Source: Pyruvatibacter mobilis (GTDB lineage: Bacteria > Pseudomonadota > Alphaproteobacteria > CGMCC-115125). From it: a stretch of 64,000 bases of DNA. The notes below the pieces were generated by a model. That model saw only the letters and a program-made list of their open reading frames with translations. It made no database searches and was not told where the DNA came from. This document shows, piece after piece, positions 1-64,000 of the stretch; positions within the stretch are counted from its first letter, which is position 1, and each line of letters opens with the position of its first letter. The stretch is from assembly GCF_012848855.1 (NCBI RefSeq), contig NZ_CP051630.1, positions 1,777,501 to 1,841,500 on the forward strand. Direction: 5' to 3'. The translations under genes were made by a program, and so were the position numbers.

Positions 1-119
1 CGGTCACGCGTGACGCCGGGGGTGTCGTCCACCAGCGCCAGCTTCTTGCCGACAAGGCGGTTGAACAGGGTCGATTTGCCGACATTGGGACGGCCGACAA
101 TGGCAAGTGTAAAGCTCAT
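1..119 (-). CDS. der: Ribosome-biogenesis GTPase Der (EngA), N-terminal fragment
   Basis: Only the first 39 or so codons are inside the window and the gene continues past the left edge. The translation begins [20 protein letters not shown]. It contains the G1/P-loop GRPNVGKST and the following DDTPGVTRD segment, which are typical of the first of the two GTPase domains of Der. The family assists maturation of the 50S ribosomal subunit. The ATG at 119 is the natural start because the P-loop sits within 20 residues of it, as in other Der proteins. It lies downstream of bamB on the same strand, a neighbourhood also found in other proteobacteria. Identification from so short a piece rests on the P-loop context plus the bamB neighbour. 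Confidence 0.88.
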
Positions 120-170
120 GAGTTGCGGCTCCTGCCGCGGGCAGTCGGGTGGCCGGCGGCGCGGGCCCGG

Positions 171-1511
171 CTAGCGCAGGGCCAGCAGGTCGGCGCCGTC
201 GGTCAGCACGAATACGGTCTTGTTGGCCACGATTGGCGCAATGAAAGTGCCGCGCGGGATGTCGATCTGGCCCAGGGTCTCGCCGCTATAGGGCGACACC
301 GCCAGCATCTCGCCGGTGGAAGAAGCAGTTAGCAGACGGTCACCCACCAGCACCGGACCGGCCCAGGCAATCGGGCCTTCGCGGTCTTCCGGGTCCTCGA
401 AGCGCGGCAGCTGAGACACCCAGCGGATGCGCCCGTCGCGGCGCGACAGGGCCACGAGTTCCGCGTTGGTGGTGACCATGAAGATGAAGTCGCCGGCGAT
501 CCACGGCGTCTGCACGCCGGAGAGCGAGCGCGTCCACACGCGTTCGCCGGTACGGATGTCGATGGAGACCATGCGGCCCGCATGGCTGACGGCGAACACG
601 CGGTCACGGTCGATCACCGGGCGGCCGGCAATGTCCGAGATGTTGGCGAGCGCCGTGTTGGAGAGCACGCGGGTCAGCGTGTCGTTCCAGATTTCCTGGC
701 CGTTCTCGACGCGCAGCGCGAACAGTTCACCGGACGAATAGGGCACGACCAGCGTGTCGCCGGAGACAGCCGGGCTCGGCGAGCCGAGAATGCCGGCTGT
801 TTCCTGGATGCCCGCATGGGTCCACAGCACCTCGCCGGTGGCCTGGGCCAGGGCGACGGTCTGGTTGTCGAAGGAGATGGCGAAGACGCGGCCGCCCACT
901 GCTGACGGGGCCGCCCGGTAGGGCGTGCGGCCGTCATGGGTCCAGAGCTGTTCACCGCTTGCGGCATCCAGCGCCACCACGGTGCCGAAACCGGTGGCCG
1001 CGAAGACCGTACCGTCGTCATAGGCGAGCCCGCCGCCGAAGCCTTCTTCGGAATCCGCGTCTTCCGGCGTCAGGTCCACGGCCCACAGGCGCGTGCCGCT
1101 GTCGGCTGCGAAGGCGCGCACGCCGCCCTCGGCATCGAGCACGAAGATACGGCCATCGGCCACCACGGGCGGTGCTGTCAGGCGGCCGTCGTCGCTCGAC
1201 CCCGCCCCGGCGCTTGCCTGCCAGTCTTCGGCGATGGCGTCAGAGGCATCGAGGTGGTGCAGCACGTTGTCGGGAAAGCCGCCGGGCTGGGACCAGCTGT
1301 CGTTGACGTATGGTGCCGGCAGGATGACCTGGAGCGATGCGATGCGCGGGTCGGCCTCCAGCGACTGCTCCAGCGCCAGCACGGAAATGCGTTCGCCGGG
1401 CAGCGGCGGGTCTTCGGACGGGCTGATCCAGTCATTGACCGTGTCGCAGGCGGCAAGGCCCGTGAGCAGGAGCCCCGTCAGCGCCACGCGGGCGAAACCA
1501 TGTACCGTCAT
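171..1511 (-). CDS. bamB: Outer-membrane assembly lipoprotein BamB (beta-propeller)
   Basis: 446 residues. The N-terminus is a lipoprotein signal peptide ending in the lipobox LAAC, with the acylated Cys at residue 22. The rest is a series of PQQ-like beta-propeller blades, visible as repeated elements such as VFVLDAEGGVRAFAADSG, VVALDAASGEQLWTHDG and VSIDIRTGERVWTRS. BamB is a scaffold lipoprotein of the BAM complex that inserts beta-barrel proteins in the outer membrane. The start codon overlaps the stop of the upstream TPR gene (ATGA at 1508-1511), so the two are translationally coupled. der follows about 50 bases downstream. This bamB/TPR/der order supports the BamB call over a generic PQQ enzyme, and no dehydrogenase residues are needed for the fold. 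Confidence 0.9.
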   Translation of the reverse strand: MTVHGFARVALTGLLLTGLAACDTVNDWISPSEDPPLPGERISVLALEQSLEADPRIASLQVILPAPYVNDSWSQPGGFPDNVLHHLDASDAIAEDWQASAGAGSSDDGRLTAPPVVADGRIFVLDAEGGVRAFAADSGTRLWAVDLTPEDADSEEGFGGGLAYDDGTVFAATGFGTVVALDAASGEQLWTHDGRTPYRAAPSAVGGRVFAISFDNQTVALAQATGEVLWTHAGIQETAGILGSPSPAVSGDTLVVPYSSGELFALRVENGQEIWNDTLTRVLSNTALANISDIAGRPVIDRDRVFAVSHAGRMVSIDIRTGERVWTRSLSGVQTPWIAGDFIFMVTTNAELVALSRRDGRIRWVSQLPRFEDPEDREGPIAWAGPVLVGDRLLTASSTGEMLAVSPYSGETLGQIDIPRGTFIAPIVANKTVFVLTDGADLLALR

Positions 1512-2278
1512 TGCGCTTCCCCCCCGGACGCATTTTCTTCCGTGTCCGGTGCTTCTGCGGCACCGGTGTCATCCGCCTCGCCAGCCTCACCTGTTTCCCC
1601 GGCCGGTGTGGCGGGCAGCTGGCGGGCGACGGGGCCGTCCACTTGCAGGCCGCGCAGCATGTCGCGGGCGCGTTCGCGCATCAGCGGCGGCGCCCCGGCG
1701 GCATCGGCCAGCATCTGGAAATTGTTGGCGGCTGCGTCTTCATCACCGGCCTTGAGGGCGGCAAAGCCCAGCAGCTCCAGCGCCGAGAAGCGGAAGGGTT
1801 CGCCCTCCTCCGCCAGCGGCGCGAGCCGGATGTTGAGATCATCGATGCTGGCGGTGTCAGCCAACAGCATGGCGGCGCGCAGGGCTGCGAGGCTGCGCAG
1901 GGTGTCGTCACCGCCTCCGGCGGCAATCGCGTCCAGCCGGGCGACCGCGCCGTCCACGTCGCCGGCTTCAGCCATCAGGCCCGCCGCGCGGATGCCGGCC
2001 ACCGCCTCATAGCCGCCATTGCCCTCTTCGGCGAGGGTGGCGAAGGCTGCGGCGGCCTCTTCGGTGTTGCCTTCTTCGGCCAGCTGATCGGCAGCCACGA
2101 AAGCGCGGGCCGCGTCCTCGGCGGCGGTCTTGGTGGAGGCGTTCCACCAACTCACCGCGCCGACGGCGACGATCAGCGCCACGGCGCCGCCGATGACATA
2201 GGCGCCATAGGTGTCCCACAGGGATTCGTACCGCTCGCGGCGGAGATCTTCTTCGACTTCGCGGAAAATATCGCTCAA
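1508..2278 (-). CDS. Membrane-anchored TPR protein, YfgM/ancillary SecYEG-like
   Basis: 256 residues if translation starts at the TTG at 2278, which has an AGAAGG element 9 bases upstream. The open frame runs further upstream to 2392, but the added Pro/Arg-rich stretch looks like leader. The protein begins MSDIFREVEEDLRRERYE, has one transmembrane helix at about residues 26-45, and then Ala/Glu-rich helical repeats compatible with TPR-like hairpins, ending in an acidic low-complexity tail. YfgM-type proteins sit next to bamB and der in many proteobacteria and link the SecYEG translocon with periplasmic chaperones. Position and topology (short cytoplasmic N-terminus, TM, periplasmic repeats) match. 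It overlaps bamB by four bases. The exact start is uncertain. Confidence 0.75.
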   Translation of the reverse strand: MSDIFREVEEDLRRERYESLWDTYGAYVIGGAVALIVAVGAVSWWNASTKTAAEDAARAFVAADQLAEEGNTEEAAAAFATLAEEGNGGYEAVAGIRAAGLMAEAGDVDGAVARLDAIAAGGGDDTLRSLAALRAAMLLADTASIDDLNIRLAPLAEEGEPFRFSALELLGFAALKAGDEDAAANNFQMLADAAGAPPLMRERARDMLRGLQVDGPVARQLPATPAGETGEAGEADDTGAAEAPDTEENASGGEAQ

Positions 2279-2530
2279 GGAAGGCGGCCTTCTAATTCCG
2301 GTGGCTGTTCTGTCGCGGGGTGTGCCTTGGGGAGCGCCGGCGGGGCCACCCCCCGCAGCGTCCGGCACATCGGTGTCCGCGCCCCGGCGCACACCGTCTT
2401 GCGCGCGGGACCGCGCGCCATTGCCGGATCATGATCCGGACGCATCCGAAACTAGCCGGGCTGCCCCGGCTATTCCAGCCATAAAGCGTCAAAAAAGAGG
2501 CGATTTCAGGCCGTTAGCGGCAGCGTGCCG

Positions 2531-3364
2531 TCAGGTACCCGAGGAATTGCCTTTCATGGCGTAGGTGTGTTCCTCGGCGGGGAAGTTGCGGTTGCGCACT
2601 TCCTTGGCATAGGCCTCCGCCGCCCCTTCAATCGCCGCGCCGAGGGAGGCGAACTCCTTGACGAATTTCGGCGGCGTCGGGTTGAGGCCCAGCATGTCTT
2701 CCAGCACCAGGATCTGCCCATCGCAGGTGGGCGAGGCGCCGATGCCGATGGTCGGAATGTCGATCTGCTTGGTGATGCGGGCCGCCAGTGGTTCGGCGAT
2801 ACCCTCAAGCACCACGGAGAACGCGCCTGCCTCGGCAACAGCGCGGGCATCTTCTTCCAGCGCGGCCCAGCCGTCGGTCTCGCGGCCCTGCACCCTGTAG
2901 CCGCCCATGGTCTGCACGCTCTGCGGCGTCAGGCCGATATGGGCCATCACGGGGATGCCGCGCTCGGTGAGGAAGCGGATCGTCTCCGCCATGCGCGCGC
3001 CGCCTTCCATCTTGATGGCGGTGCAGCCGGTTTCCTGGATCACCCGGGCGGCGTTGCGGAAGGCCACATTGGGGCTTTCCTCGTAGGAGCCGAAGGGCAT
3101 GTCCACCACCACGACGGATTGCTGCGCGCCGCGCATCACCGCCTTGCCGTGCAGGATCATCAGCTCCAGCGACACGCCCAGCGTGTTTTCCATGCCGTGC
3201 ATGACCATGCCCAGGCTGTCGCCCACCAGCAGCAGGTCCACATAGGGGTCCACCAGCCGCGCCGTATGGGCGTGATAGGCGGTGAGGCAGACGACCGGCG
3301 TCTTGTTCTTGGAATTGCGGATCTGCGGAACGGTCTTGCGGCGGATGGCGGCGTGCGTCGACAT
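2531..3364 (-). CDS. panB: 3-methyl-2-oxobutanoate hydroxymethyltransferase (PanB)
   Basis: 277 residues, the usual length. PanB transfers a hydroxymethyl group from 5,10-methylene-THF to 2-oxoisovalerate, the first committed step of pantothenate synthesis in the cytosol. The barrel carries the family metal ligands: Asp49 (VGDSLGM), Asp88 (VVDMPFGSY) and Glu120 (KMEGG). The catalytic Glu lies at about 187 (VLEGI). The ATG at 3364 is preceded by AGGAGG with 7-base spacing, which fixes the start. A longer open frame to 3511 has no such site. No panC is visible nearby, so the pathway genes are split. It is flanked by about 250-base non-coding stretches and is probably monocistronic. Confidence 0.95.
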
Positions 3365-3593
3365 GGCCGGGCCTCCTGACTGGGGGGCAAGGGATACCAG
3401 CGCGCATATGGGATGCCCGGCCCGGAATGCCCGCGCTTTTTTCGCGGAAAACCCGGCCAGAGCCCCATTTTTGCGGCGGCGCAGCCTAGTCGCTGCACCG
3501 CCCTGTGACAATCAGCAGCAGCGCGGGGCGGCTATGCATCCGCCGCCCCCGCCAAAAACCGCACATTTCAGCCGTTTACGGGGCCGGAGGGGC

Positions 3594-4478
3594 CTATGAC
3601 GGGGCCTCGGGGGCTGCCGGCGCGGGCGCTGCAGCCGGAGTGTCCGCCGCCGTGGCACCGCTCTCCGCGTTGGGCAGCAGTTCCAGGTAGGAATAGGTGA
3701 GAAAGGCCGCCCCGAAGATGAACAGGTAATAGTTCACCACCACATTCACGAGGGTGACGAGAATGCCCACTGGCGTGAAGGACGTTGCCGCCGGGCCGCC
3801 CATGGGATTGGCACCACCCGCGAAGCCCGTGGCGCCGACAACAAAGAGCAGGCCGAACGACACCGCGAGCACGAGGATCGCGTAGAGCACCCAGGCACCC
3901 AACAGCCGAAGCGTGTTGCCTTCGCTCATCAGCCAGGCCGTGCGGATCGCCTTTTTACGGCCCAGCGCGGCGGCCGGCAGCGCAAGGAACAGCCGTGCAG
4001 CAAGGCCGTAGATGAAGATACCCACGAGAACGGCAAGGACGATGCCAACTGCACCGCCGATTCCCACCGAGGTGCCGGGTGTTGCCGTCAGTCCGCCGGT
4101 GAACAGTCCGATAAGCAAGACCAGGATACCGGCGATGACGCCGAGCATGAGCATGAGCAGCACGGTGGTGATGAGGTACCGAACCACGGGCATGCCGAGC
4201 GCCCATTTGTCCGGCGCATCCGCTGCCATGCGATGGGTCAGCACGACGACCCCCGACAGCAACACGAGCATGAGGGCAAAATAGGCAATCATGGCTCCAG
4301 CCTCCGTGCCCGGAACTGTTGCCTGTCCCATCGCGGGCATCGAAACCCCGAACAGCAGCGGCATCGCGAAGACTATGACTACAGACACGGCGAGATAAAC
4401 CGGCAGCAGCGGCCACCAATAGCGGATGGGCGAGCTGAAGGCCTGGCCCAGAACGTCGAAAACCGGAAGCTTGCGCAT
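3594..4478 (-). CDS. Integral membrane protein of unknown function (paralogue A)
   Basis: 294 residues with about six predicted transmembrane segments and a Pro/Ala-rich C-terminal tail. It opens MRKLPVFDVLGQAFSSPIRY, which closely matches the opening of the next gene upstream (MVKLPVLETTGHALTAPFRY). The two also share VLTHR..A...P, LFLALPAAALG and a closing ..NVVVNYYLFIFGAAFLTYSYLELLPN-like segment. They are therefore tandem paralogues. I recognise no enzymatic motif; the LALPAAAL motif is shared by small multi-pass families of unknown role. The start ATG at 4478 has an AAGAGGGG ribosome binding site. A 16-base perfect dyad lies about 55 bases upstream (4534-4549). Confidence 0.6.
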   Translation of the reverse strand: MRKLPVFDVLGQAFSSPIRYWWPLLPVYLAVSVVIVFAMPLLFGVSMPAMGQATVPGTEAGAMIAYFALMLVLLSGVVVLTHRMAADAPDKWALGMPVVRYLITTVLLMLMLGVIAGILVLLIGLFTGGLTATPGTSVGIGGAVGIVLAVLVGIFIYGLAARLFLALPAAALGRKKAIRTAWLMSEGNTLRLLGAWVLYAILVLAVSFGLLFVVGATGFAGGANPMGGPAATSFTPVGILVTLVNVVVNYYLFIFGAAFLTYSYLELLPNAESGATAADTPAAAPAPAAPEAPS

Positions 4479-4533
4479 ATGTGCCCCTCTTGCCGCCCGC
4501 CATCCCCCCCGGACGGCCCGTCATGCGGCTCCA

Positions 4534-4587
4534 CCGTCACGTGTGACGGGTAGCAGCACCTTGCCCAAAGGCCGGGCGGCGGGCAAG
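4534..4587. repeat. Dyads in the gap between the two membrane-protein paralogues
   Basis: Two inverted repeats lie in the 152-base gap. CCGTCAC-GT-GTGACGG (4534-4549) is a perfect 7-bp-arm dyad about 55 bases upstream of paralogue A and could be an operator. CTTGCCC (4560-4566) pairs with GGGCAAG (4581-4587), giving an RNA stem just downstream of the stop of paralogue B. That stem could act as a weak terminator, although no T-run follows it on the minus strand. Neither assignment is proven. Confidence 0.35.
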
Positions 4588-4630
4588 CCCGCTGTCCGGT
4601 CCGTTTTGGATGGGTGGTGTTTTCCTGCCG

Positions 4631-5488
4631 TCAGCCGGCGGATGCTGCCGCCGCCCCGCCTTCCACATTCGGCCACAGGGCGCGCAGGGAATAGGTGAGG
4701 AAGGCGGTCGAGGCCACGGTGGTGAAATAGTTGGTCAGCACATTGACCGTCAGGATACCGAACGCATCGGGGTCGGACAGGTCGAAGGCATTGGCGAGGC
4801 CCTGCACGTTTTCATCCGTGGGCGGCCAATCGATGATGCCGAGACCAGAGCCCAGCAGCGTCAGGACGGTGCTCACGATCATGGCGGCAATGACGATCAG
4901 CATGAAGCAGCCGAACAGCCGCCACCCATTGCCCGAAGAGGCACGATATCCCAGCAGCAGCGGCTTCGGCTGCTCCAGCGCTGCCGCCGGCAGGGCCAGC
5001 CCCAGCCGCACAAAGATGAAGAAGAAGGCGACATAGATCCCGATCAGCGCCAATGACAGGGCGACACTGGGCGGCGGCGCGGCAGCCGGGGCTCCGGTCA
5101 GCATGGCCCCGCCAGATACCATCCCGGCCAGCAGGATGATCGCCAGCAGCGGCAGGCTGAAACACAGGCTGACAAGGAAATAGCTGACGGAGGGACGGCC
5201 GAGCTGCCAGGGTTCTTCCACGCCCGCGATCACCCGGTGGGTCAGCACTGCCAGCATGATGAAGGCGATGAACAGCACGAAGCCCGCCGCGATGGCGAGG
5301 GGCAGGTTGGCCGTCTCGACCGCCAGTCCCACATCCCCGTCCGCCGATGCGCCGACGCTGCTGACAGCGCCCATCACGCCAACCATGCCGAGCTGCAGCA
5401 CCAGATAAAACGGAAACAGCGGCCACACATAGCGGAACGGCGCCGTCAGCGCGTGTCCCGTTGTTTCCAAAACCGGCAGCTTCACCAT
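4631..5488 (-). CDS. Integral membrane protein of unknown function (paralogue B)
   Basis: 285 residues and about six hydrophobic segments, ending in a short Ala-rich tail. It is a tandem paralogue of the gene downstream at 3594-4478. It shares the KLPV......HA..APFRY opening, a LTHRVIAGVEEPW segment matching LTHRMAADAPDKW, the LALPAAALEQPKPL motif, and a C-terminal VLTNYFTTVASTAFLTYS segment matching VVNYYLFIFGAAFLTYS. The start at 5488 follows GAGACGAGGAC. I do not recognise a named family or catalytic residues. A transport or envelope role is possible, but nothing in the sequence decides this. The two paralogues are separated by a gap with dyads, so they may be transcribed separately. Confidence 0.6.
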   Translation of the reverse strand: MVKLPVLETTGHALTAPFRYVWPLFPFYLVLQLGMVGVMGAVSSVGASADGDVGLAVETANLPLAIAAGFVLFIAFIMLAVLTHRVIAGVEEPWQLGRPSVSYFLVSLCFSLPLLAIILLAGMVSGGAMLTGAPAAAPPPSVALSLALIGIYVAFFFIFVRLGLALPAAALEQPKPLLLGYRASSGNGWRLFGCFMLIVIAAMIVSTVLTLLGSGLGIIDWPPTDENVQGLANAFDLSDPDAFGILTVNVLTNYFTTVASTAFLTYSLRALWPNVEGGAAAASAG

Positions 5489-5577
5489 GTCCTCGTCTCC
5501 CTCATGCCCGTGCCTTTATGTCTGCCCGCGCCATCCGGTCTGTGCCGTCCGGCCCGCGCTGCGGTGACCCGGCGTGT

Positions 5578-6426
5578 CTAGTTCTGGTTGGCGCCGTAAG
5601 CCCAGGCTTTTTCCTGGATGTCGGCATTGTCCGGGGCCAGCTCGTAGGCGCGCAGAAAATCATCCCGCGCGAACCCGTTCTGGCCCAGCGCTTCGAAGAT
5701 CCGCCCCCGGACGAAAAAGGCCGGGGCATAGTCCGGATTGAAGGCCAGTGCCTTGTTGGCGTCGGAAATGGCCGCGTCCAGCCGCGCCATTTCGAGAAAG
5801 GCATTGGCGCGGGTGGTGTAGATGTCGCCCGCATCCGGCGCCAGCTTCAGCGCTTCGGTGTAATCCTCGATTGCCAGCTCGAGCTGGCCGTTGAGCTTGT
5901 AGGCGATGCCGCGATTGACCCGCGCGGTTACGAGATCGCCGTCGCTCAGATCGCCTGATTCAAGCGCCCGCGTGCAGTGCAGGATGGCGGCCTGCGGCGT
6001 GCCGCCGTCGAAGAACTGGGCGTGGCACAATTCGTTTTCGTAGATGCCATCCACGTCATCGGGATCCGCTGCCGCCTGCACGGCGTCAGCCTCGCCCGGT
6101 TCAGCCGGTACGGCCTCAGCGGGCACTGCCTCTGTGGGTGCAGCGTCTGCGGGCGCAGGCGCCTCGAGCACGGGCGTTGGCGGCGTCAGTTGCGGTGCGT
6201 CGGCGGGTCCGGTGCCTGGCTGAGACTGTGTCTGCGGTTGCGCCACCGGCTGGGCCGTCTCACCCGGGGAGACCAGCGGCGGGAAGCTGAGGCCCCCCTC
6301 CTGCCCTGCGGACTGGCTGTCCTGTGCCCAGGCGCCGCCGGCAGCGAGCGCTGCCACCAGCGCGACCATTATCGACGGTGCGCGGGCTGCCCGCGCAGCG
6401 CGGCGGGAAAGCTTCCTTACAGACAC
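5578..6426 (-). CDS. Secreted TPR-repeat protein
   Basis: 282 residues from the GTG at 6426, which is preceded by GGGGGACG; an ATG at 6489 would add 21 residues before the signal. Residues 1-35 form a basic n-region (VRKLSRRAARAARA), a hydrophobic core and an AWAQ cleavage site, so it is predicted to be exported by Sec. Residues of about 40-130 are Pro/Ala/Glu-rich and probably unstructured. Residues of about 150-280 contain three TPR-like units (ALESGDLSDGDLVTARVNRG, DYTEALKLAPDAGDIYTTRA, ANKALAFNPDYAPAFFVRG). TPR units are protein-interaction modules and no partner is evident here. A Cys pair at the start of the repeat region (ENELCHAQFF and ILHCTRAL) could form a disulphide. Confidence 0.7.
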   Translation of the reverse strand: MSVRKLSRRAARAARAPSIMVALVAALAAGGAWAQDSQSAGQEGGLSFPPLVSPGETAQPVAQPQTQSQPGTGPADAPQLTPPTPVLEAPAPADAAPTEAVPAEAVPAEPGEADAVQAAADPDDVDGIYENELCHAQFFDGGTPQAAILHCTRALESGDLSDGDLVTARVNRGIAYKLNGQLELAIEDYTEALKLAPDAGDIYTTRANAFLEMARLDAAISDANKALAFNPDYAPAFFVRGRIFEALGQNGFARDDFLRAYELAPDNADIQEKAWAYGANQN

Positions 6427-6518
6427 GTTCGTCCCCCGAAACTGAAAACCGATTGCCGGAGGTGTAGCGGATTTAGCCGCCCGGCGCACTCTCCCCCGTG
6501 CACGCTTCTCACCACATT

Positions 6519-6562
6519 CTCCGAAGCCGGTTTTTGCCCCCTCTGAAGCCGGTTTCTGCCCC
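6519..6562. repeat. Tandem 22-bp direct repeat
   Basis: Two adjacent 22-base copies (6519-6540 and 6541-6562) sharing GAAGCCGGTTT and TGCCCC, with two mismatches. They lie between the divergently transcribed TPR and TetR genes. They could be binding sites for a regulator or a replication slip. Confidence 0.5.
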
Positions 6563-6625
6563 GCCTCCGGCCCGCCCCGGCTTTTTTTCGGCCACGCCCC
6601 CTTGAAGGGGCGCGAGCCGATTAAT

Positions 6626-6641
6626 ATTTGACCGGTCTAAT
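6626..6641. promoter_or_regulatory. Putative TetR-type operator GACCGGTC
   Basis: A 16-base dyad, ATTTGACCGGTCTAAT, with a perfect GACCGGTC core and one mismatched pair in the arms. It is 26 bases upstream of the TetR start at 6667. TetR-family repressors commonly autoregulate through such palindromes, and the following SDR gene would be co-controlled. This is inferred from position and symmetry only. Confidence 0.5.
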
Positions 6642-6666
6642 TCAATAACCACGCGCAGGACCCGCC

Positions 6667-7278
6667 ATGCCCCGCCCCCGCAACGACAAGGCCTATGGAG
6701 ATGCTCATGACCGGCTTCTGGAAAGCGGTGTCGGGCTGATCCGGTCCGGCAGTTTCAGCGCCATCGGCATCAGCGAGATCCTGGCGGCCAGCGGCGTGCC
6801 CAAGGGCTCGTTCTATCACCACTTCTCCAGCAAGGAGGCGTTCGGCCTCGCCGTTGCCCGGCACTACCACGCAGGCCAGCTCGATATGGCCAGGACCATA
6901 TTGGGCGACGAAAGCGCGGGCCCCCTCGACAGGCTGCGCCGGTTCTTCGAGACGGCCTATGAAGATTTCCGTGGCCGCGGCTTCGAGGACGGCTGCCTGA
7001 TGTGCAACCTCTCAACCGAGCTGGCGGACCAGAACCCCGCCTTCCAGTCCCTTCTGGCCGAGCAATGGGCCGAGCTGTCCGCCTGCCTCGCCGGGCCGAT
7101 CACCCAGGCCGGCACCACCGCCCTCGGCCTTGCGCATCTCAGCCCGGCGGAAGCCGCGGACTGGCTGCTCAATTCCTGGAGCGGCGCGCTGACCCGCATG
7201 AAGGCTGAAGCCTCCAGCGCCCCCCTTGATCTCTTCCTGAAGAGCGTTTTCCCGACATCTGCCCCCGCCCACGCCTGA
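6667..7278 (+). CDS. TetR/AcrR-family transcriptional regulator
   Basis: 203 residues. The N-terminal 60 residues form the TetR helix-turn-helix, with the recognition region GISEILAASGVPKGSFYHHF and the following SSKEAFGLAV. The C-terminal ligand domain is of the NemR/AcuR-like kind, judged by the CLMCNLSTELADQNPAFQ segment, in which cysteines in the DGCLMC motif could be redox- or electrophile-sensitive as in NemR. That parallel is inference. A GACCGGTC palindrome sits directly upstream. The short-chain dehydrogenase gene starts 43 bases downstream on the same strand, so the pair probably forms a substrate-responsive repressor/reductase unit. Confidence 0.85.
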   Translation: MPRPRNDKAYGDAHDRLLESGVGLIRSGSFSAIGISEILAASGVPKGSFYHHFSSKEAFGLAVARHYHAGQLDMARTILGDESAGPLDRLRRFFETAYEDFRGRGFEDGCLMCNLSTELADQNPAFQSLLAEQWAELSACLAGPITQAGTTALGLAHLSPAEAADWLLNSWSGALTRMKAEASSAPLDLFLKSVFPTSAPAHA

Positions 7279-7321
7279 CCCCCGTCCGGCGTCCCGTTCC
7301 ACGTTGCGTAAGGACATTCCC

Positions 7322-8197
7322 ATGACAACGCCACAGACCATTCTCATCACCGGTGCCAGCCGCGGCATCGGCCTGCTCACCGCCCGGCATCTTGCCGAAC
7401 GCGGCCACAAGGTAATCGCCACCATGCGCGACCCTGACGGCCGCAATGCCGACGCGGCCAGCGGCCTGCGGGCGGAGGCCGCAGCGGGCCGCGACATCAC
7501 CGTCGCAGAAATGGATGTTACGAGCGACGCCTCGGTCAATGCCGCCATCGCGGCCATCGACAAGCACACCCCCATCGACGTGCTGGTGAACAATGCGGGC
7601 GTCATGCCCACCGGCCTCACTGAGGCGTATACGGAAGATCAGGTGTGCCAGTGCATGGATGTCAATCTCATGGGCATCGTGCGCACCAGCCGGGCCGTGC
7701 TGCCCGGCATGCGTGCTCGCGGCAGCGGCCTTCTGGTCAGCCTCAGCTCGGCCGCCGGCCGCCTCTCCATCCCCTTCTTCGGCGTCTACTGTGCCAGCAA
7801 ATGGGCGATGGAATCCTATTGCGAGAGCCTGCATTACGAACTTGCCCCCCAGGGCATCGAGAGCGTGCTGGTGGAGCCAAGCGGCCACGGCACCGACCTC
7901 GTCTCCACCTCTCCCGCCCCCGCCGATTCCGATGTGGTGGCCGCCTATGGTGACCGCGCCAAGGGCCGTGACCGGCTGCTGGGCATGTTCCAGACCATGT
8001 TCGATGAAGGGGATGCGATGACCGATGCCGGCAATGTGGCCCATGCCATCGCAGGGCTGGTGGAAATGGAGGGCCCGCGCCCGCTGCGCACCCAGGTCGG
8101 CCATGACATGGGCGTCGAGGCGGTCAATGCGGCCACCGCGCCCGTTCAGCAGGCCCTCATCGACCAGTTGAAACCTGTCTATGAAGCTGCGGAGTAA
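7322..8197 (+). CDS. Short-chain dehydrogenase/reductase (classical SDR)
   Basis: 291 residues. It has the Rossmann cofactor motif TGASRGIG (residues 10-17), the NNAG motif (VLVNNAGVMPTG), an active-site Ser in LVSLSSAAG, and the catalytic Tyr156-x3-Lys160 in VYCASKWAMES. The basic residue of TGASR suggests NADP(H). The start at 7322 has AAGGA eight bases upstream; the in-frame ATG at 7304 lacks one. The substrate cannot be read from sequence. It sits 43 bases behind a TetR gene and is probably its regulated target, for example in detoxifying carbonyl compounds. A strong hairpin follows at 8219-8248. Confidence 0.88.
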   Translation: MTTPQTILITGASRGIGLLTARHLAERGHKVIATMRDPDGRNADAASGLRAEAAAGRDITVAEMDVTSDASVNAAIAAIDKHTPIDVLVNNAGVMPTGLTEAYTEDQVCQCMDVNLMGIVRTSRAVLPGMRARGSGLLVSLSSAAGRLSIPFFGVYCASKWAMESYCESLHYELAPQGIESVLVEPSGHGTDLVSTSPAPADSDVVAAYGDRAKGRDRLLGMFQTMFDEGDAMTDAGNVAHAIAGLVEMEGPRPLRTQVGHDMGVEAVNAATAPVQQALIDQLKPVYEAAE

Positions 8198-8218
8198 CCG
8201 CCAGCCTGCATGAATGAA

Positions 8219-8248
8219 TATTCAGGCGGGTGGACGCCCGCCTGAATA
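8219..8248 (+). terminator. Stem-loop after the SDR gene
   Basis: A perfect 12-bp inverted repeat (TATTCAGGCGGG paired with CCCGCCTGAATA) with a 6-base loop, 22 bases after the SDR stop. No T-run follows, so intrinsic termination may be incomplete. It could instead stabilise the 3' end. Confidence 0.6.
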
Positions 8249-8448
8249 CAGGCTTTGTGCCCGGCGAGATTTCACGCAAGGGCACATGTGACCCGCCGAT
8301 TGCACACCTGAATAACGGGCATCATTAACGCTGCCATCTCATGGCCGTGATTAGTGGTTTGATTTATTGGCCTGCCGTGATTTTATGCCCGGCCCTTCCG
8401 GACCGGGACGATCTGCATTGTCCGGCCACCCCCAATCGAAAGCCCTGT

Positions 8449-9567
8449 ATGAAAGCCGACGCGCATCCCCAGCAAGACGACCGCCTGCGGGCCTTGCGCA
8501 GCTACGGCATCCTCGACACACCGCGCGAGGAAGAGTTCGACGAGATGGTGCGCCTTGCCGCGGCGATCTGCGACGCACCGATTGCCGTCATCAATCTCAT
8601 CGACGAAGACCGCCAGTGGTTCAAGGCGGAGGTCGGCCTCGGCACGCGCGAGACGCCGATCGACACGTCGATCTGCAGCCACGTCATTCTGGGTGAGGAT
8701 TTCGTCGAGATTCACGACACGCTGGCCGACCCGCGCATGGCCGACAACCCGCTCTGCCTTGCTGCCGAAGCGCCGCTGCGCTTTTATGCAGGCGCGCTAC
8801 TCAAGACGGAGGACGGCCTGCCCATCGGCACGCTCTGCGTGCTCGACCACGCCCCGCGCAGCCTCACCGATATCCAGCGCGACACCATCAAGATTCTCGC
8901 CCGCCAGGTCATGCGGCAGATCGACCTGCGCTTCGCCCTGCAGCAGCAGATCATCCTTCAGAACGAGGTCGATCACCGGGTGAAGAATTCGCTCGCCATG
9001 GTCTCCGGCCTGCTGCGCCTGCAGACCCGCAAGCTCACCGATCCGGAAGCCAAGGCCGCCCTCACCGCCACCCAGACCCGCGTCAACGCCATCGCGGCGC
9101 TGCATCAGGCGATGTACCAGACCAGCGCCGTTGATTCCGTGGATCTGTCGATCTTCGCCAAGACCATCGGTGAAAGCCTCAAGGCCACAGCGCCCGTGCA
9201 GGTGGATGTCGTCTTCGATTTCACCGCCATCAAGGTGCCGTCGGAAATGGCGTCCGGCATCGCGATGATCGTCAACGAGTTCGCCGCCAACTCGTTCCAG
9301 CACGCCTTTCCCGGCAATCGCGCCGGCCGGATCGAGGTCCGCGGCGACATCACCGATGACGGCATGCTCGTTGTCGAGGCCCGCGACGATGGCGTCGGTA
9401 CCGGCGACTGCCCCGATGGCGGCGTGCCGCCCGTGTCCGGCGAGTTCTCCTCCGGCCTCGGCATGAAGATCATCGAAAGCTCCGCCGCCAGTCTCGGCGG
9501 CACGGTGGAAAGCAGCGTCACCGAGGACGGCGCCCGCATGCGCCTCACCGTCCCGCTCGAGCGCTGA
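8449..9567 (+). CDS. GAF-domain sensor histidine kinase (HisKA_2/HWE type)
   Basis: 372 residues from the ATG at 8449; an upstream frame to 8341 adds 36 non-conserved residues. Residues of about 10-150 form a GAF domain, recognisable from YGILDTPREEEFDEMV, DEDRQWFKAEVG and the SICSHVI/LCVLD elements seen in GAF-linked kinases. The dimerisation region carries the phospho-acceptor His176 in VDHRVKNSLAMV, the HisKA_2 signature. The ATPase has NEFAANSFQHAF (N box), ARDDGVG and GLGMKIIESS. No transmembrane segment is present, so it senses a cytosolic or diffusible cue. In alphaproteobacteria such kinases often feed the PhyR/EcfG general stress response, but no phyR or sigma gene is visible here, so it is an orphan kinase. 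Confidence 0.88.
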   Translation: MKADAHPQQDDRLRALRSYGILDTPREEEFDEMVRLAAAICDAPIAVINLIDEDRQWFKAEVGLGTRETPIDTSICSHVILGEDFVEIHDTLADPRMADNPLCLAAEAPLRFYAGALLKTEDGLPIGTLCVLDHAPRSLTDIQRDTIKILARQVMRQIDLRFALQQQIILQNEVDHRVKNSLAMVSGLLRLQTRKLTDPEAKAALTATQTRVNAIAALHQAMYQTSAVDSVDLSIFAKTIGESLKATAPVQVDVVFDFTAIKVPSEMASGIAMIVNEFAANSFQHAFPGNRAGRIEVRGDITDDGMLVVEARDDGVGTGDCPDGGVPPVSGEFSSGLGMKIIESSAASLGGTVESSVTEDGARMRLTVPLER

Positions 9568-9590
9568 GCCGCCCCCTTTTCCCCACGCCC

Positions 9591-9638
9591 ATGACAAGGT
9601 TGCCGCCCGCACCGCCCCGGTCCGCGCGGGCGTGTCAT
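9591..9638 (+). terminator. Possible stem-loop after the histidine kinase
   Basis: ATGACA (9591-9596) pairs with TGTCAT (9633-9638), and inside it GCCCGC (9605-9610) pairs with GCGGGC (9626-9631). It starts 23 bases after the kinase stop. It lacks a clear T-run, so terminator function is tentative. Confidence 0.35.
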
Positions 9639-9656
9639 CGCGTCACTTGATTTTTA

Positions 9657-9682
9657 TATCACCCGATAATATCAATCGATAA
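9657..9682. promoter_or_regulatory. Tandem TATC-N4-GATA boxes upstream of MpaB-like gene
   Basis: Two adjacent 13-base copies, TATCACCCGATAA and TATCAATCGATAA, match at 11 of 13 positions. Each is itself a small palindrome, TATC-N4-GATA. They sit 40-65 bases before the MpaB-like start in an AT-rich patch that stands out from the GC-rich surroundings. They are plausible operators for the TetR protein encoded at 11144-11830. Confidence 0.5.
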
Positions 9683-9722
9683 AACATTGATCCGGCACGC
9701 GCCGGTCCAGGAGAGGTGCCCC

Positions 9723-11081
9723 ATGTCCATGCCCGCGTCGTCCCAATCTGCGCCGTCCACCGCGCCGCTTTACTCCGATGCCGTCCGGCGGCAGAAGACG
9801 GACATTCCGGCGATCTATGGCGGCATTGATTTCGACGCGGTGCCGGAGCGCTTTGCCACCTCGCCGGACGCTGCCACCGAGCTGCCCGCCCGCCTCGCCG
9901 ACACGCGGCAGCGGCTGCTGGCGGACGACGGCAAGTTGGCCCTGATCCGCAACTACACCATGACCGGCGACCGGGTGGCCGACGCCTATGCGGCGCTCAT
10001 TCCCGAATATGGTTTCCGCGCCCTGGTGGACATGCTGGAGACGGCCTGTGATCACGGCATCGAGGCCGTCGAGACCCCGCCCGCCGAGCTCGTTGCCTTC
10101 ATCCGCGCCATGGAGGACACGCCGGACTGGGTCAACATGGAGATGGTCGAGCGCGGCGCCCGGCAGGAGCGCAACCTGATGGCCAATGTGTCGCCCTACG
10201 CCATTCGCGGGGCGTTCATCGCCACCTTCATGAACAAGTATTCTGCCCTGCCGATGATGATGACAGGCACGCTGTCTGATACTACCTCCGCCAAGCGGGT
10301 GCTGGAGACCGCGAGCTTCTTCACCGCCACCACCCTGCCCGGCGCGCTGGGCCGGTTCGGCGGCGGGTTCAAGGCAGCCGCCAAGGTGCGGCTGATGCAT
10401 TCCATGGTGCGGTTCAACATCATGCGGTCAGGCAAGTGGGACCAGGCGACCTACGGCATTCCCATTCCGCAGGTGGACCAGATGCCCGCCGGGCTCATCG
10501 GCGTGTTCCTCATGTCGTTCCGCATCCTTCAGGAAGGTCGCACCAGCTTCACCGAGCCCGAACGCTGCATGGTGGAACTGTCCCGGTACAGATGTTTCCT
10601 GCTCGGCCTGCCGCAGGACCTTCTGGCCGACACGCCCCAGGCCATCGCCGACCTGATGCTCATGCGCAATGCCACCCTGCGCTCTGAATATGACGATGCC
10701 ACCTGCGGCGAGCTTGTGCGCGGCACCATGGTGGCGGACCTCTCCAAGGACGTATCGCCGCTGGGCCGCCTGCGCGACTGGATGGAGCGCGGGTTCTCGC
10801 GCGTCTATTTCATCCAGAATTTCTGCGAAGGCCGCATCGAACGTGCCGAGGCCATGGGCGTGCGGCTTACCCTGAACGACAAGATTGCCGCCGCCGTCAC
10901 CGCCGCGATCATCTTTCCCAAGGCAGCAGCCTACAAGGCGCTGCTGCGCCTGCCAGTCGCCGGGGCAATCGCTGACCGGATGCTGGTGCGCAAGGTGGAG
11001 CGGCTGCTCGACAGCTATGGGCATGCGGATTTCATCACCGATTCATCCCAGTACAAGCCGGTGATGGCGAAGGCGGCCTGA
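9723..11081 (+). CDS. MpaB/latex-clearing-like (DUF2236) putative haem oxygenase
   Basis: 452 residues. The ATG at 9723 has GGAGAGG upstream. The central and C-terminal part resembles the DUF2236 family, which includes bacterial MpaB-like and rubber oxygenase (Lcp) proteins. It has an all-helical composition, with a conserved block RLMHSMVRFNIM followed by W..ATYGIPIPQVDQM and later SRYRCFLLGLPQDLL. In Lcp the equivalent H-x3-R block is at the b-type haem. No signal peptide is seen, unlike secreted Lcp, so a cytosolic substrate is likely. The TetR gene 62 bases downstream probably controls it through the paired boxes at 9657-9682. The family call is fairly sure; the substrate is unknown. Confidence 0.7.
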   Translation: MSMPASSQSAPSTAPLYSDAVRRQKTDIPAIYGGIDFDAVPERFATSPDAATELPARLADTRQRLLADDGKLALIRNYTMTGDRVADAYAALIPEYGFRALVDMLETACDHGIEAVETPPAELVAFIRAMEDTPDWVNMEMVERGARQERNLMANVSPYAIRGAFIATFMNKYSALPMMMTGTLSDTTSAKRVLETASFFTATTLPGALGRFGGGFKAAAKVRLMHSMVRFNIMRSGKWDQATYGIPIPQVDQMPAGLIGVFLMSFRILQEGRTSFTEPERCMVELSRYRCFLLGLPQDLLADTPQAIADLMLMRNATLRSEYDDATCGELVRGTMVADLSKDVSPLGRLRDWMERGFSRVYFIQNFCEGRIERAEAMGVRLTLNDKIAAAVTAAIIFPKAAAYKALLRLPVAGAIADRMLVRKVERLLDSYGHADFITDSSQYKPVMAKAA

Positions 11082-11143
11082 CCCGGCCTATACTGCCCAT
11101 CGTCCAGAAAGACCGGACCAAGGCAGACCGGACCAAGGCAGAG

Positions 11144-11830
11144 ATGACGAACCCCGCACCGCTCAAATCCCCCCGCTGGTCATCGGCCACAAGCTCGTCG
11201 AAAGGCGACAGCACCCGGCAGACGATCCTGCTGGCGGCTGCCACCGCCTTCGGCGACAAGGGCTATGACGCCGTCTCCACGCGGGAGATCGCGCGTCTTG
11301 CCGGGGTCAACCAGCCGGCCATCAACTACTACTTCAAGGGCAAGGAAGAGCTTTACCGCGCCTGCGCCGAGGCCATCGTGGATGAGTTCTACGAGCACAC
11401 GCAACAGGCCGCCGACGAGGCGGTCAGGCTGTTGCAGTCCACGCGCGACCCAAATGCCCTGCGCGGGGCCTTGCGCAGCGTGATACGGGAACTGTCCGTG
11501 CTGCTCATATTGTCGGAACAGCACCAATCCTGGTCCGCCTTTGTGGCGCGCGAAGTGCGCAATCCGGGACCCGCGCATCAGATCATCTTCACCCGCCTGT
11601 GGGAGCCGGGCATCGAGCTTGTGGCCTGGCTGGTTGCCGGCATCAAGGGCCACCGCAAGGTGGAGCCGCAATCGCGCATCGAGGCCATCCTGCTGCTGTC
11701 CAGCCTCATAGGCTTCGGAGACGGGCGCTCGGTCACCCTGCGCGTGATGAAGTGGGACAGGATCGGCGAAGCGGAATTCGCCCTCATCGACGAGGTCGTC
11801 ACCCGGCAGATCGACGCGATCACCGGCTAG
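11144..11830 (+). CDS. TetR-family regulator with CerR-like C-terminal domain
   Basis: 228 residues. After about 25 low-complexity residues comes a TetR HTH (ILLAAATAFGDKGYDAVSTR, then EIARLAGVNQPAINYYFKGK). The C-terminal half (HTQQAADEAVRLLQ, SEQHQSWSAFVAREV, LLSSLIGFGDGRS) resembles the CerR-type (DUF1956) ligand-binding domain. The phrase INYYFKGKEELY is characteristic of this subgroup. It follows the MpaB-like gene by 62 bases on the same strand and is therefore probably its co-transcribed autoregulator. The likely operator is the pair of boxes upstream of the MpaB-like gene. The ligand is unknown. Confidence 0.85.
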   Translation: MTNPAPLKSPRWSSATSSSKGDSTRQTILLAAATAFGDKGYDAVSTREIARLAGVNQPAINYYFKGKEELYRACAEAIVDEFYEHTQQAADEAVRLLQSTRDPNALRGALRSVIRELSVLLILSEQHQSWSAFVAREVRNPGPAHQIIFTRLWEPGIELVAWLVAGIKGHRKVEPQSRIEAILLLSSLIGFGDGRSVTLRVMKWDRIGEAEFALIDEVVTRQIDAITG

Positions 11831-11930
11831 GCGCGTATCCGGCCCCACTTTCCTCATATTTACCGGCACACTCCCGACGCCCGGATATCACCACCGCCTG
11901 TCGCGGTGCCGTCCGCGTGAGGAGATGCCC

Positions 11931-12833
11931 ATGCCGTCCGCCCCGTCCCGCCGCCAGGCCCTTGCGGCCACCGTCCTGGCCGGCACGGCCCTCGCCGCCG
12001 CCACTCCCGCCGCCGCGCGGGCCGGAACCCCGCCGGGCCCGCCGCAGCTCGACGCGGATCTTGCGGCGCTGGAGGCCCGGCATGGCGGCCGTCTCGGCGT
12101 CGCCATCCTCGATCCCGCCACGGGCGCGGCCACGGGCCATCGCGCCGATGAGCGCTTCCTGCTCATGAGCACCTTCAAGGCGCTCGCCGCAGCCTTCGTC
12201 CTCACGCGCGTGGAGAATGGCGACGAGCAGCTCGACCGGCGCATCACCCATAGTGAGGCCGACCTCATCCCCTGGTCGCCGGTCACCAAGCACCACACGG
12301 GCGCGCCGGGCATGACAGTCGCCGCCCTGTGCGATGCCGCCGTCACCTGGAGCGACAACACGGCGGCCAATCTGCTGCTTGAAAGCGTTGGCGGCCCCGC
12401 GTCCCTCACGGCCTATCTGCGCGGGCTGGGGGATGACATGACGCGGCTTGACCGCATCGAGCCCGCCCTCAACCTGCATGACGGCCCGGACGACATCAGG
12501 GACACCACCACCCCGGCCGCCATGGCGGCCACCCTGCGGACCCTTCTGTTCACCGATGCGCTCGCCCCCGCCTCGCGTGACCAGCTCACCGCCTGGCTCA
12601 TCACCAGCAAGACTGGCGGCACCCGCCTGCGCGCCGGGGTGCCGGACACGTGGCTTGTGGGCGACAAGACCGGCACCAACACCGAAGGCGCCGCCGCCGA
12701 TATCGGCGTCATCTGGCCGCTTGGCCACGGCCCCCTCATCATCGCCGCCTATTGCGACATGCCGTCCCTCACGGGCGACGCGCGCAACGCTGTCTTCGCC
12801 GAGGTGGCGCGACTGGCCGTGCAGGACCTCTGA
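11931..12833 (+). CDS. Class A (serine) beta-lactamase with Tat signal
   Basis: 300 residues. The N-terminus is a twin-arginine signal (SRRQALAATVLAG...) ending near AAARAG, so export of the folded enzyme by Tat is predicted. All class A signatures are present: S80-T-F-K83 (Ambler S70/K73), S141-D-N (Ambler 130-132), E177-P-A-L-N (Ambler E166 to N170), and K246-T-G (Ambler 234-236). It hydrolyses beta-lactams in the periplasm. The start at 11931 is preceded by GAGGAG with 6-base spacing; the ATG at 11925 is too close to that site. The gene has the same GC-rich composition as its neighbours, so it is probably resident. No ampR-type regulator is adjacent. The substrate spectrum cannot be read from the sequence. 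Confidence 0.93.
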   Translation: MPSAPSRRQALAATVLAGTALAAATPAAARAGTPPGPPQLDADLAALEARHGGRLGVAILDPATGAATGHRADERFLLMSTFKALAAAFVLTRVENGDEQLDRRITHSEADLIPWSPVTKHHTGAPGMTVAALCDAAVTWSDNTAANLLLESVGGPASLTAYLRGLGDDMTRLDRIEPALNLHDGPDDIRDTTTPAAMAATLRTLLFTDALAPASRDQLTAWLITSKTGGTRLRAGVPDTWLVGDKTGTNTEGAAADIGVIWPLGHGPLIIAAYCDMPSLTGDARNAVFAEVARLAVQDL

Positions 12834-12846
12834 GACAGCCACGAAA

Positions 12847-12871
12847 AAGCCCGGCGCGATGCGCCGGGCTT
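12847..12871 (+). terminator. Hairpin terminator after the beta-lactamase gene
   Basis: AAGCCCGGCG (12847-12856) pairs perfectly with CGCCGGGCTT (12862-12871), starting 14 bases after the stop. An A-run precedes the stem and only a weak T-stretch follows. It ends 21 bases before the HEPN-like ORF. Confidence 0.65.
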
Positions 12872-12892
12872 ATGCGACTTTAGGATGAGCAT

Positions 12893-14035
12893 ATGACCGA
12901 CACAGAGTGGACTCCAATATTTGTCCTGCCGAATATCCCGCTTGAAGCCCAGATAGGTTGCGACATTGCAGCAATCGCACCGGCCGATGACCCTCGTGTT
13001 GTTACCCTCAAGCAAGAGCATCCTTCATTCGAAGACTTCATGAACCGGTTTTCGGACAATTTTGGAGATAGTTTCGAGCCATCAGTCCTGATCCTGAACT
13101 CAGAAGCACCACCAGCCTTTCGAGATGTCACAGCGCTTGCGAGCTTCCGGGACCTCATTGCTCTTTCCATAGTCACTCACAGCCGGGCGATGGCACTCCG
13201 ACATCCAGGCGGAAATCGACCGCTCTACGGCGACGCCTTCGCGATCTATCCTTGGATGCTTGATAGAGACTATGAGGACATGATCGGGAATACTCCTGCG
13301 ATCCTTGGCATACATCAGCTGTCACGCTTTAGAGGCCAATCGTCACCTTCCCTGTTCCGAACATCTCTAAGGGAAATCGACGTCGACCGGCCACTTTTGG
13401 AAAAACTGATGGAACGCTGGCGTTTGCACTTTAGCGCAAGCACAAGTGCCTGGCAGGACATTGCGCTGATGCGCTCGCTAAATATGGCGTATCACGCTTC
13501 CCTTTTGCCTTCAGGAACAGAAACAAGGTTTTACGATGTGGGGCGGCTGGTGTCTCTCTGGGTCAGTGCGTTCGAGATTCTCGCGCATCCTGGCGGCAGC
13601 GGTCATGCTAATCGTGACAAAGTGTTTGAGATGATTGAGTTGACACCTTGGGCAAAGGAAAAGTGCGGTCAGCTCTCTTTCGATACAGGCAGCAAAAAAC
13701 TGCCGTTTAAGCGTTCCTTGGCATCGTGGCTCTATCAAAAACTCTACGATTGTCGGAATGATTTCCTTCACGGGAACCCCGTCGAGCGGAATGACCTCAT
13801 TCTTCCCGTGTCAAATCGCACGGTCTTCGAATATGCAGCGCCACTCTACCGGATCGCATTGACTGCCTTTCTTCCGCTCACGTACGACGTTCCTGCACCA
13901 CATCAAGACGACGCGAGCGAGTTTGCGGCTTATGTCACAGACCGGATAAAATTTCTGCGACCACAGAGATTGATCGAGGAAGCGATCCTGACCGCAACGG
14001 GCGCAAATACTGACCGCGACACACTTAGTAGCTAA
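12893..14035 (+). CDS. HEPN-like protein of unknown function in a low-GC islet
   Basis: 380 residues, and I do not recognise a named family with certainty. The C-terminal third is helical and carries R288-N-D-F-L-H293 inside LYDCRNDFLHGNPV. This fits the R-x4-H ribonuclease motif of HEPN domains and most resembles Apea-like HEPN proteins, some of which act in anti-phage defence. The N-terminal part (EWTPIFVLPNIPLE, FEPSVLILNSEAP) has no assignable motif. Base use differs from the surroundings: 28 of 60 bases are G/C in 13681-13740, against 42 of 60 in 12661-12720 of the preceding gene, and rarer codons are common. The start ATG has GGATGAG just upstream. It stands alone between the beta-lactamase terminator and guaA and looks horizontally acquired. 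An RNase or defence role is inference. Confidence 0.72.
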   Translation: MTDTEWTPIFVLPNIPLEAQIGCDIAAIAPADDPRVVTLKQEHPSFEDFMNRFSDNFGDSFEPSVLILNSEAPPAFRDVTALASFRDLIALSIVTHSRAMALRHPGGNRPLYGDAFAIYPWMLDRDYEDMIGNTPAILGIHQLSRFRGQSSPSLFRTSLREIDVDRPLLEKLMERWRLHFSASTSAWQDIALMRSLNMAYHASLLPSGTETRFYDVGRLVSLWVSAFEILAHPGGSGHANRDKVFEMIELTPWAKEKCGQLSFDTGSKKLPFKRSLASWLYQKLYDCRNDFLHGNPVERNDLILPVSNRTVFEYAAPLYRIALTAFLPLTYDVPAPHQDDASEFAAYVTDRIKFLRPQRLIEEAILTATGANTDRDTLSS

Positions 14036-14082
14036 CTGAATTGCTGCCGGTCTCTTGCCACTTCTCAGTTGGAATTTGCAAT

Positions 14083-15666
<1,584 letters not shown>

Positions 15667-15682
15667 GAGAGGCTAAGTCCGT

Positions 15683-18438
<2,756 letters not shown>

Positions 18439-18477
18439 TCATTCGTTGGCGGGGGTACTTACCATGGCAGCGGCACC

Positions 18478-18495
18478 CCGCAAACCGTTTTGCGG
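18478..18495. other. Small perfect hairpin in the guaB upstream region
   Basis: CCGCAAA and TTTGCGG form a 7-bp stem with a 4-base loop about 97 bases upstream of guaB. A second weak stem (CACAT/ATGTG) follows within 20 bases. They could be the 3' end structure of rlmE or part of the guaB leader. Confidence 0.35.
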
Positions 18496-18608
18496 TGCAC
18501 ACATGCAAATGTGCCATGCACAGGCTCGTGAAGGCGGTCCGGAATGGCGCCTCAAACAGGGCTTAGGCCGCACATGCGCACGGATTGCGCCTGAATGGCG
18601 GTGCGGCG

Positions 18609-19361
18609 CTAGGCGTCGCCCTCGCCGCCGTCATCGTCCTTGCGGCCCTTGAAGCCCGTGGCCAGCACATACATTTCCGCCGAATCGGCGCGGCTGGCCT
18701 TCGGCTTCACATGGCGCACCACCTTGAAATTGGTGCGTAGCATGTCCATCAGGTCCTTCTCCGCCCCGCCCTGAAGCACCTTGGCGAGGAAGCTGCCGCC
18801 GGGCTTCAGCACCTCGATGGCAAATTCCAGCGCCAGCTCGCACAGATGCATGATGCGCAGGTGGTCGGTCGCCTTGTGGCCTGTGGCCGACGCCGCCATG
18901 TCCGACATCACCACATCGGCGGGGCCGCCCATCTCAGCCTTCAGCCGGTCGGGCGCATCATCGGCCATGAAATCCCCCTCCAGCAGCGTCGCGCCGGGGA
19001 TGGTCTCGATGGGCAGCAGGTCGATGCCGATCACATGGCCACCGCGATTGGTCTCGACGCCGGTGCGCTTCACCGCGATCTGCGTCCAGCCGCCGGGGGC
19101 CGCGCCCAGGTCCACCACCCGGTAGCCGGGCTTGAGGATGTGGTATTTCTCGTCGATCTCGGCCAGCTTGTAGGCGGCGCGGCTGCGATAGCCGTCGCGC
19201 CGTGCAGCAGCCACATAGGGATCGTTGAGCTGGCGTTGCAGCCACAGGGTGCTCGACGTCTTGCGGCCGCGTGCCGTGCGCACGCGCTGCTTCAGCTCCC
19301 GCGCGCCGCCCCCGCCGCCTGCGGACGCGCCGCTGCCGCCTCCCCGTCGTGATCTCGCCAT
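18609..19361 (-). CDS. rlmE: 23S rRNA (uridine2552-2'-O)-methyltransferase RlmE (FtsJ/RrmJ)
   Basis: 250 residues. The core is the RrmJ fold. It has SAM motif I VVDLGAAPGGWTQIA and the catalytic K-D-K-E tetrad in SRAAYKLAEID, VMSDMAASATGH, FLAKVLQGG and SADSAEMYVLA-like (ADSAEMYV) segments. RlmE 2'-O-methylates U2552 in the ribosomal A-loop. Compared with E. coli it has an N-terminal extension of about 35 Gly/Arg/Ser-rich residues (residues 1-35) and an acidic tail, common in alphaproteobacterial homologues. It follows the ppx-type gene by 99 bases on the same strand. Confidence 0.94.
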   Translation of the reverse strand: MARSRRGGGSGASAGGGGGARELKQRVRTARGRKTSSTLWLQRQLNDPYVAAARRDGYRSRAAYKLAEIDEKYHILKPGYRVVDLGAAPGGWTQIAVKRTGVETNRGGHVIGIDLLPIETIPGATLLEGDFMADDAPDRLKAEMGGPADVVMSDMAASATGHKATDHLRIMHLCELALEFAIEVLKPGGSFLAKVLQGGAEKDLMDMLRTNFKVVRHVKPKASRADSAEMYVLATGFKGRKDDDGGEGDA

Positions 19362-19460
19362 ATCCGTTGCCGCCGGTCCTGCTGGTTGTCCGGTGCGGGG
19401 GCCTCGCAGGCCGCCGCACGCGGGTTCAGCCGTTCTGATGCCGCTCCTGCGGGGTGCCCG

Positions 19461-21032
19461 TCAAGCGCCTGCCGGATTGTCCGCCGGCCGCGCGCCGCGG
19501 CGGTTGCGGTTACGGCCGCCCCGGCGGCGGCGTTTGCGCTTGTTTTTGCCCCGGTCCTCGCGCATCAGTGTCATCAGGATGCCTTCGCGCAGGCCCCGGT
19601 CCGCCACCCGCAAACGGCGGCACGGCCAGGTGGTGCGGATCGCTTCGAGAATGGCGCAACCGGCCAGCACGAGGTCGGCCCGGTCCTTGCCGATACAGGG
19701 CACGCGGGCCCGCTCGTCGAAGCTCATCAGGCTCAGCCCGTCGGTCACCGCCGCCACATCGGCGAAATCGACCCAGATGCCGTCCACCTTGGAGCGGTCA
19801 TAGCGCCGCAGGCCCAGGTGAATGCCCGCGATGGTGGTGACGGTGCCGGACGTGCCGAGCAGGTGAATGTCGCCTGACTCGGTTGCTGCGGCCAGTTCCG
19901 CGTCCAGCTCCTCCGTCCACGGACGGTCTGCCAGCAGCGCCTTTACTTCTGCCACCATGCTTTCATAGCCGGCGCGGTTGACGGTACGGCCGTCATAGCG
20001 GTCCGCCAGTGTCACCACGCCCACCGGCAGCGACGCCCAGGCCAGCGGTTCCGGCTCTCCGCGCGGGCCGTTGGCAGTCATGTCGAGCCACACCAGCTCG
20101 GTGGAGCCGCCGCCGATATCAAACACCAGCGCCTTGCTGGCGGAGCGGTCGAGCAGCGGCGCGCAGCCGATCACCGCAAGGCGGGCTTCCTCCTCCGGTG
20201 ACAGCACTTCCATATCGAGGCCGGTTTCGCGCGCCACACGGCGCATGAAGATGTCCGAATTGTCCGCGTGGCGGCACGCCTGGGTAGTCACCACCCGGGC
20301 GCGGGCCACGTTGCGGCGGCGCATCTTGGAGGCGCAGATGCGCAGGGCCGCCACAGCCCGGTCCATCGCCTCTTCCGCCAGGTGCTGGCTGGTGCCCAGC
20401 CCTTCCCCCAGCCGCACAATGCGCGAAAAGGCGTCCACCACCTCGAAGCCCACACCGGAGGGCCGGGCGATCAGCAGGCGGCAGTTATTTGTACCGAGAT
20501 CAACCGCGGCGTAATTGCGGTTGTCAGCCCGCGGCCCGGACCCTGCTTTTGCGGCCGAATGCCTGCCGCTCTGGGTCTGGGAAGTGGACGGCGGCCGGGA
20601 CGGGTTTTTCTGCCCGTTGGGTCCCTGCTTCGACCCATGGGGCATATGCCGGTTGCCGCCGCGGCGGCCGCGCTTGCGGCGCACGGGCTGTGTGCCGTCA
20701 CCGCCTGCGTTGGCATCAGCGTTTGCGCCTGGGCCCGCGCTGTCGCCTGAGCTCTTGCTTTCGCCGGAGGTTGAACTGGACTGTGCGGCTGTATTTGAGG
20801 CCGGGCTTTCGCCTGCCTTTTCAGGGACAGCCCCCGCCTCCCCGGCAGGGCCGCCGCCTTTGCCCTGGGGCAAAGAGTGCTGTTGTTCCACGCGCGCGGC
20901 GCCAGGCACTCCGGCGCCGCGCGGCTGCCTGGACCCGGTCCAGTCGCCTGCGTCGCCCGGGGAAGCCGGGGCCACCCGCACATGGTCGTGCGAGTCGTCC
21001 ACCGTCCCACTCCACGCGCTGCTACTCGCCAT
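19461..21032 (-). CDS. ppx: Ppx/GppA-family phosphatase with disordered and Arg-rich tails
   Basis: 523 residues from the ATG at 21032; the open frame extends to 21149. Residues 173 onward are the exopolyphosphatase/pppGpp phosphatase fold: NYAAVDLGTNNCRLLIARP (phosphate-1 loop), VVTTQACRHADNS, the catalytic Glu region SPEEEARLAVIG and VFDIGGGSTELVW. The family hydrolyses polyphosphate and/or pppGpp. Residues 1-172 are Ser/Gly/Ala-rich and predicted disordered, with a basic patch RRKRGRRGGNR at about 118-128. The last 28 residues are again Arg/Lys/Asn-rich (NKRKRRRRGGRNRNRRG). These RG-like tails could bind RNA or polyphosphate. rlmE lies downstream on the same strand. Polyphosphatase versus GppA activity is not decidable here. 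Confidence 0.85.
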   Translation of the reverse strand: MASSSAWSGTVDDSHDHVRVAPASPGDAGDWTGSRQPRGAGVPGAARVEQQHSLPQGKGGGPAGEAGAVPEKAGESPASNTAAQSSSTSGESKSSGDSAGPGANADANAGGDGTQPVRRKRGRRGGNRHMPHGSKQGPNGQKNPSRPPSTSQTQSGRHSAAKAGSGPRADNRNYAAVDLGTNNCRLLIARPSGVGFEVVDAFSRIVRLGEGLGTSQHLAEEAMDRAVAALRICASKMRRRNVARARVVTTQACRHADNSDIFMRRVARETGLDMEVLSPEEEARLAVIGCAPLLDRSASKALVFDIGGGSTELVWLDMTANGPRGEPEPLAWASLPVGVVTLADRYDGRTVNRAGYESMVAEVKALLADRPWTEELDAELAAATESGDIHLLGTSGTVTTIAGIHLGLRRYDRSKVDGIWVDFADVAAVTDGLSLMSFDERARVPCIGKDRADLVLAGCAILEAIRTTWPCRRLRVADRGLREGILMTLMREDRGKNKRKRRRRGGRNRNRRGARPADNPAGA

Positions 21033-21200
21033 ACTTAGGGGGCAGCGCGGCTTTATGTTGAACTTGAAAGCGAGTCTAGCACCGGCCCGCCGCGCAAGGC
21101 CAGCGCCCATATGGCCCCGGCGCGGGTAACCGCACGGGCAACACGCCAACGAAAAACGGGACGATCGGCAGGGGTGACAGGGTCAGCAGGGTCTGCCGGG

Positions 21201-21740
21201 TCAGCCCGCCATCATGGAATCGATTTCGCTCTGGGTCAGCGGGCCGTGGCCGCGGCGCTCACTGCCGTCGAAGGAGGCCTTCCGGTGCCGCCGGTCCGGG
21301 CCCACATAGCCTTCCGCCACCACGAAGTCGCGCGGGGCAAAGGTCGCCACCTCGATCTTGCTGCGCAGTTCGGTCGCCGAGAAGGGCTTGGTCACATAGA
21401 CATTGGCCCCCAGGTCCCGTGCCATCATGACGGAGTCGCGCGACGCGACGGATGCCATGCAGACCACGCCGGCTTCCGGGGACTGGCAATCGGTGTTGCG
21501 GCGGATGAACTTCAGCAGCTTGGGCCCGACGCCTTCATGGGGCCGCCAGTCGATCAGCACGCAGTCAGCGGGCGCAAACGCCATGCGGGAGATCGCGCCG
21601 TTCTCGTCCTGGTGCATGTCGAAGCTGCGCGGCAGGAAGCTCTTCACCAGCTGGGTCAGGATCGACCGCAGATAGGAGGATTCCTCCATCAGCACGATGT
21701 CGGTCTTGGTCAGGTCCTGAAAGGAAGCATTAGACTGCAT
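21201..21740 (-). CDS. Stand-alone receiver-domain protein (divergent response regulator)
   Basis: 179 residues. Residues of about 12-135 form a CheY-like receiver. The likely phospho-acceptor Asp is in CVLIDWRPHEG and the conserved Lys in YVTKPFSATEL. The acidic pair after beta-1 is Glu-Glu (IVLMEESSYLR) instead of the usual Asp-Asp. The remaining 40 residues include YVGPDRRHRK and GSERRG motifs, seen in other alphaproteobacterial single-domain regulators, and no DNA-binding or enzymatic output domain. It may act by protein interaction. No kinase gene is adjacent. The start ATG at 21740 is the first in a frame that opens with MQSNASFQDLTKTDIVLM. Confidence 0.8.
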   Translation of the reverse strand: MQSNASFQDLTKTDIVLMEESSYLRSILTQLVKSFLPRSFDMHQDENGAISRMAFAPADCVLIDWRPHEGVGPKLLKFIRRNTDCQSPEAGVVCMASVASRDSVMMARDLGANVYVTKPFSATELRSKIEVATFAPRDFVVAEGYVGPDRRHRKASFDGSERRGHGPLTQSEIDSMMAG

Positions 21741-22058
21741 GCACAGCGACCGGTCCTCCTGGACCCCTCCGGCAGATCGGTGACCGGCCCCGGGCTAAGG
21801 GATGCACGGTCGGGTTGAATGCTACGATGCCCACCCTGCCGCAGAGGGGTAAATGGCCGCTTAAAAGAGCCTGCGGCACTTTGGAAAACAAAGCGTGATC
21901 TCAGGCTCACAGCGTCCGGAACGGCGGCAAACCGCTCGCCCCAGCAGCATTCGCCCTACCCCCCCGCAGCCTGACCAGAAAAAGCCCGAAATCCGCCGGT
22001 TTCCCAAAAAAGGGGTTTACAGCCCCAAGCCGGATACGTTACATCCCGGCTCCCTCGT
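21741..22058. other. Intergenic region before tRNA-Gln
   Basis: 318 bases without a credible gene. It should hold the minus-strand promoter of the receiver protein and the plus-strand promoter of tRNA-Gln. For the tRNA, TTTACA (22016-22021) is followed after 17 bases by TTACAT (22039-22044), 14 bases before the tRNA. I see no repeat or attachment-site duplication. Confidence 0.4.
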
Positions 22059-22132
22059 TGGGGGATCGTCTAATGGTAGGACAGCGGACTCTGACTCCGC
22101 CAGTCTAGGTTCGAATCCTAGTCCCCCAGCCA
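22059..22132 (+). tRNA. tRNA-Gln (anticodon CTG)
   Basis: A complete 74-base cloverleaf with encoded CCA. The acceptor 22059-22065 (TGGGGGA) pairs with 22122-22128, with discriminator G at 22129 and CCA at 22130-22132. The anticodon stem GCGGA/TCCGC (22084-22088 and 22096-22100) closes a 7-base loop with CTG at 22091-22093. The T-arm contains GGTTCGAATCC. A T-run (CTCTTTTT) follows directly. No integrase or displaced 3' copy is nearby, so it is not evidently used as an integration site. Confidence 0.96.
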
Positions 22133-22367
22133 CTCTTTTTCCCGTCATGTCGGATAGTGCCCGAGTCCGGTGCGGCAGTCGCCCTTGGAGCGCAGCCCGC
22201 CGGTTTACACCCGCGCGCTTCGTGCAACGCCGGCCGACCCGGCGCGCATGCCCCATCTCGCGATGCGCCACCATTCATCCGTGCCCTGAGCACCGGATCA
22301 TTGCACGTCTGATTTAACACGCAGAAATAGTGGAACCGCAACCTGCACGGGTTCGGTGATCCTTAAC

Positions 22368-22397
22368 GCAATTCGGTCAGGTTTCCCGCCGAATTGC
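22368..22397 (+). other. 9-bp inverted repeat in the chemoreceptor leader
   Basis: GCAATTCGG (22368-22376) and CCGAATTGC (22389-22397) are perfect inverted copies separated by 12 bases. They are followed at once by TTTTG and end 26 bases before the chemoreceptor start. This could be a leader hairpin with terminator-like character or an operator dyad. Confidence 0.5.
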
Positions 22398-22423
22398 TTT
22401 TGTAATTGCGTGAGGTGTTAAGA

Positions 22424-24136
22424 ATGCAAGCGCCGGTTTCTCCCCTGACACTTACTCCCGAGGAAAAGGCGCTTGTCCGCAAATACCTCCCCGCCCTTCG
22501 CGAGGCCCTGCCCGGCATCCTCGAGGATTTCTATGGCTGGGTGATGTCGCAGCCGGACATGGCGGCGCTGGTCACGCACAGCGGCAAAAGCACGAAGCTG
22601 CTGGCCAACAAGCAGCTGGCGCATTGGCTTGCCCTGTTCGAGACCGGCCCGGACGCTGCCTTCGAGGAGCGCGCCCGCCGGATTGGTGCCGTGCATCACA
22701 TGATCGGGCTCACGCCGCACTGGTACATTTCCGGCTACAGCTTCGTCACCGCGCGGGTGAATGAGCTTCTGGGCAGCGCCAACCGGTTCAGCGGCCGCAA
22801 GGCGACGGAAGCCATCTCGGCCTTTTCGAAGATCCTGATGTTCGACATGCAGGCCGCGCTCAGCGTTTATAGCGACACGGCCGCCACCGCGTCTGCGGCG
22901 TCGCAGGGCAACGACTTTGCCAACAATCTGATGGATTCCTCCGTCAACGTGTCGATTGCGGTCAACGAGGCGTCGATCCGTTCCGGCGAAATCCTGCGCA
23001 ACATCCAGCACATGGATGGCGAAGCACAGGCCATCGGAGCTGCCATTGAGCAGACCAGCGCCGGCATCCAGCGCATGTCCGAGACGACCCAGACGGTTGC
23101 GGACATCGCCAATTCCGCCAATGAGCGCGCCTCCACCGGCGCCCAGGTGGTGAACGATGCCAGCACGCGGATGAATGACATCAGCCGCGCCATGGAGATC
23201 ACGTCATCGCTGGTCACCGAGCTTGCGGATTCCTCCCGCACCATCGGCGCCATTGTTGAAACCATCGAGAACATCGCCAGCCAGACCAACCTCCTGGCCC
23301 TCAATGCCACCATCGAGGCCGCCCGCGCGGGTGAGGCGGGCAAGGGCTTTGCCGTGGTCGCCAACGAGGTTCAGTCGCTGTCCAAGCAGACCGCAACAGC
23401 GACCGAAGAGATCCGTGGCCGGATCGAATCCCTGCTTACCGAGATGACCAAGATCGAAACGGCCATGACCGGCGCCAACGACGCCGTTGAATCCGGCCAG
23501 GACGCGATGACCCAGGTCTCGGAGACGATGCAGACCCTGCGCGACACGGTGGCGGATGTGTCTGGCCGCATGGATCAGGTCACCGCCATCCTGCGCGAGC
23601 AGACGGCTGCCTCCGATGAGGTCGCCGCCGGCATCGCCAAGATCGCGACGGATTCAGCCGGCAATGTGAAGGCCCTGAGCGCCATCACCGAAAGTATGGA
23701 CCGGGTGGAAAAGACCACCGGCGGCCAGCTTGCACAGTTCGTCGAATTCGACGTGCCGCACAAGGTTCTGCGCATCGCCATGTCGGACCACGTGATCTGG
23801 AAGAAACGCCTTGCGGACATGCTCACCGGCCGCCAGTCGTTGCGCCCGGACGAGCTGGCCGATCATCATTCCTGCCGTCTCGGCAAGCTCTATTACAGCG
23901 ACGCAGCTGCGCCCTACCGGGACCTTGCACCCTTCCGCGAGCTGGAAGCGCCGCATGCGGATGTTCACCGCTGGGGGCTCGAGGCCGCCAAGTGTTACAA
24001 TGCCGGCGACATCGACGGGGCTCATGCGGCGGTGCAGAAAGTCGAGACAGCCTCCGCGCGGGTTCTCGAGCTTCTGGAGGCCACGGTCCGGGCGGCGGAA
24101 GCAGCCGAAGGCGAGGCATTGCGCCACGCCTCCTGA
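22424..24136 (+). CDS. Soluble globin-coupled chemoreceptor with CZB domain
   Basis: 570 residues with no transmembrane segment. Residues of about 10-165 form a protoglobin sensor: the motif [19 protein letters not shown] places the proximal haem His at 91. Residues of about 170-440 form the methyl-accepting signalling domain, with hairpin tip [20 protein letters not shown] and [15 protein letters not shown]. Residues of about 445-550 form a chemoreceptor zinc-binding (CZB) domain, with [17 protein letters not shown] and HADVHRW supplying the three-His/one-Cys site. It probably senses O2 or another haem ligand and, through zinc, an oxidant or metal, and signals to a CheA array. No che genes are in the window. 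The start at 22424 has GAGGTG upstream. A 9-bp dyad precedes it. Confidence 0.93.
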
Positions 24137-24200
24137 TCTGATGACCACACGAGGGCGGGTGACAGGCTTAAACAGCCTGCGCCCGCCTTCGCGCATCTAA

Positions 24201-25094
24201 TCAGTTCAGAATATCCGCGGCGCAGCGAAAGCCCACATGCATATGTGCTGAGTCAGGTGTCGCGTGGCCGCGTGCCGACACGCGAAAGCCATGGCACAGC
24301 TTCGGATCACAGAGATAGGACCCGCCGCGCTGGACGCGGGGGGCGGCCGGATCATCCGCCTGCGGTGTATCGGTGCCATAGGGGGCATAGGCCGAACTGG
24401 TCCATTCCCACACATTGCCTGCCATGTCGGTCAGTCCGATCGGCGTGGTACCGAAGGCCCCCACCGGAGACGTGGTCTTGAAGCCGTCCTCAGCAGTGTT
24501 CAGCACCGGGAAGATGCCGGTCCACACATTGGCCAGATATTCTCCCTCCCGCAGCAGCCTGTCGCCAAAGGCGTAGACGGGCTCACCGTCCTGACCGGCC
24601 CGGGCGGCGAACTCCCACTCCTTTTCGGTCGGCAGGCGCTTGTCGCGCCAGCGGCAATAGGCCTCCGCGTCGCTGTGGGAGACCTGGGTCACCGGGTGGT
24701 CCACCTGTGCCTCCGGTCTCTGAGGGCCATAGGGCGTCCGCCAGGTAGCGCCGGGCACCAGCCGCCACTGACCGGTGCCGAAGCTCATCACGGCGCCGCC
24801 TTCCAGGCGTTCGGCATCCGTCTCACGGCCGGTCGCTCTGATGAATGCCGCAAAGTCCGCAACCGTTACCGGGCTGCGGTCAAGGCGGAAGCTCTGCACC
24901 TCAATATCATGGGCGGGACGTTCATCAGGCAGGCCCGTGTCCGAGCCCATCCGGCCCACACCGCCGGGAATAGTGATCATCTCGCCCGCCACCGCGGCCA
25001 CAGGCGTCATGATCCAGGCAAGCAGGCAGAACCACGCGCCCGCCAGCGCGCGGCGCCTAGTTCGGCCAGTACACATAGTCATCGCCCGGCGCAT
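24201..25094 (-). CDS. Formylglycine-generating enzyme (sulfatase-activating), exported form
   Basis: 297 residues. A basic segment followed by a hydrophobic stretch (RTRRRALAGAWFCLLAW...AAVAG, about residues 10-37) looks like a signal peptide or anchor. The rest is the FGE-sulfatase fold: MITIPGG.GRMGSD at the start, then LPTEKEWEFAARAG, GNVWEWT and the catalytic redox pair Cys262/Cys267 in SYLCDPKLCHGFRVSARG, as in true Cu-dependent FGEs. It would convert the sulfatase active-site Cys to formylglycine. The coding region overlaps the end of the sulfatase gene by up to 38 bases, and starts at 25094, 25079 and 25073 are all possible. The direct overlap with a sulfatase carrying a CxPSR motif strongly supports the role. 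Confidence 0.92.
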   Translation of the reverse strand: MRRAMTMCTGRTRRRALAGAWFCLLAWIMTPVAAVAGEMITIPGGVGRMGSDTGLPDERPAHDIEVQSFRLDRSPVTVADFAAFIRATGRETDAERLEGGAVMSFGTGQWRLVPGATWRTPYGPQRPEAQVDHPVTQVSHSDAEAYCRWRDKRLPTEKEWEFAARAGQDGEPVYAFGDRLLREGEYLANVWTGIFPVLNTAEDGFKTTSPVGAFGTTPIGLTDMAGNVWEWTSSAYAPYGTDTPQADDPAAPRVQRGGSYLCDPKLCHGFRVSARGHATPDSAHMHVGFRCAADILN

Positions 25095-26733
25095 AGGTCT
25101 CCGCCAGGGTCTTGTCGATCATGATCGGGCTTTCAAGCGTATAGGGATAAAGCGGGTCCCGCGCGCCGGCCTGATGGGCGTCCAGCAGGGCCATCAGTTC
25201 TTCGCGCTTGCTGGTCTCGATGTCGGCCAGATTGGTCTGCTCGGTGGGGTCTGTTGCCAGGTTGTAGAGCCATGCCCTGTCCTGACGGCCATTGTATTGC
25301 AGCTTCCAGTCCCCTGCCCGCACCACGCGGTAATAGCCGCTTTGCCAGAAGATCGCGTCATCCGGCCGGCTGATGCCTGCCTCGCCCGCGGCGGCCGGCA
25401 GCAGGTTCAGGCCATCAATTGCCACGCCGTCAGGCAGGGCCGCGCCCGCCGCAGCGGCAAGTGTCGGCGTCACGTCGATATGGGCAACCGGTGTCTCGAC
25501 CTGCGTGCCCGGCGCAATGCGTTGCGGCCAGCGCATGAACAGGGGCACGCGGATGCCGCCTTCGAACAGGGTGATCTTCCAGCCGCGATAGGGCGCGTTG
25601 ATCTCCGGCAGGCCGACATAGCCCGCGCCGCCATTGTCGCTCGACAGGACGATGAGGGTGTTGTCGTCCAGCCCCTCCTCCTTAAGCTTCTGCATGATCC
25701 GTCCGACGCTGCGGTCCAGCGCGCGCAGCATCGCCGCATAGACCCGCAGCCGGTGCGGCTCGATATCGCCCACCGCGTCATAGTCTTCGCGGGTGGCCTG
25801 CAGCGGCGTGTGCACACCCCAATGGGCGAGGTAAAGGAAGAAGGGGCGGTGCCTGTTGGCCTCGATGACCTTCAGGGATTCATCGGTCCAGTAATCAGTG
25901 AGATAGCCACCGGGTCTGAACCAGTCGCCGGAATTATACGACGCCGCATAGCGCATCCGCGCCCACAGGAACTTGTCGATCGGGTCGAAGTCCAGCCTGG
26001 CATTCACAACGTCCGGATCATCCTCCTGCAGGAACAGGCCGCTGGCCATCAGCAGGCTTTCGTCGAAGCCCTGGGCGGTCGGCCGCGATGTCTCGCCGCG
26101 GCCCAGATGCCACTTGCCGATATGGACCGTGTGATAGCCCTGCGCTTTCAGCATCTCCGCAATCGTCACTTCGTCGCCGGGCAGGCCCTGCCCTTCATAG
26201 TCGGGCGACAGCGCAGCCCGCTCGGCGTCATAGTCGATATCCGGCAAGCCACCACGCTCCATGGCATTGCCGACCAGCGACACGACGCGGCCCATGCCCG
26301 GTGGCACCGGGGTGAACTCGAAGCCCGTCCGCGTCGGGTAGCGGCCCGTCATCAGCATGGCGCGCGAGGGCGCACAGGTGCCCGTGCCGGAATAGGCCTG
26401 GGTGAAGATCGCGCCTTCCGCCGCCAGCCGGTCGATATGGGGTGTCGGCACGCGCCCGTCCGCCACGCCGCCGCCGAAGGTGGAGAGGTCGTTGATGCCC
26501 AGGTCATCAAGCAGGATGAACACGATATTGGGGGGCCGCTCGCCCTGCAGGTCCGGCGATGCCGCCGGCCCCTGCTGCCACTCGATCGCCCGCGTCTCCG
26601 CGATCTCGGGGTCCGGTCCGAAATTGCTGACCGCAAACAAAATCAGCGCGCTGCGGTTCATCCAGCCCAATAGCCCAAGGCCGACCAACCCAATCACAAC
26701 GGCCAGCCCGATTATGGCGACACGCTTTCCCAT
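25057..26733 (-). CDS. Membrane-anchored type I sulfatase (arylsulfatase family)
   Basis: 558 residues. An N-terminal transmembrane anchor (about residues 5-24) is followed by an alkaline-phosphatase-superfamily sulfatase domain. This has metal ligands Asp76-Asp77 (ILLDDLG), the formylglycine precursor Cys120 in GTCAPSRAML, then YPTRTGFEF, GKWHLG, and the second metal site LSSDNGG. The CxPSR consensus means the Cys must be oxidised by the FGE encoded immediately downstream. It hydrolyses an organic sulfate ester outside the cytoplasmic membrane. The sulfated substrate is not evident, though marine polysaccharide or aryl sulfates are typical. A 27-base perfect operator-like dyad lies 28 bases upstream of the start, and no regulator is adjacent. 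Confidence 0.93.
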   Translation of the reverse strand: MGKRVAIIGLAVVIGLVGLGLLGWMNRSALILFAVSNFGPDPEIAETRAIEWQQGPAASPDLQGERPPNIVFILLDDLGINDLSTFGGGVADGRVPTPHIDRLAAEGAIFTQAYSGTGTCAPSRAMLMTGRYPTRTGFEFTPVPPGMGRVVSLVGNAMERGGLPDIDYDAERAALSPDYEGQGLPGDEVTIAEMLKAQGYHTVHIGKWHLGRGETSRPTAQGFDESLLMASGLFLQEDDPDVVNARLDFDPIDKFLWARMRYAASYNSGDWFRPGGYLTDYWTDESLKVIEANRHRPFFLYLAHWGVHTPLQATREDYDAVGDIEPHRLRVYAAMLRALDRSVGRIMQKLKEEGLDDNTLIVLSSDNGGAGYVGLPEINAPYRGWKITLFEGGIRVPLFMRWPQRIAPGTQVETPVAHIDVTPTLAAAAGAALPDGVAIDGLNLLPAAAGEAGISRPDDAIFWQSGYYRVVRAGDWKLQYNGRQDRAWLYNLATDPTEQTNLADIETSKREELMALLDAHQAGARDPLYPYTLESPIMIDKTLAETYAPGDDYVYWPN

Positions 26734-26760
26734 CGGCCCATTCCTCCCCGTCGCAGATTA

Positions 26761-26787
26761 TTGAATTAATTATTGTCATTAATTCAA
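26761..26787. promoter_or_regulatory. Operator-like inverted repeat upstream of the sulfatase
   Basis: TTGAATTAAT (26761-26770) and ATTAATTCAA (26778-26787) are perfect inverted copies with a 7-base spacer. The element is entirely AT-rich in a GC-rich genome and sits 28 bases before the sulfatase ATG. It is probably the promoter/operator of the sulfatase-FGE pair. Confidence 0.6.
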
Positions 26788-26853
26788 AGGCGGTCAAGAA
26801 ACCACATCCGGCGCTCCGGGGAGCGCGCCATTGGTGCCCCAATGAGCGCTGTG

Positions 26854-27714
26854 TCAGTCGAACACCACCGTGCGGCTGCCATTGAGGAGGATGCGGTCGT
26901 CGAGGTGATGGCGCACGGCCTTGGCCAGCACGCGCCGCTCAATGTCGCGGCCCCGGCGGATCAGATCCTCCGGCGTGTCCCCGTGGGAAATCGGCTCCAC
27001 GTCCTGGGCGATGATCGGTCCCTCGTCGAGGTCCGCTGTCACGTAATGCGCCGTGGCGCCAATCACCTTCACGCCGCGCGCATGGGCCTGATGATAGGGC
27101 CGCGCGCCCTTGAAGCTCGGCAGGAAGCTGTGATGAATGTTGATGCAGCGGCCCGCGAGCCTGGCTGACAGATCATCTGACAGCACCTGCATGTAGCGCG
27201 CCAGCACTACAAGCTCCGTCCCCGTCTCTTCAATGAGCGACCACAGCTTCTGCTCCTGCTGCGGCTTAGTCTCCTTCGTGCTCGGCAGGTATTCGAAGCG
27301 CAGACCGGACAGGTCGAGACCGTTGAAGGTCTCGCGCGGATGGTTGGAGACGATGGCCGTAATGTCCATGGCCTGCTCGCCCCGCCGCCAGCGATAGAGC
27401 AGGTCGGCCAGGCAATGGTCGAACTTGGAGACAAGGATCATCACCCTGCGTGGCTGGCTGCGGTCCCGCAATTGCCAGTCCGCCTCCAGTTCATCGCCCA
27501 GCGTGGCCAGCAGCGCCCGCAGCGCGGGCACATCCATCTTGCCGGTGGCACAGCGGAACACCACGCGCATGAAGAAGCGGTTTTCCAGCGTGTCGTCGAA
27601 TTGCTGCGCCGTCACGATATCGCCCCCCGCCTCATAGATGAGCGCGGAGACCTTCATCACGATGCCGGGCTTGTTGGGACAGGAGAGGGTTAGCGCAAAG
27701 CTGGGGTCGGTCAC
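26854..27714 (-). CDS. purU: Formyltetrahydrofolate deformylase
   Basis: 286 residues from the GTG at 27714, matching the family length; the frame is open to a TTG at 27771, and no candidate has a clear ribosome binding site. Residues 5-75 are an ACT domain ([20 protein letters not shown]). Residues of about 80-286 are the formyl-transferase/hydrolase fold with [18 protein letters not shown], the hydrolase Asn/His region [19 protein letters not shown] and [16 protein letters not shown]. PurU releases formate from 10-formyl-THF, balancing one-carbon pools. A TATATA box at 27785-27790 suggests a minus-strand promoter of its own. The globin gene lies just upstream. Confidence 0.93.
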
Positions 27715-27816
27715 GGAAACGCACACTTGGAACAGAGAATGAAGGACAGCAGGCACCGCGAATGGGGCCAACCTGTGAGCCCGCTATATAGGCGCGCGTC
27801 CCGCTGCGCGAAAGGT

Positions 27817-28215
27817 CTAGGCCGCTTCCCTTGTGTGGTGCTTGAGGTCCGCCAGCAGCGTTTCCCAGGCCTGCGCCATCTCGGGCGTCCAGTCGTCGCC
27901 CAGAGCCTCACGGAAGGTATCGCGGATTACCGGGAAGAAGCTGAAGAAGACATCAGGCTCCACGCCATAAGATACGTGGCGCTCGCATTCGGACGGGATC
28001 ACGCTGCGGCAGATGACCCCTTCTCCAATGGCGTCAAAGATGCAGTCAAAGCATTGCTGCAGCATGGAGCCGCGCACGCCGCCGTCATTGTCCATGAAGA
28101 ACAGCTCTTCCAGCCCGGGCTGTTCCCGGAACAGGCGCTCATAGACGCGCGGGGCGGGATCGCCGATCTTCTCGACGGCCAGTTCCAGGCTGCTGATGAT
28201 GGCCTCTGCCTGCAT
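27817..28215 (-). CDS. Single-domain globin-like protein
   Basis: 132 residues. The ATG at 28215 has AAGGAA eight bases upstream; the longer frame to 28287 lacks a site. The pattern RVYERLFREQPGLEELF, then ERHVSYGVEPDVFF, then LGDDWTPEMAQAWETLLADL follows the A, F-G and H helices of Vitreoscilla-type/flavohaemoglobin globins. His80 aligns with the proximal haem ligand. No reductase domain is attached. It may bind O2 or NO as a sensor or scavenger, or be a haem-less relative, since the distal residues are not conserved enough for me to judge. It sits between purU and the crotonase gene on the same strand. Confidence 0.7.
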   Translation of the reverse strand: MQAEAIISSLELAVEKIGDPAPRVYERLFREQPGLEELFFMDNDGGVRGSMLQQCFDCIFDAIGEGVICRSVIPSECERHVSYGVEPDVFFSFFPVIRDTFREALGDDWTPEMAQAWETLLADLKHHTREAA

Positions 28216-28323
28216 GGCGGGTTCCTTTCCCTTTCTCGGGCTCTTGCCTCTTGTGTGGCAAGCATAGCCCGAAACCGGGTCGGTCACCCTACGCGGCGCA
28301 TCGCCTCAGTTGCGGTGGGGATT

Positions 28324-29169
28324 TCAGCCCGCCTTGCGGACCGGGCCGCTGCGTGCCGGGGCGTAATTCGCGTCGCGCTTTTCCATCTGCGACATCACGG
28401 CTTCGATCTGGTTGGGACTGCTGATCAAAACGTCCTGCTCGACGGATTCGAGCACCAGCCCCTCCTCTTCCCCGGCATAAACCGCCGCATTGAGAAGACG
28501 CTTGGAGGCTTCGATGGCGGACGGGCTCTTGGACGCAATCTCGCGGGCGGTTTCAAGTGCCGCGGCCAGCGGGTCGGCTTCCACGCGGGTGGCGAAGCCG
28601 TATTCATATGCTTCCTCGCCTGAGAAGCGGCGGCCCGTATAGGTCAGCTCCCGGACGATGTCTTCACGGGCCAGGTGGCGCATGATCTGTGTGCCCGCCA
28701 TGTCCGGCACGAGACCCCAGCGGATTTCCATGATCGACAGCTGAGTGTCCGGTGCCACATAGCGCATGTCGGCGCCCAGGATGAGCTGGAAACCGCCGCC
28801 GAAGGCAACGCCGTGCACGGCGGCGATCACCGGCACCGGCATTTCCCGCCACACCCGCACGGCATATTGCGCGCGGTTGGAGACACCGTGGGTGCGCTTT
28901 TCAAGGCGGCCACCGCCCTCAGCCGGGGAACTGCCCTCGGATGAGCCGCTGGCCATCTTGCCGAAATTGCCCATGTCGAGCCCGGCGCAGAAGGCGCGGC
29001 CTTCACCTGAGATCACCACGCAGCGAACATCCGGGTTCGCAGCCAGCGCGTCACCCGTTTCGATGAGAGCCGTGAACATCGCGTCGTCCAGCGCGTTCAT
29101 CTTGTCGGAGCGGGTCAGGCGCACGTCAGCCACGCCCTTGTCGATGGAAACGGAAATGCGGTCGCTCAT
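28324..29169 (-). CDS. Crotonase-family enoyl-CoA hydratase/isomerase
   Basis: 281 residues. The ATG at 29169 has GGGAGGAC upstream. The crotonase fold is clear from the oxyanion-hole elements GEGRAFCAGLDMGNFG and HGVAFGGGFQLILGADMRY, and from LSIMEIRWGLVPDMAG. The last lacks the second hydratase Glu of classical EchA and has Asp at DMAG instead, as in delta3,5-delta2,4-dienoyl-CoA isomerase-like and other isomerase members. The exact reaction is therefore uncertain. It follows the thiolase gene by 90 bases on the same strand and probably works with it in acyl-CoA breakdown. Confidence 0.87.
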   Translation of the reverse strand: MSDRISVSIDKGVADVRLTRSDKMNALDDAMFTALIETGDALAANPDVRCVVISGEGRAFCAGLDMGNFGKMASGSSEGSSPAEGGGRLEKRTHGVSNRAQYAVRVWREMPVPVIAAVHGVAFGGGFQLILGADMRYVAPDTQLSIMEIRWGLVPDMAGTQIMRHLAREDIVRELTYTGRRFSGEEAYEYGFATRVEADPLAAALETAREIASKSPSAIEASKRLLNAAVYAGEEEGLVLESVEQDVLISSPNQIEAVMSQMEKRDANYAPARSGPVRKAG

Positions 29170-29259
29170 GGCCTGTCCTCCCGGGCACCTGGTGAAAGGG
29201 ACCGGCAGCATAATCGCCGCCGGTCCCCCTGTCGTTCTCGTTATTGCAGTTCGGCGCGG

Positions 29260-30504
29260 TTACGCGTCGAAGCGCTCGATGATCACGGCCGGAGCCATGC
29301 CGCCGGCGGCGCACATGGTGACAAGGCCATAGCGCTTGCCCTGGCGCTCCAGCTCATCGACCATGGTGCCCACGAGGATCGAGCCGGTGGCGCCGATCGG
29401 GTGGCCCAGCGCCATCGCGCCGCCATTGACGTTGACCTTCTCGCGGTCAAGGTCGAGGTCGCGGATGAACTTTTCAGCCACCACGGAGAAGGCTTCGTTG
29501 ATCTCGAAAAGGTCGATGTCTTCCTTCTTGAGACCGGCCTTTTCCAGCACCTTCTTGGCAGCCGGCACCGGTGCGTTGAGCATCAGCGTCGGGCTGTCAC
29601 CCATATTCGCCATTGCCACCACGCGGGCACGCGGCTTCAGGCCGTTCTTCTTGGCGTATTCCGGGGAGGCCAGCAGCACGGCAGCGGCACCGTCCACGAC
29701 GCCCGACGAATTGCCGGCATGGTGGATGTGGTTGATCTCGAGATCCGGATAGACCTGGTTGATCAGCTTGCGGAAGGTCGTGCCCTTCTCGTCCAGCTTG
29801 AAGTCGGCGACCTTGGCAAAGGACGGCTGAAGCTCGGCAAGCCCTTCACGGGTCGTGTTCGGGCGCGGGAACTCTTCGTGGTCCAGCAGCAGCTTGCCGT
29901 CATGGTCATAGACCGGCACCAGCGCCTTGTCGAAGTGACCGTTCTTGATCGCGTTATCGGCGCGCTGCTGGCTCACGAGGGCCAGATCGTCCACCGCCTG
30001 ACGGTCGATGCCTTCGAGGGTCGCAATCGCATCGGCGCACACGCCCTGGTGCGGCTGCGGGTGCATGTCGCGCAGGTGCTCGTTGCCGCTGTCGAGGAAC
30101 GGGGTCATGGACTCATGGCCCGGCTGGCCGTTGAGCGACATCATTTCCGTGCCGCCGGCGATCACGAGGTCTTCCATGCCGGACATGATATTGGCCGCGG
30201 CGATGTTCACCGTTGTGATGCCCGAGCCACAGAAGCGGTCCAGCGTCATGCCGGAGGAGCGCACGTCATAGCCCGCATCAAGCGCTGCCATGCGGCCGAG
30301 GTCACCGGCCTGCTTGCCGCGCTGGGACGAGGTGCCCCACACGATGTCGTCCACGTCTTCGGTCTTCAAATTGTTGCGCTCGGCAAGCGCCTTGAGAACG
30401 GTGGAACCGAGATGCTGCGGATGGCACTCCCACAGAGCGCCCTTCCCGGCCTTACCGATGGACCGCGGGGTGCGGCACGCATCGATGATCCATGCTTCCG
30501 TCAT
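29260..30504 (-). CDS. Acetyl-CoA C-acyltransferase (thiolase)
   Basis: 414 residues. It has the thiolase acyl-enzyme Cys in TLDRFCGSGITTV, the Asn/Glu motif LFEINEAFSVV, the active-site His in LGHPIGATGS and the C-terminal Cys/Gly motif TMCAAGGMAPAVIIE. It cleaves 3-ketoacyl-CoA with CoA or runs in the condensing direction. The chain length is not decidable. It starts at 30504 with GAGGAA directly upstream. It is upstream of the crotonase on the same strand, so a small beta-oxidation-type unit is likely. Confidence 0.93.
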   Translation of the reverse strand: MTEAWIIDACRTPRSIGKAGKGALWECHPQHLGSTVLKALAERNNLKTEDVDDIVWGTSSQRGKQAGDLGRMAALDAGYDVRSSGMTLDRFCGSGITTVNIAAANIMSGMEDLVIAGGTEMMSLNGQPGHESMTPFLDSGNEHLRDMHPQPHQGVCADAIATLEGIDRQAVDDLALVSQQRADNAIKNGHFDKALVPVYDHDGKLLLDHEEFPRPNTTREGLAELQPSFAKVADFKLDEKGTTFRKLINQVYPDLEINHIHHAGNSSGVVDGAAAVLLASPEYAKKNGLKPRARVVAMANMGDSPTLMLNAPVPAAKKVLEKAGLKKEDIDLFEINEAFSVVAEKFIRDLDLDREKVNVNGGAMALGHPIGATGSILVGTMVDELERQGKRYGLVTMCAAGGMAPAVIIERFDA

Positions 30505-30570
30505 TTCCTCATCCTTGCAGGTTCGTGTTGTTAGACAGGAGGTCTGATGGGCATTGGTGTAGCGAACGAA

Positions 30571-30603
30571 AAAGCCGGACGCTACTGCTTAGCGCCCGGC
30601 TTT
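30571..30603 (-). terminator. Intrinsic terminator of the saccharopine-dehydrogenase-like gene
   Basis: On the minus strand AAGCCGGGCGCT and AGCGTCCGGCTT form a stem with one mismatch and a short loop, followed by TTTTTC. It lies about 47 bases past the stop at 30651. This is a good rho-independent terminator. Confidence 0.75.
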
Positions 30604-30650
30604 CCGTTGACGTCGCGTCGGCCTGATCTTTCCATCAGGCCTGGGTCACG

Positions 30651-31829
30651 TCAGCCTTCAACCTTGAAGGTCATGCCTGCATTTTTTGTAAGCCGATCCA
30701 CCAGATCGAGGCCCATGGCGGGCGCGGACGTGTACAGGCCGCCGGGCACCTTGATGTCATCCTTGGCAAGGCACACCGCCGCTTCAGCGATGATCTTGGA
30801 GGTTGAGCCATAGCCGGGATCGCGGTCGCCGGTGACGCCCACCTTGATCGTGCGCCCGTCCCTGGCCTCACCGATCAGCAGCACGTCATACATGCCTTCC
30901 TCGCGCTCCTTCTTGGAGGGGCCTTCGCCGGGCTTGGGGGCGTCCTCGCTCATCATGGAGGTGTCGTTCGCCACCATGTCGGCGATCTCCTTGCCCTGGT
31001 CGCCGGGGCCCGTGATCATCATCTCGTCATAGACGAAATCCTCGCCATAGACGTGACCCAGAAGCTGGTTTGACCGGTGCACATTGCGGGTGTTGATCGG
31101 CGCCATGATGAAGGGCGCAAGCCACATGCCCAGGTCCTCGTCGTATTCCGGCTTGTTGCCGGCCGGCTGTTCCGGGCCGGTAAAGCCCGGTGTGAGGGCG
31201 AACGGGTTCTGCAGGATGTTGATGACTTCCGGGTCCTTGCCGGCCTGCGCCATGGTGGCGCGGAAGCTGGCGACCGTACCGCCGGAGAAGGTGCCCTTCA
31301 TGGCCCGCACGCGCGTCTTCACCCGCGGCACCATTTCGCCCAGCTTGTCCTTGGCGTTCTGCTGCAGGAAATAGACGCCGAGATCGAACGGGATCGAGTC
31401 GAAGCCGCAGGACAGCACGATGCGGGCACCGGTTTCCTTCGCCTTGTCAGAATGCGCGGCGATCATCTGGTGCATCCAGTTCACCTCGCCGCACAGGTCT
31501 ACATAATCCGTGCCGGCCTCGGCGCAGGCAGCCACGAGGTCGCTGCCATAGAGCTGGTACGGGCCAACCGTGGTCAGCACCACGCTGGTGCGCTCGGCCA
31601 TGGCCTTGAGGGATGCTGTATCAGAAGCATCCGCCACCACGAAGGGCACATCCTTGGGGGCGCCGATCTCGTCGCGGACGGCGGCGAGCTTGTCCTCGCT
31701 GCGGCCGGCCATTGCCCATTTCAGGTCCTTGCCGACGCCGTACTGCCCGGCGAGATATTCGGCCACCAGGCGGCCGGTAAAACCGGTCGCGCCATAGACG
31801 ACGACGTCGAATTCGCGGTTCTTGCTCAT
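30651..31829 (-). CDS. Saccharopine-dehydrogenase-like / trans-acting enoyl-reductase family protein
   Basis: 392 residues. The N-terminal Rossmann motif is VVVYGATGFTGRLVAEYL, followed by WAMAGRSEDKLAAV and VLTTVGPYQLYGSDLV, with YVDLCGEVNWM and LSCGFDSIPFDLG further on. This is the saccharopine dehydrogenase NADP-binding family that includes mycobacterial trans-acting enoyl reductases. No hydrophobic anchor is seen apart from moderately hydrophobic helices. Substrates in this family range from lipids to lysine intermediates, and nothing here favours lysine. It is followed by its own terminator, so it is probably monocistronic despite the neighbouring acyl-CoA genes. Confidence 0.85.
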   Translation of the reverse strand: MSKNREFDVVVYGATGFTGRLVAEYLAGQYGVGKDLKWAMAGRSEDKLAAVRDEIGAPKDVPFVVADASDTASLKAMAERTSVVLTTVGPYQLYGSDLVAACAEAGTDYVDLCGEVNWMHQMIAAHSDKAKETGARIVLSCGFDSIPFDLGVYFLQQNAKDKLGEMVPRVKTRVRAMKGTFSGGTVASFRATMAQAGKDPEVINILQNPFALTPGFTGPEQPAGNKPEYDEDLGMWLAPFIMAPINTRNVHRSNQLLGHVYGEDFVYDEMMITGPGDQGKEIADMVANDTSMMSEDAPKPGEGPSKKEREEGMYDVLLIGEARDGRTIKVGVTGDRDPGYGSTSKIIAEAAVCLAKDDIKVPGGLYTSAPAMGLDLVDRLTKNAGMTFKVEG

Positions 31830-31916
31830 GAGAGTTCCATTTGCTGCTGGCGGAGCTCAGATTGGCCTGAAGGCCTCTCCCGTCCGCCGGGTTGCGTGTC
31901 ACCGGGTGACGTAGCG

Positions 31917-32459
31917 TCAGGCCTGCTTCAGTTCAAGCGTGCTGCCATGCTTGGCCAGCACATTGAGGAGCGCGGTGATGCGGAGATTTTCCGGCAGCTC
32001 CATCGCATTGCCGATGCGCAACAGCAGGTCGGCTTCCAGCTCATGCAGTTCGCCATCGGCAAACGCGATATCCCAGAGATACTCCATCACCCGGGCGCGC
32101 TCTTCGAGGCCCGCCTTCTCCTTGATGGTCTTGGTGAAGAGCCAGTTGGTGTAGGCCTCTTCATGGCGCGCCTCGGCGGTGTCCAGCAGCGCATTTGCCT
32201 GTTCGAGCGACATGCCGAATTCCCGGCGCATGATCGAGCAGATGCGGTCGGTCTCCTCGCCGGAATAGTCCGTGTCCAGACGAGCCACTTCCACCATCAG
32301 CACGGCAGCGGCAATCGTGGTGCGGTCAATGCCGTCAAGCGCATCGCTCAGGGTGGACCCATCCTTGCGCGCCTCGCCCACCTTGCTGAACACGCCGGCC
32401 AGCGGCGCGGGCTTGCGGTCTTGCCTGGCGACAAGGCCGCCGAACAGAGACTTGATCAT
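31917..32459 (-). CDS. TerB-like (tellurite-resistance/DjlA-type) protein
   Basis: 180 residues, all helical. It has the TerB-family pattern: TIAAAVLMVEVARLDTDYSG (an acidic metal-binding-like turn), EERARVMEYLWDIAFADGEL and HELEADLLLRIGNAMELP. The two D-x-(E/D)-rich turns resemble the metal sites of TerB. In alphaproteobacteria such stand-alone TerB proteins are common and their cellular role is not settled, so tellurite resistance should not be assumed. It is located upstream of the saccharopine-dehydrogenase-like gene with an 87-base gap and is divergent from the RND exporter. Confidence 0.8.
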   Translation of the reverse strand: MIKSLFGGLVARQDRKPAPLAGVFSKVGEARKDGSTLSDALDGIDRTTIAAAVLMVEVARLDTDYSGEETDRICSIMRREFGMSLEQANALLDTAEARHEEAYTNWLFTKTIKEKAGLEERARVMEYLWDIAFADGELHELEADLLLRIGNAMELPENLRITALLNVLAKHGSTLELKQA

Positions 32460-32682
32460 ATTGGTGTTTCCCCACCCTGCTAATCGGCTGTGTTGCCGCG
32501 CTGTTTTCAGGCATGCGCGGCGTTGCGGTTTGAGCTTTCGGCTGCCATCCTAGCGCAAGGTGGGGTTTGCACAAATCACAAGCAATTTTTCAGCAAACGC
32601 ATCAGGGGCGAAGGCCGCGGACGCGATGAGGCGCTGGTGAACAGGCGCGCATGCGTAAGGGCCTTTCCAGGGGGATAGTCGA

Positions 32683-35031
32683 GTGCAGATCATCGAAGAC
32701 GTCATTTTCCGCTGGCGCGCGGCCATCCTCATATTCATGGCGGCAATGACGGTTATCGGCGGCTACTTCGCCGTGGCCGGCTGGCGCATGGAAGCCGGCT
32801 TCCTCAAGCAGGTGCCGCTCGAACACCCCTATGTGCAAACCTATTTCGAGTATCAGAAGGAGCTGCCGGGCGCGAACCTGGTTGTGATCGGCCTGCGCAG
32901 CAAGACCGGTGACATGTGGAACGTGGACTTCTTCAAGAAGCTCTACGCCATCACCGAGGAAGCGCGTTACCTGCCTGGTGTTGACCGGGCCCGCATGTTC
33001 TCCCTGTGGACGCCCAACACCCAGATCCTCGAAATCACCGAGGAGGGGTTTGACCTCCATGATGTCGTGCCGGGCGATGTCACCGTCGACAGCATCACTC
33101 AGGACGATGTGGACGCGATACGCCAGCGCGTGCTGAACAGCGATCTTTATGGTGACCTCGTCGCCCTTGATGAGACGGCCTCCATCGTGCTCCTGCAATT
33201 GCGCGAGCAGGGCGCGGGCGACGGCGATATCTCGAGCACGGCGAACCTGGCGCTGGAAGTTGCGGACATCCTCGAACAGAAAATCCGCGCACCCTTCACC
33301 GACGACAAGACCGATGTGATGATCATCGGCTTTCCGAAATTCATCGGCGATATCGCCGAGGGCGCCATCATCGCCGCCTATTTCTTCGGCGTTGCCTTCG
33401 TGCTGACGGGGCTTGCGGTCTATTTCTACGTCCGCTCGCTCACCCTGTCGGCACTGGCCATCGGCTCGTCGCTCGTCTCGGTGGTGTGGCAGTTCGGCGT
33501 GCTGGGTGCCATCGGCTATGCGCTCGACCCGCTGGCGATCCTCGTGCCGTTCCTTGTCTACGCCATCGGCGTCAGTCACGGCATGCAGCAGGTTAATCTC
33601 ATCGCCACACAGATTGCGAAGGGGCAGGACGGCATGCATGCGGCGCGGGCCACGTTCCGCCGCCTGCTGGTGCCCGGCTCGATGGCGCTGATCACCGACC
33701 TTGTGGGCTTCGTCACACTCTATCTCATTCCCGTCGGCGTGGTGCAGGACATCGCCGTCATCGCCACCATCGGCGTTGCGCTGAAGATCATTTCAAACCT
33801 GGTGATGCTGCCGCTGATCGCGTCTTACATCCCGCGTGATGACCGGCAGGTGCGCCTGTTCATCAAGGCCCGCGCCCGGCGCGAACAGGTGATGAGCTTC
33901 ATTGCGCGCATCGCGCAGCCGCAGCCGGCACTCTACGCCACCATCCTGATCTTCGTGCTGCTGGGCCTGTCCTATTCCATCAGCCGCGACCGCCATGTGG
34001 GCGACATCACCGCCGGGGCGTCGGAGTTGCGGCCGGACTCGAAATATAATCAGGACACGGCCTATATCGCGACAGCCCTCAGCGTGCCGACGGATGTGCT
34101 GATCATCATCCTTGAAACCCCGCGCGACGCCTGCATTGATCCTGACATCATGAATTACGTGGACCGGTTCTCGCTCTATATGCGCGGCGTGCCGGGGGTC
34201 GTGTCGGTGGACAGCCTGCCCTTCGCGGCCCGCAGCTTCCAGTCGATCGGTGCCGAAGGCAGCCTCAAATGGCGTGAATTGCCGCCGACGACCCAGCAGC
34301 TCATCTCCGCCACGTCGGCGGTCCCCACCACCACCGGCCTGCTCAACAATGCCTGCACCATCCTGCCTGTGATTGCCTACATGTCCGACCACAAGGCGAC
34401 GACCATCAACGAGGTGGTGGCTGCCGTGGAGGCCTATGACGAGATCAATCCCAACGAGGACGTCACCATCCGCCTCGGCATGGGTGGTGTCGGCATCATT
34501 GCGGCCACCAACGAAGTGATTGAGGAGAGCGAGGCACCGCTCATCCTCTACGTGTTCGCCACCATCATCGTGCTGGTGTTCCTGGCCTATGTGGACTGGC
34601 GGGCGGTCATCTGCTGCTGCATGCCGCTGCTGCTGGCCACCCTCCTCGGCTATGTCTTCATGGTGGCGCTAGGCATCGGCCTCAAGGTCACCACCCTGCC
34701 CGTCCTGGTGCTCGGCACCGGCATCGGGGTCGACTACGCCTTCTATCTCTACAGCCAGATCCGCTATTACCAGAAGGAAGGCCTCGGCATCACGGACGCC
34801 TATGAGGGGGCGCTGCTCTCCACCGGCATGGCCGTCGTTTACACGGCCATCATGCTGGCGATCGGCGTCGGCACCTGGGTTCTGTCGCCGCTCAAGTTCC
34901 AGGCCGATATGGGGGCGTTGCTGGCCTTCATGTTCCTGATGAACATGGTGGCCGCCATTTTGGGCCTTCCCGCCTTCGCCACAACCCTTGAGCGCATCGC
35001 GCCGCGGCGTAAAACCCCTGATTTCACCTAG
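32683..35031 (+). CDS. MMPL/RND-superfamily exporter
   Basis: 782 residues starting at GTG 32683, preceded by AGGGGGAT. Two repeats each have a TM helix, a large periplasmic loop and five TM helices. TM bundle 1 (about residues 225-395) contains VYAIGVSHGMQQVN. Bundle 2 (about residues 615-770) contains TGIGVDYAFYLYSQIRYY, the sterol-sensing/MMPL-like motif with an Asp in TM10. Such proteins export lipids, hopanoids or other hydrophobic molecules to the periplasm. The substrate here is unknown. It stands before a methyltransferase-like gene on the same strand, with 114 bases between. Confidence 0.87.
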   Translation: MQIIEDVIFRWRAAILIFMAAMTVIGGYFAVAGWRMEAGFLKQVPLEHPYVQTYFEYQKELPGANLVVIGLRSKTGDMWNVDFFKKLYAITEEARYLPGVDRARMFSLWTPNTQILEITEEGFDLHDVVPGDVTVDSITQDDVDAIRQRVLNSDLYGDLVALDETASIVLLQLREQGAGDGDISSTANLALEVADILEQKIRAPFTDDKTDVMIIGFPKFIGDIAEGAIIAAYFFGVAFVLTGLAVYFYVRSLTLSALAIGSSLVSVVWQFGVLGAIGYALDPLAILVPFLVYAIGVSHGMQQVNLIATQIAKGQDGMHAARATFRRLLVPGSMALITDLVGFVTLYLIPVGVVQDIAVIATIGVALKIISNLVMLPLIASYIPRDDRQVRLFIKARARREQVMSFIARIAQPQPALYATILIFVLLGLSYSISRDRHVGDITAGASELRPDSKYNQDTAYIATALSVPTDVLIIILETPRDACIDPDIMNYVDRFSLYMRGVPGVVSVDSLPFAARSFQSIGAEGSLKWRELPPTTQQLISATSAVPTTTGLLNNACTILPVIAYMSDHKATTINEVVAAVEAYDEINPNEDVTIRLGMGGVGIIAATNEVIEESEAPLILYVFATIIVLVFLAYVDWRAVICCCMPLLLATLLGYVFMVALGIGLKVTTLPVLVLGTGIGVDYAFYLYSQIRYYQKEGLGITDAYEGALLSTGMAVVYTAIMLAIGVGTWVLSPLKFQADMGALLAFMFLMNMVAAILGLPAFATTLERIAPRRKTPDFT

Positions 35032-35145
35032 GGGTTGTATCAAATCCGCGCGATAACGCGACATCTGGCGATGATATTAGGTCGGATTTAACCAGGTTGG
35101 CCCACTCTGGATCGCACGTGCACTGTGCTGTCCGGACCAAACCGA

Positions 35146-36345
35146 ATGTCGAGCCTGCTGACCCTTAGCAAGACCCAGCTTGAGTCGCTGGGGGCCAAGG
35201 ACTTCCAGATGTCCTTGGACAAGATGACCCTTGATGCCATCAAGCGGTTCAAGAGCACGCGCACGCTGCCGGACCAGTTTAACCAGATCATCGACAGCCA
35301 GATCGCCAAGCTGAACGCGGAAGCCGCACGGGCACGCAAGTCCAACGCCAAGACATCGGGCGGCGCGTCCGGCAAATCCGAGGGCAAAAAGGCCGCCAAA
35401 CCCTCCAAGAGCGGGGCCGACGACGGCTACATTCCCTTCCCCGAGCGCTTCAAGGCATGGTGGAACGGCACGTCCGCCTCCGCAGATTCCCGCAAGGACC
35501 GGCCCAGCCGCGCCGCCAAGAAGAAAGACCCCGTCGCACGCCGGCGTGAAATCACCCAGAGCAGTCCGCAGGCGCCGACCGAGGAATGGATCAGGCGCAT
35601 CCGCGACCGGGTGTGGGGCGAAGGCTTTACCCTGCCCGGTGGCGGCAGCGTCATCCTCAACATGGCCAAGATCTCCCAGATGCAGGCCGAGGACGTAGCG
35701 GCCGACATCCTTCCCGGCGGCATCGGCCCCGCCAAGGCGCTGATGGGCCGCTATCCCAACATGGTCACCTGTTTCGAGGTGGAACCGCTGGAAGCCAAGC
35801 GGCTGGAGGACGAGAGCGAAGGTGTCGTCCGCGGCCAGGTGTTCAATTACCAGAACCCGGATTTCGGCATCCGCGCCTTTGACCGGATGTTCTGCCGGGA
35901 AAACATGTGCTTTGTGCCCAACCGGGAAATGTTCCTGCGCAATGCAGCCGGTGCCCTGCGCGGTGGCGGGCGCTTCGTCTTCAACGACATCGTGCTGTTC
36001 CCGCGGGATGATGAGCACGAGGACGTCACCGAATGGCGCAAGGCGGAACCGGAGAAGCCGGTTCTCTGGTCGGTGGAAGAATACCAGGACAAGCTGGGCA
36101 AATGCCGGCTTGACCTCAAGAACACTGCCAACATCACCAAGTCCTATGTGGCGATGGTCGAATCTGAATGGCGCAAGGTCGCCACGACGCTTGCCAGCGA
36201 TCCGCTGCCGCCCGAAGGCGTTGATGCGCTGATGGCCGAGGGACAGCTCTGGCAGACACGGATTGCCGCCCTCAAATCCGGCCAGGTCGGCATCGTCCGT
36301 TTCTCGACGGTCCTCAAGACCATCCGTCAGCTGAGCGGCCCGTAA
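35146..36345 (+). CDS. Methyltransferase-like protein with charged linker, function unknown
   Basis: 399 residues from the ATG at 35146; a GTG at 35125 is also possible. Residues 1-70 are helical, 60-140 are Lys/Ser/Ala-rich and probably disordered. The C-terminal 260 residues resemble a class I SAM methyltransferase, with VAADILPGGIGPAKALMG in the motif-I position, VTCFEVEPLEAK as the acidic loop after beta-2, and a late LRGGGRFVFNDIVLFP strand typical of motif VI. Motif I lacks the usual GxGxG, so SAM binding is uncertain. I do not recognise the family. It follows the MMPL exporter and precedes a PadR gene, with no evident shared operator. Confidence 0.62.
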   Translation: MSSLLTLSKTQLESLGAKDFQMSLDKMTLDAIKRFKSTRTLPDQFNQIIDSQIAKLNAEAARARKSNAKTSGGASGKSEGKKAAKPSKSGADDGYIPFPERFKAWWNGTSASADSRKDRPSRAAKKKDPVARRREITQSSPQAPTEEWIRRIRDRVWGEGFTLPGGGSVILNMAKISQMQAEDVAADILPGGIGPAKALMGRYPNMVTCFEVEPLEAKRLEDESEGVVRGQVFNYQNPDFGIRAFDRMFCRENMCFVPNREMFLRNAAGALRGGGRFVFNDIVLFPRDDEHEDVTEWRKAEPEKPVLWSVEEYQDKLGKCRLDLKNTANITKSYVAMVESEWRKVATTLASDPLPPEGVDALMAEGQLWQTRIAALKSGQVGIVRFSTVLKTIRQLSGP

Positions 36346-36418
36346 GAGGCGGCGCCCGCCGTCCCAGCCATGCAATCCGCTGGGGGGTGAATTGCGTATC
36401 CCCCCTTGCAGGTCGGCA

Positions 36419-36435
36419 TATATCAAACCTATATA
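36419..36435. promoter_or_regulatory. TATAT-N7-ATATA dyad upstream of padR
   Basis: An AT-rich dyad, TATAT (36419-36423) and ATATA (36431-36435), lies 55-71 bases before the PadR start. PadR repressors usually bind such AT-rich palindromes over their own promoters, so this is a candidate operator or -10 region. Support is positional. Confidence 0.4.
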
Positions 36436-36489
36436 CCCAAAAACCGGCCATTTCCCTGCGTCGGCCCGGATTGAAAGCCTGTTTCGCCC

Positions 36490-37050
36490 ATGGATGTTCG
36501 CTCAATGTGCCTCGGCCTGCTCGCCTTCGGCGATGCTTCGGGCTACGAGATCAAAAAGGAGTTCGAGCAGGGGCCCTTGCGTCATTTCATGGATGCGAGC
36601 TTCGGTTCGATCTATCCCGCCCTCACCCGCATGACCGAGGACGGGCTGCTTGAATGCCGCATGGAATCGCAGGACAAGCGCCCGGACAAGAAGGTCTATT
36701 CGATCACCGCCAAGGGCACGGAGGCGCTGGAAGCTGCGCTGGCCGGCCCGATCGGCATCGACAAGGTGAAGTCGGACTTCTCCTTCGTGATGCTGTTTGC
36801 TGACCGGCTGCCGCGCTCGCGCGTGAAGGCACTGATCGACGAGCAGATCACCTTCGTGAAGGACAGCGTCGCCGAGCTCGAGGAAACCGAGGTCGGCAGC
36901 GACAATGCCGGGGCCTCCTTCGTGCGCCGCTACGGCATCGCCATCAACAAGGCCCAGGCCGACTTCCTCGAACGCAACCGCCATTTCATTGAAGCCGCTG
37001 CCCGTGACGACGAGCAGCCGGCACTCCGGCACGTGGAGCCGGTGTCATAA
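36490..37050 (+). CDS. PadR-family transcriptional regulator
   Basis: 186 residues. A winged helix at residues 5-80 has MCLGLLAFGDASGYEIKKEF, GSIYPALTRMTEDGLL and KKVYSITAKGTEALEAAL, which is the PadR signature. The C-terminal half is a helical dimerisation region (FVKDSVAELEETEVG...FVRRYGIAI). The start may be the ATG at 36490, or a codon a little further in. It is 106 bases upstream of an RND adaptor/pump operon on the same strand, so it probably represses that pump and responds to its substrate, as LadR/LmrR-type PadR proteins do. Confidence 0.9.
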   Translation: MDVRSMCLGLLAFGDASGYEIKKEFEQGPLRHFMDASFGSIYPALTRMTEDGLLECRMESQDKRPDKKVYSITAKGTEALEAALAGPIGIDKVKSDFSFVMLFADRLPRSRVKALIDEQITFVKDSVAELEETEVGSDNAGASFVRRYGIAINKAQADFLERNRHFIEAAARDDEQPALRHVEPVS

Positions 37051-37156
37051 ACACCACGTATTAGCGTAGTTTCCGCGCCGCGTTTCTGGCGCCCCCAACC
37101 AACAAGACTTGGCGCCACCCAAGGCGCTGCAACCGATTGCCAGGACCCGGACAGAC

Positions 37157-38263
37157 ATGACCATCAAGAAAAGCTACGTATTGGCGACCGTGATTGCCGC
37201 GGTTCTGGGGCTGTGGATCATTTCCGGTCAGATCAATCTGGGGTCCGAGGAAGCCGCGCGCGAGGAAGCCATCGCCAATGGCGAGGTCACCGAGCCGGTT
37301 GTCACGGCGGAGAAGCAGACCGTCCGCGCGCGTGTGTTCGAGGCACGTGAAGTGGTGCGTGACGTGCTGGTGCGTGGCCGCACGGAGCCCATCCGCGCAG
37401 ATGAGGTGCGGGCGGAAACGTCAGGCACGGTCAACAAGCTGCCCGTCGAAAAGGGTGAGTTCGTCTCCAAGGGCGATCTTCTCTGCGGCCTGTCGGTGGA
37501 TGCCCGCGGCGCCCGGCTGGCGGAGGCCAAGGCCCTGCGCGAACAGCGCTGGCTCGAATATGACGCCTCCAAGAAGCTGGCCGCCAAGGGGCATCGCTCC
37601 GAGACCCAGGCGGCTGCCGACAAGGCCGCCTATGACGCCGCCGTCGCGCAGGTGCGCCAGATGGAAGTCGAGTTCGGCTACACCAAGATCAAGGCCCCCT
37701 TCGACGGCGTGCTCGACAACCGTTTTGTGGAGATCGGCGACTTCCTGTCGGTCAGCCAGCCCTGCGCCACCGTGGTGGATCTCGACCCCATCCTCGTGGT
37801 GGGTCAGGTGTCCGAGCGCGACGTGGCCAAGCTGTCCATGGGCACGGTGGGCCATGCCCGCCTGATCGATGGCCGCAAGCTTGAAGGTGTCGTGCGCTTC
37901 ATTGCCAAGACAGCGGAAGAGAGCACCCGCACCTTCAAGGTGGAGCTTGCCATCCCCAACAAGGACCTCGCCCTGCCCGCCGGCATCACGGCCGAGATCA
38001 TCATTCCGGCGGAAGCCGTGCAGGCACATCTGATGTCGCCTGCCTATCTGGTGCTCAACGATGATGGCACCATCGGCGTGCGTCTGGTGGGCCCCGGTAA
38101 TGTGGCCGCGTTCCGCGAAGTCACCATTCTCGAAGACAGTCCGGAGGGCGTGTGGATCGCGGGCCTTCCCGAAAAGGCGACGGTCATCACCGTCGGTCAG
38201 GAATTCGTCCGTGACGGTCAGCCCGTCGAGGTGACGTTCGAAGACGAAGGGGCCAATTCATGA
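37157..38263 (+). CDS. RND efflux periplasmic adaptor (membrane fusion protein)
   Basis: 368 residues from the ATG at 37157. It has an N-terminal hydrophobic anchor (about residues 8-22, ATVIAAVLGLWII) and lipoyl half-motifs (VRAETSGTVNKLPVEKGEFV and FGYTKIKAPFDGVLDNRFV). An alpha-hairpin lies between them (ALREQRWLEYDASKKLA), followed by a beta-barrel and membrane-proximal domain ending at VRDGQPVEVTFE. It links the inner-membrane pump to an outer-membrane channel, and no channel gene is present here. The stop overlaps the pump start by ATGA at 38260-38263, so the two are co-translated. Confidence 0.93.
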   Translation: MTIKKSYVLATVIAAVLGLWIISGQINLGSEEAAREEAIANGEVTEPVVTAEKQTVRARVFEAREVVRDVLVRGRTEPIRADEVRAETSGTVNKLPVEKGEFVSKGDLLCGLSVDARGARLAEAKALREQRWLEYDASKKLAAKGHRSETQAAADKAAYDAAVAQVRQMEVEFGYTKIKAPFDGVLDNRFVEIGDFLSVSQPCATVVDLDPILVVGQVSERDVAKLSMGTVGHARLIDGRKLEGVVRFIAKTAEESTRTFKVELAIPNKDLALPAGITAEIIIPAEAVQAHLMSPAYLVLNDDGTIGVRLVGPGNVAAFREVTILEDSPEGVWIAGLPEKATVITVGQEFVRDGQPVEVTFEDEGANS

Positions 38264-41200
38264 ACCCGCTCGTTGCAACTGCGGTCAGCCGCACACGCAC
38301 CGTTCTAACAACGATGGTGCTGCTGATCCTGGCAGGCATCACCTCCTACATCTCGATCCCGAAAGAAGCGGACCCGGACATTCCGATTCCGTTCTTCTTC
38401 GTGTCCCTGCCCTATCCCGGCATCTCGCCGGAGGACGGCGAGCGTCTGCTCGTACGTCCCATGGAAACCGAGCTTCGGACGCTTGAGGGCCTGAAGGAGA
38501 TCACCGCCTTTTCCACCCAGGGCATGGCGGGCATCATCCTTGAATTCGACGTTGACTTCGACAAGGACGACGCCCTGCAGGATGTGCGCGAGAAGGTGGA
38601 TCTGGCGCGCGCGGAAATCCCCCAGGAAGCGGAAGAACCGGTGGTGACGGAGTTCAACACCAGCCTGTTCCCGGTGCTCGTCGTCGCCATTTCAGGCGAT
38701 GTTCCGGAGCGCACGCTGCTGGCCAAGGCCCGCCGCCTGCAGGATGCCATCGAAGCAATCCCCACCGTGCTGGAAGCCAAGCTCGTGGGTGACCGGGAAG
38801 AGCTGCTGGAAGTCGTCATCGATCCGGTAAAGCTTGAATCCTACAACGTCTCCCAGGTCGAGCTGATCAACGCGGTATCCCTCAACAACCAGCTCGTCGC
38901 AGCCGGCGCGCTTGATACCGGCCAGGGGCGCTTCAACGTCAAGCTGCCCGGCCTGTTCGAGAACCGCGAAGACGTGATGAGCCTGGCCGTCAAATCATCC
39001 GGCGAAGGTGTGGTGACCCTTGGCGACCTCGCCGAGATCCGCCGTACCTTCAAGGATGCCGAGAGCTTCGCGCGCTTCAACGGCGGGCCGGCCATCGTCA
39101 TCGAGGTCACAAAGCGGCTCGGGTCGAACATCGTCCTCACCAATGAAGCGGTGCGCAAGGCCGTTGAGGAAGAGACCCGGACCTGGCCCAAGGACATCAG
39201 GATTTCCTACACCCAGGATCAGTCGTCCTGGATCTTCCGGTCCATCAACTCGCTTGAGGCATCCATCATCACGGCCATCAGCCTTGTGATGATCGTGGTT
39301 GTGGCGGCCCTCGGCATGCGCTCTGCGCTGCTGGTGGGTGTCGCCATTCCCACCTCGTTCCTCATCGGCTTTTTCCTGCTGGCCCTGTCGGGGCTCACCC
39401 TCAACATGATGGTGATGTTCGGCCTGCTGCTCGCCGTTGGCATGCTGGTGGACGGCGCGATCGTCATCGTGGAATTTGCCGACCGCAAGATGGCAGAAGG
39501 CATGAGCCGGGTGGAAGCCTATGTGTCCGCCTCCTCGCGCATGTTCTGGCCCATCATCTCGTCCACCGCCACCACGCTTGCGGCCTTCCTGCCGATGCTG
39601 CTGTGGCCGGGGGTGAGCGGCGAGTTCATGTCCTATCTGCCGCTGACGCTGATCTTCGTGCTGATGGCATCGCTCATCACCGCGCTCATCTTCCTGCCGG
39701 TGCTGGGCTCGATCTTCGGCAAGGCTGAGGCTGCCAACCAGGCGACGCTGGCGATGCTGTCCGGGGCTGAGACCGGCGACATCCGCGCTCTCGAAGGCAT
39801 GACGGGCGCCTATGTGCGCCTGCTTGACCGGCTGGTGAAGCGGCCGTTCACGGTCATGCTGGCGACCATCGGCGTGTTGGTGAGCATCTTCATGCTCTAC
39901 TCGGCCTTCAACAATGGCGTTGAGTTCTTCGTGGAAACGGAGCCCGAGCAGGCGGCTGTGCTGGTTAGCGCGCGCGGCAACCTGTCGGCGGCGGAAATGC
40001 TCGGCCTGGTGAAAGAAGTCGAGGAAATCGTCATCGACGTGGCGGGTGTCCAGTCGGTCTTCACCCAGACGGGTCCCGGCCAGGGCGGCCCCGGCCAGGG
40101 CGGCGATGCCCCTGCTGACATGATCGGCCGCATTTCCATTGAACTTGCCCCTTACGAAGAGCGCCGTCCGGGCGCGATCATCCTTGAGGAAATCCGCGAG
40201 CGCACCCGCGACATGCCGGGCATCAATGTGGAAGTGCGCAAGCGCGAGGACGGTCCGCCCACCGGCAAGGACGTGCAGATCCAGCTGTCGTCGAATGATC
40301 CCGTCGCCCTGCGCGAGATGACCCGGAAGGTCCGCGAGCACCTTGAAAACAACGTTGATGATCTCATTGACATCGAGGACACGCTGCCGCTGCCGGGCAT
40401 CGAGTGGGTGCTGAAGATCGACCGCGAGCAGGCCGGCCGCTTCGGGGCGGACGTGTCCGCCGTGGGTGCCACCGTGCAGATGGTCACCAACGGTATTCTT
40501 GTCGGGACCTACCGGCCGGATGACGCGGATGACGAAGTGGACATCCGCGCCCGCTTCCCGATCACCGACCGGTCCATCGACCAGCTGGACCAGCTGCGCC
40601 TGCGCACGCCCAATGGTCTGGTGCCGCTGTCCAACTTCGTGACCCGCGTGCCGGCCCAGCAGGTGAACGAGATCACCCGCAAGGACGGCATCCAGGTGAT
40701 GGACGTGAAGGCCAACACGGTCGAAGGCGTGCTGGCGGATGACAAGGTGAGGGAAGTCCGCGAGTGGCTCGAGACCGAAGCCAATATCGACCCGCGGGTC
40801 AACTGGCGCTTCCGTGGCGCGGATGAGGATCAGGCTGAATCAGCGGCGTTCCTCGGCAACGCCATGATCGCCGCGCTGTTCCTGATGTTCATCATCCTGC
40901 TGACGCAGTTCAATTCCTTCTACCACTCGGTGCTGACGCTCTCGGCGGTCATCATGTCCACCATCGGTGTGCTGCTGGGCATGGTCATCACCGGCCAGAC
41001 CTTCTCGGTCATCATGACCGGCACAGGCATCGTGGCGCTGGCGGGTATCGTGGTGAACAACAACATCGTGCTCATCGACACGTTCCAGGGCCTCCTGGCG
41101 CGCGGCATGGAGCCGGTGGAAGCCGTGCTGCGGACGGCGGGCCAGCGCCTGCGTCCGGTGCTGCTCACCACCATCACCACCATCTGCGGTCTCCTGCCCA

Positions 41201-41463
41201 TGGCGACGCAGATCAATGTGGGCTTCTTCGACCGCACCGTCACCTATGGCGGCCCGGTGGCCGTGTGGTGGGTGCAGCTCTCCACGGCCATCATTTCCGG
41301 CCTCAGCTTCGCCACCCTGCTGACGCTGGTGGTGACGCCGGTGATGCTGGCAGCACCCGCCGTCCTGCGGGAAAGCTGGCCGGGCTACCGGGACGGAATC
41401 CTGCGGTTCATTCCCGGGCTCGGCAATCGCCGGCAACGGCAGGGCTTCGGCGCGGCCGAGTAA
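38260..41463 (+). CDS. RND-type efflux pump inner-membrane subunit
   Basis: 1067 residues with the twelve-helix AcrB architecture: TM1 at the N-terminus, a large periplasmic porter domain, TM2-6 at about residues 340-490, a second porter domain, and TM8-12 at about residues 865-1040. Proton-relay positions are unusual: TM4 reads GMLVDGAIVIVEF, with Gly where AcrB has the second Asp (D408), and TM10 reads GIVVNNNIVLID, with Asn at the AcrB Lys940 position. It is therefore a divergent family member with unknown substrate. A Gly/Gln-rich GQGGPGQGG stretch lies in the second porter domain. It is under likely PadR control. Confidence 0.93.
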   Translation: MNPLVATAVSRTRTVLTTMVLLILAGITSYISIPKEADPDIPIPFFFVSLPYPGISPEDGERLLVRPMETELRTLEGLKEITAFSTQGMAGIILEFDVDFDKDDALQDVREKVDLARAEIPQEAEEPVVTEFNTSLFPVLVVAISGDVPERTLLAKARRLQDAIEAIPTVLEAKLVGDREELLEVVIDPVKLESYNVSQVELINAVSLNNQLVAAGALDTGQGRFNVKLPGLFENREDVMSLAVKSSGEGVVTLGDLAEIRRTFKDAESFARFNGGPAIVIEVTKRLGSNIVLTNEAVRKAVEEETRTWPKDIRISYTQDQSSWIFRSINSLEASIITAISLVMIVVVAALGMRSALLVGVAIPTSFLIGFFLLALSGLTLNMMVMFGLLLAVGMLVDGAIVIVEFADRKMAEGMSRVEAYVSASSRMFWPIISSTATTLAAFLPMLLWPGVSGEFMSYLPLTLIFVLMASLITALIFLPVLGSIFGKAEAANQATLAMLSGAETGDIRALEGMTGAYVRLLDRLVKRPFTVMLATIGVLVSIFMLYSAFNNGVEFFVETEPEQAAVLVSARGNLSAAEMLGLVKEVEEIVIDVAGVQSVFTQTGPGQGGPGQGGDAPADMIGRISIELAPYEERRPGAIILEEIRERTRDMPGINVEVRKREDGPPTGKDVQIQLSSNDPVALREMTRKVREHLENNVDDLIDIEDTLPLPGIEWVLKIDREQAGRFGADVSAVGATVQMVTNGILVGTYRPDDADDEVDIRARFPITDRSIDQLDQLRLRTPNGLVPLSNFVTRVPAQQVNEITRKDGIQVMDVKANTVEGVLADDKVREVREWLETEANIDPRVNWRFRGADEDQAESAAFLGNAMIAALFLMFIILLTQFNSFYHSVLTLSAVIMSTIGVLLGMVITGQTFSVIMTGTGIVALAGIVVNNNIVLIDTFQGLLARGMEPVEAVLRTAGQRLRPVLLTTITTICGLLPMATQINVGFFDRTVTYGGPVAVWWVQLSTAIISGLSFATLLTLVVTPVMLAAPAVLRESWPGYRDGILRFIPGLGNRRQRQGFGAAE

Positions 41464-41515
41464 TCCTCGGCCCGCCCAACCTGCCTTAGGCATGTGGGTA
41501 TTGCGGTGAGACCGT

Positions 41516-42376
41516 CTAGTCGGACAGGTCGCGGTCGCGGCCCGCACGGGCAATACGCGTGCGGTTGCTCAGCACCCGGTGGCGCCAATAGGCGAGCGGC
41601 AGGGTCGCGGCATAGGCCAGCGCAATGCCGATGATCGTCGCCCAGGGATAGCTGACAGTAAGTGCCGCCAGCACGGCGACGCCCAGCAACACCGGCAACG
41701 CCTTGTCCGGCCGCATCGACAGCCGCAGATGCTTGCCGGAAAAAGTCGGCAGCCGGCTCACCATCAGGAAAGCCACGATGCCGATATGCACCGCCACCAG
41801 CGATGGCCAGGTGTTGAAGGTGGTGATCTGCGCAAAGTCCATATAGAGCGGCAGCATCACGAGGCCCGCCGCCGCCGGCGCTGGCACGCCGACAAAGAAT
41901 GCATTGGCCCAGGTGGGCCGGTCCGGATCATCCATGCTGACATTGAAGCGGGCGAGCCGCAGCGCGCAGGCCACCGCATAAGCCAGCACTGCCACCCAGC
42001 CCAGGCCACCGAGGCTTTCCAGGTTCCAGGTGTAGAGGATCAGCACCGGCGCGACGCCGAAATTGAAGAAGTCAGCAAGGGAGTCGAGCTCCGCGCCGAT
42101 CTTTGACTGCGCCTGCAGCAGGCGCGCGACGCGCCCGTCCAGCATGTCGAACAGCGCAGCGATCAGGATCGCGTAGACCGCGAACTCATAGCGCCCCTCC
42201 AAACCAAAGCGGATGGCCGTCAGCCCGGCGCAGAGTGCCAGCACCGTCAGGATGTTGGGCAGGAGATTGCGCAGCGGCGGGCTGCCCGGCGCGCGGCGGA
42301 AGCGGCGGCGCGGCGCCGTCCCCTGCCCACTGCCCTCTTCGGAACTGCCGTCCTGCTTTGGCGTGAAAACGCTCAT
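41516..42376 (-). CDS. pssA: CDP-diacylglycerol-serine O-phosphatidyltransferase
   Basis: 286 residues and a multi-pass membrane enzyme. The CDP-alcohol phosphatidyltransferase motif is intact: DGRVARLL...[10 protein letters not shown], i.e. D-G-x2-A-R-x8-G-x3-D-x3-D at about residues 80-102. It makes phosphatidylserine from CDP-diacylglycerol and serine. The first 35 residues are charged and precede the first helix. It overlaps the upstream psd gene by four bases (42373-42376), giving a co-translated pair that leads from CDP-DAG to phosphatidylethanolamine. Confidence 0.95.
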
Positions 42377-43065
42377 GAGCGGCGGCCGGGCCGGTGATCA
42401 TGGTGGGCGTGATGATCCGCCAGCACGGTCTCGCCGCCGACACTCGTCTGACCGACGCAGACAAGCGGCTCAAGCCCCTCCGGCAGATAGACATCCACCC
42501 GGCTGCCGAACCGGATCAGGCCGATACGGTCACCGGCCTCCAGATGCGCACCCTGCTTGAGGAACGGCAGAATGCGGCGCGCAACGAGGCCCGCCACCAT
42601 CACCACGCCATAGTCGTGGCCGCCCCCGGTGCGCATCAGCACCGAGTACCGCTCGTTTTCCTCTGACGCCTTGTCGAGATTGGCGTTGAGGAACTTGCCG
42701 GGCCGGTAGCTCGTGCGGATCGCCGCGGCTTCCACCGGCGCGCGGATGATGTGCACGTTGAACACATTCATGAAGATGCTGACGCGGGTCAGCTCCGTGT
42801 CACCCATGCCGAGTTCAGGCGGCGGGGCTGCCTTGGCAATCATGTTGATGACGCCATCCGCCGGGGCGATGACGAGGCCGGGGCGGTCCGGTGTCACGCG
42901 CTCGGGGTCGCGGAAAAACCATGCACACCACACGGTGGCGATGACGCCCAGCCAGCCGAACGGTTCCCAGATCAGGAACAGCACCAGCGTGATGGCCGCG
43001 AAAATCAGCACGAAGCGGCGGCCTTCGGGGTGCATCGGCGGAATGAATGACAATAGCTCACGCAT
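42373..43065 (-). CDS. psd: Phosphatidylserine decarboxylase proenzyme (short, PsdB/archaeal-like type)
   Basis: 230 residues. It has an N-terminal hydrophobic anchor (about residues 18-48), then the decarboxylase core: [40 protein letters not shown], and the self-cleavage site Gly-Ser in [12 protein letters not shown]. The Ser becomes the pyruvoyl cofactor. It decarboxylates phosphatidylserine to phosphatidylethanolamine at the inner membrane. It is upstream of and overlapping pssA, the substrate-forming enzyme. The short length and the R-x-GSRVD cleavage context identify the family form common in alphaproteobacteria. Confidence 0.95.
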
Positions 43066-43129
43066 TGGCGGCAGCAGTCCTCTGGAAAAACGGGGGATAC
43101 GCAGACGCCTAAACTAGCACGAATTGCGC

Positions 43130-45031
43130 CTATTTTGCGTCAGCGGAATCTGCGGCCAGTAGTGGCGCTGTCTCCTCGCCTTCCTGGATGCGCTCCAGCT
43201 GTTCGCCCATGCGCTGGGCCTCCTGCTGGCGCTGCCACATGGCCGCATAGGCACCACCCTTCGCCAGCAAATCCTGGTGCGTGCCGCGCTCGCAGATTTC
43301 ACCCTTGTCCAGCACAATGATCTCGTCCGCCTCCACCACGGTGGACAGGCGGTGGGCGATCACCAGGCTCGTCCGGTCGCGCGAGACCACCGATAGCGAG
43401 GCCTGGATTTCCTTTTCCGTGTGGGTATCAAGCGCTGACGTCGCCTCATCCAGCAACAGGATGGGCGGGTTCTTGAGCAGGGTGCGGGCAATGGCCACGC
43501 GCTGCTTTTCACCACCCGACAGCTTCAGCCCGCGCTCACCGACCTGGCTGTCATAACCCTCGGGCAGAGCCGCAATGAAATCGTGGATCTGCGCCATGCG
43601 GGCGGCTTCCTCCACTTCCGCGTCGGTCGCGTCCGGGCGGCCGTAGCGGATGTTGTAGCGGATCGTGTCGTTGAACAGCACCGTGTCCTGCGGGACGATG
43701 CCGATGGCCTGGCGCACGCTTGCCTGTTCGACATCCCGCACGTCCTGCCCATCGATCAGCACCCGGCCTTCCGTCACGTCATAGAAGCGGTAAAGCAGCC
43801 GGGAGATGGTGGACTTGCCCGCCCCGGACGGGCCGACAATGGCGACCATGCGGCCGGCGGGGACCGTGAAGCTGACATCCTTCAGGATCGGGCGCGCGGG
43901 ATCATAGGCGAAGAACACGTTCTCGAACCGCACTTCGCCGCCATTGACCTTGAGCGGCACCGCACCCGGCTTGTCCTCCACCTCGGTGCCAACGCCCAGC
44001 AGCGAGAACATGGTTTCCATGTCAACCAGCGCCTGCTTGATCTCGCGGTAGACGAAGCCGAGCAGGTTCAGGGGCTGATAGAGCTGGATGAGCATGGTGT
44101 TGACCAGCACGAAGTCACCCAGCGTCATGGTGCCATTAGCCACGCCGGTTGCCGCCATGCCCATCAGCACCGACAGGCCAATGGCGAAGATCGCCGCCTG
44201 CCCCGCATTGAGCCAGGACAGCGACTTGGTGGAGCGCACGGCAGCGTCCTCGTAGCGCGCCATGGAGCGGTCGAAGCGGTCAGCCTCGTGGGCCTCGTTG
44301 CCGAAATATTTGACGGTCTCGAAGTTGAGCAGGCTGTCGATGGCCTTGGTGTGGGCGCGCTCGTCGGACTGGTTCATCGATCGGATGAAGCCGATGCGCC
44401 ATTCAGTGACCTTGAAGGTGAAAAGCACATAGCCGCCGACCGTCAGCAGCGTCACCACGGCGAACCAGATGTTGAAGGTCCACCACAGCAGCCCCGCGAC
44501 CAGCAGCAGCTCAAGGATGGTGGGGCCCACATTGAACAGAGTGAAGCGCAACAGGAACTCGATGGCCTTCACGCCGCGCTCGATCACCCGGCTCAGCCCG
44601 CCGGTGCGGCGGCTCAGATGAAAGCGCAGGGACAGCGCGTGCAGGTGACGGAATGTGCGCAGCCCCACAGCGCGCACCGCGTTCTGCCCCACCCGCGCAA
44701 ACAGCCCGTCGCGCAATTGCGCCAGGCCGATCATCAGGATGCGGGCAACGCCATAGGCTGCGATGAGGGAGAGGACGATGCTGAGTGCGATCTCTTCCGG
44801 CCGTGCCGCATCAAGCGAATCCACCGCTGCCTTGTAGAGATAGGGCATGCCGACCGTCACGGCCTTGGCCAGCACCAGCGCGATCATTGCCAGCACCACC
44901 CGGCGCTTCAGGTCCGGCCGGCCCTTCGGCCAGAGAAACGGCAACAGGTCGCGGATGGCATCGCCGTCATCGGCGCGATCCACATCCAGCGTCAATTGCT
45001 GGCCCTTACCGGCGCCGAAGCGAGGTGACAT
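43130..45031 (-). CDS. ABCB/Atm1-type ABC exporter (fused permease and ATPase)
   Basis: 633 residues from the ATG at 45031; an extended frame to 45148 is open but has no convincing start. The first 330 residues form six TM helices with LSLRFHLSRRTGGLSRVIERG, the coupling/TM region typical of the Atm1/HMT group. The ATPase has Walker A GPSGAGKST, signature LSGGEKQRVAIAR, Walker B ILLLDEAT and the switch His in VIAHRLSTVVEADEI. Atm1-type exporters move glutathione-linked or Fe-S-related compounds and can aid metal tolerance. The glutathione reductase in this window is far away, so no operon link is implied. Confidence 0.92.
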   Translation of the reverse strand: MSPRFGAGKGQQLTLDVDRADDGDAIRDLLPFLWPKGRPDLKRRVVLAMIALVLAKAVTVGMPYLYKAAVDSLDAARPEEIALSIVLSLIAAYGVARILMIGLAQLRDGLFARVGQNAVRAVGLRTFRHLHALSLRFHLSRRTGGLSRVIERGVKAIEFLLRFTLFNVGPTILELLLVAGLLWWTFNIWFAVVTLLTVGGYVLFTFKVTEWRIGFIRSMNQSDERAHTKAIDSLLNFETVKYFGNEAHEADRFDRSMARYEDAAVRSTKSLSWLNAGQAAIFAIGLSVLMGMAATGVANGTMTLGDFVLVNTMLIQLYQPLNLLGFVYREIKQALVDMETMFSLLGVGTEVEDKPGAVPLKVNGGEVRFENVFFAYDPARPILKDVSFTVPAGRMVAIVGPSGAGKSTISRLLYRFYDVTEGRVLIDGQDVRDVEQASVRQAIGIVPQDTVLFNDTIRYNIRYGRPDATDAEVEEAARMAQIHDFIAALPEGYDSQVGERGLKLSGGEKQRVAIARTLLKNPPILLLDEATSALDTHTEKEIQASLSVVSRDRTSLVIAHRLSTVVEADEIIVLDKGEICERGTHQDLLAKGGAYAAMWQRQQEAQRMGEQLERIQEGEETAPLLAADSADAK

Positions 45032-45123
45032 GACGGTACTCCCGGGGACATCGCGGCGGCGCAGCCAATGCCGGCACGGACAGCTGTCCGGTACTGGCAG
45101 GATCCCTGGCAACGCGCGCCCGC

Positions 45124-45143
45124 ACCCGCCCGGCCGGGCGGGT
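45124..45143. repeat. Perfect 20-bp palindrome
   Basis: ACCCGCCCGG/CCGGGCGGGT forms a gap-free 20-base palindrome in the 160-base gap between the LysM gene and the ABC exporter. It could be the stem of a terminator for the LysM gene (no T-run follows on the minus strand) or a protein-binding site. Confidence 0.5.
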
Positions 45144-45191
45144 TGCATCCCCGGTACATAACGCCTTGCGGCGACAAAACAAGAACGAAGG

Positions 45192-46169
45192 TCAGCCCCC
45201 GGCGCCCGGCGTCTCGAAGACCTGGCCCGGATAGATCAGGTCCGGGTCACGGATCTGCGCCTGATTGGCCTGATAGATCACCGTGTATTTGAAGCCGGAG
45301 CCATACAGGCGGCGGGCAATGGTCCACAGATTGTTGCCGGGCTGAATAACCACTTTGCCATCCTGCAGGACCATGTCCACTTCGGCCTGGGTGGCGCGCT
45401 CGAAGGGTGCCTCAAGCCGCGACAGCACCATGCCCTGCCCGTCGATCTGGTCAACGCGCAGATCATGTACGCCCGGTGTGATCGGCTTGTCGGTGTTGAA
45501 GACCCAGCGGCCCTTGTCGTCCGCGCGGGCGTCTCCGAACGGCTCGTTGTCCACATAGATACGGACATCCGTGCCCGCAGGTGCCTTGCCGGAGAAAATG
45601 ACAACGCCATCGGCGCCGTAATCCACCGTATCAAGGGACAGCGCGCCGCCATCGGCAACAACGCCCGTGCCCTGCAGCACCTTGCTCGGCGTGTCCGGGC
45701 CCTGGAGCACCACCAGCGCTTCGGCATCCGGGTTCTCGGGCACCGAGATCGACACCACCTGTTCGGAATTCAGCAGCGTGCCGTCGGGCAGTTCGGCTTC
45801 CAGGCGCAATTGCCGGTCGCCCGGTGCCAGCGGCTCGTCGAGCACGATCACCCATTCACCACGGCTGTCCGCCACGGCTTCGGCCAGCACGGTGCCATTG
45901 TCGATTAGGCGGATTTTCGAGCCAGGTTCGGCGCGACCGGCAGCGACGGTCTGCCCGTCGCGCTCCACGCGCACGATATCGAATGTCGGGAAGGCTGCCG
46001 CCTGCGCCTCGGGCTGGGGCACCGCCTCTTCAGCCGGTGTCTCCACCGCCGCGACGTCGTCGCCCTCATCGCCCGGCGTCGACCCGCCGGCGAAGAAAAG
46101 AAAATACCCAATTACGAGAACGGCAAGTGCTGCCGCCACGCCACCGAAGATGGCAATGCCTCGCGACAT
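45192..46169 (-). CDS. Envelope protein with Ig-like repeats and C-terminal LysM domain
   Basis: 325 residues. An N-terminal TM helix (about residues 5-27) is followed by an acidic/Pro linker and two bacterial Ig-like modules (VERDGQTVAAGRAEPGSKI...GEWVIVLDEPL and GVVIFSGKAPAGTDVRIYVD...GRWVFNTDKPI). It ends with a LysM (VVIQPGNNLWTIARRLYGSG, YTVIYQANQAQIRDPDLIYP GQ-type pattern). LysM binds peptidoglycan N-acetylglucosamine, so this probably tethers the inner membrane to the wall. The start ATG has GGAAGGGAG upstream. It is divergent from the LOG-family gene and shares a 143-base promoter region with it. Confidence 0.88.
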   Translation of the reverse strand: MSRGIAIFGGVAAALAVLVIGYFLFFAGGSTPGDEGDDVAAVETPAEEAVPQPEAQAAAFPTFDIVRVERDGQTVAAGRAEPGSKIRLIDNGTVLAEAVADSRGEWVIVLDEPLAPGDRQLRLEAELPDGTLLNSEQVVSISVPENPDAEALVVLQGPDTPSKVLQGTGVVADGGALSLDTVDYGADGVVIFSGKAPAGTDVRIYVDNEPFGDARADDKGRWVFNTDKPITPGVHDLRVDQIDGQGMVLSRLEAPFERATQAEVDMVLQDGKVVIQPGNNLWTIARRLYGSGFKYTVIYQANQAQIRDPDLIYPGQVFETPGAGG

Positions 46170-46312
46170 GTCGCTGGCTCCCTTCCTGCGCCCGGACCCC
46201 GGGCTGCACCCCTTGCAGATAAGCCTTTAGCTTGAGAATAAGGCATCGGCGCGGCATCGTCCGCTTCTATCCGCAATTTGCGTTAATTACAGCCGATCCG
46301 GGTGAAGGTGAT

Positions 46313-46873
46313 ATGGCGTCAAACATTAAGGCCGTGACGGTGTTCTGCGGCAGCTCTCCCGGCGACAGTCCCGCATTCGCCACAGCGGCCCGCGACCTCG
46401 GCGCCTTTCTCGCCGGACGCGGCATTCGCCTGGTTTATGGTGGCGGCGGCATTGGCCTGATGGGCATTCTGGCGCGGGCCGTGGCTGATGGCGGCGGCGA
46501 GGTGGACGGCATCATCCCGGAATTCCTCACCGTGCCGGAAGTCATGAAGGACGCCCCCGGCGATCACGAGATCACCGATAATCTGCATGACCGCATGCAG
46601 GCCATGGCGGCGCGGGCGGATGCCTTCGTGGTGCTGCCCGGCGGCATCGGCACCATCGCCGAGCTGGTGGACATCCTCACCTGGAAGCAGCTCGGCCGCC
46701 ACGCCAAGCCGATCATCATTCTCGACATTGACGGCTACTGGACGCCGCTGGCGGAGCTGCTCGACCATATCGTCGCCCGCGGCTTCTCCCATGGCGATCT
46801 CAAAGGCATGTACCGGGTGGTCCCGTCCGTGGACGGATTGGCTGATGCGCTCGGTCTTGGCAGCGCCTCTTAG
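46313..46873 (+). CDS. LOG-family protein (cytokinin riboside 5'-monophosphate phosphoribohydrolase-like)
   Basis: 186 residues from the ATG at 46313, preceded by GAAGGTGA. The Rossmann-like fold shows VYGGGGIGLMG and the family motif VVLPGGIGTIAEL (PGGxGTxxE), with Arg and Glu residues of the active site in LHDRMQAMAARADAF. LOG enzymes release the free base from nucleoside 5'-monophosphates; in bacteria the physiological substrate is often unclear. The stop overlaps the convergent rarD stop by four bases (46870-46873). Confidence 0.9.
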   Translation: MASNIKAVTVFCGSSPGDSPAFATAARDLGAFLAGRGIRLVYGGGGIGLMGILARAVADGGGEVDGIIPEFLTVPEVMKDAPGDHEITDNLHDRMQAMAARADAFVVLPGGIGTIAELVDILTWKQLGRHAKPIIILDIDGYWTPLAELLDHIVARGFSHGDLKGMYRVVPSVDGLADALGLGSAS

Positions 46874-47778
46874 CGGCTGCGCCAGGCATCCCACGCAAAG
46901 ACGGCGAGCCCTGTCCAGATCAGACCGAAGGTCAGCGCGTTGGCCAGCATGAAGGGCTCCCCGAACAGGAACACGGCCATCAGGAACATGATGCTGGGTG
47001 CAATGAATTGCAGGATGCCGAGCGTCGCCAGGTGAATGCGCCTGGCCCCGGCGGCAAAGAGCAGCAGCGGGATCGCGGTAAAGGGCCCGGTCAGCAAAAG
47101 CAGCATGATTGTCCAGGCGTCGGCCCCGGCGAAACCAAGGGCTGGGCCTTCCGCCCACACCAAATAGCCGATCATCAGCGGCGCCAGCACCAGCATCTCG
47201 ACGAACAACCCATCGAGGCTTTCAACGGACACCGTCTTGCGCAGATAGCCATAGGCGGCAAAGGAGGTCGCGAGGAACAGGGCAATCCACGGCACCGTGC
47301 CGATAAGGATCACCTGGTTCAGCACTCCCAGCGCCGCGCAGGCAATCGCTGCCTTCTGCGGCCCGTTGAGTTTTTCGCCCAGCAGCACAACGCCCAGCGC
47401 TACGTTCATCATCGGGTTGATGAAATAGCCGAGGCTTGCTTCCAGCACCCGGCCTGCATCCACCGCATAGATGAAGCCGCCCCAATTGCCGCCGATGAGA
47501 ACGCCAGTCACCACCAGCAGGCCGAGCACGCGCGGGCTTGTCAGCGCACCCGCCACGATCGCCCAGCGGCGGGTAAGCGTGACGATGAAGGCGAGAAATA
47601 CCAATGCCCAGATGCCGCGATGGGCCAGCACATCCAGCACCGGCACATGGCCGAGCGCCTTGTAGAACAGCGGCAGCACGCCCCATAGCGCGAACGCACC
47701 GCCCGCCAGAAGCACGCCGCCGGATACGGTCTGCCTGGCTTCACCTCCTGCGGCGGGACGGTTGTCCGGCCCGCTCAT
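46870..47778 (-). CDS. rarD: RarD-type EamA transporter
   Basis: 302 residues from the ATG at 47778, 8 bases after the cimA stop. It has ten hydrophobic helices in two EamA repeats. RarD-specific phrases include GGAFALWGVLPLFYKAL, WALVFLAFIVTL, NWGGFIYAVDAGRVLEASLG-type (residues of about 90-120) and SLGYFINPMMNVALG. The family exports small metabolites, including chloramphenicol-type compounds when overexpressed; the natural substrate is unknown. It is the last gene of the gltX-cysS-cimA-rarD series and could export an excess amino-acid intermediate, but that is inference. Confidence 0.9.
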   Translation of the reverse strand: MSGPDNRPAAGGEARQTVSGGVLLAGGAFALWGVLPLFYKALGHVPVLDVLAHRGIWALVFLAFIVTLTRRWAIVAGALTSPRVLGLLVVTGVLIGGNWGGFIYAVDAGRVLEASLGYFINPMMNVALGVVLLGEKLNGPQKAAIACAALGVLNQVILIGTVPWIALFLATSFAAYGYLRKTVSVESLDGLFVEMLVLAPLMIGYLVWAEGPALGFAGADAWTIMLLLLTGPFTAIPLLLFAAGARRIHLATLGILQFIAPSIMFLMAVFLFGEPFMLANALTFGLIWTGLAVFAWDAWRSR

Positions 47779-47785
47779 AGGGGGC

Positions 47786-49408
47786 TCACCGCTCGGAGAC
47801 CGGCACGGCCGCCGGGGCACCATCGCGCAGCAGCTTGTAGGTGATCGAATCCATCAGGGCCTGGAAGGACGCATCCACGATGTTCGGCGAGACGCCGACA
47901 GTGGACCAGCGTGCTCCCTCCCCGTCCACACTTTCGATCATCACGCGGGTCACGGCCTCGGTACCGCTCGTCAGGATACGGACCTTGAAATCTGCCAGCC
48001 GCAGATCTTCGAGCCATGACGAGTACTTGCCGAGATCCTTGCGCAGGGCCTGGTCCAGCGCGTTGACGGGGCCGTTTCCCTCGCCCGCGCTCATGATGCT
48101 GACGCCGTCGACGGAGACCTTCACTGTCGCTTCGGACACGGTCACCAGTTCGCCCACCGCGTTGTAGCGGCGCTCCACCATCACGCGGAAGCTCTCCACT
48201 TCGAAGAAATGCGGCACCTCGCCCAGGGCGCGACGGGCCAGCAGTTCGAAGGAGGCTTCCGCACCGTCATAGGCGTAGCCGAGGAACTCGCGCTCCTTCA
48301 CCTCGTCCACAAGCCGCTTCACGCGCGGGTCCTGCGCCTCCACTTCGATGCCGGCGCTTTCGAGCTGCGCCAGCACGTTGGAGCGGCCCGCCTGGTCGGA
48401 CACCAGGATGCGGCGCTTGTTGCCTACCGCTTCCGGCGGCACATGCTCATAGGTGGAGGGGTCTTTCTGCACCGCGGAGACATGCAGCCCGCCCTTATGG
48501 GCAAAGGCCGACGCGCCCACATAGGGCTGATGCCGGTTCGGGGTGCGATTGAGGATTTCATCCAGCAGGCGGCTGACATGGGTCAGCTGCTTCAGGCTGT
48601 CATGGGGCACGCCGGTCTCGAAGCGGTCAGCGAATTCAGGCTTCAGCATCAGGGTTGGCAGCAGCGACACCATATTGGCATTGCCGCAGCGTTCACCCAG
48701 GCCGTTCAGTGTGCCCTGGATCTGCCGCACCCCGCCGCGGATCGCGGCCAGCGTGTTGGCCACGGCGTTTTCCGTGTCGTTATGGGCATGGATGCCCAGA
48801 TTGTCGCCGGGGATGTGCTTGGCCACCTCGCGGGTGATCGCCTCCACCTCATGGGGCAGCGTGCCGCCATTGGTGTCGCACAGCACCACCCAGCGCGCGC
48901 CCGCTGCCAGCGCCTCATTGGCGCAGGCGATGGCGTAGTCCGGGTTTGCTTTGTAGCCGTCGAAAAAATGCTCGCAGTCGATCATCGGCTCACGCTTGTG
49001 CTTGGTGATCGCCTGCACGCTGTCGCGAATGGCTTCGAGGTTTTCGTCAAGCGAGCAGCCAAGCGCAACTTCCACCTGGTGATCCCATGTCTTGGCGACG
49101 AGACACACCACGTCGGACTCTGCGTCGAACAGGGCCGCAAGCCCCGGATCATTGTCCGCCGACCGCCCCACGCGCTTGGTCATGCCGAAGGCGGTCATGC
49201 GTGCTGAATTAAGCCCGCGCTTTTCGCTGAAGAAGGCAGTGTCCGTCGGGTTGGCGCCAGGCCAACCGCCTTCCACATAGTCGATGCCCAGCTCGTCGAG
49301 GGTTTCGGCAATGCGGATCTTGTCCTCGACGCTGAAATCAACGCCCTGCGTCTGCGCGCCGTCGCGCAGGGTGGTGTCGAACAGGTAGAGACGTTCCTTG
49401 GAGCTCAT
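47786..49408 (-). CDS. cimA: Citramalate synthase
   Basis: 540 residues from the ATG at 49408, which has AAGGAC eight bases upstream. The DRE-TIM barrel begins LFDTTLRDGAQTQGVDF, then DYVEGGWPGANPTD, HAHNDTENAVANTL and FAHKGGLHVSAVQKD. The C-terminal allosteric LeuA-type domain covers about residues 390-530. The length and the GGWPGANP motif separate CimA from 2-isopropylmalate synthase. It condenses pyruvate and acetyl-CoA to (R)-citramalate, opening the threonine-independent route to isoleucine. It starts 14 bases after cysS, so the two are co-transcribed, and a Cys/Thr/Ile-codon leader ORF lies upstream of cysS. Confidence 0.92.
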   Translation of the reverse strand: MSSKERLYLFDTTLRDGAQTQGVDFSVEDKIRIAETLDELGIDYVEGGWPGANPTDTAFFSEKRGLNSARMTAFGMTKRVGRSADNDPGLAALFDAESDVVCLVAKTWDHQVEVALGCSLDENLEAIRDSVQAITKHKREPMIDCEHFFDGYKANPDYAIACANEALAAGARWVVLCDTNGGTLPHEVEAITREVAKHIPGDNLGIHAHNDTENAVANTLAAIRGGVRQIQGTLNGLGERCGNANMVSLLPTLMLKPEFADRFETGVPHDSLKQLTHVSRLLDEILNRTPNRHQPYVGASAFAHKGGLHVSAVQKDPSTYEHVPPEAVGNKRRILVSDQAGRSNVLAQLESAGIEVEAQDPRVKRLVDEVKEREFLGYAYDGAEASFELLARRALGEVPHFFEVESFRVMVERRYNAVGELVTVSEATVKVSVDGVSIMSAGEGNGPVNALDQALRKDLGKYSSWLEDLRLADFKVRILTSGTEAVTRVMIESVDGEGARWSTVGVSPNIVDASFQALMDSITYKLLRDGAPAAVPVSER

Positions 49409-49421
49409 TGTGCTTTGTCCT

Positions 49422-50798
49422 TCACGGCGCGACTGACCAGGTGGTGCCTTCCGGCCCGTCCTTGATCTCGACACCCATTGCCGTCAGTTCATCCCGCAGC
49501 CGGTCGGCCTCGGCAAAATCCTTCGCTTTGCGCGCGGCGTTGCGCGCAGCGATCATGTTTTCCACATGCGCGTCATCAATAGCAGATGACTGGGGCCGCC
49601 AGGCCGCCCATTCCTCCGCAGACTGACCAAACAGGCCCAGCAACTGGCCCGATGCTTTCAGGGCACGTGCGGCGTCTTCGCTGCCCTTTTGTGCCTCGCT
49701 GTAGAGGCCATGCATCACGGCAAGCGCCTGCGGCGTGTTGAAGTCGTCCAGCAGGGCCGCCGCCACGCTCGCCGGCACGTCATCTCCGGTTACGTTGCCT
49801 GCACCGGCGGTCACCTTGTACCAGCGGTCCAGAATGGCCTTGGCCTCACGCACGCCCTCCGCCGTCCAGTTCAGAGGCTGGCGGTAATGGGTCATGAACA
49901 GATGCAGCCGCAGCGCCTCGCCCGGCCAGTCCTCCAGCAGGTCGTGCACGACCAGGAAGTTGCCGAGGGACTTCGACATCTTCTCGCCGTCCACCTGCAG
50001 AAAGCCGCCATGCATCCAGTAATTGGCGAGCGCCGCACCGTCATGAGCGCAGGTGGATTGCGCCACCTCGTTTTCATGGTGCGGGAAGGCAAGGTCGATG
50101 CCGCCACCATGAATGTCGAAGGTTTCGCCCAGCAGCTCCTCGCTCATCACGGAGCATTCAAGATGCCAGCCCGGGCGGCCATTGCCCCACGGGCTGTCCC
50201 AGCCGGGCATGTCGTCGTCACTCGGCTTCCACAGCACGAAATCCGTCGCATTGCGCTTGTAGGGCGCCACTTCCACACGGGCCCCGGCAATCATGTCATC
50301 CAGCGACCGGCCGGACAGCTGGCCATAGTCCTTGTCTGACGAGACGTCGAACAGCACGTGGCCTTCCGCCTCATAGGCATGGCCCTTGTCGATGAGCGTC
50401 TGCACCATGGCGACCATCCCATCCACATAATCCGTCGCGCGCGGCTCATGGGTGGGCGTCAGTGCGCCGAGGCCCGCCATGTCCTTCTGGTAGACCTCGG
50501 CGGTGCCATTGGTCAGCTCACGGATCGAGATGCCCCGCTCCACAGCGCGAGCCATGATCTTGTCGTCGATGTCGGTGATGTTGCGCACATAGGTGACGTG
50601 CTCCACGCCATAGGCATAGCGCAGCACACGGAAAACGAGATCGAACGTCACCGCCGTGCGGCCATTGCCGATATGCGCATAGTCATAAACCGTGGGTCCG
50701 CAGGCATAGAGCCGCACATTTGCCGCGTCGATGGGCTCGAACACCCGCTTTTCGCGGCGTCCGGTGTCGTAGATGGTGAGCGTCACGTCACGCGACAT
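49422..50798 (-). CDS. cysS: Cysteinyl-tRNA synthetase
   Basis: 458 residues. It is a class I synthetase with HIGH-type motif HIGN in CGPTVYDYAHIGNGRTA. Zinc ligands lie in the same CGPT Cys, WHLECSVM, and FPHHENE, and the KMSKS motif is EKMSKSLGNF. It charges tRNA-Cys. The start ATG at 50798 has GAAGGAC just upstream, and that site follows directly after a small GC-rich hairpin (50814-50827). The 178-base gap to gltX holds the Cys-rich leader ORF described separately, which would make cysS-cimA expression respond to amino-acid supply. Confidence 0.97.
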   Translation of the reverse strand: MSRDVTLTIYDTGRREKRVFEPIDAANVRLYACGPTVYDYAHIGNGRTAVTFDLVFRVLRYAYGVEHVTYVRNITDIDDKIMARAVERGISIRELTNGTAEVYQKDMAGLGALTPTHEPRATDYVDGMVAMVQTLIDKGHAYEAEGHVLFDVSSDKDYGQLSGRSLDDMIAGARVEVAPYKRNATDFVLWKPSDDDMPGWDSPWGNGRPGWHLECSVMSEELLGETFDIHGGGIDLAFPHHENEVAQSTCAHDGAALANYWMHGGFLQVDGEKMSKSLGNFLVVHDLLEDWPGEALRLHLFMTHYRQPLNWTAEGVREAKAILDRWYKVTAGAGNVTGDDVPASVAAALLDDFNTPQALAVMHGLYSEAQKGSEDAARALKASGQLLGLFGQSAEEWAAWRPQSSAIDDAHVENMIAARNAARKAKDFAEADRLRDELTAMGVEIKDGPEGTTWSVAP

Positions 50799-50813
50799 AG
50801 AGTCCGTCCTTCA

Positions 50814-50827
50814 AGGCCTGCTGGCCT
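50814..50827 (-). other. Hairpin adjoining the cysS ribosome binding site
   Basis: On the minus strand AGGCC-AGCA-GGCCT forms a 5-bp stem, ending a few bases before the cysS GAAGGAC. Its 5' part (CGA-G-GCCAGC, 50820-50829) can alternatively pair with GCTGGCTCG at 50874-50882, the 3' arm of the leader hairpin. Confidence 0.5.
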
Positions 50828-50875
50828 CGGGGCGAAACGTCTTGTCTGGGATCAGGATTTTGACGAACGGCCGCG

Positions 50876-50896
50876 AGCCAGCGTTTTGCGCTAGCT
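50876..50896 (-). promoter_or_regulatory. Leader hairpin covering the leader-ORF stop codon
   Basis: Minus-strand AGCTAGCG-CAAAA-CGCTGGCT: an 8-bp stem with one U-G pair and a 5-base loop. The TAG stop of the leader ORF lies in the 5' arm, so a ribosome finishing the ORF would melt it. The 3' arm is complementary to the hairpin next to the cysS start. Confidence 0.55.
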
Positions 50897-50944
50897 GATA
50901 ATAATGGTGCAGCAAATGCACGCGGTGGTGGCGGCGATGGTCAT
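50891..50944 (-). CDS. Putative Cys/Thr/Ile-codon leader peptide of cysS-cimA
   Basis: A 17-residue ORF reading MTIAATTACICCTIIIS. Three Cys, four Thr and five Ile codons in 17 is far from normal composition. It lies between gltX (stop at 50977) and cysS (start at 50798) on the same strand. The adjacent genes charge tRNA-Cys (cysS) and make isoleucine precursors (cimA), so codon content and downstream function agree, as in thr/ilv attenuator leaders. No good Shine-Dalgarno precedes the ATG. However, TTGATT (50980-50975) and CAAAGT (50957-50952), spaced by 17 bases, would place a transcript start at or next to the ATG, suggesting a leaderless mRNA. Translation is unproven. Confidence 0.55.
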   Translation of the reverse strand: MTIAATTACICCTIIIS

Positions 50945-50951
50945 GAGCCGG

Positions 50952-50980
50952 ACTTTGGCGACAAAGCCTTAAAAAATCAA
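50952..50980 (-). promoter_or_regulatory. Possible promoter of the leader-cysS-cimA unit
   Basis: Minus-strand TTGATT (-35-like, overlapping the gltX stop) and CAAAGT (-10-like, weak) with a 17-base spacer. The predicted transcript start is within a base or two of the leader ATG at 50944. A short T-run (TTTTTT) just after the gltX stop could also end some gltX transcripts. This is a weak match. Confidence 0.35.
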
Positions 50981-52320
50981 CCCATATCCCCGGCAAGCCG
51001 GCTGCGCGCCTTGTCGCGGCCGATGAGCGGCAGCAGCGCCTTCAGTTCCGGGCCGTGATCAAGGCCGGTCAGCGCCAGCCGAAGCGGCATGAACAGGCCC
51101 TTGCCCTTGGCGCCAGTCTCGGCCTTCACAGCATCTGTCCAGGTCTTCCAGGTGGTCTCGTCCCAGGGTTCCGGCGGCAGCAGGGCGGCTGCGGCCTGCG
51201 CAAAGGCCGGATCCTCGATCACCGGCGAAATCTCCCCCTCAGTGATCGTCTTCCACAGGGCTGCATCGGCAAGCGTCTCGAGATTGCCGCGAATGGCCGC
51301 CCACAGCTCCGGCGACATATCTATGCCCCGGGCAGCAAGCCGGTCCGCGACCTGGTCAAAGGCTGCCTCATGCAGCCAGTCCGCATTGAGGCGGGCAATG
51401 TCGTCCACCGCGTAATGCCCCGGCGCGCGGCCGAACTTCGAAAACTCGAAATTCTCCACCAGAGCCTCAAGGCTCATGGGCCGCACATCATCGGAGGTGC
51501 CGAGCAGCGCCAGATAGCTCGTCAGCGCCTCCGGCTCGAGGCCCATGGCGCGCACTTCCTCCACGCTGGCACCGCCCTCGCGCTTGGACAGCTTCGCCCC
51601 GCCCGCCGCCACCATCAGCGGGAAATGACCAAACACAGGAAGCTTCGTACCAATCGCTTCCCATAGCTCAATCTGAACACCTGTATTTGTCACATGGTCT
51701 TCGCCACGCAGAACATTCGTTATGCCCAGTTCGCTGTCATCCACCGCAGATGGCAGCATGTAGGTATAGGTGCCGTCCTCCCGGATCAGCACCGGGTCGG
51801 ACAGTGACGCGGTCTCGATGGATTGCGGCCCGCGCACGAGATCGTTCCACGACACGGTGTCATGGGACAGCTTGAAGCGCCAATGGGGCGTGCGGCCCTC
51901 GGCCTCCAGCGCTGTGCGCTCGTCGGCACTCAGCTCAAGGGCGGCGCGGTCATAGACAGGCGGCTTGCCCCGGGCGAGCTGGCGCTTGCGGCGGCGGTCC
52001 AGTTCCGCGGGAGTCTCGTAGCAGGGATAAAGCAGCCCGCGCGCCTTCAGCGTCTCCGCGGCGGCATCATAGGTTGCAAGCCGGTCCGACTGGCGGGTTA
52101 CCTCGTCGAAATCGAGACCCGCCCAGGCAAGGTCATCGGCAATCGCGTCGGCATATTCCCGCGTCGAGCGGGCCAGATCCGTATCATCGAAGCGCAGCAC
52201 GATGCTGCCGCCCATCTTGCGGGTATAGAGCCAGTTGAGCAGCGCGGCTCGCAGGTTGCCCACATGCAGCGCCCCTGTCGGGCTGGGCGCAAAGCGGGTT
52301 CGGACCGTATTAGCGGGCAT
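50977..52320 (-). CDS. gltX: Glutamyl-tRNA synthetase
   Basis: 447 residues. It is a class I synthetase with HIGH motif HVGN in FAPSPTGALHVGNLRAALLN, the GluRS segment RFDDTDLARSTREY, and the KMSKS-type motif AKLSKREGGASVEE. The C-terminal anticodon-binding region is short. Only one copy is visible here, though alphaproteobacteria often carry two, one of which may charge tRNA-Gln for the GatCAB route; I cannot tell which this is. Its start overlaps the nadE end by 11 bases, so the two are probably co-transcribed. It is upstream of the cysS leader. Confidence 0.93.
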   Translation of the reverse strand: MPANTVRTRFAPSPTGALHVGNLRAALLNWLYTRKMGGSIVLRFDDTDLARSTREYADAIADDLAWAGLDFDEVTRQSDRLATYDAAAETLKARGLLYPCYETPAELDRRRKRQLARGKPPVYDRAALELSADERTALEAEGRTPHWRFKLSHDTVSWNDLVRGPQSIETASLSDPVLIREDGTYTYMLPSAVDDSELGITNVLRGEDHVTNTGVQIELWEAIGTKLPVFGHFPLMVAAGGAKLSKREGGASVEEVRAMGLEPEALTSYLALLGTSDDVRPMSLEALVENFEFSKFGRAPGHYAVDDIARLNADWLHEAAFDQVADRLAARGIDMSPELWAAIRGNLETLADAALWKTITEGEISPVIEDPAFAQAAAALLPPEPWDETTWKTWTDAVKAETGAKGKGLFMPLRLALTGLDHGPELKALLPLIGRDKARSRLAGDMG

Positions 52321-53971
52321 CGCGGAAGCCGTTGGTGATCGGGTAACGGCGGTCGCGGCCGAAATATTTGCGGCCGATCTTCACGCCGGGGGCTGCCTGG
52401 CGGCGCTTGTATTCGGCGATATAGAGCAAGTGCTCGATACGTTTCACCACGTCGCGGTCATGGCCGCGGGCGATGATTTCCTCGGCGCTCTGCTCGTGCT
52501 CCACCAGGCCTTCCAGGATGTCGTCCAGCACCGGATATGGCGGCAGGCTGTCCTCATCCTTCTGGTCTTCGCGCAACTCAGCAGAAGGCGGCTTGTCGAT
52601 GATCCGTTGCGGGATCACCCGGCCGTCCGGACCCAGACCAATCGCAGGCTTGTTCTGGTTGCGCCATTCACACAGCGCGAAGACCTGCATCTTGTAGAGG
52701 TCCTTGATGGGATTGAAGCCGCCATTCATGTCGCCGTACAGCGTGGCATAGCCGACGGACACTTCCGACTTGTTGCCGGTGGTCACTACCATGTCGCCGA
52801 ACTTGTTGGACAGGGCCATCAGCAACAGGCCGCGGGCGCGGGACTGGATGTTCTCTTCGGTGATGTCCGGGTCGTGGCCCTCGAACAGGGGGGCAAGCGC
52901 TCCTTCGATCGCGTCAACCGTCTCGGAAATTGCAACCGTGTCGAGCCGGGTGCCGATGAGCTTCGCGCAGGCTTCCGCGTCATCCAGGCTTTCCTGGCTT
53001 GTGTATTTCGACGGCAGCATCACGCAGCGGACCTTGTCCGGGCCAAGCGCATCCGCCGCCATGGCAGCGCAGATGGCACTGTCGATCCCGCCGGACAGAC
53101 CCAGCACCACCCCGGGAAACCGGTTCTTGTTGACGTAATCACGCAGGCCCAGCACACAGGCGCTGTAGATCGCTTCAAGACCTTCCGGGTCCGGAGCACG
53201 GGCGCCTGCCGCACAGGTCCAGCCCGCCTCGCCGCGCGTCCACTCGGTCATCACCAGAGCTTCATCGAAGGCCGGCATGCTCAGGGGCACGGTGAAATCC
53301 GTGTTCATCACGAAGGACGCGCCGTCGAAGACAAGCTCGTCCTGACCGCCCACCTGGTTGACATAGGCCAGCGGCAGGCCGCTTTCGCTGATGCGGGCGC
53401 GTACATGGTCCATGCGGGCACCGTGCTTGGTGGCCTCAAAGGGCGAGCCGTTGGGCACCAGCAACAGGTCCGCGCCGCGCGCCTTCAGCGTCGCCACCAC
53501 ATGCTCGTGCCAGATGTCCTCGCAGATGGGCACGCCGAGCTTGATGCCGCGGAACGGGATCGGATCCGGGTTGCGGCCGGGCGCGAAGACGCGCATCTCG
53601 TCGAACACGCCGTAATTGGGCAACATCTGCTTGTGGCGCACTTCAGCGACCTTGCCGCCCTCCAGCAGTGCCACCGAATTATGCAGCAGGCCCGCGTCCC
53701 GCAGCGGCACGCCGATGAGGACGGCGGGGCCGCCATCGGCTGTGTCGGCTGCAAAGTCCTCCAGCACCGCACGGGCGGCGTCCTGGAAGGCAGGCTTCAG
53801 CACCAGGTCTTCGGGCGGGTAGCCGGAGACGAACAGCTCGGTGAAGACGATGAGGTCGGCGCCCTTGGCGGCCGCTTCGGCGCGCGCTGAGCGGGCCCGG
53901 GCGATATTCGCCTCGACATTACCCACCACCGGGTTGAGCTGCGCCAGGCAGATGGAAAGCGTATCTGTCAT
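52310..53971 (-). CDS. nadE: Glutamine-dependent NAD+ synthetase
   Basis: 553 residues from the ATG at 53971; a frame to 54007 is open. The N-terminal nitrilase-type glutaminase has its Glu in FTELFVSGYPPED, Lys in RHKQMLPNYGVFDE and nucleophile Cys in GVPICEDIWHE. The C-terminal synthetase has the PP-loop GLSGGIDSAICAAMAADALG and TGNKSEVSVGYATLYGDMNG. It amidates deamido-NAD to NAD using glutamine. It is followed by gltX with an 11-base overlap and preceded by the Gfo/Idh gene with a 39-base gap, all on the minus strand. Confidence 0.95.
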   Translation of the reverse strand: MTDTLSICLAQLNPVVGNVEANIARARSARAEAAAKGADLIVFTELFVSGYPPEDLVLKPAFQDAARAVLEDFAADTADGGPAVLIGVPLRDAGLLHNSVALLEGGKVAEVRHKQMLPNYGVFDEMRVFAPGRNPDPIPFRGIKLGVPICEDIWHEHVVATLKARGADLLLVPNGSPFEATKHGARMDHVRARISESGLPLAYVNQVGGQDELVFDGASFVMNTDFTVPLSMPAFDEALVMTEWTRGEAGWTCAAGARAPDPEGLEAIYSACVLGLRDYVNKNRFPGVVLGLSGGIDSAICAAMAADALGPDKVRCVMLPSKYTSQESLDDAEACAKLIGTRLDTVAISETVDAIEGALAPLFEGHDPDITEENIQSRARGLLLMALSNKFGDMVVTTGNKSEVSVGYATLYGDMNGGFNPIKDLYKMQVFALCEWRNQNKPAIGLGPDGRVIPQRIIDKPPSAELREDQKDEDSLPPYPVLDDILEGLVEHEQSAEEIIARGHDRDVVKRIEHLLYIAEYKRRQAAPGVKIGRKYFGRDRRYPITNGFRDAR

Positions 53972-54010
53972 TGCATGAGACCTAATGCGCTCCGGGCGCG
54001 ATGCCAAGCA

Positions 54011-55012
54011 TTACGCGCTCTCTTCGCGGGTGAGCGGCCCGACCGCCTCTTCGATCGCCAGCGCCGTCGCCAGAGCGCGGCGGGCGTCCTCGCCGCTCAC
54101 GCGCGGGCGGGCACCGGTTGCCACCGCATTCACGAAGCCGCCGATTTCCTCGGCCAGCGGGTCTTGCGACACGAGCTCATCCACCACGGGCAGCCCGTCC
54201 ACTTCGGACGGGTCCATGATGCGGCGCGGGCCGCCATTGCCGTTGCCTTCAGGGAACTCCACCAGCTCGAACTTGCGGTTGGCGAAATCGATCATGATCT
54301 CGCGGTCCTTGCAGGCGATGCGCACGGAGCGTTCCAGCTTGTCGCCGACGCGGCTGGCAAACACGCGCACGGTCTTGCCGTCCTCGGTGGTCACTGTCGC
54401 GTCGATCTCGTCGGCCAGATCGCCATGCACGGCGCGGCCGGTGGCCGTCACCTCGGCGGGCTTGTAGCGCAGGATCTGGTGGCTGATGTCGATGTCGTGG
54501 ATCATCAGGTCGAGGATCGCGCTCACATCGGTGTTGCGCCCGGTAAAGGGTCCTGCCCTACGGCAGACGATCTCCACCGGGTCGGACACCAGCGCCGGCA
54601 GATCAAAGCGCGAGAACACGTACCGTTCCTGGTGGCCCACCTGGATCACCGCCTGCTTTTCGCGCGCCAGCTTGATCAGCCGGTCTGCGTCTTCCAGGGT
54701 CGTCGCGATGGGTTTTTCGATCAGGACGTGAATGCCCTGCTCCAGGAAGCGGGACGCCAACTCGTAATGATGGGTGGCCGGTGCTGAAATGGACACAGCG
54801 TCCACCTTGCCGAAGAAGTCGTCGAGGCTGCCCATGACAGCGCAGCCAAACTCGTCTGCCACCATCTGTGCCCGTTCCGCGTCGAGATCGAACACGCCGA
54901 CGAGGTCCGCGCCGGGAATGGCGGCATATTTGCTGGCGTGCAGCCGGCCGAAATAGCCGGTGCCGACAACGCCCGTGCGGACGCGCGAAAGCTTGGGACG
55001 GTTATAGGGCAT
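54011..55012 (-). CDS. Gfo/Idh/MocA-family oxidoreductase
   Basis: 333 residues. The NAD(P)-binding motif is TGVVGTGYFGRLHASKY, then the family EKP (HVLIEKPIATTLEDAD) and VGHQERYVFSRFD, with MIHDIDISHQIL supplying the catalytic D-x3-H region. Many alphaproteobacteria carry a similar protein near lipid A genes, where GnnA-type enzymes oxidise UDP-GlcNAc at C3. The HQERY/FTGRNTDVSAI phrases are compatible, but no gnnB or lpx gene is present here, so the substrate stays open. It is a likely first gene of the nadE-gltX unit. Confidence 0.88.
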   Translation of the reverse strand: MPYNRPKLSRVRTGVVGTGYFGRLHASKYAAIPGADLVGVFDLDAERAQMVADEFGCAVMGSLDDFFGKVDAVSISAPATHHYELASRFLEQGIHVLIEKPIATTLEDADRLIKLAREKQAVIQVGHQERYVFSRFDLPALVSDPVEIVCRRAGPFTGRNTDVSAILDLMIHDIDISHQILRYKPAEVTATGRAVHGDLADEIDATVTTEDGKTVRVFASRVGDKLERSVRIACKDREIMIDFANRKFELVEFPEGNGNGGPRRIMDPSEVDGLPVVDELVSQDPLAEEIGGFVNAVATGARPRVSGEDARRALATALAIEEAVGPLTREESA

Positions 55013-55160
55013 GACGCTGAACTGAACTCGTGAGCCTGAGAGATCGGGCGGAACTGCCCTTGGTGTGCGGGCGCGAAGCTAGGCGATTGGCGCGCTGAGG
55101 CCAAGGGGCGCGTTCCCAAGGCTGCTCTGCACAACGCAGGGTCCGTTCGAAAATCGCACC

Positions 55161-55190
55161 TTGCAAGGGGCCGCCCTGCGTGTGTTAACT
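55161..55190 (+). promoter_or_regulatory. Candidate promoter for the MDR oxidoreductase pair
   Basis: TTGCAA (55161-55166) and TTAACT (55185-55190) are separated by 18 bases, about 57 bases upstream of the first MDR gene in the 234-base divergent region. The -10 element is only a fair match. Confidence 0.35.
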
Positions 55191-55246
55191 CTTGGCCACA
55201 TTTTGGGGGCCGATGCCCCTGCGTTTTCTGCACCAGATGGAGCCTG

Positions 55247-56266
55247 ATGATGGCGGTCACGGAAACCCGCGAAATCACCCTTTCGGATTCGCCCTCCGGC
55301 AAGCTGCAGACGCAGAATTTCGCGCTCTCCACCACGCCGCTGGCTGAGCCCGGCGACGGGGAACTGCTCATCCGGCTGCTTTACATCTCCATCGACGCTG
55401 CCAACCGGGCCTGGATGCAGGGCCGCACCTATCGCGACCAGGTGCTGCCCGGCACCAAGATGGCCGGCGGGGCGCTCGGCCAGGTCGTTGTCTCCAACCA
55501 TCCCGGCTTCAAGGCCGGTGATCTGGTGGAAGGCGACATGGGCTGGTGCGAGCATGTGGTGCTGCCGGGGGACGCTGTTGCCAAGCGCACCCAGCGCGGA
55601 CCGCTCACCCATCTGCTGTCCATTCTCGGCATCACCGGCAAGACGGCCTATTTCGGCATGCTGAAAATCGGTGCCCCGAAGAAGGGCGAAACCGTTGTTG
55701 TTTCCGCCGCTGCCGGTGCCGTCGGCTCGGTCGCGGGCCAGCTGGCCAAGACCCATGGGGCCCGCGTGGTCGGTATTGCGGGGTCCGATCGCAAGTGCCA
55801 GTGGCTCACCGACGAGCTCGGCTTCGACGCGGCGATCAACTACAACAAGGAACCGGTCGTGAAAGCGCTGAAGCAGGCTGCGCCGGACGGCGTGGACGTC
55901 TTCTTCGACAATGTAGGTGGCGATATCTTCGAAGGCGTGCTGTTCCGCATGAATATGCGCGGGCGCATCGTCTGCTGCGGCGCGGTTTCGCAATATGACA
56001 CCGAAACCCCCACCCACGGCCCGCGCGGCGTGCCGGGCCTGTTCGTCACCAAGCGCCTCAAGATCGAAGGCTTCATCGTCAGCGACTTCGCTGATCAGTT
56101 CGCCCAGGCCGAAGCAGAGCTCGCGGGCTTTGCCGCCCAGAGTCACATCAAGGTGGCCGAGGACATCGTCGAGGGATTGGAGAACGCGCCGCAGGCCTTG
56201 GTCGGTCTGCTCGGCGGCGAGAATCTCGGCAAGCGCCTCGTTCACGTGGCTGACCCGCAGGGCTAG
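55247..56266 (+). CDS. NADP-dependent MDR oxidoreductase (PTGR/CurA-like), copy 1
   Basis: 339 residues. It is a zinc-independent medium-chain dehydrogenase of the leukotriene B4 dehydrogenase/curcumin-reductase group. It has SIDAANRAWMQGRTYRDQVL, then VVSAAAGAVGSVAGQLAK (cofactor loop AAGAVG), VVGIAGSDRKCQWLTDELGF and FFDNVGGDIFEGVLFRM. These enzymes reduce the alkene of alpha,beta-unsaturated ketones or aldehydes. The start can be either of two adjacent ATGs (55247 or 55250), with GGAG upstream. It is a tandem paralogue of the following gene. It deviates from copy 2 at SIDAANRAWM where copy 2 has SVDPYMRGRM. Confidence 0.9.
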   Translation: MMAVTETREITLSDSPSGKLQTQNFALSTTPLAEPGDGELLIRLLYISIDAANRAWMQGRTYRDQVLPGTKMAGGALGQVVVSNHPGFKAGDLVEGDMGWCEHVVLPGDAVAKRTQRGPLTHLLSILGITGKTAYFGMLKIGAPKKGETVVVSAAAGAVGSVAGQLAKTHGARVVGIAGSDRKCQWLTDELGFDAAINYNKEPVVKALKQAAPDGVDVFFDNVGGDIFEGVLFRMNMRGRIVCCGAVSQYDTETPTHGPRGVPGLFVTKRLKIEGFIVSDFADQFAQAEAELAGFAAQSHIKVAEDIVEGLENAPQALVGLLGGENLGKRLVHVADPQG

Positions 56267-56335
56267 GTCCGCAGCGCCACGGCAACATGACATTTCGCTT
56301 TTTCTATCCGTAACCAGACAAACAGGGAGAAACCC

Positions 56336-57361
56336 ATGTCTAACGTTGTTTCAAAGGAAGTCCGCCTGAAGGCGCGGCCGGAAGGCATGCCGAAGCTTGA
56401 GGATTTCGAAGTCGCCGAGACCGAGATCGGTGCTCCCGGCGACGGCGAAGTTCTGATCCGCAATATCTGGATGTCGGTCGACCCCTATATGCGCGGCCGC
56501 ATGTATGACCGGGAGAGCTATGTGCCGCCGTTCCAGATCGGTGCCCCGCTGGAAGGCGGTGCCATCGGTCAGGTGGTCGCGTCCAATTCCGACAAAGTAG
56601 CCGTTGGCGACTATGTGCAGTCCATGCTCGGCTGGCGCGAATATGCCGTCGCCAAGGGCGAGGAAGTGCAGAAGGTCGATGAGAACGCCGCTCCCATCCA
56701 GGCCTATCTCGGCACGCTCGGTATGCCGGGCATGACGGCCTATGCGGGCCTGCTGCGCGTCGGTGAACTCAAGGACGGTGAAACCGTCTTCGTGTCAGCG
56801 GCGTCCGGTGCCGTGGGTGCTGTCGTCTGCCAAATCGCCAAGGCCAAGGGCTGCTTCGTGGTCGGCACCGCCGGCTCCGATGACAAGTGCAAGTGGCTGG
56901 AAGAGACCGCCGGCATCGACAAGGCGATCAACTACAAGACCTGCGGCAATCTCACCGAAGCGGTGCGCGAAGCCGCGCCCAAGGGCATCGACGTCTATTT
57001 CGAGAATGTGGGCGGCGAACATCTGGTGGCGGCGCTGGAAAACATGCGTCCCTTCGGCCGCCTGGCCATGTGCGGCATGATTTCCCAGTACAACGACACC
57101 ACCCCCACCCCGGGCCCGAACAACCTCATCTACATGGTCGGTAAGAGCCTGAAGATGCAGGGCTTCATCGTCTCGAACCATTTCGACCTCTTGCCGGACT
57201 TCATCCGCGACATGTCGCAGTGGATCAAGGAAGGCAAGATCAAGTGGGAAGAGACCGTTGAAGACGGCATCGAGCGCGCGCCGAACGCCTTCCTCAACCT
57301 TTTCACCGGCGGCAATTTCGGCAAAATGCTGGTGAAGGTCGGTCCGGACAAGGCTGTCTGA
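56336..57361 (+). CDS. NADP-dependent MDR oxidoreductase (PTGR/CurA-like), copy 2
   Basis: 341 residues. It shares the fold with copy 1 but has the classical family phrases MSVDPYMRGRMYDRESYVPP, VFVSAASGAVGAVVCQIAK, VVGTAGSDDKCKWLEE and VYFENVGGEHLVAALENM, followed by CGMISQYNDTTPTPGPNNL. It is therefore close to canonical YncB/CurA and PTGR enzymes that reduce enones with NADPH. The start at 56336 follows ACAGGGAGA. It ends 34 bases before a strong bidirectional terminator. The 69-base gap to copy 1 suggests a single transcript. Confidence 0.92.
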   Translation: MSNVVSKEVRLKARPEGMPKLEDFEVAETEIGAPGDGEVLIRNIWMSVDPYMRGRMYDRESYVPPFQIGAPLEGGAIGQVVASNSDKVAVGDYVQSMLGWREYAVAKGEEVQKVDENAAPIQAYLGTLGMPGMTAYAGLLRVGELKDGETVFVSAASGAVGAVVCQIAKAKGCFVVGTAGSDDKCKWLEETAGIDKAINYKTCGNLTEAVREAAPKGIDVYFENVGGEHLVAALENMRPFGRLAMCGMISQYNDTTPTPGPNNLIYMVGKSLKMQGFIVSNHFDLLPDFIRDMSQWIKEGKIKWEETVEDGIERAPNAFLNLFTGGNFGKMLVKVGPDKAV

Positions 57362-57394
57362 GCCTGAACCCGGGAGACCCTCTCGAGCAAACGG

Positions 57395-57425
57395 AAAACC
57401 CCGCCGGTGCGCCGGCGGGGTTTTT
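57395..57425 (+). terminator. Bidirectional intrinsic terminator
   Basis: AAAACCCCGCCGG (57395-57407) pairs perfectly with CCGGCGGGGTTTT (57412-57424) around a 4-base TGCG loop. There are T-runs on both strands, so it can stop the plus-strand MDR transcript and the minus-strand Tap-like gene converging on it. Confidence 0.9.
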
Positions 57426-57453
57426 CATTGTGGCCTGTTGTCTGCCCCGAGGC

Positions 57454-59499
57454 TCAGCCCGGCAGCCGGGCGAAAAAGCCGAGCCACCACAACACCGCCA
57501 GCATGAGAATGCCACCGGTCAGCAGGACAGCGATGGGGGTGTGCGGCCGCGTATTCGCCCCGCCGCGTGCGGCGGCTGCGATCAGCAGGCCAAGGCTGAG
57601 CACCGTCACGGCCAGGGCTGCCCAGGGCAGGCTCAGCAGGGTTCCCGCGTCCTCCGGCACGCCGAAAGCCAACAGTGTGGGGGTCAGGCTCGCCCCAGTA
57701 TCCGCCACCACCAGCGTTAGCAATCCGGCAAATACGATCAGTACGAGAGCCCCTGCCCCGGCGGACACAGCTGATCCGATGGTGAGGGAAGACGGGCTGC
57801 AGCCATATCCGCTGCGCAGCACGGAGGTGAGCGTCCACAGACCGCCAATCACCGCGAGCAGCACACCGGCTGCGAGCGAGACAATCAGAAACGGCATCTG
57901 CAGTTGCAGGATGCCGGTCGCAAAGGGCAGCACGCCGGAGGATGGTGCGACGGCGGTTACGAATGGGATTGGGGCAATCGACCCGACGCAGGCGTCCTGC
58001 ACCAGCGCAGTCGGATCATCGAGAAAGGCTGCCGTGACGTCGCGGATGCAGGCATGGGACCGGTCCACCCCGTGGCCCGTATGCAGCACATGCACATATT
58101 GAGCGTTGGGGAACAGACGAAACGCGTCCCGCGTCGCGCTTGGCGGCGTGATCGGATCATTGGCGCCGGAATAGAAGATAGCCGGCACCGGCGATGACAC
58201 GGGCTCGTTGAAGGCCGGGTCGGCAAAGTCCGGCGCCCAGTCGGCGCACAATTCGTCCTGCGTGTCGAACAAGGTGAGCTGGCGGCGCATGAAGCGCTCA
58301 AGCCTGTTGAAATCACGAATGGTGCGGCCGCGCGTCAGCATGCGTTCGCGGCAATCAACCGATAGCAAGGCTGGCAGGTCGATGCGGGTGGCCAAGGGTG
58401 CCAGCACACTGACGATCCCTGTCAGCCCCTGGGCATCCCGCCGGGCCGCACGGTCGATGGTCATGGGCACGATGGAGATGGTTTCGCGCGCATACATCAT
58501 CTGGTGAATGATCGAGGCGAAGTCCTGCGCATTGAGATGGAAGACACCGGAGGGCACGAGGCTGCGGTCTGCCACCGGAATGGCAAGGGGCTCCCGCTCC
58601 AGCGCAATCAGCGTGGCCAGGAAAGACGTCTCCAGTCCCGGATAGGCCTGTCGGCAGGCATCATCCCGGCGGCAATCCGCATAAAGCTGCTGCAGCGCGC
58701 GCACGAAATTGCGTGTCGCCGTGTCCCCGCCGCCCGGCGCGGAGGTGGGATAGACACTGTCCAGCACCGCCGCGCGCGTGTGTTCGGGTTGGGTGCGGAT
58801 ATAGTCCAGGGCAACCGTCGAGCCGTAGGACACGCCGAACAGGTTCCATTCCTCAATACCCAATGCCCGCCGCAGCCTGTCCATGTCGCCCACGGTCTCG
58901 GCTGTGCCATATCCGTTGAGATCGGCACCGGCATTGATCATCTCGTCATGGCAGCGCTGCTCAATGGCTGCCTGGACCTGAACCGAGTTGGACGCGGGCA
59001 AATCAGCTGCCAGCATCTCGAGAAAGGCTTGGGACGCGTCCTGACAATCCTGCGGCTCCGACAGGCCGGATCCGCGCTGATCGAACAAGATCACGTCACG
59101 GGTCGCGTTGATCGGCATGGTCGCGAAGTGTCTGGCTGCGCGGACGATCTGCCCGCCGGGCCCGCCATGGAGAAACACCACGGGGCTTGCCACAGCATCC
59201 GCCTGCCGCGCGCGCACCACTGCCACGGCAAGCATCAGCTGCCGCCCGCGGTCACTTTCCCTCACATGGAGATAGCTGCAGGAGATGCGCTCATGGGTGA
59301 AGCCCGCCAGCGTGTCACAGGGAACGGGCGTCAGGGTGCCGGGCGCGGCACCATCAGGCGCAACACTGTCTGGCGCGGCATCGTCAGATTGAGCGGCGCT
59401 CTGGGCGCGCGCTGCGTCCAATGAGCTGGCGCCCATGACGATAAAGGCCGCCAGCAGAACCATGGCAGCGGCAATCAGCCGTGTTCGGATAATCAGCAC
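57454..59499 (-). CDS. Tap-like alpha/beta-hydrolase fused to C-terminal membrane helices
   Basis: About 681 residues if started at the GTG at 59499 (frame open to 59616; ATG also at 59463). An N-terminal signal sequence (LIIRTRLIAAAMVLLAAF...AAR AQ) is followed by a proline-iminopeptidase/Tap-type hydrolase. It has GGPGGQIV (oxyanion), FDQRGSGLSEPQDC, nucleophile Ser in LFGVSYGSTVAL, Asp in SGANDPITPP and His in HTGHGVDRS. The last 170 residues contain four or five hydrophobic helices (LIVSLAAGVLLAVIGGLW, ALVLIVFAGLLTLVVA, AALAVTVLSLGLLIAAA, TGGILMLAVLWWLGFF), an uncommon addition. It probably clips peptides or esters at the outer face of the inner membrane. The substrate is unknown. Confidence 0.82.
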   Translation of the reverse strand: MLIIRTRLIAAAMVLLAAFIVMGASSLDAARAQSAAQSDDAAPDSVAPDGAAPGTLTPVPCDTLAGFTHERISCSYLHVRESDRGRQLMLAVAVVRARQADAVASPVVFLHGGPGGQIVRAARHFATMPINATRDVILFDQRGSGLSEPQDCQDASQAFLEMLAADLPASNSVQVQAAIEQRCHDEMINAGADLNGYGTAETVGDMDRLRRALGIEEWNLFGVSYGSTVALDYIRTQPEHTRAAVLDSVYPTSAPGGGDTATRNFVRALQQLYADCRRDDACRQAYPGLETSFLATLIALEREPLAIPVADRSLVPSGVFHLNAQDFASIIHQMMYARETISIVPMTIDRAARRDAQGLTGIVSVLAPLATRIDLPALLSVDCRERMLTRGRTIRDFNRLERFMRRQLTLFDTQDELCADWAPDFADPAFNEPVSSPVPAIFYSGANDPITPPSATRDAFRLFPNAQYVHVLHTGHGVDRSHACIRDVTAAFLDDPTALVQDACVGSIAPIPFVTAVAPSSGVLPFATGILQLQMPFLIVSLAAGVLLAVIGGLWTLTSVLRSGYGCSPSSLTIGSAVSAGAGALVLIVFAGLLTLVVADTGASLTPTLLAFGVPEDAGTLLSLPWAALAVTVLSLGLLIAAAARGGANTRPHTPIAVLLTGGILMLAVLWWLGFFARLPG

Positions 59500-59587
59500 T
59501 GCGGCCAAGCCCGTTCCCCGTCCCTCATACCGCCATGGTAGCGGCGGTTGCGGGACGGGGCTACGGATTTGTCTGTCTGGCCTGCGG

Positions 59588-60970
59588 TCAGCCGGCGGCG
59601 GCTGCCACGCGGTCACGCTGTTCGCGTTCCGCCTTCAGGCCCTCGGCGATGAGGAAGGCCAGCTCAAGCGCCTGGTTGGCATTGAGCCGCGGATCGCAAT
59701 GGGTGTGGTAGCGGTCCGACAGGCTGTCCTCGGTCACCTCGATGGCGCCGCCGAGACACTCGGTCACGTCGGAACCGGTCATCTCGAAATGAACACCACC
59801 CGCGTGGGTCCCCTCGGCGCGGTGCACGGCCATGAAGTCCTGCACTTCCTTGAGGATGCGGTCCACTGGGCGCGTCTTGTAGCCATTGGTGGCCTTGATG
59901 GTGTTGCCGTGCATCGGGTCGCACGACCAGATCACCTTCTTGCCTTCCCGCTCAATGGCGCGGATCAGCGGCGGCAGGCCCTCACCCACCTTTTCGGAGC
60001 CGAAGCGCGCGATCAGGGTCAGGCGGCCGGGCTCGTTTTCCGGGTTCAGCACATCACACAGGCGCACCAACTCGTCCGGGTCCAGCGACGGGCCGCACTT
60101 CATGGCGATCGGGTTCTTGATGCCGCGCATGAATTCCACATGGGCTTCTTCCGGCGCGCGGGTGCGGTCGCCGATCCACAGCATGTGGGCGGAGGTGTCG
60201 TACCAGTCACCCGTGGTCGAATCCACGCGGGTCATGGCCTGCTCGTAGCCGAGCAGCAGCGCCTCGTGGCTGGTGTAGAAGTCCGTCTGCTGCAGCTGCG
60301 GGGTTGAATCCGCGTCGATGCCGCACGCCTTCATGAAGTCCAGCGTCTCGGAGATGCGCGTCGCCAGTTCCTCGTAGCGGTGCCCCTCGGGGCTATCGGC
60401 CACGAAGCCCATGTTCCAGCGGTGCACGAAATTGAGATCCGCATAGCCGCCCTGGGCGAAAGCGCGCAGCAGGTTCAGGGTCGAGGCCGCCTGGGAATAG
60501 GCACGAAGCTGACGCTCCGGGTCAGGCTGGCGGGCCGCGGCGTCGAACTCGATGCCGTTGATGTTGTCGCCGAAATAGCTCGGCAGGGTCACGTCACCCT
60601 GGGTCTCGGTCGGGGCCGAGCGCGGCTTGGCGAACTGGCCGGCGATACGGCCCACTTTCACCACCGGGGAGCCCGCGGCGAAGGTCAGCACCACCGCCAT
60701 CTGCAGCAACACGCGGAAGGTGTCGCGGATATTGTCCGGGTGGAACTCGGCAAAGCTCTCCGCGCAGTCCCCGCCCTGAAGCAGGAAAGCACGGCCCTCG
60801 GCCACCTCGGCGAGGTCGGCCTTGAGCTGGCGCGCTTCACCCGCAAAGACCAGCGGCGGATAACCCGCAAGGGTCTTTTCCACCTCGGCCAGCTTGGCCT
60901 GGTCCTGATACTCCGGGATGTGCTTGGCGGGCTTCGACCGCCAGGACTTGGGCGTCCAGTTCTCGCTCAT
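59588..60970 (-). CDS. Class II 3-deoxy-7-phosphoheptulonate synthase
   Basis: 460 residues starting [20 protein letters not shown]; the open frame extends to 61129 but family proteins begin here. It is a type II (plant/mycobacterial-like) DAHP synthase: [47 protein letters not shown], and [10 protein letters not shown], which carries metal-binding residues. It condenses PEP and erythrose-4-phosphate, the first shikimate step. The 240-base upstream region holds a 30-bp near-perfect palindrome that could be its operator or the end of gor. No other aromatic-pathway gene is nearby. Confidence 0.94.
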
Positions 60971-61116
60971 GGTTCCACTCACTACCAATTTGCCGCCGGG
61001 CCGCTGTGCGCCCTGGAAAGTTCTGCGCAGGCTGCCAGCATGGATGCAGGCGCCACCGCATGGCTCACAAGGTCCGGGGATCGGGTCTATATACGCCCGC
61101 TTCGCGCCTGATTCTA

Positions 61117-61146
61117 CCCCTTGTCTCAAGGACTTGAGCCAAGGGG
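61117..61146. promoter_or_regulatory. 30-bp near-perfect palindrome between gor and the DAHP synthase
   Basis: CCCCTTGTCTCAAG (61117-61130) and CTTGAGCCAAGGGG (61133-61146) are inverted copies with a single mismatch and only two bases between them. No T-run follows on the minus strand. The short centre favours a DNA-binding dyad, though a cruciform or terminator stem for gor is possible. Confidence 0.6.
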
Positions 61147-61210
61147 CTGTGAAATTGATTCAAGCCGCCGAAGGTCCCGGCACACGGGCTTGGTTAACCG
61201 TCGCGTGCGG

Positions 61211-62593
61211 TCACTCCGCCGCGGCAGCCGTCGGCTGGGGTTCCGGCGTCTTCATGGTCACCAGCTCTTCCGCCGCTGTCGGATGAACCGCGATGGTGGC
61301 GTCGAACTGGGCCTTGGTGGCGCCCATCTGAACGGCAATGCCCACCGCCTGCACGATCTCGCCGGAAGCCGGGCCGATCATGTGGACACCCAGCACCCTG
61401 TCGGAGGCAGGATCCACCACGAGCTTCATCATCGTGCGCTCGTCGCGGCCGGACAGGGTGTGCTTCATGGGCCGGAAGGTCGACTTGTAGACATCCACCC
61501 GGTCAAAGCGCTCACGCGCCACTTCCTCGCTGATGCCGACAGTGCCGATCTCAGGCGTCGAGAATACAGCCGTCGGGATGCAGGAATGATCCACCGCCAC
61601 CGGGTTGTTGGCAAAAACCGTCTCGGCGAAGGCGGCCCCCTCGCGGATTGCCACCGGCGTCAGGTTCGCGCGGTTGGTGACGTCGCCCACCGCGTAGATG
61701 TTGTCCACATTGGTGCGGGAATAGGCGTCCACTTCGATGGTGCCGTTTGCGGACATCTTCACGCCCGCGTTCTCAAGGCCAAGCCCCTTGGTATTGGGCA
61801 CACGCCCGATGGCGAACATCACGGCGTCCGTCTCGATGACCGTCCCGTCATTCAGCGTCACAGCGAGGCCGTCATCGGTCTTCTCGATCTTTTCAAACAC
61901 CACCTGGGTGCGGATGGTGACGCCTTTCTTCTCCATCTCCATGTGCAGATGACGACGGAGGTCGTTGTCGAACCCGCGCAGGATTTCCTCGCCGCGATAG
62001 ACCAGCGTCGTCTCGGAGCCCAGGCCATTGAAGATGCCGGCGAACTCAACGGCGATATAGCCGCCGCCGGCCACCACGACCCGCTTCGGCAGCTCGTCGA
62101 GATGGAAGGCCTCGTTGGAGGTGATGGCCAGCTCATGGCCCGGCACTTCGTGGATATTGGGCGTCGCGCCGGTGGCGATCAGGATGGTCTTCGCCGTCAC
62201 GTCGCGGTTCTGGTTGACCAGGTGGATCGTGTGCTTGTCCTTGATGACAGCCCGGTCCTCGACGATCTCGACAGCCGAGCCTTCGAGATTGCCGATATAG
62301 ATGCCGTTCAGCCGGTCGATTTCCTTGTCCTTGTTGGCGATCAGGGTCTTCCAGTCGAACTTGGCGCCTTCCACCGTCCAGCCGAAGCCTGTGGCATCCT
62401 CGATCTCCTCATGGACGTGGCTGGCATAGACGAACAGCTTCTTGGGCACGCAGCCGCGGATCACGCAGGTGCCGCCGACGCGGTATTCCTCAGCAACGGC
62501 CACGCGGGCGCCATAGGAGGCTGCCATGCGCGACGCCCGCACACCGCCAGAGCCCGCGCCGATGGTGAAGAGGTCGTAATCATACTCGGACAT
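61211..62593 (-). CDS. gor: Glutathione-disulfide reductase
   Basis: 460 residues from the ATG at 62593 (frame open to 62662). It is a flavoprotein disulfide reductase: FAD motif TIGAGSGGVRASRMAA, redox-active Cys pair in GGTCVIRGCVPKKL, NADPH-binding VVAGGGYIAVEFAGI followed by an Arg-bearing loop, and the C-terminal interface His-Pro in IAVHPTAAEELVTM. The IRGCVPKK form rather than LNxGCIPSK separates Gor from lipoamide dehydrogenase. It keeps glutathione reduced using NADPH. It follows rpiA by 87 bases on the same strand, and rpiA belongs to the NADPH-producing pentose phosphate pathway. Confidence 0.94.
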   Translation of the reverse strand: MSEYDYDLFTIGAGSGGVRASRMAASYGARVAVAEEYRVGGTCVIRGCVPKKLFVYASHVHEEIEDATGFGWTVEGAKFDWKTLIANKDKEIDRLNGIYIGNLEGSAVEIVEDRAVIKDKHTIHLVNQNRDVTAKTILIATGATPNIHEVPGHELAITSNEAFHLDELPKRVVVAGGGYIAVEFAGIFNGLGSETTLVYRGEEILRGFDNDLRRHLHMEMEKKGVTIRTQVVFEKIEKTDDGLAVTLNDGTVIETDAVMFAIGRVPNTKGLGLENAGVKMSANGTIEVDAYSRTNVDNIYAVGDVTNRANLTPVAIREGAAFAETVFANNPVAVDHSCIPTAVFSTPEIGTVGISEEVARERFDRVDVYKSTFRPMKHTLSGRDERTMMKLVVDPASDRVLGVHMIGPASGEIVQAVGIAVQMGATKAQFDATIAVHPTAAEELVTMKTPEPQPTAAAAE

Positions 62594-62680
62594 GTGCCCC
62601 GTCCCTTTATTCGTTGTGACCCGCCCTAGATGGCATGGGGTCCGTCCCCTCCCAAGGGACATTCACAATAGCTTGAAATG

Positions 62681-63397
62681 CTAGTGATTGAGCGTGTCGA
62701 CCGAGTCGTCGGCCTTGCCGATGAGCGCCGCATGCGCAATGCCGAGAAACAGGCCGTGCTCCACGACGCCAGGCAGGCGCGAGAGATATTCGCCAAGCCC
62801 GTCCGGGTCGGGGATCTCACCCAGCGCCCAGTCATAGATCAGGTTGTTGCCGTCGGTGACAAAGGGCTCGCCATACTCATCCGTACGCAGAGAGATTGCG
62901 CCGTCGCAGCCGAATAGCTTGCCGGATTCAAGGATACGGGTGCCGGTCGCCTGGGCGCCGAAGGGCACCACTTCGATGGGCAGCGGGAAGTTGCCGAGAT
63001 GCGGTACCACCTTGCTCTCATCGGCGATGACGATCATCTGCGAGGATGCAAACGCCACGATCTTCTCGCGCAGCAGCGCACCGCCGCCGCCCTTGATGAG
63101 GGTGAGTCTGGGGCCGATTTCGTCCGCCCCGTCCACCGTCACGTCCAGATGCGGCTGGTCGTCCAGCGTTGTCACGGTAAGGCCGACCTCGCGGGCCAGC
63201 TTGTCCGTGGCTTCCGACGTGGGCACGCAGGTGAGCTTCAGCCCCTCGTCTTTTGCTTTACGCCCAAGGGCGATAACGAAATGTGCCGCTGTCGAGCCGG
63301 TGCCCAGCCCGACCTTCATGCCGTCCTTGATGTAGGCGAGCGCGGCTTCGGCGGCGATGCGCTTCTGGTCGTCGGCTGAAAGATTGGTGTCGCTCAT
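62681..63397 (-). CDS. rpiA: Ribose-5-phosphate isomerase A
   Basis: 238 residues. It has the RpiA motifs KVGLGTGSTAAHFV (phosphate loop), DVTVDGADEIGP with its catalytic Asp, LIKGGGGALLREKI with the catalytic Glu/Lys, and VIADESKVVPHLG. It interconverts ribose-5-phosphate and ribulose-5-phosphate. The start at 63397 is six bases after the end of the upstream aldehyde dehydrogenase gene, so they are co-transcribed, with gor following. Confidence 0.96.
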   Translation of the reverse strand: MSDTNLSADDQKRIAAEAALAYIKDGMKVGLGTGSTAAHFVIALGRKAKDEGLKLTCVPTSEATDKLAREVGLTVTTLDDQPHLDVTVDGADEIGPRLTLIKGGGGALLREKIVAFASSQMIVIADESKVVPHLGNFPLPIEVVPFGAQATGTRILESGKLFGCDGAISLRTDEYGEPFVTDGNNLIYDWALGEIPDPDGLGEYLSRLPGVVEHGLFLGIAHAALIGKADDSVDTLNH

Positions 63398-63403
63398 CAG
63401 GTC

Positions 63404-64000
63404 CTATTCTCCGTCCAGACCGCCGAAGGTCATGTATTTGGGTTCCAGAAATTCCTCGAGGCCCCATTTGCCGCCTTCGCGGCCGATGCCGGATTCCTTG
63501 ACGCCGCCAAAGGGGGCTACCTCGACGGACAGGAGCGCTTCGTTGATGCCAACAATGCCGAAATCCAGCGCCTCACCCACACGCCAGCAACGGCCGACAT
63601 CGCGGGAATAGACATAGGCAGCGAGGCCGTAATTGGTGTCGTTGGCCATCTCCACCGCCTCTTCCTCCGTCCGGAAGCGGAAGACGGGGGCGACAGGGCC
63701 GAAAGTCTCTTCCCGCGCGATGCGCATATCGGGTTCTGCATCAATCAGCACGGTGGGCTCATAGAAAGTGCCGCCCAGGGCATGGCGGTTGCCGCCGGTA
63801 CCGATCTTGGCCCCCTTTGCCAGCGCATCCGCCACATGGCCCGCGACCTTGTCCAGCGCCTGGGCATCGATCAGCGGGCCGATCTGAGCGCCATCTTCGG
63901 TACCATGGCCCACCTTCAGCTTGGCGACTGCTGCCGACAATTTCTGGGTGAATGCGGCGTATACGGAATTCTGCACCAGGATGCGGTTGGTGCAGACGCA
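63404..64000 (-). CDS. gabD: Aldehyde dehydrogenase (succinate-semialdehyde dehydrogenase-like), C-terminal part
   Basis: Only the last 198 residues are inside the window and the 5' end lies beyond the right edge. The fragment starts CVCTNRILVQNSVY, which contains the active-site Cys region of the family (G-Q-x-C-x-x-T-N-R in GabD-type enzymes). It continues with EETFGPVAPVFRF and ends with GGVKESGIGREGGKWGLEEF. Phrases such as IGPLIDAQALDKV and FGIVGINEALLSVEVAPFGG are characteristic of succinate-semialdehyde dehydrogenases, which yield succinate with NAD(P)H. The subtype is inferred from the C-terminal half alone. rpiA follows six bases later. Confidence 0.82.
   Translation of the reverse strand, partial: CVCTNRILVQNSVYAAFTQKLSAAVAKLKVGHGTEDGAQIGPLIDAQALDKVAGHVADALAKGAKIGTGGNRHALGGTFYEPTVLIDAEPDMRIAREETFGPVAPVFRFRTEEEAVEMANDTNYGLAAYVYSRDVGRCWRVGEALDFGIVGINEALLSVEVAPFGGVKESGIGREGGKWGLEEFLEPKYMTFGGLDGE

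Follow-up and report, generated by a model that had tools for sequence, protein, structure and literature searches.

A short ORF rich in Cys and Ile codons lies between gltX and cysS

The window, by which we mean the whole 64,000-nucleotide stretch of Pyruvatibacter mobilis DNA that was analysed, carries on its minus strand gltX (50977-52320), followed by cysS, encoding a cysteine--tRNA ligase (49422-50798; TIGR00435, 486 bits), and cimA, encoding a citramalate synthase (47786-49408 from its ATG start; TIGR00977, 671 bits). Essentially no gap separates cysS from cimA, and an alternative GTG start of cimA at 49474 would make the two genes overlap. Between gltX and cysS the same strand encodes the leader ORF MTIAATTACICCTIIIS (50891-50944), which reads ATG ACC ATC GCC GCC ACC ACC GCG TGC ATT TGC TGC ACC ATT ATT ATC AGC TAG from 50944 to 50891, its TAG stop codon occupying 50893-50891. 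Its 17 codons specify three Cys (codons 9, 11 and 12), five Ile (codons 3, 10, 14, 15 and 16) and four Thr, precisely as the preliminary description had stated.

When the 672 short ATG ORFs (8-30 aa) of the window were searched for at least three Cys and at least four Ile within the last 12 codons, the leader ORF was the single one found, and when the window was dinucleotide-shuffled 100 times, none of the resulting 71,823 short ORFs was comparable. Short ORFs are common enough for the leader to be imagined as a functionless product of chance in the gltX-cysS gap, but the result of the shuffles, its retention in congeners and the class-wide tracking of downstream genes described below make the probability of this negligible.

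Close relatives were represented by three congeners, the genus being alone in its order among the genomes compared. All three carry the leader as MKTAATIWCICC(T/A)IIIS and a stop codon, followed by a nearly identical RNA sequence; the gltX-proximal part of the gltX-cysS gap varies among them in length and sequence. Since codons and structure are inseparable when DNA is conserved to this degree, more distant genomes were needed.

Leader composition follows the downstream gene in Alphaproteobacteria

We gathered cysS and cimA loci across the Alphaproteobacteria and divided them into three classes: cysS-cimA, cysS alone and cimA alone. Short ORFs were considered if they stopped 20 nt or more ahead of the gene, and each of the 20 residues was scored by its highest count over the final 12 codons of any one of them. 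Every intergenic stretch was dinucleotide-shuffled 200 times for comparison. Loci were weighted by greedy clusters at 80% identity, which corresponds to about genus depth; these replaced single linkage at 72% identity, which had chained relatives into 8-10 clusters. The statistic was picked after examples had been seen, with all residues treated alike and the single-gene classes serving as internal controls.

Upstream of cysS-cimA (86 loci, 54 clusters) Ile was enriched with z=15.3 and Cys with z=7.6, followed by Asp at 2.4, and no other residue exceeded 2.5. Upstream of cysS alone (57 loci, 27 clusters) only the Cys signal was present (z=5.4, against z=-1.4 for Ile), and upstream of cimA alone (50 loci, 17 clusters) only that of Ile (z=7.0, against z=-0.1 for Cys). 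An Ile signal before cysS alone (z=4.0) came from cysS/cimA loci with a one-gene gap that had been miscounted as cysS alone, and it was gone after reclassification. Trp was mildly enriched (z about 3.3-3.5) in short ORFs before cysS alone and before cimA alone, for no evident reason.

Short ORFs bearing both residues upstream of cysS-cimA include MTTTEPQRSISICCIIIC, MARICNQCCLIITG, MTEPTRIPVAIICSIIICA and MTTARKYAVHMCGIIICI; ..RWCCA, ..VLCCCA and MTCRCCRKNTTESPA are examples of Cys-bearing ORFs before cysS alone, and MNIINAIIIKGLIISG and MSPALSIITGLIISG of Ile-bearing ORFs before cimA alone, the latter two behind gltX in the family of G012. In one family in which the genes lie apart, MTCRCCRKNTTESPA precedes cysS and MNIINAIIIKGLIISG precedes cimA. 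Leader composition as read from the sequences thus switches with the downstream gene, and we consider this double dissociation to be the best evidence for an attenuator. The match between leader codons and operon that had been noted for the window is therefore a property of Cys/Ile ORFs enriched across the class. Sensing of Thr, proposed alongside it, did not hold up: Thr was not enriched before cysS-cimA (z=1.5), and its count falls from four in the window to three or two in the congeners, so only Cys and Ile appear meaningful. Among the weighted cysS-cimA loci about 31% attain a count of three for Ile and 13% do so for Cys, and such a leader is absent at many alphaproteobacterial cysS-cimA loci.

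Two further kinds of ORF were observed in the course of this comparison. At four loci of one lineage, longer ORFs of 34-41 codons, of the type YLRIITLPGLCTGERCAGVACTARCCA, lie upstream of cysS-cimA and show conserved Ile followed by scattered Cys, a different leader layout. At another locus a very Cys-rich ORF of 42 residues (KTCSCSCCEGKCCTNCVCTDVCVPDCPCGCCA), 189-63 nt upstream of cysS, is metallothionein-like rather than leader-like.

Alternative pairings are predicted around the leader stop codon

Three RNA segments on the minus strand make up the predicted motif at and beyond the leader stop codon. Segment 1, AGCUAGCG (50889-50896), includes the leader stop codon and contains GCTAGC in 16 of 23 aligned loci. 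Segment 2, GCUGGCUCGCGGCCGUUC (50865-50882), in which CTGGC is invariant in the 23 aligned loci, can pair either with segment 1 or with segment 3, GACGUUUCGCCCCGAGGCCAGC (50820-50841). In this species the 2:3 duplex has a predicted energy of -23.7 kcal/mol (shuffle p 0.025). Sequence and folding also indicate a possible 3:4 hairpin, CGAGGCC-AGCA-GGCCUUG (50812-50829), directly before the cysS Shine-Dalgarno sequence AAGGA (50811-50807) and with no U-run after it. The same order recurs in the loci that share the motif: segment 1 as GC-UAG-C over the stop codon, a few nucleotides, segment 2 as GCUGGC...GGCCGUUC and, some 20-50 nt further on and close to cysS, segment 3 as GAACGCC..GGCCAGC.

Across these loci the energy of the 2:3 duplex ranges from -17 to -29 kcal/mol, with a mean z of -1.9 against shuffles and p<=0.05 in 14 of the 27. 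Its inner six pairs are paired in 95.7% of cells, compared with 5-48% when slid, and vary mainly by G-U exchanges; the outer part shows the compensatory forms GUUC/GAAC, GCUU/AAGC and GUC/GAC, by inspection rather than by formal count. Helix 1:2 is nearly invariant and hence offers no covariation support. As a whole, the leader region folds slightly better than chance (z -1.5). Upstream of cimA alone, leaders of the G012 family have an analogous layout in a different sequence, with the stop codon in AGCGGCUGA, then CCGCCGCCG and then GGUGGCGG.

An RNA motif model built from 23 motif loci and run on 387 genomes matched the window genus and then three further sites up to E=0.0011. Two of these lie before cysS, with leaders MKTVVCIICGKIIR and MNGLLAICAICREITS; the third, a strong match in G296, and nearly all weaker matches lie away from cysS, and the model is a poor detector. 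Neither the window region nor any of 18 leader loci had a meaningful match in Rfam scans, and no cis-regulatory family, the T-box included, reached the gathering score.

The conserved object might also be an RNA structure or the site of a regulator, of which the ORF would be a by-product. The stretch is nearly invariant in DNA within the genus and, while the window stem over the stop codon (1:2) excludes the Cys codons, these can form a small separate hairpin (GUGCA-UUUGC-UGCAC). Across families, however, the nucleotides upstream of the stop differ and the Cys and Ile codons persist in frame through the synonymous exchanges ATT/ATC and TGC/TGT. Together with the switch of composition with the downstream gene, this makes a by-product very improbable.

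A predicted promoter would place the transcript start at the leader AUG

A putative leader promoter (50952-50980, minus strand) consists of TTGATT (50980-50975), a 17-nt spacer and CAAAGT (50957-50952), with 7 nt to the leader ATG. Its −35 box, which overlaps the gltX stop codon, has a position shared by relatives: at 26 of the 27 motif loci TTGAC, or TTGATT in this genus, precedes the leader start codon by 35-38 nt, compared with 0.9% (the chance per start) in shuffled upstream sequence. At these 26 loci an in-frame ATG (once GTG) located 13-23 codons ahead of the stop serves as the start; in most loci a −10-like hexamer (CATAAG, CATTTT or CAAAGT) ends about 7-8 nt before it. A sigma-70 consensus scan of the window left this promoter uncalled, because both hexamers deviate from consensus in this species. 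The fixed distance supports the chosen start codon and predicts an independent transcript; it follows that the leader mRNA probably begins at or near its AUG.

In this predicted leaderless start the element resembles trpL (rnTrpL/peTrpL) of Sinorhizobium meliloti, the mRNA of which starts at the AUG (PMC10117765). As the leader of that type is also described, in the part of the source available, as having trans roles (PMC7298713), we considered whether the window leader works chiefly in trans, in the form of a small RNA or a peptide. Its codon content, however, is tied to the gene immediately behind it, an indication of control in cis, and the N-termini of the peptides are not conserved. A role mainly in trans is accordingly improbable.

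Codon positions, modelled ribosome stalling and possible output

In the dual leaders that share the RNA motif, Ile stands 3 codons before the stop in 24 of 27 and 4 codons before it in 24 of 27; Cys peaks at 6-7 codons before the stop (18), 2 codons (8) and 9 codons (7). Within a set of 20 Ile-rich cimA-alone leaders, selected for Ile near the stop, Ile is at positions 3 and 4 in 20/20 and at positions 8 and 9 in 19-20. Codon choice is biased as well: ATT makes up 69% of Ile codons in the leaders but 20% in cysS/cimA of the same loci, the kind of bias discussed for the regulatory codons of attenuators (PMC1183508).

We modelled the effect of ribosome position by folding the RNA with a footprint whose downstream edge lies 12 nt beyond the first A-site base. 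With the ribosome placed 1-4 codons ahead of the stop, mean P(2:3) was 0.78-0.87 and mean P(1:2) 0-0.07; with a stall 5 or more codons ahead of it, the respective values were about 0.37-0.41 and 0.54-0.59. In silico, the pairings near the leader stop are therefore mutually exclusive and dependent on ribosome position. The Ile positions fall within the switching range. Most Cys codons, at 6-9 codons before the stop, lie where a stalled ribosome would not cover segment 1, and the model therefore accounts for Ile more readily than for Cys.

This asymmetry is what would be expected if the leader sensed only Ile, the Cys codons being passive or setting a basal rate and cysS being carried along with cimA. 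The specific enrichment of Cys before cysS-cimA and before cysS only, and not before cimA only, argues against this reading, as do those cysS-only leaders in which Cys occupies the switching range, 2-4 codons from the stop (..RWCCA and ..VLCCCA, each followed by the stop codon). We regard Ile-only sensing as rather unlikely.

Regarding the output, no intrinsic terminator (GC hairpin plus U-run) was found between the leader stop and cysS in the window or in most relatives; a terminator scan of the window gave only a weak hairpin inside the ORF. The absence of a U-run terminator from the window leaves transcription termination of the trp type unsupported. The 24 nt after segment 2 contain 29% C and 18% G; such a C-rich stretch may suit a Rho site, although it proves nothing. 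Accessibility of the cysS ribosome-binding site in the two states showed no consistent change over 25 loci (6 up, 4 down), and a translational switch by Shine-Dalgarno sequestration, hinted at by single cases, was unsupported over the same 25 loci. The preliminary description had called the codon match the classical sign of ribosome-mediated attenuation; the match holds, and alternative pairings are predicted in silico, but no classical terminator was found in the window.

A proposed two-input attenuator

Taking these results together, we assign a probability of roughly 0.8 to the reading that the cysS-cimA operon is under ribosome-mediated attenuation by this element, which would sense how far tRNA-Ile and tRNA-Cys are charged. 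Transcription from a dedicated promoter would probably yield an mRNA starting at the AUG of the 17-codon leader. With charged tRNAs plentiful, the ribosome would complete the leader and leave, 1:2 would pair, and segment 3 would be free for its own hairpin beside the cysS ribosome-binding site, which we take as the off state. Under a shortage of Ile-tRNA, stalling at the Ile codons, 2-4 codons ahead of the stop, would put the ribosome over segment 1; 2:3 would then pair as the on state, raising cysS and cimA. More cysS would serve charging, and more cimA the entry step of the Ile pathway that does without threonine, with the Cys codons acting as a second input to the operon, for cysS. The output could be transcription termination, possibly Rho-dependent, or translation initiation. 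Of this scheme, sequence comparison shows the ORF, the way its Cys and Ile codons track cysS and cimA, where the promoter lies and the alternative pairings, and we infer translation of the ORF, stalling, the direction of regulation, the output step and the relay of stalling at the Cys codons.

Beyond this genus, it seems fairly probable that we are dealing with a widespread alphaproteobacterial two-input switch, in which a single leader monitors both tRNA-Cys and tRNA-Ile, since the operon contains a gene devoted to either amino acid, and in which each leader would be left with its own amino acid once rearrangement has separated the genes. The Ile-only leaders before cimA (L115, L117, L118, L283-L306; the G012 family), which lie behind gltX and have their own stem architecture, apparently constitute an undescribed cimA attenuator. 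The codon match goes with the genes even where they are located apart, and this provides a natural experiment on attenuator evolution. A Cys and Ile leader also makes a clear prediction of two-signal control, and it offers a way of annotating, in many Alphaproteobacteria and by sequence alone, both the regulation of cysS and isoleucine synthesis of the cimA type.

Comparison with known systems

The closest published element is uORFC-8-2, a probable cysteine attenuator with 145 examples in Rhodobacterales, where a short ORF with tandem Cys codons directly precedes cysS and a U-run follows (PMC8632094, as far as the accessible part of that paper goes). The window leader shares with it a short ORF that carries Cys codons ahead of an alphaproteobacterial cysS, and the proposal of ribosome-mediated attenuation. 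The accessible part of that description covers Rhodobacterales only, places the tandem Cys codons in the first stem, includes a U-run terminator and mentions neither Ile codons nor cimA (PMC8632094). The window differs by an Ile run beside the stop, by its RNA motif and by the lack of a U-run behind the final stem. Five leaders upstream of cysS-cimA in our set end in RCC...RITG/RITA/RVIA, mostly with Ile close to the stop, which lies 52-54 nt before cysS. Their resemblance to the uORFC-8-2 type suggests that those published cysteine attenuators may also read isoleucine.

A literature search in which subscription journals were thinly covered returned no cimA leaders, no combined Cys/Ile leaders and no other cysS leaders, and a search by the name uORFC-8-2 returned PMC8632094 as the only paper. 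The novelty first claimed for a combined sensor is thus narrowed: the Cys half is known for Rhodobacterales from the accessible part of that paper, and it is the Cys and Ile leader, the Ile-only cimA leader and the RNA motif that we did not find described. Actinobacterial cysteine leaders likewise have runs of Cys codons near the stop and no clear terminator, and Rho-dependent termination has been suggested for them; they precede cys biosynthesis or cbs genes rather than cysS, and Ile codons go unmentioned in the accessible part of their description (PMC1262725).

With attenuators of the trp type the element has in common regulatory codons near the stop of a short leader ORF and alternative pairings around the stop codon; it differs by its two unrelated amino acids, by the combination of one tRNA synthetase and one biosynthetic enzyme in the same operon, and by the terminator, which was not found. 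In the broad sense of a ribosome-mediated attenuator, a short ORF with codons for the amino acids of the downstream genes, the element probably belongs to that class; we assign it neither to the trp-type terminator attenuators nor to uORFC-8-2, because the U-run that defines both was sought and not found.

Enterobacteria provide the familiar multi-amino-acid leaders thrL (Thr and Ile) and ilvL (Ile, Val and Leu), and the pheST leader controls a tRNA synthetase gene. The window leader resembles these in that one leader would read several amino acids or govern a tRNA synthetase gene. In those systems, however, the amino acids belong to one connected pathway, whereas the Cys and Ile codons described here each correspond to a separate gene of the operon, and the functions of the two genes are unrelated.
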